NCBI GenBank assembly: GCA_001606155.1 | Contig: LODT01000049.1 | Location: 54,841 to 118,840 of the forward strand | Direction: 5' to 3' | Source of the DNA: Tieghemostelium lacteum | Taxonomy: Eukaryota > Evosea > Eumycetozoa > Dictyosteliales > Raperosteliaceae | Length of the DNA: 64,000 nt | Shown: positions 1-64,000 of the stretch, in pieces | Position numbering within the stretch: position 1 is the stretch's first letter | Layout: each line of letters starts with the position of its first letter | Notes under the pieces: model-generated | What the model saw: only the letters and a program-made list of their open reading frames with translations | The model's database searches: none | What the model was told of the DNA's origin: nothing | Made by a program: the position numbers and the translations under genes

Positions 1-1
1 T

Positions 2-538
2 GTTCAGGGTATATCAAAAGGTAAAGGTTTTGCAGGTGCAATGAAACGTTGGAATTTCAGAGGACAACCAGCAACACATGGTGTCTCTAGAACACATAGA
101 TCCATAGGTTCTACTGGGTGTCGTCAGACTCCAGGTAGAGTATTCAAAGGAAAGAAGATGCCGGGTAGATTGGGTGGTGAGAAATGCACTGAACAGAATC
201 TACAGGTTATACGTATAAACACAGAGATGAATTGTATTATGGTTAAAGGTGCTGTACCAGGTGGAAAGAATGGTTACTTGCGTCTAACTGATAGTCGTTC
301 GAATAAATGGAAGAGTGCACCACCCTTCCCAACTTATTTCACTCAACCTGGTGAGATGGAAGAGGAACTTGTAATTTCCAAGACTGGTCAAGTAGTTGTT
401 GAATCTTCTTATCCAACTCCAATTCAACCAAAATTATTGACTACACAAGAATATGAAGATATTATGCAAAAGAACAGACAAAGACATCAAGATCAATTAC
501 TGAAAATTGAAAAGAAACAAGAGGAAAATTCAATATAA
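2..538 (+). CDS. mrpl3: Mitochondrial ribosomal protein L3 (uL3m), 5' partial
   Basis: Component of the mitochondrial large ribosomal subunit. The frame is open from base 2, and translation before the first in-frame Met gives [13 protein letters not shown], the start of the highly conserved uL3 loop, so the gene begins upstream of the window. The continuing [14 protein letters not shown], the [16 protein letters not shown] stretch and the [11 protein letters not shown] segment are the bacterial/organellar form of uL3, not the cytosolic eukaryotic form. The Gly/Lys/Arg-rich loop is the part that reaches the peptidyl-transferase centre in this family. A charged C-terminal tail of about 40 residues ends in KKQEENSI. 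No intron is seen in the visible part. The missing N-terminus should hold the targeting sequence. Confidence 0.93.
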
Positions 539-634
539 AAATAAATATTCTCAAAAATAATTAATAATAATAATTTATAGTTTATATAACTATAAATTGT
601 TGTACATATAAAAGAAACTAAATGAAATTTCAAA

Positions 635-652
635 AGTCTACTTGTGTGTAGA
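635..652. other. Short hairpin in the intergenic region after mrpl3
   Basis: GTCTAC and GTAGAC flank the 6-nt loop TTGTGT, about 100 bp after the mrpl3 stop. The rest of 539-818 is AT-rich with A and T runs and shows no gene. The hairpin is short and could be chance. Confidence 0.3.
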
Positions 653-818
653 CCACCCCCAACTGATTTTAAAATAATTTTAAATTTTCAAAAAAAATGA
701 GGGATAGGTGGTTTTTTTTTTCACACCAAAAATAAAAAATAAAAAAAAAGATCTCATCAAATTTTGAAAAAATAGAGTTGTAATTATTTATTTTAAGTGT
801 AATAATACAACTTTTTAA

Positions 819-3800
819 ATGGCAGATAAAAAGAAAGGAGGTGCAGGTAATGCACACGAGGAGAAAGAAGAGATCAAAAAGAATGTAGTAGTTGGAAATT
901 ATGTAAGGTTTAAAAAATTGAAATTTGAATGACACAATTGATTTTGTCTCATGATAATCCATATGCAGTATTAACAATGATCCGATTGGTTATATTAAAT
1001 AGAATTTAGGTGTGGCAATTGGTAAAGGTGGATTTGGTACAGTGTACCAAGGATTGGATACAGAAAATGGTGATTTTGTAGCTATTAAACAGATTAATTT
1101 ACAAAAGATTCCAAAAGATCAGTTACAAGGTATCATGAATGAAATTGATTTACTAAAGAATTTAAATCACACCAATATTGTAAAATATATAAAATATGTA
1201 AAGACAAAGGATAATTTATACATTGTGTTGGAGTATGTTGAAAATGGATCTTTAAGTGGTATTATTAAGAAATTTGGTAAATTCCCAGAATCATTGGTAT
1301 GTGTCTACATTAGACAAGTTTTGGAAGGTCTTGTATATCTACATGAACAGGGTGTGGTGCATCGTGATATCAAAGGTGCAAATATTCTCACAACCAAAGA
1401 AGGTAAAATTAAATTGGCTGATTTTGGTGTAGCTACAAAATTTGATGATAAAGAAGCAATTTCTGTAGTTGGTGTATGTATATCTAAGATTTATATTAAT
1501 ATAAAGATATATATCATAACTCTAAGATTTACTAATATTTAATCAAAAATATTTTAGACACCATATTGGATGGCACCAGAGATTATAGAGTTAAATGGTG
1601 CAACTACAAAATCAGATATTTGGAGTGTTGGTTGTACTGTTATTGAATTACTTACAGGATCACCACCATATTATGATCTAGGTCAAATGCCAGCACTATT
1701 TAGAATTGTATCAGATGATTTTCCACCTCTACCAGAAGGTATCTCACCAGCACTTAAAGATTGGTTAATGCAATGTTTCCAAAAAGATCCCAATCTTAGA
1801 ATTTCAGCACAAAAGTTACTAAAACATAGGTGGATTGCATCACAGGTAAAGAAAAAAGTTGAACAACAAGTTGAGACACCTTCTAATATCGATGATATTG
1901 CACGTAATATTCAAGACTACAATCAAAGAATTAATCAATCTAAACACACCCGTAAACCATCTATTCATCCAAAATCACCAAAATCCAAACCAATTTTACC
2001 CCCACCTGAAGAGGATGAAGATGAGTGGGATGATGATTTTACTCCAAAATCTATAAAGATTAATAAGTCACCTGTAGGTCAAAAGAAATTACAGTTACCA
2101 GTTCAACAACAACAAAAACCAACAACAACTCCACAAAAGAAACCAGAAACTCCATTGAAATTAGCAATTCCAAAACCATCAATTGAACCTGAAGAAGATG
2201 AATTGGAATGGGATGATGATTTTAAGACAGTTTCAGATCTAACCAAAGCATTAAAAGATAAAACTTCATTTGTTGAACAAGAAGATGAAGATTTTAACAG
2301 TGGTTTTGATGATCCACCTACTGTTATAAAATTGAATAATGGTGCAAGTTCACCAAGTACCACATCAGCTCCACTTAAATTGGCATTGAACAATAATAAT
2401 AACAAGATGGGAAGTGGAAGTGGTACTGTAAAATCACAAAATTCACAAAAATCTGTTGGAAGTGCTAGTAGTTCAAGTACACAAAAGGAATCTGTAAAGT
2501 CAAATATTGATCAATGGGGTGAAGGTAAAGAGGATGATGAGGATTGGAATGATGTTGCTACTATGACATTTGATAAATCAAAATTGGTAAGAAAGGGGTC
2601 CGTTAACAAACCAGATCTCTCACAGAGACTAAAGAATAGAATGCAAAATAGTATTGAGAAATCTGGTGGTGATGAAGAGGATGAGGATGATCCATTTGCT
2701 GATGCTATGGATGATATGGAGGAAGAAAACTTTGATCTTGACAAGAATCTCCTGAAGGATAACTATGCAAAAATGTCAGAGGAGATTATCAAACTCATGA
2801 ATCTCCTTCAACCTGATCAGACTGAAGAGGCACTAAACAGAACTTGCGACCAGTTGATTACAATGTTTAAAGAGAACTCTGAGCAAAAGACATTACTTAT
2901 TCGTAGACATGGTGTTATTCCCATTATGGAGATGTTGGAAGTCAGTAATATTAATGCCATGGTACTATGCTCCATTTTGAAGGTTGTCAATCAGATTATT
3001 GACAATAACATGGAAATTCAAGAAAACTTGTGTTTGGTAGGTGGTATACCTGCTATTATGAAGTTCTCAACTAGGGAGTATTCAGCAGGTGTCAGATTGG
3101 AAACTGCCAGTTTTATCAGTAAAATGTGTTCAACATCTACCCTCACTCTACAGATGTTCATTGCATGTAAAGGTCTACCTATTCTCGTTGATTTCTTGTT
3201 GAGTAACTACCAAGAATCTAAAAAACTAGTTCTAATGGCTGTAGATGCAATTATCAATGTTTTTGAACTACAATCACCAACTCCAAAAAATGACTTTTGT
3301 CGTCTGTTTTCAAAATGTGGTCTACTTAAAACCCTTCCTATTGTATTGAGAGATGTCATTCAAGACCCCGAAGTTGCATCTACATATCCAGATAAGATTA
3401 TCAATCTGTTTATAATGTTCAGTTCCGCTGATAGTGTTGTTAGGAAGTCAATGTCATCAGTTGAGGTTATTCGTACTGTTTTAGATACACTTTCACACTT
3501 GTCATCTGAACAGTTGGTTAAGGTACTGAAATCAATCAGACAATTGTCCATGGACCATAACACACTACAAAATCTTCAAAATGCCGGTACTATTCGTACA
3601 TTGGTTCCATATCTAGGTCAAAGAACCGGTCCTCATATTGCAGAGATTCATAATCAGGTTTTGAACACCATGTTCCATTTGTGTCGTTTGGAACCAGAAA
3701 GACAATATCAAGCAGCTGTCGATGGTATCATTCCACATTTACAATTCTTTATCACTACACATTCACCATTGAATCAGTTTGCATTACCTATTATATGTGA

Positions 3801-4326
3801 CTTGGCACACTCCAAGAAAGCCAGAGTTGAACTATGGAAACATGATGGTGTTAACTTCTATCTCGATCTTCTAGAGGAAAGATACTGGCAAGTAAATGCC
3901 ATTGACTCTCTAGCAAGTTGGTTAGTAGACGAAACCTATCGTGTTGAGAAAATCATTGCAGGCCAACAAGGTATCAAGAGAATCATTAACGCATTCCAGT
4001 CTGCTGATGGTCAATCCTTTGCTGGTATTTTAGAACCATTGTTAAAGATTATCAATACCAGTCCAGTTGTAAATGTACTTTTGGGTACCTCTGCATTGGT
4101 CTCTAAAATCTTGGAAAAACTCACACATACCAACCCACAAATACGTTTAAATTTACTCAAGATTATCACTTCCATTTATGAAGGTCACCAAAATCCCAAG
4201 AAACTCATTCAAGATTACAATCTCTATCCAATCATCAAAAATGTTGCCAAAACTGATAAATCTATTCTAGTACAAGCTGTTGCCAATAACCTCTTTGAGG
4301 CTTTTAATGCAAATTCTGTAATTTAA
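819..4326 (+). CDS. sepA: SepA/Cdc7/MAP3K-epsilon-type septation kinase with C-terminal ARM-like repeats
   Basis: Serine/threonine kinase predicted to act in cytokinesis like Dictyostelium SepA, the counterpart of fission yeast Cdc7 in the septation initiation network. Three exons: 819-902, 1003-1473 and 1558-4326, giving 1107 residues. Joining exon 1 to exon 2 restores the sequence [20 protein letters not shown], and joining exon 2 to exon 3 restores [12 protein letters not shown] across the activation loop. Visible kinase motifs are the glycine loop GKGGFG, the lysine in [18 protein letters not shown] and the APE segment, residues about 28-290. The middle (about 290-580) is acidic and low-complexity with several EDEWDDDF-like patches. 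The last 520 residues form an all-helical ARM/HEAT-like region, as in the MAP3K-epsilon/SepA family. Intron donors are GTAAGG and GTATGT. SepA is the best match by architecture and length. Confidence 0.9.
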
Positions 4327-4736
4327 TGTTAATCTAATGGAAAATAAATATATTTATTCGAATTATTTTCACCTTTATCTCCTTGAAAATGGACCATTTT
4401 CACTGAGCTTAAATATTGCAATGGTTGTGTAAAATTTATGTTGTAGAATCTGTAAGGAAAGAAACGAATAATGATATTAAAAACAAAAAAAAACTCTTCG
4501 GCTCTAACTCTCCTCTCTGTTTCTATCAATCAAACCCATATTTCAACTCCACCTAAAAGATTCACTCTCTCTCACCTACTACAAAGAATAATTTGATATT
4601 TGAATCTTCAATAAAATAGATGTTTAATAATTAATTTTTTTTATCAATTTTTGTTGATAACTATTAGAAAAGTTATTGGCACTGTTTTAGAATTTTATTA
4701 TCCTAACACTGTTGTACTACATTTGATATCTTTATC

Positions 4737-5300
4737 TTACAGAATCACTACGAAGACTTGGAGATTTTTCTTAAAGAATTCCATGATGCATAAGAATTCT
4801 TTAAGAAAAATCTCCAAGTCTTCATCTTGGTTTCCTTCGTAGAATTCTATAGAATGGTAAATTTTTAATGATAGATAACCTTTCTTGATTTCATCTTCAG
4901 TTCTTTTGTTCTTTAAAATTTCTAGTTCCTTCTTGAGTTCCAGGATCGTATTCTCATAATTTGGTTCATTCTTATTTACCTTACTCATTTAATTTTACTA
5001 GCAGGTGATACCAATTGTAAGAATGATTCTATTTATGAGTTGAATGTTTTGATTATGGTTATTTTCTCTTTCCATGATTCTTGGGGTGTAGTTGATGATG
5101 CCTCGTATGTCAAAGTCTAAGGTATCTTTCTTAGTCGCTGATTACGTTGTAGCCTTTTGGATTCTTGCGGTTTATATTGACTAAAAATGTTTTGGAAGGG
5201 GTAATTTTAGCTGTAGTAGCTTTACAATAGTTGTTTATGATTTCTTCTATTATCTCAGCTTCTGGTTGGTTTAAGCTGTCGCAAGGCTTACTCTTATTTA
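4737..5300 (-). mobile_element. Decayed retroelement-like coding remnant (gag-like)
   Basis: Reading the minus strand from about 5300 downward, a coding-like segment (NQPEAEIIEEIINNYCKATT, then RKNPKGYNVISD) hits a stop. After a frame change it continues (FDIRGIINYTPRIMEREN) to double stops near 5000. An 83-codon open frame beginning MSKVNKNEP at 4988 follows, with a leucine/lysine/glutamate coiled-coil-like stretch and then EFYEGNQDEDLEIFLKEF. That last pattern resembles the region where Ty3/gypsy-type Gag proteins start their folded domain, but the assignment is an inference from pattern only. The open frame then runs into a foldback made of its own inverted copy, so its last 18 or so codons are probably not native. 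No reverse transcriptase or LTR was recognised nearby. Confidence 0.35.
4752..4823. repeat. Perfect 30-bp inverted repeat (foldback) with 12-nt loop
   Basis: The left arm 4752-4781 (GAAGACTTGGAGATTTTTCT through TTAAAGAATTC) is the exact reverse complement of the right arm 4794-4823. The loop is CATGATGCATAA. Outside the arms homology continues imperfectly: left AGAATCACTACGAAG against right (complement) AGAATTCTACGAAG. The right copy has 15 extra bases encoding GNQDE on the minus strand. It therefore looks like an inverted duplication of a coding fragment followed by an in-frame 15-nt indel. Confidence 0.9.
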
Positions 5301-5356
5301 TGAGTTAAAAGGATAATTATTAATTAATTTTGTAAAAGTATTTATATTAATTTTGT

Positions 5357-5384
5357 AAAGATTCTAGAACCTTCTAGAATCTTT
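5357..5384. promoter_or_regulatory. Heat-shock element array
   Basis: The palindrome AAAGATTCTAGAA-CC-TTCTAGAATCTTT contains TTCnnGAAnnTTCnnGAA, four contiguous perfectly phased half-sites of the HSF consensus (nGAAn alternating with nTTCn). One-mismatch half-sites (AAA and TTT) sit in phase on either side. It lies about 60 bp upstream of the retroelement-like remnant, which reads away from it on the minus strand. Heat-shock-inducible terminal repeats are known for the Dictyostelium DIRS-1 element. Whether this is such a promoter remnant is inference. Confidence 0.5.
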
Positions 5385-6089
5385 TGCTAATATGTATGTT
5401 TTAAAAAAAAGATGCAAAGATATAAAAAATTTATTCATAATTAAAACTAAATTGATGAAAATACACAATATCTTTAAAATTTATATTGCATTTGGTACAA
5501 TTTAGAATCTTATTCTTAGGGTTAATAAGGTATTCCTATTAGATTATAAAAAATCTAGCCAATTTACAAATTTAATTTATATAGTGTATAAAAATAGTTT
5601 TTTGGTAATGAAAGCCTTTTTTCTTCTACAATAACATAATAGATTAGATGATAAATAAACCCCTAGAGAAATCATGTTTTCCAAATAAAATTTATTTGAT
5701 TTAAATTAAATTAAATTAAATAAATTATTTTAATTATTTCTAAAGAAAATTATATGATAATCCACTGGTATGGTATTGGTACACTTTAATACCAGTGGTA
5801 ATCCATGGCCAATATTAAACACTAGTTATAAAATCGTGCCTCTTTTGACATCTTTTTTTGGATAAGATTGAAAATTTCCACAACTGATAAAATAATGTAG
5901 AACTCCATTAATTCTATCTATATACAATTAGGTATCATCCTCTTTCACTTTCATTTAAATTGATATTGTTATTTTTAAGGCAATTAAAATCAATTCCATT
6001 AATAAAATGCAAATATAAATTTTAAAATAAAGAAAGAACGAGAACATATTCTTAACAAACTAAAAGTTATATGAATAAGAAAAAAATAA

Positions 6090-6290
6090 CAATTTGGATG
6101 GTTATTTTGCAGTTGTGTGTGTTTGGAAGATTTTTCAAAATGTTGTTCTTCACATGCTTCATCATACCAAGACTGCTCTACATCCCAAGAACTTCTTTTT
6201 TAGTTGAATGAGATACATAATGTGCTACTTAATGTCACATAGGATGGAGTGTTATTATCAATAGATGCAAATACTTCAAATAACTAATTT
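6090..6290 (-). pseudogene. Possible dead exon of an unknown protein
   Basis: After a splice-acceptor-like AAATTAG the minus strand reads LFEVFASIDNNTPSYVTLSS and ends FN, then a stop. In the same frame it continues with RSSWDVEQSWYDEACEEQHF. The codon texture is unlike the flanking AT-rich noise. No family was recognised. It could belong with the remnant at 6868-7216. Confidence 0.25.
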
Positions 6291-6867
6291 CCCAACAGTA
6301 ACTAAAGACTATTTTACATCCAGTTGATATAGCCATAATTGTTTATTCAGTCTTGTAGTTGAAATATAATAGAAATACAACTTGTATTTTCAAATTGCAA
6401 TACAAAATTAGATTAGTTAAAATCTTTTCATATTTTCTACTTTCATCAAATCTATTCAACTTATATATATATATCCTTAAAAATCTAATTTTCCCCTCAA
6501 GGTTACTGTTTTTAGATTTTTAAATAAAACAATTATCAACAAGATAGTAATGAGTAATTCAATATTGGAAGTCTTAAAATTACTTTTAGTGAAAATTCTT
6601 GATTTGAAATCAATTCACTGCAAAAGTAGCAATTTATTCAGAATATATACCACCAAATGAAATATATTTACTTTACCATTTGAATAACATTGAGAGTTTT
6701 GTATCTTTTGCAAATTAGGTGTTAAATTGGTTTATACTAAATATAACAACAAGTAAAATTGTTGAGCTAATGGTATACATAAAAGTATTTAATTTTTAAT
6801 TGTGGCAAATGGATTCAAAGAATTCAAATAAAGAGAAAATACAAAGAAACTGCTACTTTATTATACC

Positions 6868-7216
6868 CTAAACTTGTGCCGCTATTGTACTTTTATTTTT
6901 AATCTTCACAATTACATGAGAAGAGCAATCTTGAGGACATGGGTTACCAAAATAGTAGGTTTTAATTATAGTTGGTATATTAGTATCCTGAAATATTAAT
7001 TTGTCACTTATTTGTATATTTGCTGGTGGGTGCAATTAACATTTCCTAGAGTCAATTGATTACAAGTCAAAGCAGTACCATTGATTGTTGTGGTCATATA
7101 TATACTCTATAGCATAGAAATTTGTACCATGTGATTTATCTTGATATCTGATACCACAGTGAACAAAATTTCCTTCAATTTGTAGAAGGGAAATTAACTT
7201 GAATAAGATGTAATAC
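6868..7216 (-). pseudogene. Decayed cysteine-containing secreted-type protein fragment
   Basis: Three minus-strand segments in different frames follow one another after a TTTACAG acceptor-like site at 7217. The first is about 45 codons containing NFVHCGIRYQDKSHGTNFYA and ending with WYCFDL and a stop. The second has TINGTALTCNQLTLGNVNC. The third has YYFGNPCPQDCSSHVIVKIK and a stop at 6868. The Cys spacing and Asn-X-Thr/Ser sites suggest an extracellular protein disabled by at least two frameshifts. No family was identified. Confidence 0.35.
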
Positions 7217-7378
7217 CTGTAAATATAATTTTACTTTTTATTTGAGTTGACAAAATCAATTGATAGACAAATATTAAGTGTCTTCATTGTGGAATTAAAA
7301 AAAATTTTATTTTTTTTTTTTATAATTTGGTGACTTTCGTTCGTTTTTTTTATTTAAACAAATCTGATAAAAATAAGA

Positions 7379-10300
7379 ATGGATACTCATTTATTTACAC
7401 CATTTAAATCAGTCGGATATATAACTAGTCCAGTTCCATATGCATTAAAACGTCAAGGATTAGAAAATTTGTTTATGATTGCAACTGGTAATGAATATAA
7501 CGTTGTAGAGGTATGTCTTTGTCAATTTACCACATTGCCATTTCTATATAAAATATTAAGATATATATAATTTAAAATGAATATAGTCAGGTAAATTAAG
7601 AGTAGTAAGAACATCAGAAAAGCAAAATGGTAAAATTAGATCAGTTGCATGGTTTGGTAGATTAAATTTAACATCATGTAAAAATGATATATTATTATGG
7701 AATACATCAGTAGGTACAAAATATAGTATTGCTTTTGAATTTGAATTTTAGTATTTTTAACTTTATGAAATAGTTTTTACAATATACATTTAAAGGTCAC
7801 TCAAGTAAAGTTACAAAAATCTATGTATTTGATAATATTTTATTATCTTTATCGATGAATAATGAGTTTTTTATTTGGGATTTGAAAGCAAAGAAAATTC
7901 TACCTAATCAATTACCACCATTTAGTAATTCTCAAAAAGTAACACAGTTTATTCATCCAAAGGGATATTATAATAAGATTATAGTGGCTTTTGAAAATGG
8001 TCAAATTCAATTGTGGAATGTGAAGACTAGACAATTAATATATACATTTAAAGGATGGGGATCTGAAGTTACATATTTGGAACAGTCACCAGTACAGGAT
8101 ATAGTTGCTATTGGTTTGGCAGATGGTAGAGTAATTCTACATCATCTTAGATTTGATATGACTTTATGTAGTTATACTCAAGAGGGTATGGTTACAAGTA
8201 TAAGTTTCCGTACTGATGGAACCCATCATATGGCATCTTCAAATAACAATGGTCACATTTCAGTATGGAATCTCGATAATAAGACTTTGTTTCATGAGTG
8301 GAGACCACATAGATCATCCATTGCCAATATTGAGTATCTTCCAGAAGAACCTATTCTAGTGAGTAACGGTAATGATAATGCTCTTAGAGTATGGTCATTT
8401 ACAAAATATGATGGATACCCTTATATTCTCAGAGAACTTTCTGGACATTCTGAACCACCTACACAATGTCAATTCTATGGTAACTCTAACCCAGATTCCA
8501 TCATTACAATCTCCAAACACTCCATTCGATCCATTTCAACTAAAGCTGCATCCCACAGCAAGGAATTCTCACACAAAAAAGAACATTTGAAAATTCTTCA
8601 ACAGATATCAGTTAATGATCGTAGACATCAGGCATGGGATACAGTAGTAAGTTCCCATAAAAACGCAAAATCAGCATATTCATGGGATGCCAATCACGCT
8701 ACTATTAATAGTAAACATAAATACAATTGTAAATCGAACATCAATTGTCTGACATTATCCAATTGTGGTAATTTTGTCTTTTTGGGACAAGAAAATGGTT
8801 GTATTTCAAAATTCAATGTACAATCTGGAATTAAAAGAGCTGATACAAAATTTGACGAATCATCTAGAATTGGTAGTATAAGTGCACTGGTTGCTGATCC
8901 TATCAACAGATTCCTAGTTTCTGGTAGTACTAGAGGTCAATTAAATTTTTGGAATTTTGAAACCTTGTCTCTGGAACACACTATAAAATTAGGTTCACCA
9001 GTGACCTTAATGGAATTACATAAAGATTCTGGAATGGTTGCAGTGGTTACTGATGAGAATATAATCAGACTTTATGATGTAGATAATAGAAATCTAGTTA
9101 GGGAGTTTTCTATTGACAGTAACAGCAGAATCAATGCATTGACTTTTAATCATGATGGTCGTTGGATTTTGGCATCTTCAACCAATTTGGTTATTAGAGT
9201 ATTTGATATTCCATCTAGTAGAATGCTAGATTGGTTCCGTGTTAGTAAACCAGTGACTTCAATGTCATTCAGTCCACTTGGTGACTTTTTAGCTACCACA
9301 CATAGTAATGAGTATCCTGTATATATTTGGTGTAATCAAACTTATTTCTCATCAGTTTTCCTAAAAGAACCATCTGCACAACCTGAACTCTTACAATTCC
9401 CCTCCTTACAAATTGATTCTTTAGGACACGGTGAAGATGAACAATATAATTTAAAACTAGAAGACGATGACAGAGAAATGGATGATATTGAATTCAAGGA
9501 TATATCAGTAGAGGAATTCAACAAAATTGTAAATCCAAATGAACAATCTCATACACAAATCGGACATTTGGTAACATTATCTAATTTACCAAAATCCAAA
9601 TGGCAAACTCTACTAAATCTCGATACAATCAAAGAGAGAAACAAGCCAACTATCATTAAAGAAAAACCAGAATTGGCACCATTCTTCTTGACTACCATCC
9701 AAGGACTAGAACCAAAATTTGCATTACCTTCTGATTTATTATCACAAAAATCTACTACTGTATCTAATGATATCCAAGATGAAGTAGAGGATCCTGATAA
9801 TATTCCAAATCCTGAAGGTTGGGAAGATTGGTCAACACCATCTAATACTATACAACAAGTTGATGAAGATAATGTTGAAATGCAAGTTGATGAACAATTA
9901 GAAGGTTCCAAACAAAATGGTACCAATGGTAAACATCATGACAGTGACAGTGACAATGAAATGGAAGATGATGAAGAAGTTGAGGAATTTATAAATTTAA
10001 ATAATCCAAAGATTGCACAAAGTAAACAAGAAAAGATTTTGGCTAAAAAAGGTCCAAAGGAAGTTTATACTTCCAATAGAGTTATAAATGTCACTGCATC
10101 CAAATCAACTAGAACTAAATTCAATTTGGAACTGGAGAATGGTTTCGATAGAAAAGATTATCGTCATACATTAGAGATTCTAAAGTCATTGTCACCATCT
10201 GAAATTGATTTTGAAATTCGTATGCTTACCAGTAACGATAATTTTGCCGATATTCACTTTATGTTTAATTTCCTATTGCGTTGTCTAGCTCAGAGAAATG

Positions 10301-10494
10301 ATTATGATTTTGTACAATCACTACTGACTCACACCCTAAAAGTTCATGGTCATCATTTATTTACTCCACAATTTGCCGAAGAATTACAATCCCTACAAAA
10401 TGTCACCAAAAAGAGTTGGTCTCAAATTCAAGATATTTTCCAATCCGATATATGTTTATTACGTTATTTTACCAATACTTTATCAACAAATTAA
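7379..10494 (+). CDS. utp21: U3 snoRNP component Utp21/WDR36, WD40 protein
   Basis: Nucleolar WD40-repeat protein of the small-subunit processome, needed for 18S rRNA maturation in yeast and animals. Three exons, all phase 0: 7379-7510, 7587-7709 and 7774-10494, giving 991 residues, the usual length for the family (about 900-950). The joins give YNVVE/SGKLRVV and LLWNTS/FLQYTFKGHS. Two tandem WD40 propellers span about residues 25-610, with blades such as FFIWDLKAKK, ISVWNLDNKT and IRVFDIPSSR. An acidic linker (residues about 700-850) includes GWEDWSTPS and a run of D/E. The last 130 residues, from KFNLELENGFDRKDYR on, match the conserved Utp21 C-terminal helical domain. Intron donors are GTATGT and GTAGGT. 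Confidence 0.92.
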
Positions 10495-10557
10495 AATAAA
10501 CCCTTCTTTTTTTTTACAATTTCACATTCTTTTATTTTTTGGGAATTAGATCTATCT

Positions 10558-11663
10558 TTATGCTTTCTTTATACATTCAAAAAATAGAGTATCAAATTTA
10601 GTATCGGGAACAAATCTTTTAGGGAATGGTGTAATGTTCACTTCAAAACCTTTTGAAATCATTGCTTGAGTGAATTCATTTATACCTCTACGAACAGTTG
10701 CGCAAGTTCCTATAAATACACCGTTCATTTGTAAGGATTGATAAATAATGTTTGTTAATGCATCAACTAGTTTTTCATCGTAGATAATCTCAGAACCAAT
10801 GACAATCTCATAGAATTGTGGTTTTGGTGGATTATCATTCAACCAATCCAATTGTTGAACTTGACATTTTTTAAGCTCTGGGTATTTCATTTGATTGATT
10901 TTAACATTATCCTTTAGTGCTGCCATAAGTTTAGGTGAGTAATCAGTTACTAATACTGATTTACAAACTAATCCCAAAGCCATACCAGTTATACCTAAAC
11001 CACTTCCTAATTCCAATACATCTTTACCTTGAAATCTTTGTTCATTCTCAAGTATCCATTTACTAAGACCTATACCAGCATCCCAAATTTTCCAACCCAC
11101 ACCAACTAAATCAAAATGTAATTGTTTAAATTCAAAGAGATATTGAAATTCACCAGTCTCTTCGGAATAGGTTCCAAATCCTACTTTTCTGGTGGAATAT
11201 GGTGCACATTTCCTCAGACATTCAATAGCAGTTGAGGAGTCATTTAAAATATCTGCATCATAGTATTTCTCTAAAAGATCCTCTAGCCTTAAAATGAAAT
11301 CTAAAGATCTCATAATTTCATTGGCATCTGTCTCTTTTAAACTGATATTCTTTAGAAACAAAACCAATGTTCTAACAATATCTATATCTTCATGATCTAT
11401 CAATTCTAATAATGCTTGAAATATACCTAATTTCTCAATATCCTTATATTGAAATCCTAGATTACATTAAATAGTGAGAATAAGAATAGGTTCGTACAAA
11501 TAAGATGCTTTGGTTATACTCTACTATTTTTAACCCATTCATTTAATTTATTTAGAGACTCTAAAACTGTATTTTTATCTTTGGATCTTAATGATTCTTT
11601 TGTACATAATTGTGATCCATAAATATTATGAATATTACTAAAACGTTGTTTTGTTGGAAACAT
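10558..11663 (-). CDS. Methyltransferase of the lysine-methyltransferase (Methyltransf_16) family
   Basis: Predicted SAM-dependent protein methyltransferase. Two exons: 11663-11525 and 11456-10558, 345 residues. The ATG at 11663 (MFPTKQRF) was chosen because the upstream part of that frame looks non-coding. The join (donor GTAGAG, acceptor CTAG) gives LNEWVKN/RFQYKDIEKLG. A helical N-terminal domain of about 130 residues precedes the Rossmann fold. Motif I is DVLELGSGLGITGMALGL, the acidic residue binding SAM is in LVTDYSP, and the post-I/motif-II region is CQVQQLDWLNDNPP followed by YEIVIGSEIIYD. This SEIIYD (S/A-D/E-hydrophobic-Y) pattern marks the METTL21/FAM86-like group. The substrate cannot be told from sequence. 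A donor four bases further downstream (GTATAA) is possible but would break the frame. Confidence 0.8.
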
Positions 11664-11992
11664 TAAATGAAAAAAATTGTAAGAATCGATTAAATTATTG
11701 TGAAAAATTAAAAAAACGATGCCAATTAATAAGGATTGAATTAGAAATAGAAAAATTTGTTTTATTAAAATGTTCTGGGATATTCTTTTCTTTACATTAT
11801 TGTTTGTAAAATGAATTGCCAAAGAAATGTTGGATCTAGAGTTGCCATAATTATTGGGAAATTATGGAAATTACTTTAAAGTATCTCTTGTGGTTTGATC
11901 TATGTTATTACATAAAAACACTATCAAAAAGGGTAAATGAGAATTTGGATCACATAAATGTCACATAATGTGATTCCAGAAAAATACTAAAA

Positions 11993-12554
11993 TCATTTTT
12001 CAGGGAATTTAAAGTCTGGATTAGGAAGAAATTCACCACGTACAAAGGTAAAGGAAATACAATGATCCCTAATGAATTTCCTGAATTTTGGTCTTTCAGA
12101 TTCCTCTTGTTTTTCAATGTGATCATTATAACGATCATTGGTTACAATGACTGCATTGTGTTTCTTTGCATAGTGAATTGCATAACTGTCATCATAGTCT
12201 TGTGGGGGAGTCAAACTTACTAGATTGGCTTCAACCAATTTCTGTAGACCTACTAGATCATCAGCAATATCTCTATATTCAAACAATGTAAAATTCTTTT
12301 TGGGTTCATGTGAGGTCTTTGTAGAGATAAATGACTGAGGAACAAAAGCAACTACTTCATATCCTCTCTGGTTATAATAATCCAATGCTTTTTTTAGTGA
12401 ACTTACTGAAAATTTCTTTGTGGTACCATATTTTGCAACATTTGGACCATCAATAACAACTACAGATTTATGAAGTCTTTTTTGTTGTCTAGTCTGTGTA
12501 TATAAAATTGAATCAGATGGTACATCTAGTATCCCCCCTCTTATATTTTGCACC

Positions 12555-12630
<76 letters not shown>

Positions 12631-14715
12631 GAGTAGGTGGTGGTTGAATTAAAACCTGTGGTTGGGGTACTGTCTGTGGTTGTTGAGTTGGTTTCATTAT
12701 TTTCTGAGAATCTAATAGAAGAGGTTGAGGAATAGGAGGTGGAGTGATAGAGTTGTCACCAGTCCACAGGATTTCTTCCTCATCTTCAGAATCTAATTCA
12801 TTTGATTCCTTTTCAGAACCAGAGCTGTTAGTATGACTGATAGAATTTGAATGAAGTGAGGTATTATTAATGAGACGTCTTCGAGTAGTAGCATTTACAT
12901 CATCATCCTCTTCATCAACTTCATCAGATTCTTCTTCATCTTCACTAGATCCATCAGAATCAAATTCACCATCAGTACTATTTTCATCATCATCTTCATT
13001 GTTTGTAGATTCATCACCACTTTCATAGTCAAATATGTCTTTATCATCTGATAGACTTGCATTATTTGACTGTTCATTATTATTATATAATTTTGGAGAT
13101 GGTGAGACTGACTTTACGTTTCCAACAACAGATGATTGGTTATCACTAGGTTTGTTTCTTGAGTTGGTGGAGGTAGGTAATGGTGCAATAACAATAGGGA
13201 ACATTTGTTTAGGGTTTGGATTCTCTTGTGCCTGGAAAAGTCTACCAATGTTACCAACAATTACATCCTTGATGATAGTTTGTTCTTTGTTTTTCTCTAC
13301 AATGACACGATAGCCTGGTACATCATGTTTGACTTGGTCAACTTTACAAGATACCTTACATTCCTTTATAATGCAACCATAAGTGAAGCCACCCTTACTT
13401 CTAGGTACCAACACAATTTGGTTCTGAGAGAATTTAGATGATGGTGAGAATATCAAGCTATTAAGATCACGCAATGTTGGTTTCTTTCCAATGATATCTG
13501 GTAGAGTTTGTGGTTGGTCTGCTCTTGTTATACTATATTGCTTGGCATTTTTAGGTACCTGATTCAACGGAACTAGTTTACCTAAATATGAAGATGGTAA
13601 ATCCTTGTAGAAATTATCATTCTTTTTTCCACTTCCGGAAGGATAAACTGCACGATATTGTATGACAGCATGTTTAACCTGAGTATCATGATGACAAGTA
13701 TCCGATTCAACTACATCTAAAATTCTACCATAAGTGAAACCACCTCTAGATCTGGGTACTAATACAATCTCTTTACTTTCAAAAGTATTCATTGGTGAGA
13801 ATGTAACATTATCTAAATCATAATGTAAAGGTGATTCACCAAGTTTTCTCTGAAGTGATGATGGTGATGTTGGTTTTTTCTTTAGTTCCTGAGTAGTGGT
13901 ACCATTTTTATTATCCTGTGATCTCTTTGAATTCTTTTTTGCTGCTGTTTTGTCATCCTTTTCACCAGCGCTGGAAGAACTATTTGCATCTTTTTTATTT
14001 CTATTAGAATCTCTAGTTTTTCTATTTCTCCTATTGGATTTTGCTATCTTTTCAGGTGTAGTATTATTAATCTCAGTGGATACTGGTTTATTAAACAATT
14101 GGTTTAATTTATCTGGATCTATATTATATATATAAAGGATTAGAATGAATATTCAAATGTGTTAAAAGTTGACAATTTAAACTTACCTATATTATCCTCA
14201 TTTCTCTTTAGAATTTTAATAGAGACTTCATCTTCATTTTTTGGTTTGGTTGTGGTAGATGATTTTTCACGTCTATTTCTTCCCTTGTTGTCTTTGTTTG
14301 TACTTTTTTTAGATGTTGGTGAGGATATTGGTTTTGTTGGTGTATTTTGTTGCTGTTGTTGTTTAGAAGATGGAGTCCCAATAATAGATTGATTTGAAAA
14401 TGGTTGAAGTTTTTGTAAACTACCCTCTACTGGTTGTCTATTATTGATTTTTTCTCTTCTTTTTTGGTTTTGTTGAATTGTTGACGAATTATGATTCTTA
14501 TTAATTTGATTTTGTTGATGGAAATCCTCTAAACTGTTTACATTGAAAAATGGACCAACGGGATGAATATGGTCAATTGCTCTCTGATTGTGTTGTTGGA
14601 GTTGATTGAATTCATCTTCATCTGATTCCCCATTATTGTCAATGTCAATGAAATCAAAACAAGAGGCTATAAGTTTTTCATTGTCGCTGTCAATTTCATT
14701 GTCACTAATATTCAT
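11993..14715 (-). CDS. Regnase-like NYN ribonuclease with duplicated N-terminal modules and polyQ tract
   Basis: Two exons, 14715-14187 and 14118-11993 (donor GTAAGT), 884 residues. The C-terminal 155 residues are a Zc3h12a/Regnase-type NYN (PIN-like) endoribonuclease domain. VVVIDGPNVAKYG carries the first catalytic Asp, YDDSYAIHYAKKHNAVIVTN the paired Asps, and NDRYNDH the last acidic sites, followed by the family's KFRKFI...FTFVRGEFLPNPD ending. No CCCH zinc finger is present, unlike animal Regnase proteins. Upstream lie two copies of a module sharing VLVPRS(R/K)GGFTYG at residues about 283-310 and 400-426, each followed by a Cys/His-containing segment and a Tyr-Arg strand, possibly Tudor/SH3-like. 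A very acidic Ser/Asp/Glu stretch and a 26-residue Gln run (about 673-698) separate them from the nuclease. Predicted RNA decay factor; the target is unknown. Confidence 0.85.
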
Positions 14716-15338
14716 TTTACAAAACTATAGTTGTTTATGTTTCTTTTTTTTTTTTTCTTTTTTTTTTTTTTACTTTATATTATATTAAATTGATTCTAGG
14801 TTGGTTAGCTGTTATGGTTAAGTATTATTATTATTAATATACGACTTATTACTGGTGTTTTACTAGTTTTGGGTTGCCAATAATAATAATGTTATATCTC
14901 TTTTGACTTTTTTTCCTTTTTTTTGAAAATAAAATATAGGGAGGTAGGGTAATTACGGACTTGAAGTATTATGTTACTTTATCAAACAAATCTATAATTA
15001 ATTATTACTTTTGATATTCTATTATTCTCAAGACAAGATTGCATAGTGGGTTTCAATTTTGTTGAAGAGGAATTGCTTTTTTTTTTTTTAGGATGTTATT
15101 AATTCGATAAGAGTGTTGGTCAAAAGATAGGTTACTTATAAAACCTATATATTCTTTTAACTTTATAAAAAACTAAGTTTTCAACTCTATTATTGTGAAA
15201 TAAAAATAGATGTTAGTTTTAATAAATAAAAAAAAAAAAAAGATCTTTTTCATGAAAATAAATAACAATTTTTCAATTCTTACGAAATTCCTGCATTTGG
15301 TGTTGTGAAATTTCTCAAGCATTTAATTAATAAAATGA
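14716..15338. other. Intergenic, no gene seen
   Basis: AT-rich sequence with long T and A runs. It lies between the NYN RNase start and the end of the MITD1-like gene. No tRNA, ORF or repeat was recognised. Confidence 0.6.
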
Positions 15339-16619
15339 TTAATCCCCTTTGAAAATGTCAACACTGGTTTCCAAAGTTGCTCTAAAATTATCATCATGTG
15401 ATCCTATACTATATTTTTGAAAATTTAAACCCAATGTTAGAACATTATCTATAAAAAGATACGTATAGGAGGATGATTTAATCAATAATAATTACACATA
15501 CCAATATTTAGAAGATGGCTTTTGATAGAAATCCAAACCCCTGCCTAATTTAATTTTATAACCATTGGATACCTCAATGACTCTATCATGTAATGTTTTT
15601 GAAAATTGGAAATTAAATGTAACATTAAAAGGAACAAAATCCTCTTTCATCTGAATTTATACAAATATAGATAAAGTGGGGATAATGTGTGTGTGGTGTT
15701 AATATCTATTAATTTCAAATAATCACAATTCATAATAATTACCTGTTTAAATAATAATTTTAGTTCATCTTCTTGTGTTGGAGAATCAAAACTTGTTGAA
15801 AGGGTGATAAAAATTGGTTTATAGGTATGAGATCTTTGTTGTTCATTATATGTACAGTTTTTCTTGACTACAAGTTCACAAAATTTAATAAAGTTATCAC
15901 ATTGATGTTTAGTTCTAATATAAGGGTCATCAATTTTAATAGCACTCGCACCAATAAGATATTCACCAAACAATTGTTCATAGGAACAACCTGTAGATCC
16001 ATTTTTAATCTTTAGACTTTTAACTAATGTAATTTTACCAGTTCCACCTGATTCAGTTGATTTTGTAGGATTAGGTACATAAGGTGTAACAATTGGTGCA
16101 GATGGTCTAGGATCAAATGTAGGTACCGATGGTAAAAGTAAATCTAAATTTGAACTATTATGACTACTACTGATATTATCATTAATTGGTAACTGAGATG
16201 GAGGTGTTGGGAATTGTAATGAAGTATTTGGTGATAATTTTACAGGCATTGGTGGTAGCAATGATGTAGGTGATGTAGGTGATGTTATACAAGTGTTACA
16301 AGATGGTAATTGTTGTTGTTGTTTTTGAAGTTCTTTTAATTGCTCACAACGATTTAGATATTCATTCATTTTTAATTTTAATGTCATTTTTACTCTTTCA
16401 TTTTTTTCAACTATATTGATGATAGTGTTAGTACGTAATCGTATATATATATATATTTATATAGAAATATTAGATTTTACTTTTTAGAGCACTAATAAAA
16501 CCTTCTATTCCTGTTAGATATAATCTCAAAGCTTCAGACCAATTTCCACTCCTATCATTTAAAGCAGCTTGTTGAATCAATGTATAGGATTGTTTCAGTA
16601 GATTAGTAGTATCACCCAT
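15339..16619 (-). CDS. mitd1: MITD1-like protein: MIT domain plus MITD1 C-terminal phospholipase-D-like domain
   Basis: Predicted partner of ESCRT-III in abscission, as described for human MITD1. Four exons: 16619-16481, 16410-15743, 15650-15502 and 15408-15339, 341 residues. The N-terminal MIT domain (residues about 1-75) reads LLKQSYTLIQQAALNDRSGN, then WSEALRLYLTGIEGF, then after the first intron KIEKNERVKMTLKLKMNEYL, the classic three-helix pattern. A Pro/Ser/Thr linker of about 75 residues follows. The C-terminal domain shows YLIGASAIKIDDPYIR, the conserved MITD1 core, then FSKTLHDRVIEVSNGYKIKL, GRGLDFYQKP and LETSVDIFKGD. The last splice joins SSKY/CIGS. The small exons 1, 3 and 4 were placed by reading frame and homology. 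Confidence 0.87.
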
Positions 16620-17147
16620 TCTTATTTATCCCTATGAAAAAAACTAATCAAAATTAATAAAAAAAAAAAAAAAAATTAATAACATTATTCTTTAATTTTT
16701 AAGAGTAGTAGATCAATTTATAATTTAGAATAAATATATCTTGATTATATTATTAATTCAATTTAAACCTCTACTTTATAAAATTTTAAATATATTTTCA
16801 TTTTAAATAAAATTTAGAAATTAATTTAATCAGATATAATGAATATTATTTAATAATAATTATAATTATAAAAATAAAATTGAAATAAAATATTTTAAAT
16901 AGATAAACTATATGTAGGTAGTTCATATTGTTATTTAGAAAAACTAATAGACATTGACTTTTAAAATCAATTGTAAAGAATGAAATTAGTGAAAATCTCC
17001 ACAACATCTCAATGAGATATTTCAAAATCATCAAATTACATTCTACTATAAAAGAAAATATCACCAAATTTAAATTAAATTAAAATTTTGTTTTTAATTA
17101 TAAATAATATATACATAAAAATATATAAAATATTCTCTCTCTCTTTT
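16620..17147. other. Intergenic, no gene seen
   Basis: Very AT-rich, with poly-A around 16661-16675 and ATTAAT-type repeats. It is the promoter side of the MITD1-like gene and the 3' side of atg2. No feature was recognised. Confidence 0.6.
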
Positions 17148-20100
17148 TTACTTTTTATTAGATTTATATTTGTTGTCCATTTCAATCTTTTTTTGTGGAT
17201 CAATGTGGTTTCTGACACCTAATAGAGTTTTTGATACACCTTCAGTAATACCAATCATTGGTCTAATAATTGCAATGGGAACAGCTTTTACAATTGATTT
17301 AACATAACCCTTTGTACCTTTTTGGTGATACTCTTTCATTGGAATGGCAATAATAGTTTGTACTGTTGATTTTAATTCTCTAGATACACTTTCATAAGCA
17401 TGTTGAATACCTTCTCTAGTGTCCATTGGTTGATCTGATAACTTACTACTACTATGAGTTGGTGTGAATGTTATAATATTCAATTTTGGTGAGTTTGCCA
17501 TACTATGTAATGCACTATTATTATTAAGAAGTATATTATTATTATTATTTACATTTAATAATGAAGATGGAGTATTTGGAAGTGATCTTTGAGTGAGTGA
17601 TGGTGAAGAAGAAGGTGAATTCTTTGAAAGTACATTATCAGCAATTTCCAATAGACCTTGTGTACCAATGGCAACTTTAGCACCAACTGATAGAGTTTCA
17701 ATAGTGAGATTCTTTAGGAATGTAGTTGTACCTTTTTTAAGACCTCTGAATAATTTACCATCTTTTTTGTACTGTTCATAAGGAAGAATAACAAGATTTG
17801 CTAATGATTCACCAATGTGAATAATGGAATTAAGACCACGTACACCAGATACATATCCAAGTAACTGTGTATTGATAATATGTGGTATCCATGCTTTACC
17901 AATTTGATTAATTAATGCTGACCAACCACCAACACCATTTAATTTCAGTCTGTTTAGGTTCAAAACTGCACCTTCCAATGGCAGTAAATTTAAAAGTTCA
18001 GCATAGTTACCAGTAGTCAATGAATAGTAATCTACTTTTTTAGGTTTATAATCAATTTTCAGACGAATTGGTAAAATTTCAACACTTTGGAAATAGGTAA
18101 TTTCTTGAGCTTCTTTTTCAGAGGTTTGCGCCTTATCTTCTGGTATTGATCTACTAACAGTTTGTGACTGTTTTCTATTATGAGGTGTAGTGTATATAGG
18201 TGGTGATGTAGACCCAATTTCATTACTACTACTACTACTACTATTGATAGTTTCAAATGAACTTGGAGATGGTAATGAAAGTGCTACTTTTGGTTTATAA
18301 CTTATAAAGTCATAGATAAAGGTAACTGTATCTTGATCAATATGGAATCTCAATGGTAAGACTAACAGTTTTAATCTATTCTCTTGTAGTAATGGTCTTG
18401 ATAAATCAGGTCTAATAGTTTCAAATAGTATCTTAATCATTGGTGACTGTTGATATCTAGTTATATTAGTATCACTATACAAGAACTTATTCCATAAACT
18501 AGAAGGTACATGATCAACCACTGTAATATCATTAATATGTAATGACAATCTTTTTGCAAATTGATCACTTTCATTGAATCTATCTAATCTTAAATTTAGA
18601 TTAGAAAGTATTAATTCAACATAATGATTTACATCTCTAGCTTTAAATGTAGTATTTGCGTTATTATTATTACTAATAATATTTGAAGATGATGAAGTTG
18701 TTGAACCAGTTGACTTATTTAATGGAGTTGAAGATGAATCAGAAGTTGGTGATAAAGGTACTCTTTCATTCCAATCCAAACCATTAAATATTTTTATAGA
18801 GATATTTAATCTCTTAAAGATTAGACGTAAATTAGATTTTGGATAATTTGGTGGTAATTCAAAATCTTCTGGATCTTCATCTGGATTGGAAATATAATTC
18901 TCAACAGGTTCAATTAATTTAGTTAAACTTGTACTATTTGGTGACTGATCTAACCACACTACACTTCCATCTTTCGTAGTACTAATATTGTTATTATTAT
19001 TATTATTATTATTATTAATAAAAGGTGTTGAAGGTGATTGTTGATTATTCAAAAGTTCATCAGCATCCATATAGAATTCATCATTATCTACAATATTATT
19101 AAGACTAGCATTTTTTGGAATTTGATATTGATCTAATCTATCATGATCATAATCTTCTATCAATATACCACCAGCCATTGGAGCACCTATAGAAGTCTGT
19201 GATGAGGTGTCTTGATTGAAATCATTCAATTCAGTAAGAGAAGTTGTAGATTCACTTACTACAGATATCTTTGAATTTGATAATAAATCCATTGGTGAAT
19301 AATATTCATAGACATCAGAGTCCTGATCATCATCTGAAAAATCAACAAATTTATCTTCATCAAAATCATCAAATCCAAGACTATTACTATTATTTGGTAC
19401 ATTATTGGAGCTATTATTCATTTGTACTACTGTTGTAGTAGTTGGAGTTGGAGTTGGAGTTGTATTTGTAGGAGTTGAAGATGAATTTGTAGTAGTAACA
19501 CTATCATTAGAAGATCTAAAATTATCTTGATTAATTAGAATATCAATATTTTCTTTTAGATCAGGTGTTATACCTTGAGATACAATAAGATCAGCAACCT
19601 CTGCCAAGGGTATATCCAAACCAAGGAAATTACTCAACAGTTCATTCAATACATGAAAAGAATCGGCACATGCTGATAATGATAATAGATTATGATTATA
19701 ATCCAACAGTATAGATGACTTGGTATGTAATTCAAATTCAATATAATCACTATGAACTATTGGTACAAATCCCATTGATTTCCAACCCAATACATTTACA
19801 TTATCAATCTGTCCTGTTAAACCACCACCACCACCACTACTACTATTAACATTTCTACTTGCAGTATTCTCACTATCATTTGAATAACTAAAATTAAACA
19901 TTCCTGGTGTTGGTAACCCATGTAAGTGTCTAATATTATCAATAATATAAACATAATTATTCTGAGTGATACATGATAATATCTCTGTTAACTCTAACCA
20001 TTTCAATTTAATATCGTTAAAGAATATTATACCAACTGCCAGTAAATTTGGTGAACTATAATATATTGAGCTATTTAAAAAACTAATATAATATCTATTA

Positions 20101-23100
20101 ACATTACTTTCATCCTTCTCTTTTTTACTCTTAATATTATTATTATCATTTTGAATTGGTGGAGGTGATTGTTGTTGTTGTTGTTGTTTTTGATCATCAG
20201 AAGAGGATAGTGTAAAAAACTCTATAAAATTTGAAATTTGATTAGAGTTTAGGTGATGATGTATGGTTAAACCTTTAATACCAATAGAGTAGATTTTTCC
20301 TTTAATGTATGGATCTAAGAAATTAGAGGTATCATTGGTGAAAGATAAAATTGCAGATATTGCAGATTCATCAGGACTAGCTATATAATTTAGTGATTTG
20401 GTAAGTATTGGTTGATAATCTCTTTGGTTATGACTGAAATCTTGACCCCTTAGATCCAATTTCTTTACATTGGCAGTTATAAATTGAATATCTTTACCAA
20501 AGTACTGTGATACATTAAATAACTCCAATCTTTCAAATGACAATTTATAACGAGATGATGCATGTTCACTAAACAATAATTCACCTCTATTCAATATCAT
20601 TGATAGTGAAAATAGACTAAAACCAAATAAACTATTGTCGTAATTATTATTGTCTATATTACTGGCAGTTAATTTAGCACTATTTAAAAGTTTTGGATAG
20701 ATTGACAGTGCTTTTACTAATGTTTCATAGGTTGATTTCTTTAAATCAACTGAAATATAAGGGATAATTACATTTACAGAATACTTTGAAGATTCAATGG
20801 AAGAATGCCTAAAAAAGTTAATTTCTTCAGGTTCAGCCTCGTCAGGCCAACCACCTAGAATACTTCCTTCTGAAACTGATACAAATGTAGAATATGGTCC
20901 CTTATGATATTGTTGGTTATCCATTTTGGAAAATGGATTAAAATTGCATTGTTGTTGTTCTTGTTGGTGATATGTAGGTGTAGGAATTGGAGGAGTAGTT
21001 GCATAATGATAATAGGTATTTTCATCTAAAACCTCTTCAATTTCTTGACCATCTTCAATATAGTCACTAAAATGACGATGTTGATCAGAAACTAATGAAT
21101 CATTAAAAGGACCACCTCTAACAGTAATCTCAATAGGTATTGGATTGGCAGAATCATTAGAATCTTTAGTTTTTATCTCTAGAAATTGGTCAACTATCAT
21201 TTTAGAACCAGAACTAGTATATAATCGTGATGAAATTCTATTAAAATCAACCAACCACTTGTGATCAGATATATCACTAATCATATTACTATTCAATCTA
21301 AGATCTTCAATTAATATCTCAAAATTTTTTGATTTATCTAATTGAAAAGATCTATTATTATTATACAATAAAATTAGTATAGATCTATATTATATAATTA
21401 ACCAATTCAATACTTACTTGAATAATGATTGTTGTTGATCTTCTATTTGAGGTAACATTATATTTAATGTAATTAAATTACAATAAAGTGATATAAATGT
21501 AGTTATTGATTCTTGTTCAGTACTATCTACACTGTCATCATTATTCTGCTGATTTTGATGATCACCACTATTATAATTATTAAATAACTTTGAATTTGAA
21601 CTATTTAATATATTTTCGCTATGTACATTTTTAGAAGCTAATGTGGATTTACTAGTAATCTCTGACATTAGTTGTTGAATAAATATTAATGTATATGGAT
21701 CCAAATTCATTATAACATTATTTAATATCTTTATATTTAATTCTTTTTGATATTTATCAACTATTTAAGTTATTGAAGTGTGTTAATTTGATTTAGTATT
21801 TTTTTGGAAATATTTTCTGTATATTATACCTACTATTTATATTTACAAATATATATTTAGTATTATCAGTAGTACTATTATTATTATTATTATTATTATT
21901 ATTCACTATTAAAACTGGAAACATTTGTTTTAGTTCATAAATAAAGGTGTCTAGAGTGAGAGATTGTATAGACAATTCTATTTGTTTTTCTCTGTTGGAC
22001 TCTTTTGTGCTAATAGTTAAATCTTTAATTTGTAAAAATAAACTATCAGATTGAAGTGATTTAGTTAGATCTGAACTAAAATATTGTTGTGTACTGCTAT
22101 TATTAGTTGATTTCGATATAAAAACATTTAATGATTTCCAATTTAAATTGATTGAATATAAAAACGATGTTGATAATGTTGATGTTTCTGCTGTTGTTGT
22201 TGTTGTTGTTGTTGTTGCTGATGTCGATGCGTTGTTGGTTTTATTATTATTCGATAAATCTATATCCTCTGATAAGACTGATTGTGAATCATTTGAATTT
22301 ATCATAAACTTTGATAACAATTGAATTGTTGTTGGGTTTAAGAGTAAATTCCAATTCTGAAATTGACCGTCTATTGTGAACATTGGTTCATTTAATAACT
22401 TTTCATTTCTCTTAATTTTTAGATTGATTTCGTCAATCCATTTAGGTGTATTGGTATTATTGTTACTAGATGAAAATGTAGGTGAGGTGGTAGTTGTAGT
22501 TGGTAAAGTTGGGTATTTATTAGTAAATATAACATGAAATTGAGAATACGGTATAATATCAAAGATAGTAGACTGATAATATCTATCGTCTTTTAAAATA
22601 TTTCCTTGATATTCACCAATGAGAATAGAATAGTTTTTCAATTGTAATTTCTTATAGTAATAGTCTTGATCGTTACTATTCGTTTTACTATTACTACTAT
22701 TGCTATTACTATTTAAATCTGTCATTTCTATAGAATCAATAACTAATAACAAAATAGTTGATTTGTTTAAATATTTATCAAATCTAGATATTGTAATTGT
22801 ACATTTATCAACTTTAAAATATATTCTACCAATTAGTGATTTTAAAATCTCTGAAAGTGCCTCTAATCCCTCCTTTTCAAATTTACTGCTTTGCATTTTA
22901 TCAATTTCTTCGTCTTCATCAGAGTAATAGGTTGGTTGATCCATTTCTAAAATCTTTTTACTATTACTCTTTGTAGCACTATTACTATTCATTTGATTTT
23001 CAGTTTTCTGATCTAACCACTGTTCATCTAATTCTTTGATTTTATTAACTACTATATTATCATAATCTACAAATATATTAATTATTAGAACTAATTTTAA

Positions 23101-23409
23101 ATTATTTAAAATAATTAATGTAAAAGACATACCGTCATTATATACAAAATTTAAATCTAAATTGGATAAGGTAAATTCACAAGTCGACAGAATTTTAGTT
23201 TGTATTGAACTTATATAACCAGTTGACATTGACAATGGGAATGCATTGAGTAATTCTTTATTGATTAACTCAGAGTTGATTTCAAAGTCATTCAATAACA
23301 GTGTTCCTTTTTTGAATCCAACTTCTACTTTATCCTTATCAATTTCATATTTACTATATTTGCCAAAATACTTTTTGACCAAGAATTTAACTATTCTGAT
23401 GTGATACAT
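17148..23409 (-). CDS. atg2: Autophagy-related protein 2 (ATG2), bridge-like lipid transfer protein
   Basis: Moves lipid from the ER to the growing autophagosome membrane in known systems. Four exons: 23409-23133, 23066-21834, 21760-21418 and 21384-17148, 2029 residues, matching the usual ATG2 size of about 1900-2100. The N-terminus (FLVKKYFGKYSKYEIDKDKV, then GTLLLNDFEINSELIN) is the chorein/VPS13-type domain. The C-terminus (REGIQHAYESVSRELKSTVQ, then QKGTKGYVKSIVKAVPIAII and RPMIGITEGVSKTLLGVRN) is the conserved ATG2 C-terminal region with amphipathic helices. The middle is repeating beta-strand groove sequence broken by Asn/Ser/Thr-rich insertions typical of dictyostelids. The second intron uses a GTAGGT donor. 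The join at 21418/21384 (SLF/KSILILLYN) is the least certain. Confidence 0.88.
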
Positions 23410-25440
23410 CTTCTAATTTATTTGATATATCAAATTATTTCTAAAAACAACACATATACATAACATAGAAAATTAAATAATAAACACACAAAATTAATAA
23501 TTATTATCGTTTTTACAAAAAAAAAAAAATTTATTTAATTTGTTCGACTAATGTATTTTTAGTGTTTTAAAATAATTTTAAACTTATTATCTAATTTTAA
23601 AAGTACTTCTTTTTGATTACATCAATTTATTTAAAAAAATATTTTTTTTTTAGATAATATCTTAAAGATTATACATTAAAGACCTCAACTTCAAATAAGT
23701 TCTTATCACTATTTTATAATAATATAAAAATTTTCTAAAAGACCTTTTTTACATTTCTGATTAAGAAGAACAATAAATTCTATTAATTTTTAATGGTTCA
23801 TTTTTGTACAATTGGCTAAAAGAATAATTATTATTATAAAGTTGATCAAAAAGAAGATTAGAATCTTGGATAATGTAGATGATAATCAGTGTTAAAGATA
23901 GATTTCTCCACAAATAGAAACCTAGTATGAAATAGGTATTCTAATATGAAAGAATAGGGCCTCATACGATAAATTTTGTAGTAATTTAGAATATGGGGTT
24001 CATGGTGTAAATTATTTTAAAAAGAGTGTTATCCACATATTTGACAGCTTCTCTCCAAATGGGCCCACCAAATATTGCAAATTATTTATAAAAAGGTTAG
24101 TGTGGTTAGGGGTAAAAGGGTTTTAAAATTTAAAATGTAAAAGTGTAATGTGTGTGGTGGTTTTATGGATGTTTAGGAAAGATTTAAACCCACAACCAAC
24201 TCTCATTCATTAGAGGTGTTTGGGCAGAGGGAGTGTATTCTAACTGTGTAGACTGATAAGAGTTCTAATAACATTTTATCTTTTTTTGTTATAAAAAAAA
24301 TGTAAAATCACACAAAACACACACACACTCTCTAACACCTATTGCTATAAACTTAATGTGTGGTTGTTGATGTTGATTAATCAAATTTTGTTTGTTTTTT
24401 GTAATTTGATATAAATGATGAATGGCAGGTTGCATAGTTAGTTTTTTTTTTTTGGTTGTTAATATTAACAATAGATATTTAACAGTACATAAATAACCTC
24501 TCATTTGTATCATTAATTAAACACACACCCTCTCCTATCACTTCTCCTTTCTCTCACTATTTCTTACATTCTAGTACTGGATAGTAAGAACAACAATAAT
24601 AAAAACCAATCAAAACCATCTGTTTTGAAAATATTGTGACAGTTTACATTGTACAGTACGTGAAAGAGCTATAGTAAAAGATCAAATGCTCTTTTATTAA
24701 ATTTACAGTAGTTAGATTGTTTTAATTTCCTCAGCCATCACTCCTTATACAGTTTGTTGTAATAATAATTAAAATATTAATAATTTTAATATTTTGTAAA
24801 TTCGCTTTCCTTTGTTTTTAGAAGAGTCATCCAAACTCTCTCATCAAATTCCATTTAATCATATCTTGCCTAATTAGAGTGCCCCTATTTTTTAAATATT
24901 ATAATTTTTTTTAATATTTATTATCTCTAATTATAATTAAAAATATCACACTCCCTCATCACTCTCACTCATAATTCTAAAAATTAATAATTACAGAAAA
25001 TATATATATTTTTAGCGCCAGTTTAAATTCAGAAACCCAAATCATCAATCAATTTTCATTTAATTTTATATTTTTATTATTATTATTTAAAATTCAATAG
25101 TTTAAATTTGCATATTTTTTTTAATATAAACTCTTAAATTTATAATTTAAAAGTGTGTTAGTGGGTTGTGTTAGTGTGTGGTTTATTAGTCAAACTCTTT
25201 GAAGCTCACTCACCCAAAACAACATCAATAGTAAGCCAACTTACAAAAACCCAGAATTTCAAAAGACATTTTATATATATTTGTACAACTATTAGCAGAT
25301 TCAAAATAATTGGGTCAATTGATCTTTAGATATCAAGAAATCTAATAGTGGTTTTGCGTCTATTTTTTACTTGTTGTTAAAACAAAAAAAAAATATATAT
25401 TCTGAAACTATTTTAGTTTCAATAAATATTCATTTTCAAA
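23410..25440. other. 2-kb intergenic region, probable large cyclin promoter
   Basis: No protein gene is supported. It separates divergent atg2 (minus) and cyclin (plus). The half nearer atg2 is AT-rich. From about 24,100 on it carries alternating GT-rich and CA-rich tracts and CTCTC/ACACAC stretches, listed separately. A 74-codon frame at 24289-24513 on the minus strand overlaps those tracts and has no coding character. Confidence 0.55.
24146..25183. promoter_or_regulatory. Cluster of GT/CA-rich elements resembling Dictyostelium G-boxes
   Basis: GTAATGTGTGTGGTGG starts at 24146. CACAAAACACACACACAC lies near 24310, ACACACACCC near 24521, and GTGTGTTAGTGGGTTGTGTT with a following AGTGTGTGG at 25152-25183. 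Dictyostelium G-box factor binds paired GT-rich (or CA-rich on the other strand) half-sites, so developmental control of the downstream cyclin is a possibility. This is motif similarity only. Confidence 0.3.
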
Positions 25441-26726
25441 ATGGAATCTCCAACATTCAATACAATTAATACAATTATCAATATGCAAGACAAATCAATT
25501 AATTTAATATCAGATAATAATAATAATAATAATAATAACAATAACAATAGTAATATCAATAATAATAATAATCATATAAATCTGCAAAATTATTTAATTG
25601 ATAATCCAAATCAAATTCAACAACATAACCTAAATAATATTTATCACCAAACTCTAAAACAATTACATGAAAATTTTATACAATTACAACACCCTATTCA
25701 TGACCACCAAAATGTATCAGTACAATTTCCAACACCTCCTTATTTGAATATGGATTCAAATAATAACCATTACCACCAATCCAATGAACTAAATTTTAAT
25801 ATGTTACAATTACATACCAGTAAATGGTTAAACAGAGTTCCAAATAAGAATTGTATCTATTTCATTGATCAAAAGTGTTATGATAATGAAATTATACTAT
25901 TTAGTCAACATCTCTACGAACACTACCAACTAAAGAAATATCATGAAGTTATATCACTAAAGAAACAAACATTTCAATCACTTCAAAATTCAAGATATAT
26001 TCATTGTCGTCCAACTGTTGTTGAATACATGTGTGATTTAGCAAATAGTATATCAGTGACTAGAACTACATTGGAATCAGCAGTTTCCATCTATGACCGA
26101 TACCTAGACCACCTAGACGATATACCAAAATCACGTCTACAGCTTGTTGCTATTACTAGTTTCTATATTGCCTGTAAACTACATGAATCTGAACCAAAAG
26201 TACCTTCACCTTCCGATTTAAACCTATCTACAAAGTTTTCTTATTCCGAAGTGATGATTACTGATATGGAACTAAATATTCTAAAAACTCTAAATTGGGA
26301 CGCCAATTCCATTTCACCATCAAATTTTGTTGACTATCTAGTTCTTGTAGGACTGGAACCAATAGATATTATTTATAATCACCAATTACAACCCTCTCAA
26401 GATCCCACTCAACTTGAAAAACAATTCCAAAAAAAATTAAATATTTTTTTAGATAAAAGCTTAAAATGTATGTAGATAACCTAATTATATATTTTAAAAA
26501 TAATCATTATTCTAATTCATAAATTTAAAAATTAGGTCCTTTCTCAAGAAAAGTACATCCATCTATCATTGCCTCTGCTTGTATTGCTGCAACAAGATCA
26601 CAGTTAAATTTATTTCCTATTTGGAAACCTTCTCTTATTTTCTTATCTGGATATCATTTTCAGGAAATATCAGAATATTATCATAATTTATTATCAAACT
26701 ATCCAATACAACAACTATCACCTTAA
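25441..26726 (+). CDS. Cyclin (G1/S-like), with N-terminal Asn-rich tract
   Basis: Cyclin-box protein expected to bind and activate a cyclin-dependent kinase. Two exons: 25441-26467 and 26536-26726 (donor GTATGT, phase 1, join SLK/CPFSRK), 405 residues. The first 130 residues are low-complexity (Asn run at about 23-45, Gln/His-rich). The cyclin N-box (residues about 180-285) includes RPTVVEYMCDLANSISVTRT, SAVSIYDRYLD, LQLVAITSFYIACKLHES and the EVMITDMELNILKTLNWDAN segment typical of A/B/D/E-type cyclins. The C-box follows, ending HPSIIASACIAATRSQLN and a short tail. I see no clear destruction box (RxxLxxxxN) in the visible N-terminus. Its class is not settled. It has an unusually long upstream region. 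Confidence 0.85.
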
Positions 26727-26900
26727 TAAACCAAATTTATTTATTTATTATAATATAGATAGACTTTTGATTTAGAAGTTAACTTTGACAAATGGCAAGA
26801 TAAATTATAGATAATGAATTATAATGAGTTAAATTCCACAAATTGTGAAAAATTATGAATTTATTATGTACAAGGTTAGTTAGTATGCTAGATTTAGAAT

Positions 26901-27327
26901 CTACATTTGAATATTAATTGGAACTGTTATAGTTTGTAATTTTTTTTGTTCATCAAGATAGGATAACTCTAGAGATGCCTTAGATTCATCAAATTCTTGT
27001 GACTGTTGTTTTTTAGGTGCATTGGGATTGAATTGTAAAAATAATACTCTATGTTCGAGTGGGCTAATAGGTATAGTTGTCTTTGTTTTACTGTGTTCTT
27101 GACCTGTACCTCTTAATTCTGGTATACAAATATTATTGGAATTTGAAATTATTTTAACATTTACATCCACTAATTCAAATCCATCATTGCTTATGGTGAG
27201 ACCTAATTTATCTTTATGCTTGAGTAGTTCTAATGTAAATATCAATACTTTTTTTTTAAATTTATTAATTAAAGTAGTTTCGTACTTTATTAAATTCGAT
27301 TGAAGAACTATCAATAGTTAGTGCCAT
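26901..27327 (-). CDS. Small unknown protein, probably one beta-sandwich domain
   Basis: Two exons are proposed: 27327-27286 (MALTIDSSSIEFNK) and 27218-26901, joined as FNK/HKDKLGLTISNDGF, 119 residues. Without this intron the long frame has no ATG, because its N-terminal 30 or so residues start on a non-ATG codon and look like translated intron. Alternating hydrophobic strands (LTISNDGFELVDVNVKIIS, ISPLEHRVLFLQFNP, LELSY) suggest an Ig/ear-like fold. No family was recognised. Donor GTACGA and acceptor CTCAAG are weak, so the first exon is uncertain. The gene is tail to tail with the cyclin gene. Confidence 0.6.
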
Positions 27328-27557
27328 TATAATGTTGCCTATTTTAAATGAAACAGGAAAAAAAAATAAAAATAAATGTGAAATTTACAAAAAAAATATC
27401 TTTTGGAATTTCAATAAATTTAATTTAAATTCACATAGAGTAATTATTTATAATAATTATAAAAAAAATCTATTCTTTTAAAAAATGAAGTTTCTAATAT
27501 TATCTAAATAATTTTTTGTTATTTTTTTCTTTTTTTTAATGCATTAAAAACTGTTCA

Positions 27558-30227
27558 ATGATTGAAAATATAACACCAAGCAGGAGTAAAGATATTCTAT
27601 ACCAAGAGTTTTATACAAGAGTTTATAAAGAAACTCCAGTTGCACAAGGTTTTTGTGTTTATTGTGGTCTGAGAAAAGTTGATAATAGTACATGTAGATG
27701 TGAAGGCAGAATATTAGTTATCAAATCTATGATTGAACAATACAATATAGAGGAACTAGAGATTACTGAACAAATTTTCAATGAATGGTGTACTTTGTCC
27801 AATGAAAGAAGAATAGAATTAATAAGTAAATATAAAATTGATGATAATGATAGTAGTATAGGTTATAAATTTCATAGTAAACCATTGGAAATAACACCAA
27901 TTATATTTTCTTCATGGTCTGGTACTGCTCAGCCACCAGATAAACTATTACCAATATCAATTATACATTATTTAAAATTATACATTCAAAAGAATATATA
28001 TATACACCAATGTAGGTTGAAATTGAAATTTCAAAAATAAGATTTATTTACTCACCTTTATATTCTAGTTTATCATGATTGGTATAATTCAGAAAATGAT
28101 ATACAGAGATTAGTATCTTATATCGTATTGACATCAAATAGAGTTCAAAAATATATAGATAAGGTATATTCTAGGATTTTAAATGACTATCACCTATTTG
28201 AATATTATCATTTTGAAATGATACCATCAGAGGGTGTAATTACATATATAATTCATAAGATATTGAATGAAAATATTGAACTTCCTGAATATATCTATAG
28301 AATATTAAGTGTCAATACACCTAGAGTTGAACTAAATCCTCAAGATACTTCTAAATTAATCATTGACTTTTCGCACACCTCATTGATAAAGAGTAGTTTT
28401 GTGATAATTAATATAGTTCACCATTGTACAATAGAATATCTAAACAAATATAAATCAGATTATTCAATTAATGATTATGATGGTATCATTAAATATCTAT
28501 TTATAAAATATGTATGTAATATTTGTTTATTACTATATTATTATTATATAATAACCAAAGTATACCTTCAAATATTTAGAGAGAAATGGATAAAACTAAA
28601 GAACTTTGGTCACTTGTAGATTTTTTTGGATTTGATAAATTTAGAGACTATGCCATAAATGTAGTTAAAAATAATTTAACATCTACTGATGATAGGGATA
28701 ATGATCAAATTGTTTCAATTATTCACTTTTTAAATGAACATTTTACAATTCATCCAAGTGCCTATATTGATAAGAATACTTTGTCATTGTAAGTTTTCAA
28801 TAGTTCTAAATTAAAACAATAAAGGTTATTAACATGTAAATTACAGATTAGTAAACAAAAATATACAAAGCACACTGGAACAATATTCATTTTTTAGATA
28901 TTTTAAAATGATTGAATTTCTAGAGAATGCAGATAACCTATATGAATCAATTCTGCAATATCCTATTTTTAATCAAGGTGAATACAAAAGAATTGCATAT
29001 TTTAAATTATTACAGAGATTATCGCCTGAGTTTATTGTACAACACGTAAGTAGATTTTTAATTTAATTTTAAATTAAAATGGTATTATTAATAATAATTT
29101 ATTAGTATACATTAGAAATATTAGAAAATACTCTACAAGTAAATGTCTACTTTTTTGAAATTTATTTCAAAATTAGAGATTTGATACCTAATGTAGATGT
29201 TTCTAAATATATTGAATTACTGTCTAATGAAGTTCCACCATTGTCATCAATGGATTATCAAGGTTCTGAATACAGTCTCATGTGCTGTAGATTACTAGAT
29301 TTCCTAAGAGCAAGGGAAAATATAAATACAGAGAATTTAGTAAAATTTCAATTGAAAATCTATATATTTCTAGCTAAAACTTGCCCAAAAAATAATGAGT
29401 TGGTTTTATATTATCTTAAAGAGAATCTACCCCATTTGATAAATCTACTTGAACTAATTAGCAGATTTAAAGAGAGCAAGTCTGAAATGAAACTTATATT
29501 TGTAAAATATATGGTACAGTACTTGAATAAGTTCTTCCAAAGACAACATGTTTGCCATGTTATATTTCAAGAGAAATCCAACCAAGTCGAGTGGATTAAA
29601 GAGAGGATTTGCTCTTTACAATCTACTCAGTCATCATTGTTTATGTATTGGCAGATGACTAAATTATATCCAATGTCTGAAGATTCTACCATGAGAAATG
29701 CTGTAGTATCTGCTCTAAACAGTTTCAATATACGATATGAACAAACACAGTATATAGATACCATTGTAGATTTAATAGATCAAATTGGTACATTTGGTGA
29801 TTGTCTTGATAGGGCCTCTGATTTTCTCACTAGATGTAATGATAATGTAATGAATAGCATCTTTGATAGATATTATACCTTTAAAAATGGTCCATCTAGT
29901 GATATAAAACCATCACTATACCAATTTGCAGAGATTCAATTGAAATTGTCTTTTATTAAAAATTATAATATTCAAACCACAGGTAGTCTAAAACAATTAT
30001 TTTCTGAAAATGAATTTCTACCAGAACAACTCTATAATAATGTATACCTTCTATCAAATGAGAGTATAACACAATTTAATAACTATATACAATTCTCACC
30101 AGTTATAAAATCACTTCTCTTTAGACAATGGTTTTTTCATCTTTCACCTTACATGAAAAGACGTTTAGTTCAAAATAATATAACCTTTAAATTATCTCAA
30201 TTAGAAATTGAATATTTTAATAGTAAA

Positions 30228-30273
<46 letters not shown>

Positions 30274-31364
30274 TTAAATTACCAAATATAATATTTAAAC
30301 TGATAATTCATTTATTTTATCAAGATCAGTCAATACATTATAGATACAAGTTAATGTTAGCAATGGTCAGTAAAGAATTCTTTAGAATGTCTAGTAAAAT
30401 ATTTCAAAATTTCTATCAAGATGGTTTGATGAATCATTTTATTGAAATTAAACAATATGCAAAGATTCAAACAGAAAAAGAGTTTAGTATCATTAAAAAA
30501 TTTCCTAGAATGTTGGATAGTTGTAATCTATGTTTTATACCATTAAAGGACTTGGATGAATATTGTTATGATTTGATGGAAAGTTGGGTACAGAGAAGTA
30601 CTCCATTACATTTAGATGACCTATCACTCTATCTTCCAGTAAAAAGAGAAAACAAACTAAAGAGAATAGTTTTACATCTGACACAAGAAATCAATTTAAA
30701 AAGAGTAATTAGACTCTTTCAATTGTCACCCAATCTAGAGAGAATTTCATTAACCTTGGCTAAAGACTATCCACAATTTAATACATTAATTGAGAGTATC
30801 ATTAAAATTCCAACTCTAAAGGAATTACACCTTTTCTTTTTGGTTCCATCATTAAAATCACCAGATTCCATTTCAATTAGTGAATTAAAAAAAAGAGTAC
30901 CTCAAGAACATTATCCAATGGTATTTGTAATGTGTCCATTAACATTTTCAACTGAGGGTTGTTCAGTTCTCTATATTAAACTACAGGAAAATATTGACAG
31001 AAACTCTATTCCTTTAGCTTTACAACCAAAATCTATGAATTCGCTAACTAGTATGGCTTTAACATTGGAAAGTTTTTCTATATTACCTTCTTTTCTTGAA
31101 ATTGCACAATCCTATCCAAACTTGGAAAAATTAAATTTTAGAGTTGCTAAAGTACGACCACCAAATGATCCTGAACCTTTGGATCTGATTCAAAAGATTT
31201 TTAATACCTTAAGTGATTTTCAATCACTCAATTCATTTTATATCTTTTATTTTATCTATAATTATCGTACTCCAATTTATTTTGATCAAAATGAATACAT
31301 ATGGGATTCAATTACAACAAACCCTTTTAAAAGGTATTATTGTAATACATTTTTTTATAAATAA
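27558..31364 (+). CDS. Large unknown protein with N-terminal Cys cluster and C-terminal LRR-like part
   Basis: Five exons, 27558-28011, 28069-28511, 28580-28788, 28847-29045 and 29106-31364, give 1187 residues with all frames consistent (donors GTAGGT, GTATGT, GTAAGT, GTAAGT). Near the N-terminus a compact Cys motif, FCVYCGLRKVDNSTCRCEG (Cys 33, 36, 46, 48), could bind zinc. The body is a long helical region with no recognised family. After a 15-residue Asn tract (about 808-822), LPNIIFKLIIHLFYQD and a Tyr/Lys/Phe-rich segment look like a diverged F-box. The final 250 residues (LKRIVLHLTQEINLKRVIRL, then LKELHLFFLVPSL) have leucine-rich-repeat texture. An F-box/LRR role is only a suggestion. 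No enzyme motif is visible. Confidence 0.7.
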
Positions 31365-31725
31365 AATCACTATTATTTACCCATCATGAAACTAATACTT
31401 ATGTGATTTTGGATATAAGATGTTTTTGAATAATAAGTAATTTTAGTTCAATTTATTTGAGAGCACTTTACCAGATAGCACTATGACTTAAAAAAAATTG
31501 AGCTTTGAGCATTTATTGTACTATTTTTAATTTTTCCAAATTGTAAACTAGTTTTGAATCTTTTTTTTTATTATTATAGAGAGAATTTCAAAGTAATAAT
31601 CTGTCAATTAAAACAAAAAATATCAGTATTTATAAAAATAAAAAATTTGTTTATATAATTTGGATATTTTAATATATTGTTTAGGGTACAGTGACTTGGT
31701 TATGTCTTTTTGAATGATTATGAAG

Positions 31726-32570
31726 TTAGTGTTTAATATTGGGTGTTTTGTTGAATTTGTTTATTAGAGGATTGATTTTGTCCTGTTCATTGTTGATTTG
31801 GAGTTGGAGTATTTTGTCTTTGTGATACACAACTCCTTTTCTTATTCTTATAAATTTATTGATTTTTTGTTTTATATTGGAAGGGTCCATGTTTGAGATG
31901 GATGTCGATTTGTTCAAATTTGATTTGAAGGAATTGCGATTATGTTGATAATGATGATTTAATATTTGCTGTTGTAGAAGTTAAGTATTGAAGAAGGATT
32001 CCAGTCAATATTTTTGAGTTGGAGATGTTTATCTGTGCTTTTGAATTGGTGAGTGTATTTATTAGTGGTTGATTGACATTCGAAGAAGATATTGGTGGAA
32101 ATAGATTCAGAGATTGTGTTGCATATAGAGCACTTTTTATTTAAGTAGTTTAATGGAAATGATTTGGTTATGAAGAAGAATATTATGTTGTGGTGATTTG
32201 GGTAATTGACTGTACTAATTGTTAAGTGTAGTTTGGCAGTTGAAATGGTGTTTTATCTCCATTTTTGCTTGAGAAGGGGTGAGGGGTAGGAATATAGATG
32301 ATGGAGGGGTTTGATTTTGTCTATTAGAAGAAGAGGATAAAATTCTGCTTCCTTGGGTTTGTAGTGTTTGGAGAGGTTCTTTTTTTGTATTTAGTATACA
32401 GGTAGTAATAGTGTTATGTGGTGAATTTTTTGTAAATGATTAGGAATATTGGGTTATTGAAAGAAAAGAAGTTTTTGTAAGAGAGTTGGTGACCTACCTC
32501 TTTTGAGTGTTGAAGATAGGTTCAGGATATTGGTTTAGATTGTATTTTGGGTTTATCTGTAATCTCTAAG
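31726..32570 (-). mobile_element. Remnant of the 3' part of a non-LTR (L1/TRE-like) retrotransposon ORF2
   Basis: A single minus-strand frame from about 32570 to 31959 reads like the end of a reverse-transcriptase polyprotein, interrupted by three stops, all TAA. Segments include LKRGRSPTLLQKLLFFQ, PKEAEFYPLLLIDKIKPLHH and FFFITKSFPLNYLNKKCSIC, followed by a region with FFECQSTTNKYTHQF. The Cys/His arrangement (CSIC...FFEC...H) after an 'FxxITKxxPLN' lead is the typical C-terminal zinc-knuckle end of L1-type elements such as the Dictyostelium TREs. After the stop at 31959 the frame shifts and 60 or so more codons (KSTSISNMDPSNIKQKINKF, then RKGVVYHKDKILQLQ) finish at 31726. No tRNA gene lies nearby, although TREs usually insert next to tRNA genes. 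Confidence 0.65.
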
Positions 32571-32946
32571 AAATTATAGCTTCTTGAGAATAGTCTTTAC
32601 TTGATAATAATATTATTTTTTTTAGATGATTTCTTCAATCATACAATTAATAAGGTTCTTTGGCAAAAAAAAGTTGATATGGTGAGGGTTATTTATTATT
32701 ATTCTAGAAATTCTATTCTCTATTTGTTTTCTAAAAATAATAACTTAATATATTCACTGTCCACTTTTATTTATTATACGACTTTAGGGAAGCCAGTAAT
32801 TTTCTTCACATTCATTCCAAGAATATCTAAATTAGATTTATATCTGAATCACTATTCTATTGGAATTTTTTAAAAAATATAGATATGCATGCAAATACTT
32901 CAAAAAGTGGGATAAATCGGAGGTATCATCCTCTTATGCCTCTTCT

Positions 32947-33136
32947 CCTTATCAAAAGACCTTCTGGTAGTGTTTAAAATTGGTATTTTTGTAATAGGGC
33001 CTAAGGTAAGTTACTATACCATACCATTAATTACTGGTAAGTTTATTGATTTATTGGTAAGTAACCGCGGTATACCTATTCCGAAAACCTTTTGGTGAAA
33101 TGAAAGTGAAAGAAACTAGAAAGTCTTATGATAAGG
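32947..33136. repeat. Imperfect 19-bp inverted repeat
   Basis: CCTTATCAAAAGACCTTCT at 32947-32965 pairs with AGAAAGTCTTATGATAAGG at 33118-33136, with 2 mismatches in 19. The intervening 152 bp include two GGTAAGT-type direct repeats and the palindromic CCGCGG/GGTATACC. Confidence 0.5.
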
Positions 33137-33142
33137 GGCCAA

Positions 33143-33194
33143 GAGTTCTGATGGAAGTAGAGCAGTAATCGAGTTCTGAGGAAGTAGAGCAGTA
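33143..33194. repeat. Tandem direct duplication, about 28-bp unit
   Basis: GAGTTCTGATGGAAGTAGAG with CAGTA appears at 33143-33167. GAGTTCTGAGGAAGTAGAGC with AGTA appears at 33171-33194. The copies differ by one base indel. Confidence 0.75.
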
Positions 33195-33314
33195 TATAAA
33201 GAACACAGGGAAGACATTTTGTGTTTACAGGTTCAGATTGTTCAATTGGTATGATCCGTGATAACTTGTATCAGATCAGTATACACCACTCCAAAGTGAG
33301 GATCAGGCCAGAAT

Positions 33315-33454
33315 ATTTATAATCTTAGGTGTGGAATAAAGAAGGGATATTTTATTTCAAAAACATGACATCTCTCCCAATAGGGGGTTTATATGTCTTA
33401 ATCGTGTTATGTTATCAGCAGAAGAAAAAATTTTCTACACCGAAGATTATAAAT
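33315..33454. repeat. Imperfect 21-bp inverted repeat
   Basis: ATTTATAATCTTAGGTGTGG with a final A at 33315-33335 pairs with TCTACACCGAAGATTATAAA with a final T at 33434-33454, with 2 mismatches in 21. The loop is 98 nt. It could be a foldback RNA or the ends of a small non-autonomous element. Confidence 0.5.
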
Positions 33455-33710
33455 AGAATTTTATAAATCAATATAAAATAATAGAATTCTTAATGTCAAT
33501 CACTAACTTAAAAACTTTTGTTTTTATAACAATTAGCTTTTCAATTCTTTGGATTGATGAGTGACTAAAATATTTACTACTAAAATTAATTTCAATACAA
33601 TTACTCTTAATATTATACTAAAGAATGAAGTAATCAATCATAATGTTTTATGTTGATAAATATTTAATCGTTATTTTATTTTTTTTAGGAAATTAAATGA
33701 TTAGAAATGG

Positions 33711-36352
33711 TTAAACAGAATTTTTTAATTGATCAAGTGAAAAGAACTGTTTAATTTCTTTGAGATCATCATTAATAATTCTTTTTGAATTGATTGATTT
33801 TTGACGAATGTTTTGATACTTGTCCACATTGGTAGTAATATTTTCAATTTTTAGAATTAATTGATCCTTTTCTTTGGAATCTAGAGACTTTTTCTTTGGA
33901 TTTTGGAGAAATTGATCATATTCCTCTTTAATGGTAGTATTAACCTGCTGTAAATCCTCATGTGATTTTTTATATTCTTCATATTTACTCTGTAATAATT
34001 CAATATTTTTAGGAATGATAGCTAGATCAGGTTTTTGTTTACTACTTTGAATTTGACTAATTAGATTAGTGATAGTTGGATCATGTAGTAACTGCAATCT
34101 TTCAGCTTGTAAATCTTGAATTTGTTTTTGTATCTTGGCTTTGGTATCACGTAGCTGTTGAGCATTATTTTCCAAATCTTGAACTTTACTTTTGGTGTTG
34201 TCCATTTCCATCATGAACTTCTTTTTTTTGGAGAGATTGGTATTTGATTTTTGTCTCATTAGAGTACTTGGACTATGTGGAAGAATCTCTACATAGGTAG
34301 CTGGGAATTTACCAGTACGTCCTTGATATTCACCAGTCCACCAGCCATCAGATCCCTGATTTGTGACTTTTATAGAGACACCTTTTGGGAAAATCAAATC
34401 ACGATCATTTTCATCTTGAACCTGTTCAGGGTCACCTTGATAATCGTAGAGAGTTCTAGCCAAAACTTTAATTTCTGGAATTTCTTTATCTTGGAAAATA
34501 TAGGCATAGTCACGAATTAATGATAGTGTTAGAGCATTGATAATGGGAGTATCTTCAACTAGTGCTTGTACATTATCATTAAAATTCTCTTTTGGTCTCT
34601 CTTTAATTAGATTTGGGCCAAATACAGTAGAGAGGTTGTGTACTTGCATCTTATTCTGTTGACTGTGAGTTGCAACTCTTTGAAGAAACTGTAAAAGATG
34701 TGATAATACCAATTGGTTGACTATTGGTAATGATTTAATGAGATGTTTTATCACCTTTAGTCTATTTGGTTGTTCTTCAATGAGCTGTGCTTGAATGAAG
34801 GCATTATATTTGTCATAGGTTAGAATTGGGTCAGGTAAATCTCTAAGGAAACCTTTGAGAAGTCCAGCAATAGCATGTGGATCCTGTTCTGGTGAGAGAT
34901 CAACTTTTTCAGCACGATCATATTTTGCTTTCCAAGCATCAATAGTAACTACACTACCACTGAGACGGAATATTCCTTGAGTATCCATTGCCTTAGATTC
35001 AAGGTAGTCAATAGTTTGTTTAATAATTTGTGGTATGCCATCACTACCAATAGGTACTCTATCTAGAGGAATACCAAATACAGCAGCAGGCATAGTCTTA
35101 GATCTAGCTGATCTATTGAAACCAGAATTACCACTGGCGTTCATTGGTGGAATATGACCTGAACTTGAAAGACTGCCACCACTTGGGTTACCACTACTAA
35201 TAGCCAAAGAAGCACCACTAGATGTACTTGAAGTATCTAATGAAAATGGTGGTAATAACCAACTATTCATTTCAAATTCACTTTCAAATTTAATAACATA
35301 GGCACCTGGGTGAGTGTGTGTAGATGCTGATGTTAAAATTTTACTCTTTGGTATTAATTCAATCTTTGAATCTTTTCTTGAACCCTGTAGACGAATAATA
35401 TGTTCACGATAACTAATGATACCACTAGCAACTGAGGAATGTGGTGTCTTGTAATAGTATAGATATTTATCTGTCAATATAAAATATCTGGTATTCCATG
35501 TCTTTTTTCTGTTTTGTTTCTTTAGATAACCTTCTTTTAGAATACCCATTATACTCTTTGCTGGTACCATTAGACTGAGTTGATTTAGATTTCCAATTTC
35601 CTCATCTTCTCTGTCTAGTGTCATTACAAATTGACTTAGAGATTCAATACTCTGGCCAATATCATCTTTATCTCTTAAAATTAATGGTATAGTTATATCG
35701 ATATTTAATTGTTTAATTGATTGTTCTAAATTTAATTCTGTTATTTTAGTAGTGAGTGGGTGGGTGGGTGGGAGGGGGAATTGTTTTTGATAATACAACA
35801 ACATTAACCACAAAAAATAAAAAGAAATTATCACACCAATTGTTTTAATGGTGGTATATAGGATAAATATATTAGTATTAACACTTGTTGTTATTAGTGT
35901 TTTTATTATTATCAGTACGAACCTTGTTGTGAACAATATAATTTATAATTTGACAAATTTGATGATTTTAATTTAAATTTACATGATAGGTATAGGATAA
36001 GGTCACACAGTGGTTTTGTTACATCTACAATGACATTTGATAGTTTTTTACCATCAAATATCTTTATGAGTTGATATCTCTTTTTTAATTCTATAATTAC
36101 ATCATTGGTACCCAATGGATAAGTTGATAGCTTTGCACTCTCGTCCATCCATTTGAATTTTTTTTGTTGTTGTTCATTTACAAAGGTAATCTGTAGAACA
36201 TAGAGTTCTGGTTTAGGTATATTATGTTTTTGTGTGATTTGATTGATTGCCTCTTTAACTGATATATTGTAATCCTGAAATTTAACAACCTTATACTTGG
36301 CTGGTGATCCTGGTGGAAAACCAATCTTTATTCCAAAGTTTTGGAAATTCAT
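33711..36352 (-). CDS. RhoGAP with FERM-F1-like, PH and SH3 domains and a C-terminal coiled coil
   Basis: Predicted GTPase-activating protein for Rac/Rho-type GTPases. ATG at 36352 (MNFQNFGIKIGF); the frame upstream of it has no ATG. Proposed exons are 36352-35923 and 35737-33711, 818 residues. The donor (GTTCGT) is poor, and an alternative model could retain sequence encoding FPLPPTHPL. The N-terminal 140 residues (KVVKFQDYNISVKEAINQI, then FKWMDESAKL) look like a ubiquitin-like F0/F1 FERM subdomain, as in talin. PH domain about 203-310 (EGYLKKQNRKKTWNTRYFIL). RhoGAP about 363-550, with the arginine finger in DTQGIFRLSGS and NLSTVFGPNLI. SH3 about 566-629 (ARTLYDYQG, GSDGWWTGEY, GKFPATYVE). 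Coiled coil about 640-790 (Gln/Lys/Leu-rich). One of many dictyostelid Gac-type proteins; the exact orthologue is not known to me. Confidence 0.82.
35758..35778 (+). other. G-quadruplex-forming tract in the proposed RhoGAP intron
   Basis: GGGTGGGTGGGTGGGAGGGG holds five G runs of 3 or more separated by single bases, on the strand opposite the transcript. It is an exceptional composition for this AT-rich region outside the telomere. Confidence 0.7.
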
Positions 36353-36370
36353 ATAATAATTAATATTAAT

Positions 36371-36402
<32 letters not shown>

Positions 36403-36804
36403 TTTAATTTAACTAAAAAAATTTTTCTTTTTTTGTTATTTTCACATATTTAATTAGCACCAAAAGAGTTCCTATGATCTTTGAATCAAATTTTATTTTT
36501 TTAGAATATGTGATAACACATTGAGTGTGTTCCACTTATCTTCTATCAATTCCCCCCAGATCCCTCTACAAAAAAAAAATTATATATCATTTCATTTTAC
36601 ACTTTAAATTTTTTTCTCTTATTCTTATATTGTTATTAAATATTTAGTGTTTTTATCTCATACCTCTTTTACAAATATTTAAATATTTAACTATTTTTTT
36701 TTTATTATTCATTAAAACTCTTTATATAAATTTTATATATATATATAAAAAATAAAATTATTTTATATTTATATTTATATAAAAATCAATTAAAATAATT
36801 AATA
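36353..36804. other. Divergent promoter region between the RhoGAP and glpD genes
   Basis: A/T homopolymers (21-22 A at about 36372) and TATATA stretches just before glpD. No gene or specific site was recognised. Confidence 0.5.
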
Positions 36805-39774
36805 ATGATTAAGAATGATGATAAAAAGAGTAATTCAGGTGGTGGATCAGATGGTACACCTCTGAGAAAATCAGCAACAAATCATCCACATAGATTAGCT
36901 AGACAAGGTTCTACTCCAAAATTACAATCACTCACACAAAAACTTTGGGAATCATCTGAAAATGATGATGATGAGAGCTCACCAAGACAAGTAGGACAAC
37001 ATCAAATTTCACATGAAAGTGTTCCTATTAGTATTCAAGATCAAAATTCACAAAAAAGAATTTTAGATTTAGAGGAACAATTGAAAATGTTACCAAATCA
37101 AGAGAAAGAAAAAGCAATTCTTTGGGCTGTTTTGGCAAGTAATCTTCCAGATGACAAGAGTTCACTTCAGAAGGAGTTTGTAAAACATGTTGAATATACA
37201 TTAGCACAAACTAGAAATGAAGCAACCAATTTCTCTGGATTTCAGGCATTGTCAATGTGTACTAGAGATCGTCTTATTGAGAGATGGAAGGATACCTCTT
37301 TATTCTTCCAACAAAATCAAGTGAAAAAGGTTAACTATCTATCACTGGAATTCCTTCTAGGACGTTCATTACAAAATGGTCTAGTTGCTTTGGGACTTGA
37401 TGGTAAATATGCTGATTCTCTAATGGAATTGGGATATAAAATTGAAGATCTCTATGATGAAGAAAGAGACGCTGGTCTTGGTAATGGTGGTCTTGGTCGT
37501 TTGGCAGCATGTTTTATGGATTCATTAGCAACTTGTAATCTTCCTGGATATGGATATGGTCTTCGTTACAAATTTGGAATGTTTTATCAAGCCATTATTG
37601 AGGGTGAGCAAGTTGAACTTCCAGACTACTGGTTAAATTATGGCTCTCCATGGGAAATTGAGAGATTAGATGTAACTTATCACATTGGTTTCTGTGGAAA
37701 AGTTACAATGGAGAATGGTCGTCATAAATGGGAGCCTTCTGAACAAATGCTAGCTGTTGCCTATGATTATCCAATTCCAGGTTTTAAGACTTACAATACT
37801 GTCAGTATTCGTTTGTGGTCTAGTAAACCATCTGATGAATTTAATTTGGAATCATTTAATAAGGGTGACTATCTTGGTTCAATTGAAGAGAAACAAAAGA
37901 GTGAGAACATCACAGCAGTACTCTATCCAAATGATAATACAATGGCTGGTAAAGAACTAAGACTTAAACAGCAATATCTATTTGTTAGTGCTACTATTCA
38001 AGATATTATCAGTCAATTCCTTCAAACTGGTAAAGATCTTAAAGAGTTCTCAAATAGTAATGCAATTCAATTGAATGATACACATCCAACATTGGGTATT
38101 CCTGAACTGATGAGAATTCTAATGGATGTTCATTTCTTGACATGGGATGATGCATGGTCAATTACAACTAAAACCTTTGCCTATACTAATCATACTGTTC
38201 TCCCTGAGGCTCTTGAAAGATGGTCTGTTGATTTACTAACTCGTCTACTACCAAGACACATTCAAATCATCTATGAGATTAATGAACGTTTCCTCAGACA
38301 AGTTGAAAAACTCTGGCCTGGTGACATGGAAAAGAGAAGACAACTCTCTATCATTGATGAATCGCACGGAAGAACTATTAAAATGGCATTCCTAGCTATA
38401 ATTGGATCACAAGCTGTAAATGGTGTTGCTGAATTACATAGTGAATTGGTTAAACATTCAGTATTTCCTGATTTCTATAGCATGTGGCCTGAGAAATTCC
38501 AAAATAAGACTAATGGTGTAACACCTCGTAGATGGATCCACCAAGCCAATCCACATTTATCACAACTATTTACACAAAAACTAAATAGTAGTCGTTGGTT
38601 AACCCAGTTGGATATGATTAGTGATCTACAGAGATTTGTAGATGATACTGGTTTCCAAAAAGAATGGATGCAAATCAAAAAGATTAACAAGATTCGTCTG
38701 GCAAAGTATATTGAAGAGCATTGTCAGATTAAGGTATCTGCTGATATACTTTTTGATTGTCAAGTAAAGAGATTCCATGAATACAAGAGACAGTTATTAA
38801 ATATCCTCGGTGTCATTCATCGTTATCTAGAGATGAAATCTAAACCACAAGAGAGAAAGTATCCAAGAGTTGTAATATTTGCTGGTAAAGCTGCCCCTGG
38901 TTACTATATGGCTAAATTGATTATTAAACTAATCAATTCAGTTGCCAATGTTATTAACAATGATCATGAAGTTAATAACTATCTAAAGATTGTCTTTATT
39001 CCAAATTATGCTGTATCCAATGCTGAGATTATAATTCCAGCATCTGATTTATCACAACACATTTCCACTGCAGGAACTGAAGCTTCTGGTACTAGTAATA
39101 TGAAATTCTCAATGAATGGTGGTTTGATTATTGGAACCCTAGATGGGGCCAATATTGAAATTCGTGAGGAAATTTGTAAAGAGAATATGTATATTTTTGG
39201 TGCACAAACTCCAGAAGTTGAATCTATTAAAAAGAAAATCCGTGAAGGTACATTTACACCAGACAAGAGATGGGTACAGGTACTTACTGCAATCAAGGAA
39301 GGTAAATTTGGAAATGTTAAAGAATTCCAACCAATTATTGATTCCATCTCACATGGAAATGATCACTATATTCTCTCTTATGATTTCCCAAGTTATTTGG
39401 ATATTCAACAACAAATTGATAAGGATTACTATCATCAAGATAAATCCATTTGGTCAAAGAAATCAATAATGGCTTCTATACGTTGTGGTAAATTCTCTTC
39501 AGATAGAACCATAAGAGAATATGCTAAACAGATTTGGGATATAAAAGAGTTACAAAGACCTGGTCCAGTACACGTTCCACAAGACATTACTCAAGGTCTA
39601 ATTAAAAGTAAATCTCCAGTTGGTTCTCCACATGATAGCTTTATCTCTATGGAAAGACTGAGTCCATATCCAGGTGTATCACCCTCAAATCACACTTCTA
39701 ATACCTCCTCAAAAGATGAATCAAACCTACTAAAACCAAAACAAGTAATTAAAGGTTTTAATCCATCAAATTAA
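36805..39774 (+). CDS. glpD: Glycogen phosphorylase (long form, GlpD-like)
   Basis: Releases glucose-1-phosphate from glycogen; in Dictyostelium this feeds cellulose and trehalose synthesis during development. A single exon of 989 residues, close to the long D. discoideum phosphorylase (GlpD, about 990) and longer than the GlpV form (about 850). Residues 1-100 are a Ser/Gln-rich extension with RLARQGSTPKLQSL, a plausible regulatory phosphorylation region. The catalytic core starts near ALSMCTRDRLIERWKDT and shows VNYLSLEFLLGRSLQNGL, DAGLGNGGLGRLAACF, IQLNDTHPTL, NGVTPRRWIHQANP, RFHEYKRQLLN and the PLP site TEASGTSNMKFSMNGG, whose Lys holds the cofactor. The C-terminal 60 residues are Ser/Pro-rich. 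All key motifs are intact. Confidence 0.95.
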   Translation: MIKNDDKKSNSGGGSDGTPLRKSATNHPHRLARQGSTPKLQSLTQKLWESSENDDDESSPRQVGQHQISHESVPISIQDQNSQKRILDLEEQLKMLPNQEKEKAILWAVLASNLPDDKSSLQKEFVKHVEYTLAQTRNEATNFSGFQALSMCTRDRLIERWKDTSLFFQQNQVKKVNYLSLEFLLGRSLQNGLVALGLDGKYADSLMELGYKIEDLYDEERDAGLGNGGLGRLAACFMDSLATCNLPGYGYGLRYKFGMFYQAIIEGEQVELPDYWLNYGSPWEIERLDVTYHIGFCGKVTMENGRHKWEPSEQMLAVAYDYPIPGFKTYNTVSIRLWSSKPSDEFNLESFNKGDYLGSIEEKQKSENITAVLYPNDNTMAGKELRLKQQYLFVSATIQDIISQFLQTGKDLKEFSNSNAIQLNDTHPTLGIPELMRILMDVHFLTWDDAWSITTKTFAYTNHTVLPEALERWSVDLLTRLLPRHIQIIYEINERFLRQVEKLWPGDMEKRRQLSIIDESHGRTIKMAFLAIIGSQAVNGVAELHSELVKHSVFPDFYSMWPEKFQNKTNGVTPRRWIHQANPHLSQLFTQKLNSSRWLTQLDMISDLQRFVDDTGFQKEWMQIKKINKIRLAKYIEEHCQIKVSADILFDCQVKRFHEYKRQLLNILGVIHRYLEMKSKPQERKYPRVVIFAGKAAPGYYMAKLIIKLINSVANVINNDHEVNNYLKIVFIPNYAVSNAEIIIPASDLSQHISTAGTEASGTSNMKFSMNGGLIIGTLDGANIEIREEICKENMYIFGAQTPEVESIKKKIREGTFTPDKRWVQVLTAIKEGKFGNVKEFQPIIDSISHGNDHYILSYDFPSYLDIQQQIDKDYYHQDKSIWSKKSIMASIRCGKFSSDRTIREYAKQIWDIKELQRPGPVHVPQDITQGLIKSKSPVGSPHDSFISMERLSPYPGVSPSNHTSNTSSKDESNLLKPKQVIKGFNPSN

Positions 39775-40166
39775 ACACAATTAATCATTATTCTAAATAA
39801 ATTTATAGTTACAAAAATCAATTTAAACCACAACAATACATAAATAAAAAGTAATTTGTCTTAAATTTCTTCTTCTTTTAACGAATCATTGAGAGAATTA
39901 CTCAATGAGATGTCTAATACCTATTTGGATAAGATCATTGAATACTGGCAGAATATACAAACAAATAAGATAAAATTGGTAGTATTTTATTCACTGTCTG
40001 TTTATAGAATAATTAAAAATAAAAAAATAACTTATGAGGTCACATGTTTTTTGGTAAAAAAGAGTGTTTAAATAAAGATTTTTTATTTCTATTTTAATAT
40101 ATATATATATACATTTGTACTTGGTAACAATTTGATTTTTTTTTTTTTTTTTTTTTAAACTATTTG
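39775..40166. other. Intergenic between glpD and the surface-protein gene (tail to tail)
   Basis: Contains a coding-textured 60-codon frame at 39889-40071 (ELLNEMSNTYLDKIIEYWQN) that starts on TTG, not ATG. It could be a gene scrap. A T run sits at about 40139-40156. Nothing else is seen. Confidence 0.4.
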
Positions 40167-40967
40167 TTAAAACAATAGAAAAGTGATTAGAGATAATGAA
40201 ATGAGCATTTCAACAAAAGAAATTAAAATCTTTGATGAACCATTTGGTTGATCAGCAGATTTTTCAAAGAAGTGTGCAATACCAGTTTTCTTTACATGTG
40301 AAGTTGGTTCATTTGAGTACTGGAATGAATTGTAAATACCATTTATATAATCATTTGGACCTAAATTACATTGATAGTTATCTTTGGCCTCATATAACAC
40401 ACAATTCTTACAAGTGCTGTCTTTACCACAACTAAATGAAAATGTTTTCTCCTTGGTACAATTGGTCATGTAGTATTCAGATTCAGAACCTTTCTTTAAT
40501 TCACCAAATTGACATTGATTTGGGAATCTTGATAGTACATAAGCATTTGAAGAACAATTCCATGATCCATAGGAAATAATTTGTGAACATGAACCTTTTG
40601 GTGGTAGAGATAGAATTCCATCATCAGATTTCACTTGAATTCTCTTGTGAATGTAACTGGTTTTGTTATCTTGATCTCTTTGGCATACATTCAATGGAAT
40701 TTCACTCTGAACAACTTCATCATAGTTTTCACATTTTGAATTAATCAAAGATGGTTCATTATCATGTACTGAAAATGTTGAAATGTGACTTTCATTTAAA
40801 AACTTTATAAAACCCAACAATGTACATTGATTAAGAATTTCAACACTGGAGAGAGTCTTTACATCACAATCAACACTTTGGAAATAGCTAATCTCTAGAA
40901 CATCATTGCTTTTAACAATTCCGTTAAAGGTTACCAATAATAATGTAATTATTAGAATTAATTTCAT
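40167..40967 (-). CDS. Secreted, probably GPI-anchored cysteine-rich surface protein
   Basis: 266 residues, single exon, function unknown. A clear signal peptide at the N-terminus (MKLILIITLLLVTFNGIVKS) is followed by an extracellular body with about 16 cysteines and several N-glycosylation sites (NES, NKT, NCS, NCT). Segments such as PPKGSCSQIISYGSWNCSSN and CGKDSTCKNCVLYEA suggest a disulfide-stabilised fold. The C-terminus has a small-residue site (QPNGSSK) followed by a hydrophobic tail (ILISFVEMLISLSLITFLLF) with no cytoplasmic residues, the classic GPI-attachment layout. No catalytic motif was recognised. It likely acts at the plasma membrane or is processed for the extracellular matrix. 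Confidence 0.8.
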   Translation of the reverse strand: MKLILIITLLLVTFNGIVKSNDVLEISYFQSVDCDVKTLSSVEILNQCTLLGFIKFLNESHISTFSVHDNEPSLINSKCENYDEVVQSEIPLNVCQRDQDNKTSYIHKRIQVKSDDGILSLPPKGSCSQIISYGSWNCSSNAYVLSRFPNQCQFGELKKGSESEYYMTNCTKEKTFSFSCGKDSTCKNCVLYEAKDNYQCNLGPNDYINGIYNSFQYSNEPTSHVKKTGIAHFFEKSADQPNGSSKILISFVEMLISLSLITFLLF

Positions 40968-41735
40968 TGCAAGTTTTGGTGAATGATTATATAGTAAATA
41001 TCTATATTAATATTATAAATCAACTACCCAATTAATAGATAAACAATTTTAATAGAAAAAAATTTTTTAATTTGTTTTATTAACTGAATTTTAACTGTTT
41101 ATATTTACATTGTTAATTTAAATTATCACCCCTAATTTATTTTTAGTGACATTATGTTCTGTATACGATTCATGAAATATATATGTTTTTTATTTTGGTG
41201 AGTGTGTTTGGGTGGTTTTTTGTGTGAAATCTGTATTTGATTTGGAATATTTTGTAGAGTTTTATTGTAGCTATTGCTAAAATTATTAAAATTTAATTTT
41301 AAAAAACCAGGTAGGCTTTGAGAAAAAAAAAGTGAAATTGATTTTAGGGAACCCACGTCATAAAAAACTAATCGTAATCCTATGATTCTGTTAATTTAAC
41401 TAGAATGCAAGATATTTTTTTATTAAATTTTTAATATTTATCATCAACTTTAGTTTAAGAGACATGGAAGAGGGGGTAGGGCTTCCAAATGCCAAGATAT
41501 TTGGTAGGAATTCATGATCAAACAAGAAAATTTCGTGATATTTTTCTTTCTCAATAACGAATGATTTTTTTTTTTTTTTGTATAAAATAGTACAAATATT
41601 TTTCAACCATCATCATTTTAAAACAACAAGACAAATTTTAAACAAAAAGGTTTAAAATATTGATATATTTATAAAATTTGTTCAGATATTTTTTAAAAAA
41701 CAGTTTATATATATAGAAATTTATAAACAAATCAA
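40968..41735. other. Divergent promoter region between the surface-protein and transporter genes
   Basis: AT-rich, with several A/T runs. Two short minus-strand frames (41132-41356 and 41400-41606) have no coding texture. No RNA gene was found. Confidence 0.5.
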
Positions 41736-43444
41736 ATGGGAGATTCACAACCGTTGATCAGAAATAGAAAAAGTGTTTATAGATGGGAATCTTTAACTAG
41801 AAGATACCCTATAGAGGAAGCATTACAAGAAGAAGAAGCCAATACAGCAGGACTGAATAAATGTCTGACAGCTATTGATATTATATCGTATGGTGTTGGT
41901 TCAACCGTAGGTGCAGGTGTTTTTGTTTCCATTGGTAATGCAATTCAAACTACAGCAGGTCCTGGTACTCTTCTATCTTTTGTTTTTGCAGCATTTGCAT
42001 GTTTAATCTCTGCTTTTTGTTATTCAGAATTCAGTACCAAAATACCAGTTTCAGGTAGTGCATATAGTTTTGCATATGTGGCTTTAGGTGAATTTACTGG
42101 TTGGTTTATTGGTTGGAATCTTACTCTAGAATATGCAATCTCTGCTTCTGCTGTTGCAAGAGGTTGGGCTGGTTATTTTGAAACTGTATGTATTACTTTA
42201 AAAAGTAGTTATAAAATATTTAATATTAACATTACTATAACTATTAGGTATTTAGTGTATTTAATAAAACAGCACCAGAATGGATAACAGGATATTCAAT
42301 TAATAGTGTAATTAATTTTGCACCAATTGCACCAGCAATTATTATAGTGTGTACCATTGTATTGATTTTTGGTGTTAAAGATAGTAGTAGATTTAATTTA
42401 GCCATTACCTGTGTTAATATTGTAACTATTCTATTCTTTATCATTTTGGGAGCCATTCACGTTGATTACAAAAACTGGAATCCATTTTTACCATTTGGAT
42501 TTGCTGGTGTCTTTAAAGGATGTTCAAGAATATTCTTTTCATTTGTTGGATTCGATTCAGTAACTACACTATCAGGTGAAGTTAAAAACCCAAAACGTGA
42601 TTTACCAATTGGTATTGTAGGTACACTTATTATTGCCACCAGTCTCTATGTTGGTGTCTCATTGGTACTCAGTGGTGTTGTAAACTATGTAAATGTTAAT
42701 TTACAATCACCACTCTCTAGTGCTTTCATTAGTATCGATATGAGATGGGCAGCTGGTTTAGTTGCAATGGGTACTCTAACTTCACTCACTGCCTCTACTT
42801 TGTGTTCATTGTTAGGTCAACCACGTATCTATTTACAAATGGCTAAAGATGGTTTATTTTTTAAGAAATTTGCAGAAGTCGATCCAAAGACTCAAGTCCC
42901 AATATTTGGTACCGTTTTTACTGGTGTTTTTGCAAGTATTCTAGCAGTTTCACTCAATTTGGATGAATTATCCAATATGATCTCTATTGGTACCTTATTG
43001 GCATTCACTGTAGTTTGTGCCGGTGTTGTGGTATTACGTTTCCGTGACGATAATGGTGTTGAACCATATCGTATTCAATCTCCAATTTTCTTATTGGCCT
43101 TCTTTATCATTGCCACTATTTTTGGTCTTTGTGGTGGTTATAGTTGGTCTATTGCTGTTCAGATCCCATGTGCTGTATTGTTAGTTGCCATCATTGTCTT
43201 TTTAACTTTCTTTAGAAAACAACAATCTGTCCCAACTACCTTCAAATGTCCTTTAGTACCTGTTGTACCTTTGGTTGGTATCTTTGTTAATACCTATATC
43301 ATTATGCAATTGGATATCGCTTCTCTTTACAGAGTTATTGTTTGGACTGCTCTTGGTAGTGTTATCTATTTTGGTTATGGTATTCGTAACAGTAAATTGA
43401 ATAGAATGTACGATGACGAGGTTTCAAATTCAATCAACCAATAA
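41736..43444 (+). CDS. Cationic amino acid transporter (SLC7/CAT family)
   Basis: Multi-pass membrane transporter predicted to move basic amino acids. Two exons, 41736-42185 and 42248-43444 (donor GTATGT, acceptor ATTAG), join as YFET/VFSVFNKTAPEW, giving 548 residues. The first membrane segment carries the APC-family signature (AIDIISYGVGSTVGAGVFVS). YSEFSTKIPVSGSAYSFAYV, GEFTGWFIGWNLTLEYAISA and FFSFVGFDSVTTLSGEVKNP follow and are typical of CAT proteins. About 12 hydrophobic segments are visible. Both termini are hydrophilic and should be cytosolic. It is a little shorter than animal CATs (about 620-650). Plasma membrane or contractile vacuole/lysosome location cannot be told apart. Confidence 0.9.
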
Positions 43445-44091
43445 TCTCACTTTGATTTTTATAATAATAAATTTTTTTAAAAATATTACGAATTATTATA
43501 ATAATAATATATATTAAATTCAATTAATTATTATTAATAATAGCTCTTGTTTCTTTTTGTTTTTTTTTTGGGGATATTTCAAATAAAATGAAGTTTAATA
43601 TTTATCCTTTCATACATATTTATAACACTAGTGTTTATTTTGTTTGTTTTGTTTGTACAGTTTATTTGTTATATAGGTGGAGTGTTTTATTTATCTGATC
43701 CTAATAAACCTTTGACGCTTTTAATAGCTCTGTTGGTTTCTTTTGTTAAATTTGGTGCGTCATAGTTTTGAGCGTAATAGATACCTATATATAGGTTATA
43801 GGGTTAATAAATTTTGGTCTTATTGAGAATGTTAGTCTGTGATCATTTACCTGAAATGGCACCAACTGAGAATATAGTAATATTTTTTAATAAAGACATT
43901 GTGATTGCAATTTGGATTTTTTGTAATTAAAAAAATTTTTTTTTTTTTTTTTTAAAGTATTGGATTTTTATTTGAATTTCATTGATTGACATAATTTTTT
44001 AATCAAAGTGTTCATCTAAATTACGTTTTTTCTGTAGAGTAAATAAGAAAGATGTGGGAAACTATTTTTGAATTTATATAAATAGGTAAAA
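43445..44091. other. Intergenic, no gene seen
   Basis: Tail-to-tail spacer between the transporter and the ankyrin gene. T and A runs, for example around 43937-43953. No ORF, tRNA or repeat was recognised. Confidence 0.55.
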
Positions 44092-45147
44092 TTATAATTT
44101 TCTACCTTTACCATATTTTGCATTATTAGTTTTTAGGAAATCAATAGTTTCCCTATTAGAGTTATAACCAGAATCAGCATAGTCTAGTGGTGTAGCATCA
44201 TAACAATCCAATGCATTTATATTAGCACCTTTTGATAACAGATAGGTTAACATATTGAGATCACCATTGAGAGCAGCAACATGTAATAGACTTTCACCTA
44301 CATCATCCATCAGAGTATGATTAGGGTTACCATTAGCTTTTTCAATTAAAATCTTTACAATTTCCAAATCATTTTTTGAAACTGAAATGTGTAGTGGTGA
44401 GGTCACCCTATAGTACTCCCATCCATTAGTTTTTGGATTATCTTGAATATTAACTGAGAGTGAGTACTTATCACTACTCAGTAGTATCTCTATTATATCT
44501 AATCTAGATTTTGAACATGCTTGAAATAGTGCAGTTTTTCTATCCAATGCTTCTTGATTTACATTAGCGCCATATTCAATGAGTTTTTTTATAATTCTCA
44601 AATCGGGTGTAGGTTGGTTTACTGCCAACAATAGTGGTGATAACCTCTGTCCTGCTTTACTATCTTTTTTATTAACATCACATCCATTTTCCAAAAGGGT
44701 AACAACTGATTCATAATTTGATCTCTGTATAGATATATGTAATGGTGTTACTCCAAATTTATCACTTGTAAATATTTTCTCTCCCTCTGTGCTGCTATTA
44801 CTACTCAACTCTTTTTTACGATTTTTTATGATACTCAATAGAATATTATTGTGATTTTTTAAAGAGGCCCAATGAAGTGAGTCCCAATTCATAAGTTGAC
44901 TCTCTTTTACTGTTATATCTGATACTTTAGATTGATAATATTTTAGAAAAATATCCTCATTTTTATGCTTATTAAATTCTTTTAAGATTTCAACTTGTTC
45001 GCCAATTTCACTTGCATCACAAAACCCCTTATTACTATTAGCATTAAGAATTGAGCTATTTCTACCTATGTTTCCAGTTACTGTACAGTAGTATCTTAGT
45101 GCGCCAAGAATTTTTAAATCATAATTTCGAATTAATCTTTTTATCAT
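44092..45147 (-). CDS. Ankyrin-repeat protein
   Basis: 351 residues, single exon. The first 45 residues are basic with few acids (MIKRLIRNYDLKILGALRYY), compatible with a mitochondrial targeting peptide, but this is not certain. From about residue 80 to 345 there are six or seven ankyrin repeats: WDSLHWASLKNHNNILLSII, GVTPLHISIQRSNYESVVTL, LSPLLLAVNQPTPDLRII, KTALFQACSKSRLDIIEILL, TSPLHISVSKNDLEIVKILI, ESLLHVAALNGDLNMLTYLL and ATPLDYADSGYNSNRETIDF. Such proteins are interaction scaffolds. No other domain and no specific partner can be named. It lies divergent from nup62, sharing a short promoter region of about 210 bp. Confidence 0.85.
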   Translation of the reverse strand: MIKRLIRNYDLKILGALRYYCTVTGNIGRNSSILNANSNKGFCDASEIGEQVEILKEFNKHKNEDIFLKYYQSKVSDITVKESQLMNWDSLHWASLKNHNNILLSIIKNRKKELSSNSSTEGEKIFTSDKFGVTPLHISIQRSNYESVVTLLENGCDVNKKDSKAGQRLSPLLLAVNQPTPDLRIIKKLIEYGANVNQEALDRKTALFQACSKSRLDIIEILLSSDKYSLSVNIQDNPKTNGWEYYRVTSPLHISVSKNDLEIVKILIEKANGNPNHTLMDDVGESLLHVAALNGDLNMLTYLLSKGANINALDCYDATPLDYADSGYNSNRETIDFLKTNNAKYGKGRKL

Positions 45148-45356
45148 ATTTTAAAAATCATAAATGATTATTAAAAAAAAAATTTTCAATGAAGAACATT
45201 CTTGTATTTGACATAATTTAATACTTGGTTCTTAATTAATTTGTTTACTTGAGTTATAATTGTTGAAATTTGAATAATGACCTTAATATGATTGAACTAA
45301 ATTTTTTTTTTAATAAAAATTTAAACACTTTTTTTTTATTTTTCTAAACCTCAAAC

Positions 45357-47513
45357 ATGTTTGGTCAAGGAACGGGAGGTTCCACATCAAGTAGTCTATT
45401 TGGTGCTTCAAGTGGATCAAGTCTATTTGGTTCCACTACAACAACAACAACAGGGGGTGCTAGTTTATTTGGTGGTCCTACTACAGTCCCTTCAACAGGC
45501 ACTGCAAGTTTATTTGGTGGACCCACTACAACACCAACTAGTGGTACTAGTTTATTTGGTGGACCCACTACAACACCACCAACAACAACCGGAGGTGCTA
45601 GTTTATTTGGTGGTCCCACTACAACATCAACAACAACTGGGAGTGCTAGTTTATTTGGCGGTCCTACTACAGTCCCTTCAACAGGCACTGCAAGTTTATT
45701 TGGTGGACCCACTACTACAACTCCTTCAACAGCTTCTACAAGTTTGTTTGGTGGCACCACTACAACTCCTTCAACAGCTTCTACAAGTTTATTTAGCGGT
45801 ACCAATTCAACACCATCAACTAGTTTGTTTGCAAATCCCACTACTACAACTCCTTCAACAGCCCCCACAAATTTGTTTGGTGGACCCACTACAACTCCTT
45901 CGGCAACTAGTGGTAGTCTATTTAGCGGTACCAATTCAACACCATCAACTAGTTTGTTTGCAAATCCCACTACTACAACTCCTTCAACAGCCTCCACAAA
46001 TTTGTTTGGTGGACCCACTACAACTCCTTCAACAGGTACAGGTACATCAACAACAACAAGTAGTTTATTTGGTAATAGTGGAACAAGTACAGCACCAACA
46101 GCAAAACCAGAAGTAGGTAGTTTATTTGGTAGTAGTTCTACAAGTACAACAGTAGTGACATCAACATCACCAACCCTAGGTTCATTTGGTAATAGTGCTA
46201 CAGGTACAGTTACACCAACACCAGCACTAGGTGGTTTATTTGGTAATACTAGTGCAAGTACAATAACAACACCATCAACATTGACAACAACAACAACAAC
46301 AACACCTAGTATATTTGGTGGAACTACAAGCTCTGGTACATCAACATCTACTACATCTCCATCATTAACTAGTGCAAGTTCAAACTTGTTTGTAGGTACA
46401 GCTACAACACCATCAACAGTTACTACACCTCCAACCTCAACTGCAGCCACATCTACCCCTTCACTATCAAGTGCCAGTTTATTTGCGAGTGGTGCAACAT
46501 CTACTAGTTTGGCAACACCACCATTAACCAGCGCCAGCTCAAATTTGTTTGGAGGAAATAATACAATATCTTCCGCTACTACTGCTACTACACCAACACT
46601 ATCTACAACAGCAGCTACACCATCGACAACAACAACAACAACAACAACACCACAATCTACAACAGCATCATTATTTTCTACACCAGCAAGATCGGACACA
46701 ATACCTTTAACTACTTCAATGTTAGGTGGACCATCAACTAAACCATCTACAACAAGCACATCAACTACAACCTCAACACCAAGTACACTTACAAATTTAA
46801 CAAGTACTGAAAATAAACCAACTACAACAACAACAGCAACAGCAACAGCAACAACAAGTACACCAACAACAACAACAACACCACTTACATCAAATTTAAC
46901 ATCAACAAATATTATAAATACATTTGAACCAACAGATATAAATGAAAGTAAACTATTAGAACAATTACTTAATGAGTGGAGTTCAGAGATTGAAAATCAA
47001 ACTAGAGAATTTTATTCACAAGCCAAACAAATATTCCAATGGGACACCATGATTATGGAAAATTCACAAAAATTCAGTCAGTTAGTGTTGGCAATGAATA
47101 ATATTCAAGCTCAACAAGATGAACTAACTCAATCTATAGAAGTAGTTAAAATTCATCAAAATATGCTAGAGAAATCATTAGACGCTCTAGATGATAAGAT
47201 TAGATCTAACCCAAAATCATGTGAAACTAGCTCAGATGTAGAAAGAGAAAAACTCTATCAGATGACTAAAAAAATTGATCAAGATATGACCAAAGTAGAG
47301 AAAAAACTTATTGGAGTTGTTGGTAAGATTAATGATTCCGCCAGCAAAAAACAAGATCCAAAGGATCAATCACAAAAGATTTCAAGAATTCTCAATGATC
47401 ACTTAACAGCTTTACAATGGATTGACAAAGGTTCTTCAGTTCTACAACAATCTCTTATAGACATTGAGAATTTAGAAAATGCAATACTCTTTGATTCAAA
47501 GAAAAGATATTAA
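45357..47513 (+). CDS. nup62: Nucleoporin Nup62 (Nsp1 family), FG-repeat protein
   Basis: Central-channel nucleoporin. 718 residues, single exon. Residues 1 to about 400 are FG repeats, mostly of the SLFGG-PTTTPST type with LFG, LFAN, LFSG and SFGN variants, embedded in Thr/Ser/Pro-rich spacer. Residues about 400-515 are nearly pure Thr/Ser/Ala without FG. The C-terminal 190 residues (LLEQLLNEWSSEIENQTREF, then MIMENSQKFSQLVLAMNNIQ) are the conserved Nsp1/Nup62 coiled coil that pairs with Nup54 and Nup58. A 129-bp in-frame tandem duplication is visible (45792-46029, described under findings). The Thr-rich codons leave long open frames on other strands and frames that are not genes. Confidence 0.93.
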   Translation: MFGQGTGGSTSSSLFGASSGSSLFGSTTTTTTGGASLFGGPTTVPSTGTASLFGGPTTTPTSGTSLFGGPTTTPPTTTGGASLFGGPTTTSTTTGSASLFGGPTTVPSTGTASLFGGPTTTTPSTASTSLFGGTTTTPSTASTSLFSGTNSTPSTSLFANPTTTTPSTAPTNLFGGPTTTPSATSGSLFSGTNSTPSTSLFANPTTTTPSTASTNLFGGPTTTPSTGTGTSTTTSSLFGNSGTSTAPTAKPEVGSLFGSSSTSTTVVTSTSPTLGSFGNSATGTVTPTPALGGLFGNTSASTITTPSTLTTTTTTTPSIFGGTTSSGTSTSTTSPSLTSASSNLFVGTATTPSTVTTPPTSTAATSTPSLSSASLFASGATSTSLATPPLTSASSNLFGGNNTISSATTATTPTLSTTAATPSTTTTTTTTPQSTTASLFSTPARSDTIPLTTSMLGGPSTKPSTTSTSTTTSTPSTLTNLTSTENKPTTTTTATATATTSTPTTTTTPLTSNLTSTNIINTFEPTDINESKLLEQLLNEWSSEIENQTREFYSQAKQIFQWDTMIMENSQKFSQLVLAMNNIQAQQDELTQSIEVVKIHQNMLEKSLDALDDKIRSNPKSCETSSDVEREKLYQMTKKIDQDMTKVEKKLIGVVGKINDSASKKQDPKDQSQKISRILNDHLTALQWIDKGSSVLQQSLIDIENLENAILFDSKKRY

Positions 47514-47563
47514 ATAAATTTAATATACATCATCATCATCCTTCAAATAGTACATTAATCTTG

Positions 47564-48583
47564 TTACCAAGTTATTTTATTTAGAGGGTTGTCAAATACA
47601 ATTTTTTTTAAGGATTTTAGAGAATTTAGCACTGTTGTATTGGTGCCATGATATCTAATTTGTTTTACTGATGGGATATTTTCTTCAATTATTGGACAAC
47701 TATAACTATAACCAAGAGTTAGCTTAATAACTCCTGGTAATGTATTTTCGCCAATAGGGTGACTATAAAATTTACTGAGTTGTAAAGTATGTATTTGTTT
47801 TGGAATTATATCTTTACCAATAATAAAATTATATTTCTCCCCCATAACCAATGTTTTTAGAGTTGATGGTAAACTTCCTACCTCCAGTGGATAATTAAAA
47901 TGTGAGCTCAAATAGAGTGTCTCCATAAATGGTGGTAGTGAACCAGCATTAATTGGTTGATTGAATAATTTTCCAAGAATTAAAATCTTTAAGGAGCCAG
48001 GTAGATTTTGAAGTGGTTTATTGAATTTTAAACCTAAATCCAATTTTAACAATTGGCTCGGTAGTAGTTTTGCTAGGAGGGTTTGATTAAAATTCTCTCC
48101 AAACGTCAGTGTTTGTAATGATTCTGGTAGTGATCCTATTTGTAAACTATTCTCTGGATTATCAAAACCAAAATCTGTACCAAATATTAGAGTTTTTAGA
48201 TTATTGGGTAATGTTCCAGATTCTATAATTTGATCAAATTCATCATTAAATATTATATTCTCAATCATTTTCTTTCCAAATTCTTTTGGTAATTTTTGGT
48301 TGTATGATTTAAACTTTAGATTGTGTATATCCAATGCTGTAAAAATAATGAATATATCCATATCCTCCTTATTACTTATTTGGATAGTACGATATTTCAT
48401 TGGTATTTTAATGGGTTTTTTCTCTTTTAACTTTTTTTTACAATATTCCATGGGGAACATAACAAATCTAATCGATTGAATAAATTTATATGTAGATTTA
48501 CATATAGACAATAGATTGATTATTCCTCTTTCAGTATTTATAAATTTTATAATTTCATTAATCATAAAAAAATTGGTAATCAT
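47564..48583 (-). CDS. FNIP-repeat (LRR-like) protein
   Basis: Start chosen at the ATG at 48583 (MITNFFMINEIIKF); the frame continues upstream only through non-ATG codons. About 339 residues. After a helical N-terminus of about 95 residues, possibly a diverged F-box-type segment (IINLLSICKSTYKFI), there are six to eight repeats of about 22 residues with the dictyostelid FNIP pattern: LKTLIFGTDFGFDNPENS, LQTLTFGENFNQTLLAKLLP, LKILILGKLFNQPINAGSLP, METLYLSSHFNYPLEVGSLP and LKTLVMGEKYNFIIGKDIIP. FNIP proteins are a large, mostly uncharacterised amoebozoan family thought to be ubiquitin-ligase adaptors or scaffolds. Its 3' end faces nup62. Confidence 0.8.
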   Translation of the reverse strand: MITNFFMINEIIKFINTERGIINLLSICKSTYKFIQSIRFVMFPMEYCKKKLKEKKPIKIPMKYRTIQISNKEDMDIFIIFTALDIHNLKFKSYNQKLPKEFGKKMIENIIFNDEFDQIIESGTLPNNLKTLIFGTDFGFDNPENSLQIGSLPESLQTLTFGENFNQTLLAKLLPSQLLKLDLGLKFNKPLQNLPGSLKILILGKLFNQPINAGSLPPFMETLYLSSHFNYPLEVGSLPSTLKTLVMGEKYNFIIGKDIIPKQIHTLQLSKFYSHPIGENTLPGVIKLTLGYSYSCPIIEENIPSVKQIRYHGTNTTVLNSLKSLKKIVFDNPLNKITW

Positions 48584-48811
48584 GATTGATACTTGAAAAC
48601 CTGGTGCAAATGTAACTTTCGAAAACAAAAAAAATAAAAGATTGCAATAAAATTTTTTTCATTATCACACAAGAGTTTATATTAATAAAAATAAAACTTA
48701 AAAACAAATAAGAAGTGGCAAAAAATAATAAATACAACTTTAAAAGAGTTAGAAGTAATAAAAAGGATATTATTAATTTTATTGAAAGATAATTAAGGAT
48801 CAGTAAATCGT

Positions 48812-49696
48812 ATGGAGAATAAAGTATTATCAAATTTATTTGGTATTGCAGGTACAATAATTTGGTCAGTTCAATTGATACCACAAATTAGATTAAACTA
48901 CCAGAGACAGTCAACCAAAGGTGTATCATTATTGTGCTTTTCATCATGGTATATTTGTGGATTAATTTTATCGACCTATTTGATTTTCTCAAGACAAACA
49001 CCTTCTCTTATTATTCAAATTACATTATTTTCAATATTTTGCGCAATAATAGTCTTTCAAAGTTTATTTTATGAAAGGTAAATATTTAACAACCTAAATT
49101 AATTCATATATGTATAAATATTTATATAAACAAAAAAAAAAACAACATAAAGAAAATATCCGTTAAAAAAATTAATGTTTACTGTTGGAAGTTGTCTAAT
49201 TGTATCAATAACTCTTGCAATTGGAATATATGAAATGATGAATGTACTCAAAGGTCATGACTCATTAGCATTGATATCAGCAATCTTATCATCATCATTT
49301 ATGATTATTGGTTTCTTTCCCCAAATTTATGAAATCTATCAAAGTAAATCATCTGAAGGTCTATCAAAAATCTTTGTAGTTATGGATTTCTTTGGTGGTG
49401 TTGCATCTATCCTTTCCTTAGTGTTTCATGTTCCATTTGATTATTTAGCATTTGCAACCTATCTTATAGTACCAATATTCCAATGTATTATATTTGGAAT
49501 GATTTTATATTATTCAAAATACTATGCCTACAGAATAACCAAAAAGAACAGACAAGAAGATGATATTGAATTAGATATTAATGAATTATCACCACCCTCT
49601 GAATTAGATGAAGATGGATATTATCTAGAAGATGATGGTTTCGGTTCAAATGAAAGTCAATCCAATAAATCTGCCAATGCATCAATATTAATTTAA
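48812..49696 (+). CDS. PQ-loop repeat membrane protein (7 TM)
   Basis: Two exons, 48812-49077 and 49153-49696, join as FYER/KYPLKKLMFTV (donor GTAAAT, acceptor ATAAAG), giving 269 residues. Two PQ-loop motifs are present: IWSVQLIPQIRLNYQRQSTK followed by GVSLLCF, and MIIGFFPQIYEIYQSKSSEG followed by LSKIFV. About seven hydrophobic segments fit the family (cystinosin, PQLC2, SWEET relatives), most of which are lysosomal amino-acid transporters. The C-terminal 50 residues are an acidic cytosolic tail (DDIELDINELSPPSELDEDG) containing a dileucine-poor, Tyr-containing patch. The substrate is not predictable. Its start lies about 230 bp from the FNIP gene start, so the two are divergent. Confidence 0.85.
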
Positions 49697-49779
49697 AATA
49701 TTATTTTGAATTACTTTTCACTCCTTGTTTGTTTTTTTTTTTTTTGTATATATCGCTGTTTATTCATTAAATTCTCTTA

Positions 49780-50745
49780 TTAAAGATTTAATTTTTCTTT
49801 AATTTTTTGGAAAATTATATTATATTGTTTTGTTGATTCTGAATTTGGGAAAGCAGTTAAATAATTTTTTCCTTCATCACATGATCTTGCTATGAGAGGA
49901 TCAATTGGGATACGACCTAGAAAATCAACATTCATCTCTTTTGACATTTGTTCAGCACCACCAGAAGTTGGTATGAAAATTTTTGATTCTTTTGTGCATT
50001 TTGGGCAAATGAAGCCAGAGAAATTCTCAACCACACCAATAATTGGAAGGTTTACTTTTTTACAGAAATTAATTTCCTTTCTAACATCAATCAAAGAGAT
50101 ATCTTGTGGCGATGTAACAATGACCGCACCATCAATATTTGAATTTTTTAGATACTGTACAATAGAAAGATGTTCATCAGATGTACCAGGTGGTGTGTCA
50201 ACCACTAAGTAATCTAAATCACCCCATGAAACATCTTTTAGAAATTGCTTAATGAGACCATTCTTTTTTGGTCCTCTCCAAATGACAGCTTCCTCTTCAG
50301 TTTCCAATAAGAAACCAACAGACATTACTGCTAGATTATCCTGTACAAACACTGGATCCCATCCTTCACCTGACATGTGAATTTGTTCACCCTCTAATCC
50401 CATAATTTTTGGTATAGATGGTCCACATATATCAATATCTAATAATCCAACTTGTTTTTCTGAATTCATTGACAATGCATATGATAGTTGAGATGAAAAT
50501 GTACTCTTTCCGACACCACCTTTTCCAGAGAGTACTAATATTTTGTGTTTTACCGTCGACATTCTATCTTGTATTTTTTGTAGATCTGGATCCACTGTCT
50601 TTGGTGTAGTACTACATATTTGTTGATTTGGACAACCTTCACATTGTGAACTTTTACCTGCATTCTCTGATTGTGTGCCTGGACAATTCTCAGGTGGTGG
50701 TTGTATTAATTCTTTATCGTTACTTGTTTGTGCTTCTGTTGACAT
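49780..50745 (-). CDS. nubp1: Cytosolic Fe-S cluster assembly factor NUBP1/Nbp35
   Basis: P-loop NTPase scaffold that assembles 4Fe-4S clusters for cytosolic and nuclear proteins. 321 residues, single exon. The N-terminal ferredoxin-like motif is C-x13-C-x2-C-x5-C ([19 protein letters not shown], then CPNQQIC), which separates Nbp35/NUBP1 from Cfd1/NUBP2. Walker A is [20 protein letters not shown], the deviant (Mrp/MinD) type. [17 protein letters not shown] and [14 protein letters not shown] follow. The bridging cluster site of the dimer is the CPxC in [11 protein letters not shown]. All key cysteines and the signature lysines are present. It sits tail to tail with the PQ-loop gene. Confidence 0.95.
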
Positions 50746-50964
50746 AATTATGAAAATAAATTAAAAACAAAAAAAAAAATAAAAATAAAATTTAAATATT
50801 CGATTGTATAGTATTTATCTTATGTTGAGAAGATACTAGTATCACATTCTATTATTTGTTCTACAATTTAAATATATAAATATAAACAACAATGACTCAT
50901 TTTTATTTTTTTTGTTTTTTTGTTTTTTCACTTTCACAATAGTTGAATAAAGGATCCACATAAA

Positions 50965-51323
50965 ATGAAAAGATATCAAAAAATATTCTCTGTATTTTTT
51001 ATTTTATTTTCAATATGGCTATCGATAGTTTTGGAATATGTAAAACTTAATCTACCAGCTACTATAGAGTCAATTATTCCATTTGTAGGTTTTTTCTCAA
51101 ATCTCAAAAAGTGACAAAGAATTACTTTAAATCTAACATATAAACAACTATTCATTTAAAGTTACCATTATATTCAATAGTTGCATTTGGAAGCTATTCA
51201 TTAGGATCAATTTCATATAGTTTATTAATAATGGGAGATTGTAAAGATGCCTCTGAAAGCTTACTTGATGAAATTAGAGAAGCAAGAGAAGATCTACAAT
51301 CAAAAGGAATGAAATTAAAATAA
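50965..51323 (+). CDS. dpm3: Dolichol-phosphate mannosyltransferase subunit 3 (DPM3)
   Basis: Small ER membrane subunit that anchors the catalytic subunit Dpm1 for dolichol-phosphate-mannose synthesis (N-glycosylation, GPI anchors). Two exons, 50965-51084 and 51162-51323 (donor GTAGGT, acceptor TTAAAG), give 93 residues, the normal family length. Exon 1 encodes the first membrane helix ([19 protein letters not shown]) and [12 protein letters not shown]. Exon 2 starts [20 protein letters not shown], the conserved second helix, followed by [20 protein letters not shown] and [10 protein letters not shown], the cytosolic coiled tail that binds Dpm1. Identification rests on the whole-length pattern including the GSYSL and DC-x-EAR-type signature. 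Confidence 0.88.
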
Positions 51324-51589
51324 TATAGTAAACTTTGTAAAGAATTCAAAAAAGCAACACATATTTGGTTTTTCTATATATATATATAAATATAATACAT
51401 ATATTGGATTGTGACTGACCTTAATACATTCTATTTATATACAGTAGAAGTGCACTGGTCAACATACATATCGTATTTTTTGTTTTTAGTACTTTTTTAT
51501 TTTCTGTTTGTTAAGTTCAACAAATATTATTATATAGGTTTAAATTCTTGGATATATAAATTTATATAGTTAGATTTAGGAAAGCAATG

Positions 51590-52145
51590 TTATAGAGTCA
51601 TTTTCTTTATACCGCCTTCAATATGAGTAGCAGAGTTTTGACTATAGAGCAACTTTTGTTTTGCCAATAATTGATTTTGTAATTGTTGTATTTCAGATTC
51701 AATATCGGCTCTAGTCAAACAACCATAGTTTATATAGGCATTAGATAACAATGATTCGGCAGTTGGTCGAGTCTGTGGGTCAGGGTGAATCATGGATCGT
51801 AATAGATTCCAAAAATCACTTGAAAAGTGATGAGATTCCACCAGATCACCATTTCTAATGGAATTCCATTCCTCACCAGACTTTGGAAGTGGTTTACATC
51901 TAGCTAATTCATAGAGAGTGCATCCTAATGAGAAGATATCTGATTTTTTTAGAGCTGACATATCATCATGTAAAAGTTCTCTGGATAGATACCGACTGTC
52001 ACCTTCCGAATATATGGTTTTTTCCGTAGCCTCATTCAGTAAACCAAGATCACCAATTTTAAAAATTGATTTGTTTTTTTGAATCATTTCCTCTATATTA
52101 TTATTATTTACACTATTATTTAGTGATCCTCCTCCATTATTATTA

Positions 52146-52176
<31 letters not shown>

Positions 52177-53890
52177 AAATTATATAAATATTTTCTGGTT
52201 TTATATCTAAATGTACTAGACCAAGTGAATGAATATGAGTTATACCAATTAGAATTTGTTTAGTTAGATTGATGAGAAGTGATTCACTAGGTTGAAATGG
52301 TTGATCAGAAGCTATCCATTTATAAATGTTACCACCATTACAATATTCCATTTGAATAAAAATGTGGGAATTCTCTTCCCATGCATTATAGTATCTAACA
52401 ATATGGGTGTGATCCTTAATTGCAGAGAGACCATATACCTCTCTCAATACAATTTCTCTATCTTTTTGACCTTTTAATGGTCTTTTTGTTTTCTTTATAG
52501 CGTATAGACAACCATCAATTCTATGTCTACATTTGTATACATAACCAAAACTACCAACACCAATTAAATTTAATTGTTGAAATGTATGCGTAAATAGTGA
52601 ATACTCACTATTGGATGTAGAATTTACTGATGATGATTGATCCATTATTGTTGGTATTATATTACTATGTTCTTCTATAGAGGTATTATTTATTCCCTCT
52701 TCGTTAGATTGTAGTTGTTGTTGTTGTTGTTGTTGATGATAGGATTTTCCCTCCTCTGTGAAAGGATTTATATTTACATTTGGACTGGTAGTTATTGAAG
52801 AATTCATGCTAGTTGATCGCTTTCTTTGTTGCTGTGTAGATTGTATAAAAGTGTGGAAATCCATTTTTTCGTTATATCTTTTGATAAAAGGTGTGGGTGG
52901 TGGTGATTGTGATGGTGAAGAGTTTAGCGACTCACCAAAGAATGCTTTTTGGTCAGGCTTAACTCTTTTTAATTCTGTTGATGGGAATGTATTACTTTTT
53001 ATACCAGTAGGTAAACCAGTATGACTACTAGTATTATTATTGTACAATAAATTACCATGACTTTGATTTTGAATCAAATGATGGTGATGATGATGGTGAT
53101 GGTGTATAGAATGTGTTATTGTATTTCCACGTATATTTTGAGTACCATTATTACTACTATTTTGGTGCCAAGAGAGTATTGGTGATGTTGGTAGTGAAGA
53201 TGATAATAATATTGGATTATCATTACTACTGTTGCTGCTTATTATCATGTTTGGTGTTGAATATTGTTGACTGTGTATAGATGTTGATGATGTAGATGGT
53301 GTTAATGCTGATTTTCCGATAGACATTGGTATTTTAAATTCACCACTACTATTATTTATATTATTATTTGAATTATTGGATGTATTTAATGATCTTGGTG
53401 ATATTGGTGAATTTGGTGTTGAAGATGCATTTGATGATGTATCTTCAAAAAATAATCTTCTTCCTTTTTTACTATGTACATGTGGTGATGATGGTATATT
53501 ATTATTAATATTAATATTATTAATATTATTACTATTTGAATTATTTAAATTATTTAGTTGTTGGCTATTTACATCCATTGCTTTTAGACCAAATTCCGAA
53601 TTGAATTCATTGGATATATAACTCCCAAATTGGTCATCATCATCATTGTAATAATCATCATCATAGTCATCATCATAATCCATATTAGCTCGCTTTTTGT
53701 TTTTATATGGTTTAATTTGTGATTGATTGAGTGAATAAATACTATTACTATTGGTTGCAATGTTGTTACTATTATTATTAATATTATTATTATTTAAAAT
53801 ATTTTGATCAGTTGTTTGTGGAGTTGTTTGCTGATCAATTTCATCAAACAATGAAAATGGAATAGGATCTATTTTAATTCTATTTTCCAT
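51590..53890 (-). CDS. wee1: Wee1-type cell-cycle kinase
   Basis: Predicted tyrosine kinase that inhibits Cdk1 and delays mitosis. 766 residues, single exon. The first 430 residues are disordered (Asn, Ser, Gln runs and a nine-His tract), as in other Wee1 regulatory regions, with many SP/TP sites. The kinase domain is about 434-740: LNLIGVGSFGYVYKCRHRID, YAIKKTKRPLKG (the KK-S/T-x-RP-hydrophobic-x-G signature of Wee1), then DREIVLREVYGLSAI, YYNAWEENSHIFIQMEYCNG, the catalytic loop LVHLDIKPENIYI with the Wee1-typical HLDIKP (not HRD), IGDLG and EGDSRYLSRELL, the Wee1-family activation-loop ending. A 12-13-residue Asn tract plus extra residues sits between the catalytic loop and the DLG motif, a large insertion for that position. 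Confidence 0.92.
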
Positions 53891-54328
53891 TATTTTTTAA
53901 ATAAAAATTATATATGGGTGGTATTAAAATGAAGGAGGTAGTGTTATATCACTTTGCTCATAGGTGTGTTTAAAATACAAAATAAAAATAAATTTGGGTT
54001 GGGGATTGATTTCTATAAAATTTATAGTTAATTTTAGATTGATTTATGAAATAATTCAATGCACCTGTGATTTGTGGTGGTGATGATTTCTGTGAAGTTT
54101 TTTGAAAATTTTTTAGCTGTTAAAAAAAAAGTGTGTAAAAAAAAAAAGTGTGTAAAAAAAAAAGAAATATTGAAAATTGAAGTGATTCCTATTGAATAGA
54201 GATTCTCGATTTAAAATTATTTACAAGTATGAAAAAATAATATCAATAAAAAAAAAAAAAAAAGATAAGTTAAAAAGTTTTAAGTAACTTCATTTAATAC
54301 GAATTTGATTGGCAATTGATAAATGCAT
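53891..54328. other. wee1 upstream region
   Basis: Spacer between the wee1 start and the end of the EGF-like gene. It holds AAAGTGTGTAAAAAAA direct repeats at about 54122-54170 and the GT-rich TGTGATTTGTGGTGGTGATG near 54066. No gene is seen. Confidence 0.4.
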
Positions 54329-56657
54329 TTAATTTACTTTTAGATTCTTTTTGTACAAAAACATTACCGAGATAACGAGTCTAAAATAAGAACAGTACTG
54401 GTTAGATATATTTGATTTTATAAAATCACTAAATTTACAATCCAATCATATTTTTACAAATTCATCGTTTTGATAGTTTAGTTTTTTTTACTATTGAATT
54501 TTTATGTGAAATGTAAAAAGATAAATCATCCAAAATAATTAAAAAAAACAGTGGCAAATTTACAAAGATTTAAACAAATATTTAAATAAAACAACTTACA
54601 TTAGAATAGCTATAACACCAAAAACAATTAAAATTGTTTTCTTTTTACTTGAGGCTTGAGCAGGTTCATTGCTAGGGTAGTCAGTGGCTTTGATAAAGTA
54701 TCTTGTAATAGTTTTGTTTTGATATTTTGTACCTAAAAATATTTCATTATAAACTCTTTTAGCTATCCAATATTCTGATGGTATATCAGATAGAGTTCTA
54801 TTATTCCAAATTGATTTTTGGCCTATAATCTGATCTTTTTCTAATACTAATGTATTCACTAATGAATTATTATATAATCTATTTAGATTTAAAATTTCCA
54901 TTGCAAATATCCAATTGTCTTGTTGTGAAACTTTAAACTAAATATATGTAGAATTTTGTTGTTGTTGTTGTTGTTGATGATGTTGGTGTTGTTGGTGTTG
55001 AAAGATATTAATTAGTATGGAAATTTCTAGAAGATTAAAGTTAGAATATTTGTTGTACTTACATTTGGAGTGTCAATCCAATATGCAAATTGAGATTGTG
55101 ATGAGGATTTTACAGGTGGATCAAAATAGCAATTTAGATTCATATTAAAATTGGTTTGATCAGAGAGTGAGAATGAGAAACAATCTTGACTGGTAAGAAT
55201 AAGATCCCTACTACCAGTACATTGAGGTTTTGGTGAGTTAAATACAATGTCACATTTAAATGGTGTTAATTCAGCGCAATTTCTACCAGTAAAGTCGTCA
55301 GGACACTCACAAGAGCTGACATTTCTCTGACCAAAACATTGACCAATACATGTAGTATCACTATTGACTTTTAGTTGACAATTAACACCTTCATCATCAC
55401 AATTGATATTCATTGATAAACATTCATCATTTTTACCAGAACATCTACTATTCTTTACTAGACATTGTCCATTACTAATTTCATTGCTATAGTTTTGATA
55501 CTGATTTCTAGGTATAATTTTACCATTGCACACCAATCTATTGGTAGAACATGTAAATCCAAAATAATCTTTATTAAATACTGTAAAACTATCACATACT
55601 ACCTGTGATAAAATACAATCATTCAAATAGTTATCATTACATGTCAATGTGTAGATATAACAATCTTGATATCCCCACTGCTCTTTAAAATTAAATATAG
55701 TTAATGGCTGTGAACTGTGTGGACAATACATCTACATTTAAAATTTGAAGAATTAATATATATATATATATTTATACATAAATAGTTAAAATTCACTATA
55801 TTATACCTGAAAACACCTACTGAAACTAATTGACATTCATCATATGGATATGTACTATTTAATAATACCTTATTGTTATTTTCTAGTGTTATTAAAACAC
55901 CATTACATATCATTTCATTGATATAGCAATTTCCTTCACCTTGACAAGTATCTACATTATCATCACTAAACATTAGATTACCTAATGCACATGTAGAGTT
56001 ACTAATTATAACTACATCTCCACTACTACTACTACTACTACTACTATCAGTACCACTGCTTTGGCTATTATCAAAGCTATTTGAATTACTACTACTACTG
56101 CTAGCGCCAGTTTCTGATAAAATTTCATTATCATTAATTGGTTTATATTGAATAACTCTCTTAGTTATCATTGGTGTTGTTGAAATTGGTCTTTTCAAAG
56201 ACAATGACCAACTCTCTAAACCTTCAGTAATTGGTGAATTACCAAGAGTACGTAAATTTGATTTTACTCTTTTATCACTATTCAACATTTTTATATTATA
56301 GACCAGTTGATTAAAATTGTTAAATGCCTTATTAAGCTCTTCTGACATTTTGATAGATTCTACCTTTTTACTTAATTGTTCATATAATGTTGTTGGTTTA
56401 TATACATGCGAGTCTATTTCATCATCATCATCATCATCATCATCATTATCTTTAATATCATCATGTATAATTATTGGATTATTTAATTTTCTATTCTTAT
56501 TATTATCACCATAATTATTTCCTCTTTTGTTTATATTATTATAGTGGGTATGATGACTATTTGATGATGTTTTTATATTATTATTTATATTTATATTTCC
56601 ACCAAGATTTACAGTGACCAAAGTCAAAAGAATCAATAGAATAGCTATTAATTTCAT
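54329..56657 (-). CDS. Type I membrane protein with EGF-like domain
   Basis: Four exons: 56657-55821, 55731-55063, 54937-54600 and 54380-54329, giving 631 residues. ATG at 56657 (the longer frame starts on GTG). The first intron uses a GTAGGT donor and joins ECQLVS/MYCPHSS. The tiny fourth exon completes the membrane helix. Signal peptide MKLIAILLILLTLVTVNLGG. A low-complexity Asn/Asp/Ser region runs to about residue 215. A cysteine-rich extracellular region follows, with one clear EGF module (CIGQCFGQRNVSSCECPDDF, then TGRNC) at about 405-430. A membrane helix (TILIVFGVIAILILVISVMF) lies at about 603-622, and the cytosolic tail is very short and basic (YKKNLKVN). Probable adhesion or signalling receptor. 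Many related EGF proteins exist in dictyostelids and the orthologue is unknown to me. Confidence 0.82.
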
Positions 56658-57008
56658 TACCACACTGAATTCAAATTATTAAAAATTTTTTTTTTTAATT
56701 AAAAAATGTAGAAGACACATTTGGGTTACATAAATAAATTGTTTTAAAAAAAAAAAAGCAATCGATATTGACCTATAAGGTTTTAATCCTATTAATTTAA
56801 TAAGGTCCTCAAAGGAATAAGTTCATATCTACCAAATAAATATATCAGTTATCATCTTTAAAGGATCTATAAGATCTGATAATTTAAAACAAAAAATAAA
56901 AAATTTGTGTTTATAATGTCATAACCTTTTTAATTAAAAAAAGAATGAGTTATTTTATATTTTTCTTGTCTTAATATTATGTTGGATGAAAGATTTACTA
57001 ATTAGGAA
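56658..57008. other. Divergent promoter between the EGF-like and FUSC-type genes
   Basis: AT-rich, with A runs. Neither an RNA gene nor a clear motif is seen. Confidence 0.5.
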
Positions 57009-59505
57009 ATGGATATAGAGGAATATAGTAATCAAAATAATAATAATAATATTATTACCAATACCACAGTAAATGAAATAGTTAGTTCAGTAGATAGTAA
57101 CACAATACTAGAAGAATTTAATAATGCACACATTCATTATGAAAAAAAATTCAAAAAAAGAAATTTAAATTTAGGATTACGATCAAAAGTTGCATTAAAA
57201 GAAGCAACAGGTTGTATCATTTTAGCAACATTAGTATTTTTTGTACCGTTTAATGGAATTGATATCAATATATTAATTTTATCACCAGTAATCTATGTTT
57301 TGGTTACATTTAATATATCATCATTTACCAATATACTCAGTGGTGCATATATGATAATTGGATTAGCTGTTGGTGGTCTATATCTAAGCATTCTATTACA
57401 GATTGTCAACAGTGAAGATAGACTATGGATAAGCTATATAATGAATTTCTTTTTTGTCTTCATTCTCCATTCAGTAATGCCAGGAAGACGTTGGGTCAAT
57501 CTGTTAGCATGTAAAATGGCTGTTATTACCATTTTGTCAACTATCTATTTTAACTATGGACAAGATAGATATACTGCATTGGGACAATTCATTGCTATAT
57601 TTGTAATCATGTTTGCTGTAAATTTGTTTGTCAGTCTATTTCTTTTCCCGTGGTTAGGTACAAGGTTATTTCTAAAAAAGGTCAGTAAAACTTTGGTATC
57701 CAGTAAAAATCTCTTTAGTGCTGTTGCTTACCAATTGGAGGTAAACTTAGATTCTGAAGAAATTGATAATATAAAATCTACAGTAGAACCAATGAAAAAG
57801 AACAAATCATTCATTTATCCAGTCTACACTTTAGATATGTACTCTAATTTTATGATCGATAAGGATTTTGATAAAATCAGTAATAATACAAATACAAATA
57901 CAAATAGTAATAGTAATAGTAATAGTAGTTCACCACCAATCATAGAATTAAAGCATCTAAAAGAATCATCTATAAAGGTTAAAGTAAATGAATACAAGAG
58001 GAAAAATATACCATTTAAAAGTACAACTATTAGAATACCAACCAATCAGGAGATTATTAAAATGGAGAGTAAATTTGTAACACAAATATACAGATTGACT
58101 ATTCTATTGACAGAGTGCAGAAATGAGAGATGGAATCAAGTTTTAATTGGTCATTATGAAGATATTTTATCACAACTATCACAAGCACAAAAACAATTAA
58201 TCTCATTGAAACAGTCTATTGATGAGGGTTTCTCCAATATTTCAAGAAATAATATAATTATACCAATGGTTCCATTTATTGACTCAATCATTGAAGAGGT
58301 ATCTCTACAGATAAATTTGTTTATTGATATTCTAAATAGCTCAGAACACTATGATTCAGACCTAGGTCCTATTGAATTGGTAAAGATAATGGATCTTCCC
58401 CATAACGAACTAAAATATGATAGCTCTTCAATTCATTTCAAGATAGTTGTTTTACAAATGTCATTTGAAGAGACTGCAAATTTGGTTAAAAGAGCTGGTG
58501 AATTTTATAAAAATCTCGTAAAAGACTATCAAAAGTATGATTATCATACTATGTTGACCGAAAAGGAGATACTCAAGATGCACTATTTTTTTATAAGTGT
58601 ATTTGAATTTGCAAACTGTCAGCCAAAAACTTTAGAGCAAATATTAAATATTAAAAAGAACCAGAGACACATTCCAGTAATGGCTGAATTGATACGATAT
58701 GGCATTTGGTATCTTTTGACTGCTTTACCATTACATTTTTATAAACAAACCACAATGACAATTCACACTATAAAACGCTACAAAATGGAACAACAACAGC
58801 ATTACAAATCAAATTTCTATAGTTGCCAATATCTGCTTAAAAAGATTTTCAATTATCTTTGTAATTGGTTTTTGGTTACATTTTATCTCAATGGAAGATG
58901 GCATTTCCCACTCCAAATTTCTATTGGTTTTGTATCAACCAATATTATATTCCACTATTTTGATCTAAAACAGCATAATCAATTGGTGGTACATGGTTTG
59001 TGGACTTGTATTACTACAATTCTTGTATTTCAACCAACATTGGGATCAACAATGACAAGATCAATTCACAGAATTTTTGGCACTGCCATTGGTGGTTTAA
59101 TAGGGTTTATAACTTCTTTGTTATCAGGTTTAGTTGCTGAGCCTTGGAGAGAGATACTACTCTTGATATTTCTCTTTATTTGGGTGTTTCTAGTTTCACA
59201 CATTCAACAGAATTTCAGATATTCCTATGTAGGCTCTGTTAGTGCCCTAACATTTATAATCATTACATTTGGTCAATATCTATCACAAGACTATACTGTA
59301 ATGTATGCTGTTTTGAGACTATTATTTGTTGTAATTGGGATTGTATGGGTAATTATTTTATCATTGGTCATTTTCCCATTTTTTACCCACAAAGATACTA
59401 GATACAAAGCATTTAAAAATGTTGATTCCATTACCAATACATTTATAAAAATACTAGAAGGCTATTTACCATTGTCCACCAATCAATCAAATATTGGATT
59501 ACCTG

Positions 59506-59549
<44 letters not shown>

Positions 59550-60201
59550 AATATTGAAATGGAAATAAAAGCAATTGAACAATCCAATCCAATTATAATT
59601 GAAAAAACAAGAGAAGAGAAACAAAATGAAATCTACGCGGCCATGAGAGGAATTAGACTGTTAAATTCTCAAATATTTACAAGCTTGGTAGATGTAAAAT
59701 CAGAATTTGTTTTCAAACCAAACAACTTTACAAAATATATGATGTTGTATGTTGATCTTATTAATCTTAATACAAGATTGGTTATGACTGAAATTATTCT
59801 AAATCGGCAATTTAGGTATGTTTTCCAGCTGTATTTCTATATAAACCAATTACTAATATTACAGTTAAAGTGAACCAGTGATTACAGAATTAAAAGATAG
59901 TTTTACACCTCTCCAAGATCTTGTTCAGGATTTAAAAAAACTGAACTTAGATTTCAATGCACTAATATCAAACAAGCCAATGTCAAACAATATCGCCACC
60001 GAGCATTTATTAAAACACACACGAGATTTAGAGTCCCAAGTCCACCAAATAAGAGAAAGATTGGTTTCTAAAAAAATACTTTATAATTTCTATCCAGATA
60101 TGATTCAATATGGTGCGGCAATTTATTCAATTCATGATTTTATTAAATACCAAACTATTATATATAAACACTTGCTTGAAATAAAAATCCAAAAGATGTA
60201 A
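57009..60201 (+). CDS. FUSC/aromatic-acid-exporter-like membrane protein
   Basis: Two exons, 57009-59815 and 59871-60201 (donor GTATGT), join as NRQF/SEPVITELKDSF, giving 1045 residues. The architecture is that of the FUSC/ArAE group: an N-terminal block of about six membrane helices (residues about 60-210: LKEATGCIILATLVFFVPF, VMPGRRWVNLLACKMAVITI), a long cytosolic helical middle (about 215-590), a second block (about 620-790: FPLQISIGFVSTNIIFHYF, then GSTMTRSIHRIFGTAIGGLI) and a cytosolic tail with a run of about 15 Gln at 59508-59548. The G-x-R-x-x-G-T-x-x-G segment in the second block is the FUSC_2-type signature. Members export aromatic acids in bacteria and include yeast Brazilin-like and plant ALMT-related proteins. 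The substrate here is unknown. Confidence 0.75.
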
Positions 60202-60542
60202 ATTAATTAAAAACATTACAAAAAATTGAATACTATTAAAGAGTTTGATAAATTTTAAAGAAGAGAACAATTTCTTCTCATTGATAATAATTATTTAAGT
60301 GATATTATTAAAAACAAAGCTACAACAAATAAAAAAAAATAAAATATTAAAAATTTGAAGAATATACTGAATTGAAATTCATGATATTCAAAGATATTGG
60401 TACCAAAATAGTTTTTAAAATAACTAATAAAGCAATAAAAACCTTTTCTTAAAATTTATTAATATTAATTTTAAAAAACTTAAATATTATCGAAGATTTC
60501 AACATTTTAATTAATATCAATTAATAAAAATTTTTAGGTATA
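60202..60542. other. Intergenic, no gene seen
   Basis: AT-rich spacer with A runs after the FUSC-type gene. It marks the start of the subtelomeric zone without intact genes. Confidence 0.5.
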
Positions 60543-60680
60543 ATGAACATCAATCTGAAATACTTACTGGCACTTGCAACTTCTGCTGCATCATTATCAC
60601 TGTCTCTTTCAGTTCCCGAGTTAAGGGAGTTAATTACTGAAATCAATAAAAATACTACTAGTGAGACAATTAAAAAATAA
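60543..60680 (+). CDS. Short ORF with signal-peptide-like N-terminus (45 aa), doubtful
   Basis: MNINLKYLLALATSAASLSL is followed by SLSVPELRELITEINKN, resembling a secretory signal and the start of a mature protein, then a stop. About 80 bp further, a coding-textured plus-strand stretch (60755-60945, with KIKVYPTNEDKIQLVKESEL) ends in a stop. The two could be pieces of one gene, but no splice pair puts them in frame. It may be a gene fragment. Confidence 0.3.
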   Translation: MNINLKYLLALATSAASLSLSLSVPELRELITEINKNTTSETIKK

Positions 60681-60949
60681 AGAGTTTTCATTTACTATTT
60701 ATAATATTAATTTTTTACAAATTATTTCTCTTAATATATAATATAATATAATTTACAAATTTGAAATAGATTTATTAATAGTTCTAGATTAAAAATTATT
60801 AATAGATCTATTAAAATTAAAGTTTATCCAACTAATGAGGATAAGATTCAGTTGGTTAAAGAGTCTGAATTGACTCTTACAGCTGTTGAAACTTTACAAA
60901 TTTCAGAAGAAAATATGACAAAGATGAGGCTCGTCTTGGAAACTTAGTA

Positions 60950-61395
60950 CTAAAGGGTAAAAAGTCCATTGTTTTTGGGACTTTGAGTGATTTGGTATTT
61001 CTAGATTCTTTTTCATTAGAACTATCATTAGGCTAATTCATCTTCAGTTTCCTATGGCATATCATTTTCAGATTCTCTCAATTTCTTGTTTTTGAGTTCA
61101 TGGTTAACCATTACAGAACTATCTCTACAGAGTTACTAACAAATGGAAGTTTGAGTAGTTCAGTTGAGGTCTTTCTATTATTTGGATCCTTTTTTTAGAC
61201 AACTAATAATTTAAGATACAAGTTCCTTTGAATAACTATCTTGATTTTTAAGTTTTGGTGGATCTCTATAGATATCTGAAAGAGTACTTTCATTGGGTGA
61301 ATTGTTCTGCTTCTGCCAATTCAATTAATGTAATACCTAATGACCATATATCTGCTTTTGTATCATATGACACAGGATTACTTCTATTCTCTATT
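60950..61395 (-). pseudogene. Decayed STE20-type protein kinase, C-lobe fragment
   Basis: The minus strand reads SYDTKADIWSLGITLIELAE (subdomain IX of STE20/PAK kinases). After frameshifts it gives pieces matching SDIYRDPPKLKN, then SCLKKDPNNRKTSTELLKLP (subdomain XI), followed by an acidic tail. At least two frameshifts are needed. It belongs with the N-lobe fragment at 62105-62400, from which it is separated by a different protein's remnant. Confidence 0.7.
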
Positions 61396-62101
61396 AGTTC
61401 TTTCATCTTCATCTTCATCTTCATCTTCTTCCTCTTCGACCTGTTTAGAAGGTTTAACAAGAATACCATGTTTACCCAACTTTATAATTCTCTTTGCCTG
61501 AGGTCTCTCTTCTTTAATAAGAGATGGATGATTGTATATAGTTGAATAAGTAGATATAATAGTTTCACAATCCCATTATCTAATTCATTCTATTGTTGTG
61601 CTTCTTCAACCTGCACCAATATCCTTTGATCAATTTCTAGCAATAATCTGTTTCTTTTCTTCTTCAGTCAGTGGAATGATTGCATTAGATTTCTTTAAAT
61701 TCTCCAATTGAGTCATCAAAGGTAAATGATTATCATTGTAATTATCTAGAAATTCATCGAAAACATCTTCAAATTTTTCAGTTGAAAATTGACCCTGGGT
61801 TTCTTCATAATCCAATTCACCAATTTCCTCTTCTTGGTACTGTTCCAGAGCCTTTTGGAATAGGAAATCCATAATTTCGTCCACCACTCTATTTTGTTTC
61901 TAAATCTATAGGTCTACCATCCTCATTGTAACCATCATCACCCAAAGCCTGAATCAAATCAGTATCTACATTTAATTTCTCTAGTTCTTTTTTATTTTTT
62001 ACGTAATGTTGACTAATCTCCTCTAGACCAAAACCTACAGGTGCTGGTTGAGAAGTAACAAAATTCAATATACCACCCTTATGTTTCTTTAGTTCATTCA
62101 T
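61380..62101 (-). pseudogene. LTV1-like gene remnant lying between the two kinase fragments
   Basis: Two adjoining minus-strand frames, 62101-61889 (GFGLEEISQHYVKNKKELEK, then VDTDLIQALGDDGYNED) and 61887-61630 (FQKALEQYQEEEIGELDYEE, then EDVFDEFLDNYNDNHLPLM), then a further piece (PQAKRIIKLGKHGILVKPSK) near 61440-61500. The order and spacing follow LTV1, a 40S ribosomal subunit assembly/export factor: an 'L-D-x-D-I-x-A-L' segment, then 'F-x-x-x-x-x-Q-Y-x-x-x-E-I-G-x-L', then a basic C-terminal motif. Two frame changes and missing N- and C-terminal parts make it a non-functional fragment. Assignment is from family knowledge without a search. Confidence 0.55.
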
Positions 62102-62104
62102 ATC

Positions 62105-62400
62105 ATACCAATAAAAGTATTTTGATTGTTTATCTAAATGACCACTGGCACCAAAATCAGCAAATTTTACATCACCCCGATCATAATTAAAATATTTTCA
62201 CCTTTTAAATCTCTATGAATAACATGATTACTAGGTAAATATTCTAAACCTTTTAATGTTTCACGACAAACATGCTATTTGTGCCTCTTTTAAAGGTACA
62301 ACTAATTCCTCAGGAATATATATATTTCTGTAATTGATCCTCCTTCTTAACATTCCATTGCAATTTAGAATGATGATACTCGGTATTAATATTTCATCAC
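62105..62400 (-). pseudogene. Decayed STE20-type protein kinase, catalytic-loop fragment
   Basis: The minus strand encodes, across frames, [14 protein letters not shown], then [13 protein letters not shown] (subdomain VIB), then [20 protein letters not shown] (subdomain VII). The frame changes twice. The glycine loop and subdomains I-V are largely missing. It stops at the boundary with the LTV1-like fragment near 62101. Confidence 0.75.
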
Positions 62401-62568
62401 TATTCCTATTCCTATAAAAAAAAAAATGAAAAAAAAAAAAATTGCTGATCGATTTAAACCAAACGAATATTTTGATTTATTATTACAACGATTATTATTG
62501 TTGAAATTTGAAAAAAATAAAAATTACCAAAAAAAGAAATTTTACAAATTGAGTTTTGTTGATGCTTC

Positions 62569-62930
62569 TTAAAACTCTTTATGTAAATTGAGAGTGGAAA
62601 TTGTTTCCATAAGTAGAGAACCTCTTGAACTTGTAAAAATATCATAAAATGATTTAAATTTTCTCTCTAGGAATACTTGTGAGCTTGGAGAGGATAAATA
62701 CGATCTTTCTTGTAATGCAAGACTTAGATAATCACCATATTTTGATTTCCAGTATTGGTTGACATTGACATCAGAGGCAGGTTCAGGCAGGTACTTAGAG
62801 ATTTCCGAAGTTGAGTGTGGATTGTGATGATTAATTCTTTGGAAACCTTTGGATGGTGAAGCTGATTGTAATGTATTACTTGGACATATGGGCAGCCAAA
62901 GCTTTTTATAGTAGACCAACTGACTTATAT
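62569..62930 (-). pseudogene. Unknown ORF fragment abutting the satellite
   Basis: A minus-strand frame ending at 62569 runs upstream without an ATG into the satellite boundary near 62930. It contains LQSASPSKGFQRINHHNPHS, YLPEPASDVNVNQYWKSKYG and ERKFKSFYDIFTSSRGSLL. The texture is coding, and the 5' end appears cut off by the repeat array. No family was recognised. Confidence 0.4.
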
Positions 62931-62931
62931 T

Positions 62932-63785
62932 GTTTTTGAAGGTTTTTGAAGGTTAATGGTAGTAATTGAAGGTTAATGAAGGTTATTGAAGGTTGATTAG
63001 TGTTATTGAAGGTTAATGAAGGTTATTGAAGGTTAATGATAGTTATTGAAGGTTAATGAAGGTTAATGAGGTTAATGAAGGTTGTTGAAGGTTAATGAAG
63101 GTTAATGAAGGTTATTGAAGGTTATTGAGGGTTATTGAAGGTTATTGAAGGTTATTGAAGGTTATTGAAGGTTATTGAAGGTTATTGAAGGTTATTGAAG
63201 GTTGATGAGTGTTATTGAAGGTTAATGAAGGTTAATGGGGGTTATTGAAGGTTATTGAATGTTATTGAAGGTTAATGAAGTTTGTTGAAGGTTGATGAAG
63301 GTTGATGAATGTTGATGAAGGTTGATGAAGGTTAATGAAGGTTGTTGAAGGTTAATGAAGGTTAATGAAGGTTAATGAAGGTTAATGAAGGTTAATTGAA
63401 GGTTAATTGAAGGTTGATGAAGGTTAATTGAAGGTTGATGAAGGTTAATTGAAGGTTATTGAATGTTATTGAAGGTTAATGAAGTTTGTTGAAGGTTGAT
63501 GAATGTTGATGAAGGTTGATGAAGGTTAATGAAGGTTGTTGAAGGTTAATGAAGGTTATTGAAGGTTGATGAGTGTTATTGAAGGTTGAAGAGTGTTATT
63601 GAGGGTTAATGAAGGTTATTGAAGGTTGTTGAAGGTTGATGAAGGTTGATGAAGGTTGATGAAGGTTGATGAAGGTTATTGAAGGTTATTAAAGGTTAAT
63701 TGAATGTCGTTTTAAGGTTAATGAAGGTTTTTTGAGGTTATTGATGGTTATTGGTTTATTGGAAGGTTGTTGAAGGTTTATTGAT
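62932..63785. repeat. Subtelomeric satellite, 10-bp unit GAAGGTTATT and variants
   Basis: Roughly 80 tandem copies of GAAGGTT(A/G)(A/T)T with a 10-bp period. Short runs of an 11-bp variant (GAAGGTTAATT) occur around 63391-63450, with variants GAATGTTATT and GAGGGTTATT. The + strand contains no C from 62925 to 63707. Copies degrade toward 63785. Confidence 0.95.
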
Positions 63786-63849
63786 GGCATTCTAATCAGG
63801 TCTGGGTAATGGAATCTAATTTCGCTGTGGGTAGGTTAGTGAAGGATAG
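63786..63849. other. Transition between satellite and telomere repeats
   Basis: Unique-looking sequence (GCATTCTAATCAGGTCTGGG and on) with no ORF. It ends in degenerate GGTTAGTGAAGGATAGGTTT. Confidence 0.6.
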
Positions 63850-64000
63850 GTTTAGGAGGGTAGGGTAGGGTAGGGTAGGGTTAGGGTAGGGTAGGGGTAG
63901 GGTAGGGTAGGGTAGGGTAGGGTAGGGTAGGGTAGGGTAGGGTAGGGTAGGGTAGGGTAGGGTAGGGTAGGGTAGGGTAGGGTAGGGTAGGGTAGGGGTA
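63850..64000 (+). repeat. Telomeric repeat array, TAGGG pentanucleotide
   Basis: About 28 tandem TAGGG units to the window end, with occasional TTAGGG (about 63881) and TAGGGG variants. The G-rich strand is the + strand running 5' to 3' outward, the polarity of a right-hand chromosome end. Confidence 0.93.

What the first reader, a model, noticed from the sequence alone, without database searches (positions are those of the whole stretch)
63850..64000. Chromosome end with a 5-base TAGGG telomere repeat
The terminal array is TAGGG, one T shorter than the common TTAGGG, with rare TTAGGG and TAGGGG units mixed in. The G-rich strand points outward and the window stops inside it, so this is very probably a true telomere. 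A pentamer implies a shortened telomerase RNA template. It also differs from D. discoideum, whose chromosome ends carry rDNA-related sequence (established knowledge).
Basis: partly seen in the sequence, partly recalled or inferred. Interest (0 to 1): 0.8.

Follow-up and report, generated by a model that had tools for sequence, protein, structure and literature searches.

The report
Slime-mould telomere with five-base TAGGG repeat
The window ends in a real chromosome end of the social amoeba Tieghemostelium lacteum, capped by a five-base version (TAGGG) of the usual six-base telomere repeat, which matters because it may mark a step on the way to the very odd chromosome ends of its relative Dictyostelium discoideum.

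Summary
Confirmed and widened. The window's last base is the last base of contig C39. TAGGG arrays cap 18 of 86 contig ends, always with the G-rich strand outward; all 286 (TAGGG)4 words in the genome lie within 196 bp of those ends, none inside a chromosome. Units: 352 of 377 are exactly TAGGG. The arrays abut two telomere-adjacent sequence families (A: 12 ends; B: 7 ends including this one) and, at many ends, a 10-bp G-rich minisatellite. This window's end is a hybrid: A-type subtelomere and minisatellite joined to a B-type boundary of about 55 bp. One TERT gene is present with its catalytic motifs, without the poly-asparagine insert reported for D. discoideum. The telomerase RNA was not identified (two unproven leads), so the "shortened template" remains inference. 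The genome paper already says this species has normal eukaryote chromosome telomeres (passages seen; its supplementary figure not), and TAGGG telomeres occur in Giardia and a fungus. So this is a true but not unprecedented telomere; the interest lies in the dictyostelid series TTAGGG, TAAGGG, TAGGG, A(G)n.

The parts
63861..64000 (+). Terminal TAGGG telomere array, G-rich strand running 5' to 3' outward to the contig end
   Evidence: contig length 118840
63806..63860 (+). Telomere-adjacent boundary block of type B, about 55 nt, with degenerate telomere-like units; matches ends C7L (85.0%) and C30L (86.2%)
62932..63784 (+). Subtelomeric 10-bp minisatellite (GTTATTGAAG, 84.8 copies), G-rich strand outward; one C in 853 nt
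61883..63208 (+). Subtelomeric segment 91% identical over 1.35 kb to the right end of contig C2; includes remnants of open frames and the start of the minisatellite

Best explanation
This is a natural chromosome end of Tieghemostelium lacteum. The cap is a TAGGG telomere made by telomerase: the TERT encoded on contig C42 copies an RNA template of about one and a half CCCUA units (inferred, not identified) onto the 3' end of the G-rich strand. Inside the cap lie two families of telomere-adjacent sequence and a 10-bp minisatellite, which are spread and mixed between ends by recombination. Shown here: terminal position, orientation, exclusivity, composition, the subtelomere families and a full-length-looking TERT frame with its catalytic motifs. 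Inferred: telomerase activity, the template, the 3' overhang and G-quadruplex or shelterin-like capping.
For: 18 of 86 contig ends carry (TAGGG)4 or longer; 178+108 = 286 genome-wide words, all at these ends. All G-rich outward. Contig C2 has arrays at both ends. Arrays are nearly homogeneous (352 of 377 units) although their neighbours differ between family A and B, as expected of a templated cap. TERT: one PF12009 match in the genome; a 931-aa frame with PF12009 and PF00078 above cut-off; 3.8e-37 to a solved telomerase reverse transcriptase (7qxa_A, human as I recall) over residues 226-898, with the catalytic aspartates of motifs A and C and the GIPQGS motif aligned; identical over its whole length to record DLAC_00648 of T. 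lacteum, named telomerase reverse transcriptase in UniRef. Longest Asn run is 5, at residue 192, before the RNA-binding domain. The genome paper states normal eukaryote chromosome telomeres for this species (passage).
Against: No telomerase RNA identified; in every template or promoter-coupled search the true pattern was rarer than its reversed control (for example 29 against 71, 21 against 150), so there is no enrichment to speak of. Assembled arrays are short (36-196 nt), so true length is unknown. 68 of 86 contig ends lack an array; 6 of the 68 stop in subtelomeric sequence and the rest look like assembly breaks. Within families A and B the array starts at nearly the same base, which shows that whole end blocks are copied between ends, so recombination contributes.
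Confidence: 0.9

Rival explanations
1. The TAGGG tracts are real chromosome ends but are kept mainly by recombination between ends (ALT- or HAATI-like), as proposed for D. discoideum tert mutants, with telomerase minor or inactive.
For: Telomere-adjacent sequences are 96% identical on average among 12 A ends, and the array follows directly on CTGAGGG in 9 of the 11 A ends that have an array (C31R has one extra G, C12L differs); the window's end is an A/B hybrid; D. discoideum terthp mutants survive (PMC6759168, abstract and part 1 of the discussion).
Against: Variants are few (25 of 377 units, 9 of them from the ragged end of C17), and the TERT frame has its catalytic motifs. Recombination alone does not predict the same homogeneous array at both A and B ends.
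Confidence: 0.08
2. Assembly or contamination artefact: a simple repeat that happens to sit at contig ends because assemblers stop in repeats.
For: Many other contig ends stop in simple repeats such as ATT/AAT; the assembly is draft data with gaps closed by primer walking (passage).
Against: Arrays are always in one orientation relative to the end and abut two conserved sequence families; no (TAGGG)4 word is internal, while the AT-rich microsatellites occur in both orientations at ends (by eye).
Confidence: 0.02

Closest known systems
TTAGGG-type telomerase-made telomeres (vertebrates; Dictyostelium fasciculatum by a passage of PMC6759168)
   Same: Short G-rich tandem repeat at chromosome ends, G-strand outward, TERT gene present
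   Different: Unit is five bases, one T shorter; telomerase RNA unknown here
Giardia TAGGG telomeres (passages of PMC10999387, PMC7046594)
   Same: Same unit TAGGG with rare variants, TERT present
   Different: Unrelated lineage, so presumably independent origin; Giardia variants reported are TAAGG and TAAGGG, here mainly TAGGGG and TTAGGG
Peltaster fructicola (fungus) TAGGG telomeres (passage of PMC10100673)
   Same: Same pentamer, described there as less T-rich
   Different: Fungus; presumably an independent change
Dictyostelium discoideum chromosome ends: rDNA palindrome ends with irregular A(G)1-8 repeats (PMC6759168)
   Same: Another dictyostelid; G-rich 3' strand at the end; TERT homologue present
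   Different: Here regular TAGGG, no rRNA genes detected at the ends examined, no long poly-Asn insert in the RT domain of TERT
Polysphondylium pallidum TAAGGG telomeres (passage of PMC6759168)
   Same: Dictyostelid with a regular short repeat
   Different: Hexamer with A in place of the second T of TTAGGG, rather than a missing T

Membership tests
Telomerase-maintained short-repeat telomere | Tandem short G-rich repeat located only at chromosome ends | tested here: met
   286 of 286 (TAGGG)4 words at 18 contig ends
Telomerase-maintained short-repeat telomere | G-rich strand runs 5' to 3' towards the end | tested here: met
   18 of 18 ends
Telomerase-maintained short-repeat telomere | TERT with RNA-binding domain and RT motifs | tested here: met
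   the TEN domain was not tested apart
Telomerase-maintained short-repeat telomere | Telomerase RNA with a complementary template (CCCTA permutation) | tested here: inconclusive
Telomerase-maintained short-repeat telomere | Physical end: BAL-31 sensitivity, 3' overhang, telomerase activity | not testable with these tools
   needs cells
D. discoideum-type rDNA-derived chromosome ends | Irregular A(G)1-8 terminal repeats | tested here: not met
   352 of 377 units are TAGGG
D. discoideum-type rDNA-derived chromosome ends | rDNA sequence next to the ends | tested here: inconclusive
   No Rfam match at gathering score in the window; in 20 end loci from 13 small contigs only two tRNAs, no rRNA; the other end loci were not scanned, and the palindrome spacer and end sequences themselves were not available for comparison

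The most novel reading that the evidence does not exclude
T. lacteum is a surviving intermediate in a stepwise loss of T from the telomerase template within dictyostelids: TTAGGG (group 1), TAGGG (group 3), then A(G)n in D. discoideum (group 4). On this reading D. discoideum's odd ends are the end point of ordinary telomerase template erosion, not a replacement of telomerase by rDNA, and the T. lacteum telomerase RNA would be the key to finding the unknown D. discoideum one. The best lead for that RNA is C2:860370-860547 (+): a promoter-like motif, then a perfect 7-bp hairpin, then an unpaired CCUACCCU five bases later, the layout of a template with its boundary helix.
Probability: 0.3. Interest if true: 0.6.

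Novelty: new member of a known kind. Interest (0 to 1): 0.4.

Why it matters
It fixes the telomere unit, its orientation, its exclusivity and the subtelomere layout of a dictyostelid that (as I recall the phylogeny) is closer to D. discoideum than the TTAGGG and TAAGGG species, and so narrows where in the family the canonical telomere was lost. A regular pentamer plus a TERT with its catalytic motifs makes the hunt for an amoebozoan telomerase RNA concrete: it should contain a CCCUA permutation of about 7-10 nt. I met no amoebozoan telomerase RNA in the paper listings, and the review PMC12133305 uses the word Amoebozoa once, for Entamoeba as a possible loss (passage).

Tried and rejected
Telomerase RNA by template: 29 places of CTACCCTAC with a non-C base before it (reversed control 71). 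24 of 29 lie in frames open over at least 60 of the 120 codons fetched, 23 of these over the whole stretch; L127 reads as a coding exon after an intron by eye. L116, L119, L122 and L129 look non-coding. In L116 the template is largely paired in the predicted fold. L119 and L129 lie, by eye, just upstream of a gene on the other strand; L119 has a loose promoter-like match 89 nt upstream, but it spans the start codon of that gene by eye. L122 is followed by a T run but has no promoter-like match in 281 bases upstream. None is convincing. Rfam at E up to 5 on L116, L119, L122, L129 and L130 gave no telomerase family.

Telomerase RNA by promoter: the promoter motif DUSE was read from four U2 genes of this genome (AACCTTAA in three, TCCCATAA in one; 52 nt from motif end to U2 start in the one that I counted) and coupled to 6-base template cores at spacings of 70-130 and 130-190 nt (21 hits, 44: 12, 45: 25, 46: 15) and to the 8-base core CTACCCTA with a shorter motif (7, 67: 5). 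Reversed controls were always higher (150, 83, 156, 110, 42 and 33). Of the 73 hits I read the flank of 20; C30:307794-307968 is one site found by two searches, so the hits are fewer than 73 places. It proved to lie, as a 9-base match, in the last exon of a gene on the other strand. Of the other 19 flanks one, C2:860370-860534, reaches an 8-base match (CCTACCCT); I had overlooked it at first and found it on rechecking. It has a perfect 7-bp hairpin ending 5 nt before the match; 66 of 3000 random window sites have as much. Against it: on the other strand an ATG frame begins about 45 bases beyond the match, so the region may be a 5' leader. C21:470794-470890 is the second lead; its printed part folds with the template partly paired. 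The remaining hits were judged only by the up to 80 bases printed, or not at all (the last hit and all five showed no letters). Templates in other phases at 9 bases, shorter than 8 bases, or further from the promoter were not covered.

Not pursued: TERT structure prediction, POT1 and TRF-like proteins, phylogeny (the protein search returned only the query's own record).

Full report
Observation. The last 140 bases of the window are a tandem TAGGG array: 24 TAGGG, one TTAGGG and two TAGGGG units, followed by TA. Its longest perfect run is 20 copies, against 1 or 2 in 200 order-1 Markov simulations of the window. The window is G000:C39:54841-118840 and the contig is 118,840 bases long, so the sequence stops because the contig stops.

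Organism. The genome has 23,333,832 bases in 43 contigs. Its TERT protein is identical to the T. lacteum record DLAC_00648, whose contig length, 1,401,370, equals that of C42. The published T. lacteum (D. lacteum) assembly is 23.4 Mb in 54 contigs (PMC4931340, passages).

Census of ends. I examined all 86 contig ends: 4 kb of the 43 left ends and of 17 right ends, 400 bp of 25 right ends, and the window for C39 right. 18 of 86 ends carry at least one (TAGGG)4 word. All 286 such words in the genome (178 forward, 108 reverse) lie at these 18 ends, at most 196 bp from the contig end; none is internal and none points inward. Shorter or more degenerate internal runs were not counted. Contig C2 (1.47 Mb) has arrays at both ends. 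Of 377 units counted from the first (TAGGG)3, the last unit of each array left out, 352 are TAGGG, 7 TAGGGG, 5 TAGG, 4 TTAGGG and 9 others; 9 of the 25 variants come from the ragged end of C17.

Subtelomeres. The 150 bases inside the arrays fall into two families. Family A is at 12 ends (at one, C4 left, the contig stops at the boundary), with mean pairwise identity of 96%; family B is at 7 ends, 81% with the window's divergent copy included. The array follows CTGAGGG in 9 of the 11 A ends with an array, and GTGGG in 5 of the 7 B ends. Both families end in short degenerate telomere-like units such as TAGG, TTAGG and TTTAGG. By a strict 27-base word, a 10-bp minisatellite lies further inward at 16 ends: 11 of the 18 with an array and 5 without. 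The 7 array ends without the word are C7L, C8L, C17R, C30L (4 kb read) and C23R, C27R, C31R (400 bp read). All 216 reverse-strand words of the genome lie at left ends, and 81 of 151 forward words at the right ends read; the other 70 are unplaced, since only 400 bp of 25 right ends were read. At all 16 ends its G-rich strand points outward. Six contig ends without an array stop in subtelomeric sequence (C4 left, C10 right, C11 right, C16 left, C19 left, C29 left; C11 by only one 10-mer and by eye). That makes about 24 candidate chromosome ends, compatible with 12 chromosomes if no end is counted twice (inference).

The window's end is a hybrid. 1.35 kb (window 61883-63208) is 91% identical to the right end of C2, a family A end, and the minisatellite follows; but the last 55 bases or so before the array match family B. 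The simplest reading is an exchange between two end types (inference).

Telomerase. The genome has one PF12009 match. The 931-residue frame carries PF12009 and PF00078 above their cut-offs and aligns to a solved TERT (7qxa, human as I recall) over residues 226-898 at 3.8e-37, with motifs A (LDIQKCYD, residue 592), B' (GIPQGS, 711) and C (FIDDY, 751) in place. The D. [quoted passage not shown] here the longest Asn run is 5, at residue 192, before the RNA-binding domain.

Telomerase RNA. None is known in D. discoideum according to PMC6759168. I searched for a template outside arrays, alone and coupled to the dictyostelid promoter motif DUSE (PMC7919456, passages), whose local form I read from four U2 genes. 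The patterns are not enriched over their reversed controls, and no candidate is established. Two leads remain. C2:860370-860547 (+) has a DUSE-like motif, a perfect 7-bp hairpin and, 5 nt later, an unpaired CCTACCCT; 66 of 3000 random window sites have such a hairpin, and an ATG frame on the other strand offers a plain alternative. C21:470794-470890 (RNA on the minus strand) has CTACCCTA about 83 nt after a motif. The shortened template is therefore inferred from the product only.

Comparison. PMC6759168 gives TTAGGG for D. fasciculatum, TAAGGG for P. pallidum and A(G)n for D. discoideum (abstract, passages and discussion part 1). PMC4931340 says of this species that it has normal eukaryote chromosome telomeres and D. 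discoideum-like A/T-rich ends on the rDNA palindrome (passages); its supplementary figure could not be read, so the unit may be in print there. In the held library a search for TAGGG with telomere and Dictyostelium found three papers, and lacteum with telomere and Dictyostelium two. I read passages of one of each: PMC7046594 and PMC4931340. Neither gives this unit for this species in the passages seen; the other three I saw only in the listing. TAGGG telomeres are known in Giardia (PMC10999387, PMC7046594, passages) and in the fungus Peltaster fructicola (PMC10100673, passages).

Judgement. The finding is right and the feature is ordinary in kind: a telomerase-type telomere with a rare unit. 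It gains interest from its place in the family. If group 3 is sister to group 4 (recalled), the order TTAGGG, TAGGG, A(G)n looks like stepwise loss of T from the template; four species with one sequence each cannot prove this, and P. pallidum's TAAGGG does not fit a simple loss.

Noticed in passing
window 62932-63784: 10-bp minisatellite with one C in 853 bases; the same repeat marks 16 contig ends of the genome by a strict word, always with the G-rich strand outward.
   Followed up: yes
window 61290-62200, minus strand: Broken open frames that look like protein kinase remnants by eye; one of three pieces matches Pfam kinase models below their cut-offs. Partly inside the subtelomeric segment shared with contig C2.
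   Followed up: partly
G000: 12 family A ends and 7 family B ends: Two distinct families of telomere-adjacent sequence in one genome, with the array starting at nearly the same base within each family.
   Followed up: yes
L097, L098, L099, L100: Four U2 snRNA genes with the DUSE promoter motif, AACCTTAA in three and TCCCATAA in one; one scores 93 bits and three 65-67.
   Followed up: partly
G000:C2:860370-860547, plus strand: Lead for a telomerase RNA: DUSE-like motif, perfect 7-bp hairpin, 5 nt, then CCTACCCT.
   Followed up: partly
G000:C21:470794-470890, minus strand: Non-coding-looking CTACCCTA site about 83 nt after a DUSE-like motif; second lead for a telomerase RNA.
   Followed up: partly
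contig ends C7R, C26R, C27L, C35L: These contig ends stop in what looks by eye like one shared repeat (ACATCACCAGT-CACTGC type), probably one repeat family breaking the assembly.
   Followed up: no
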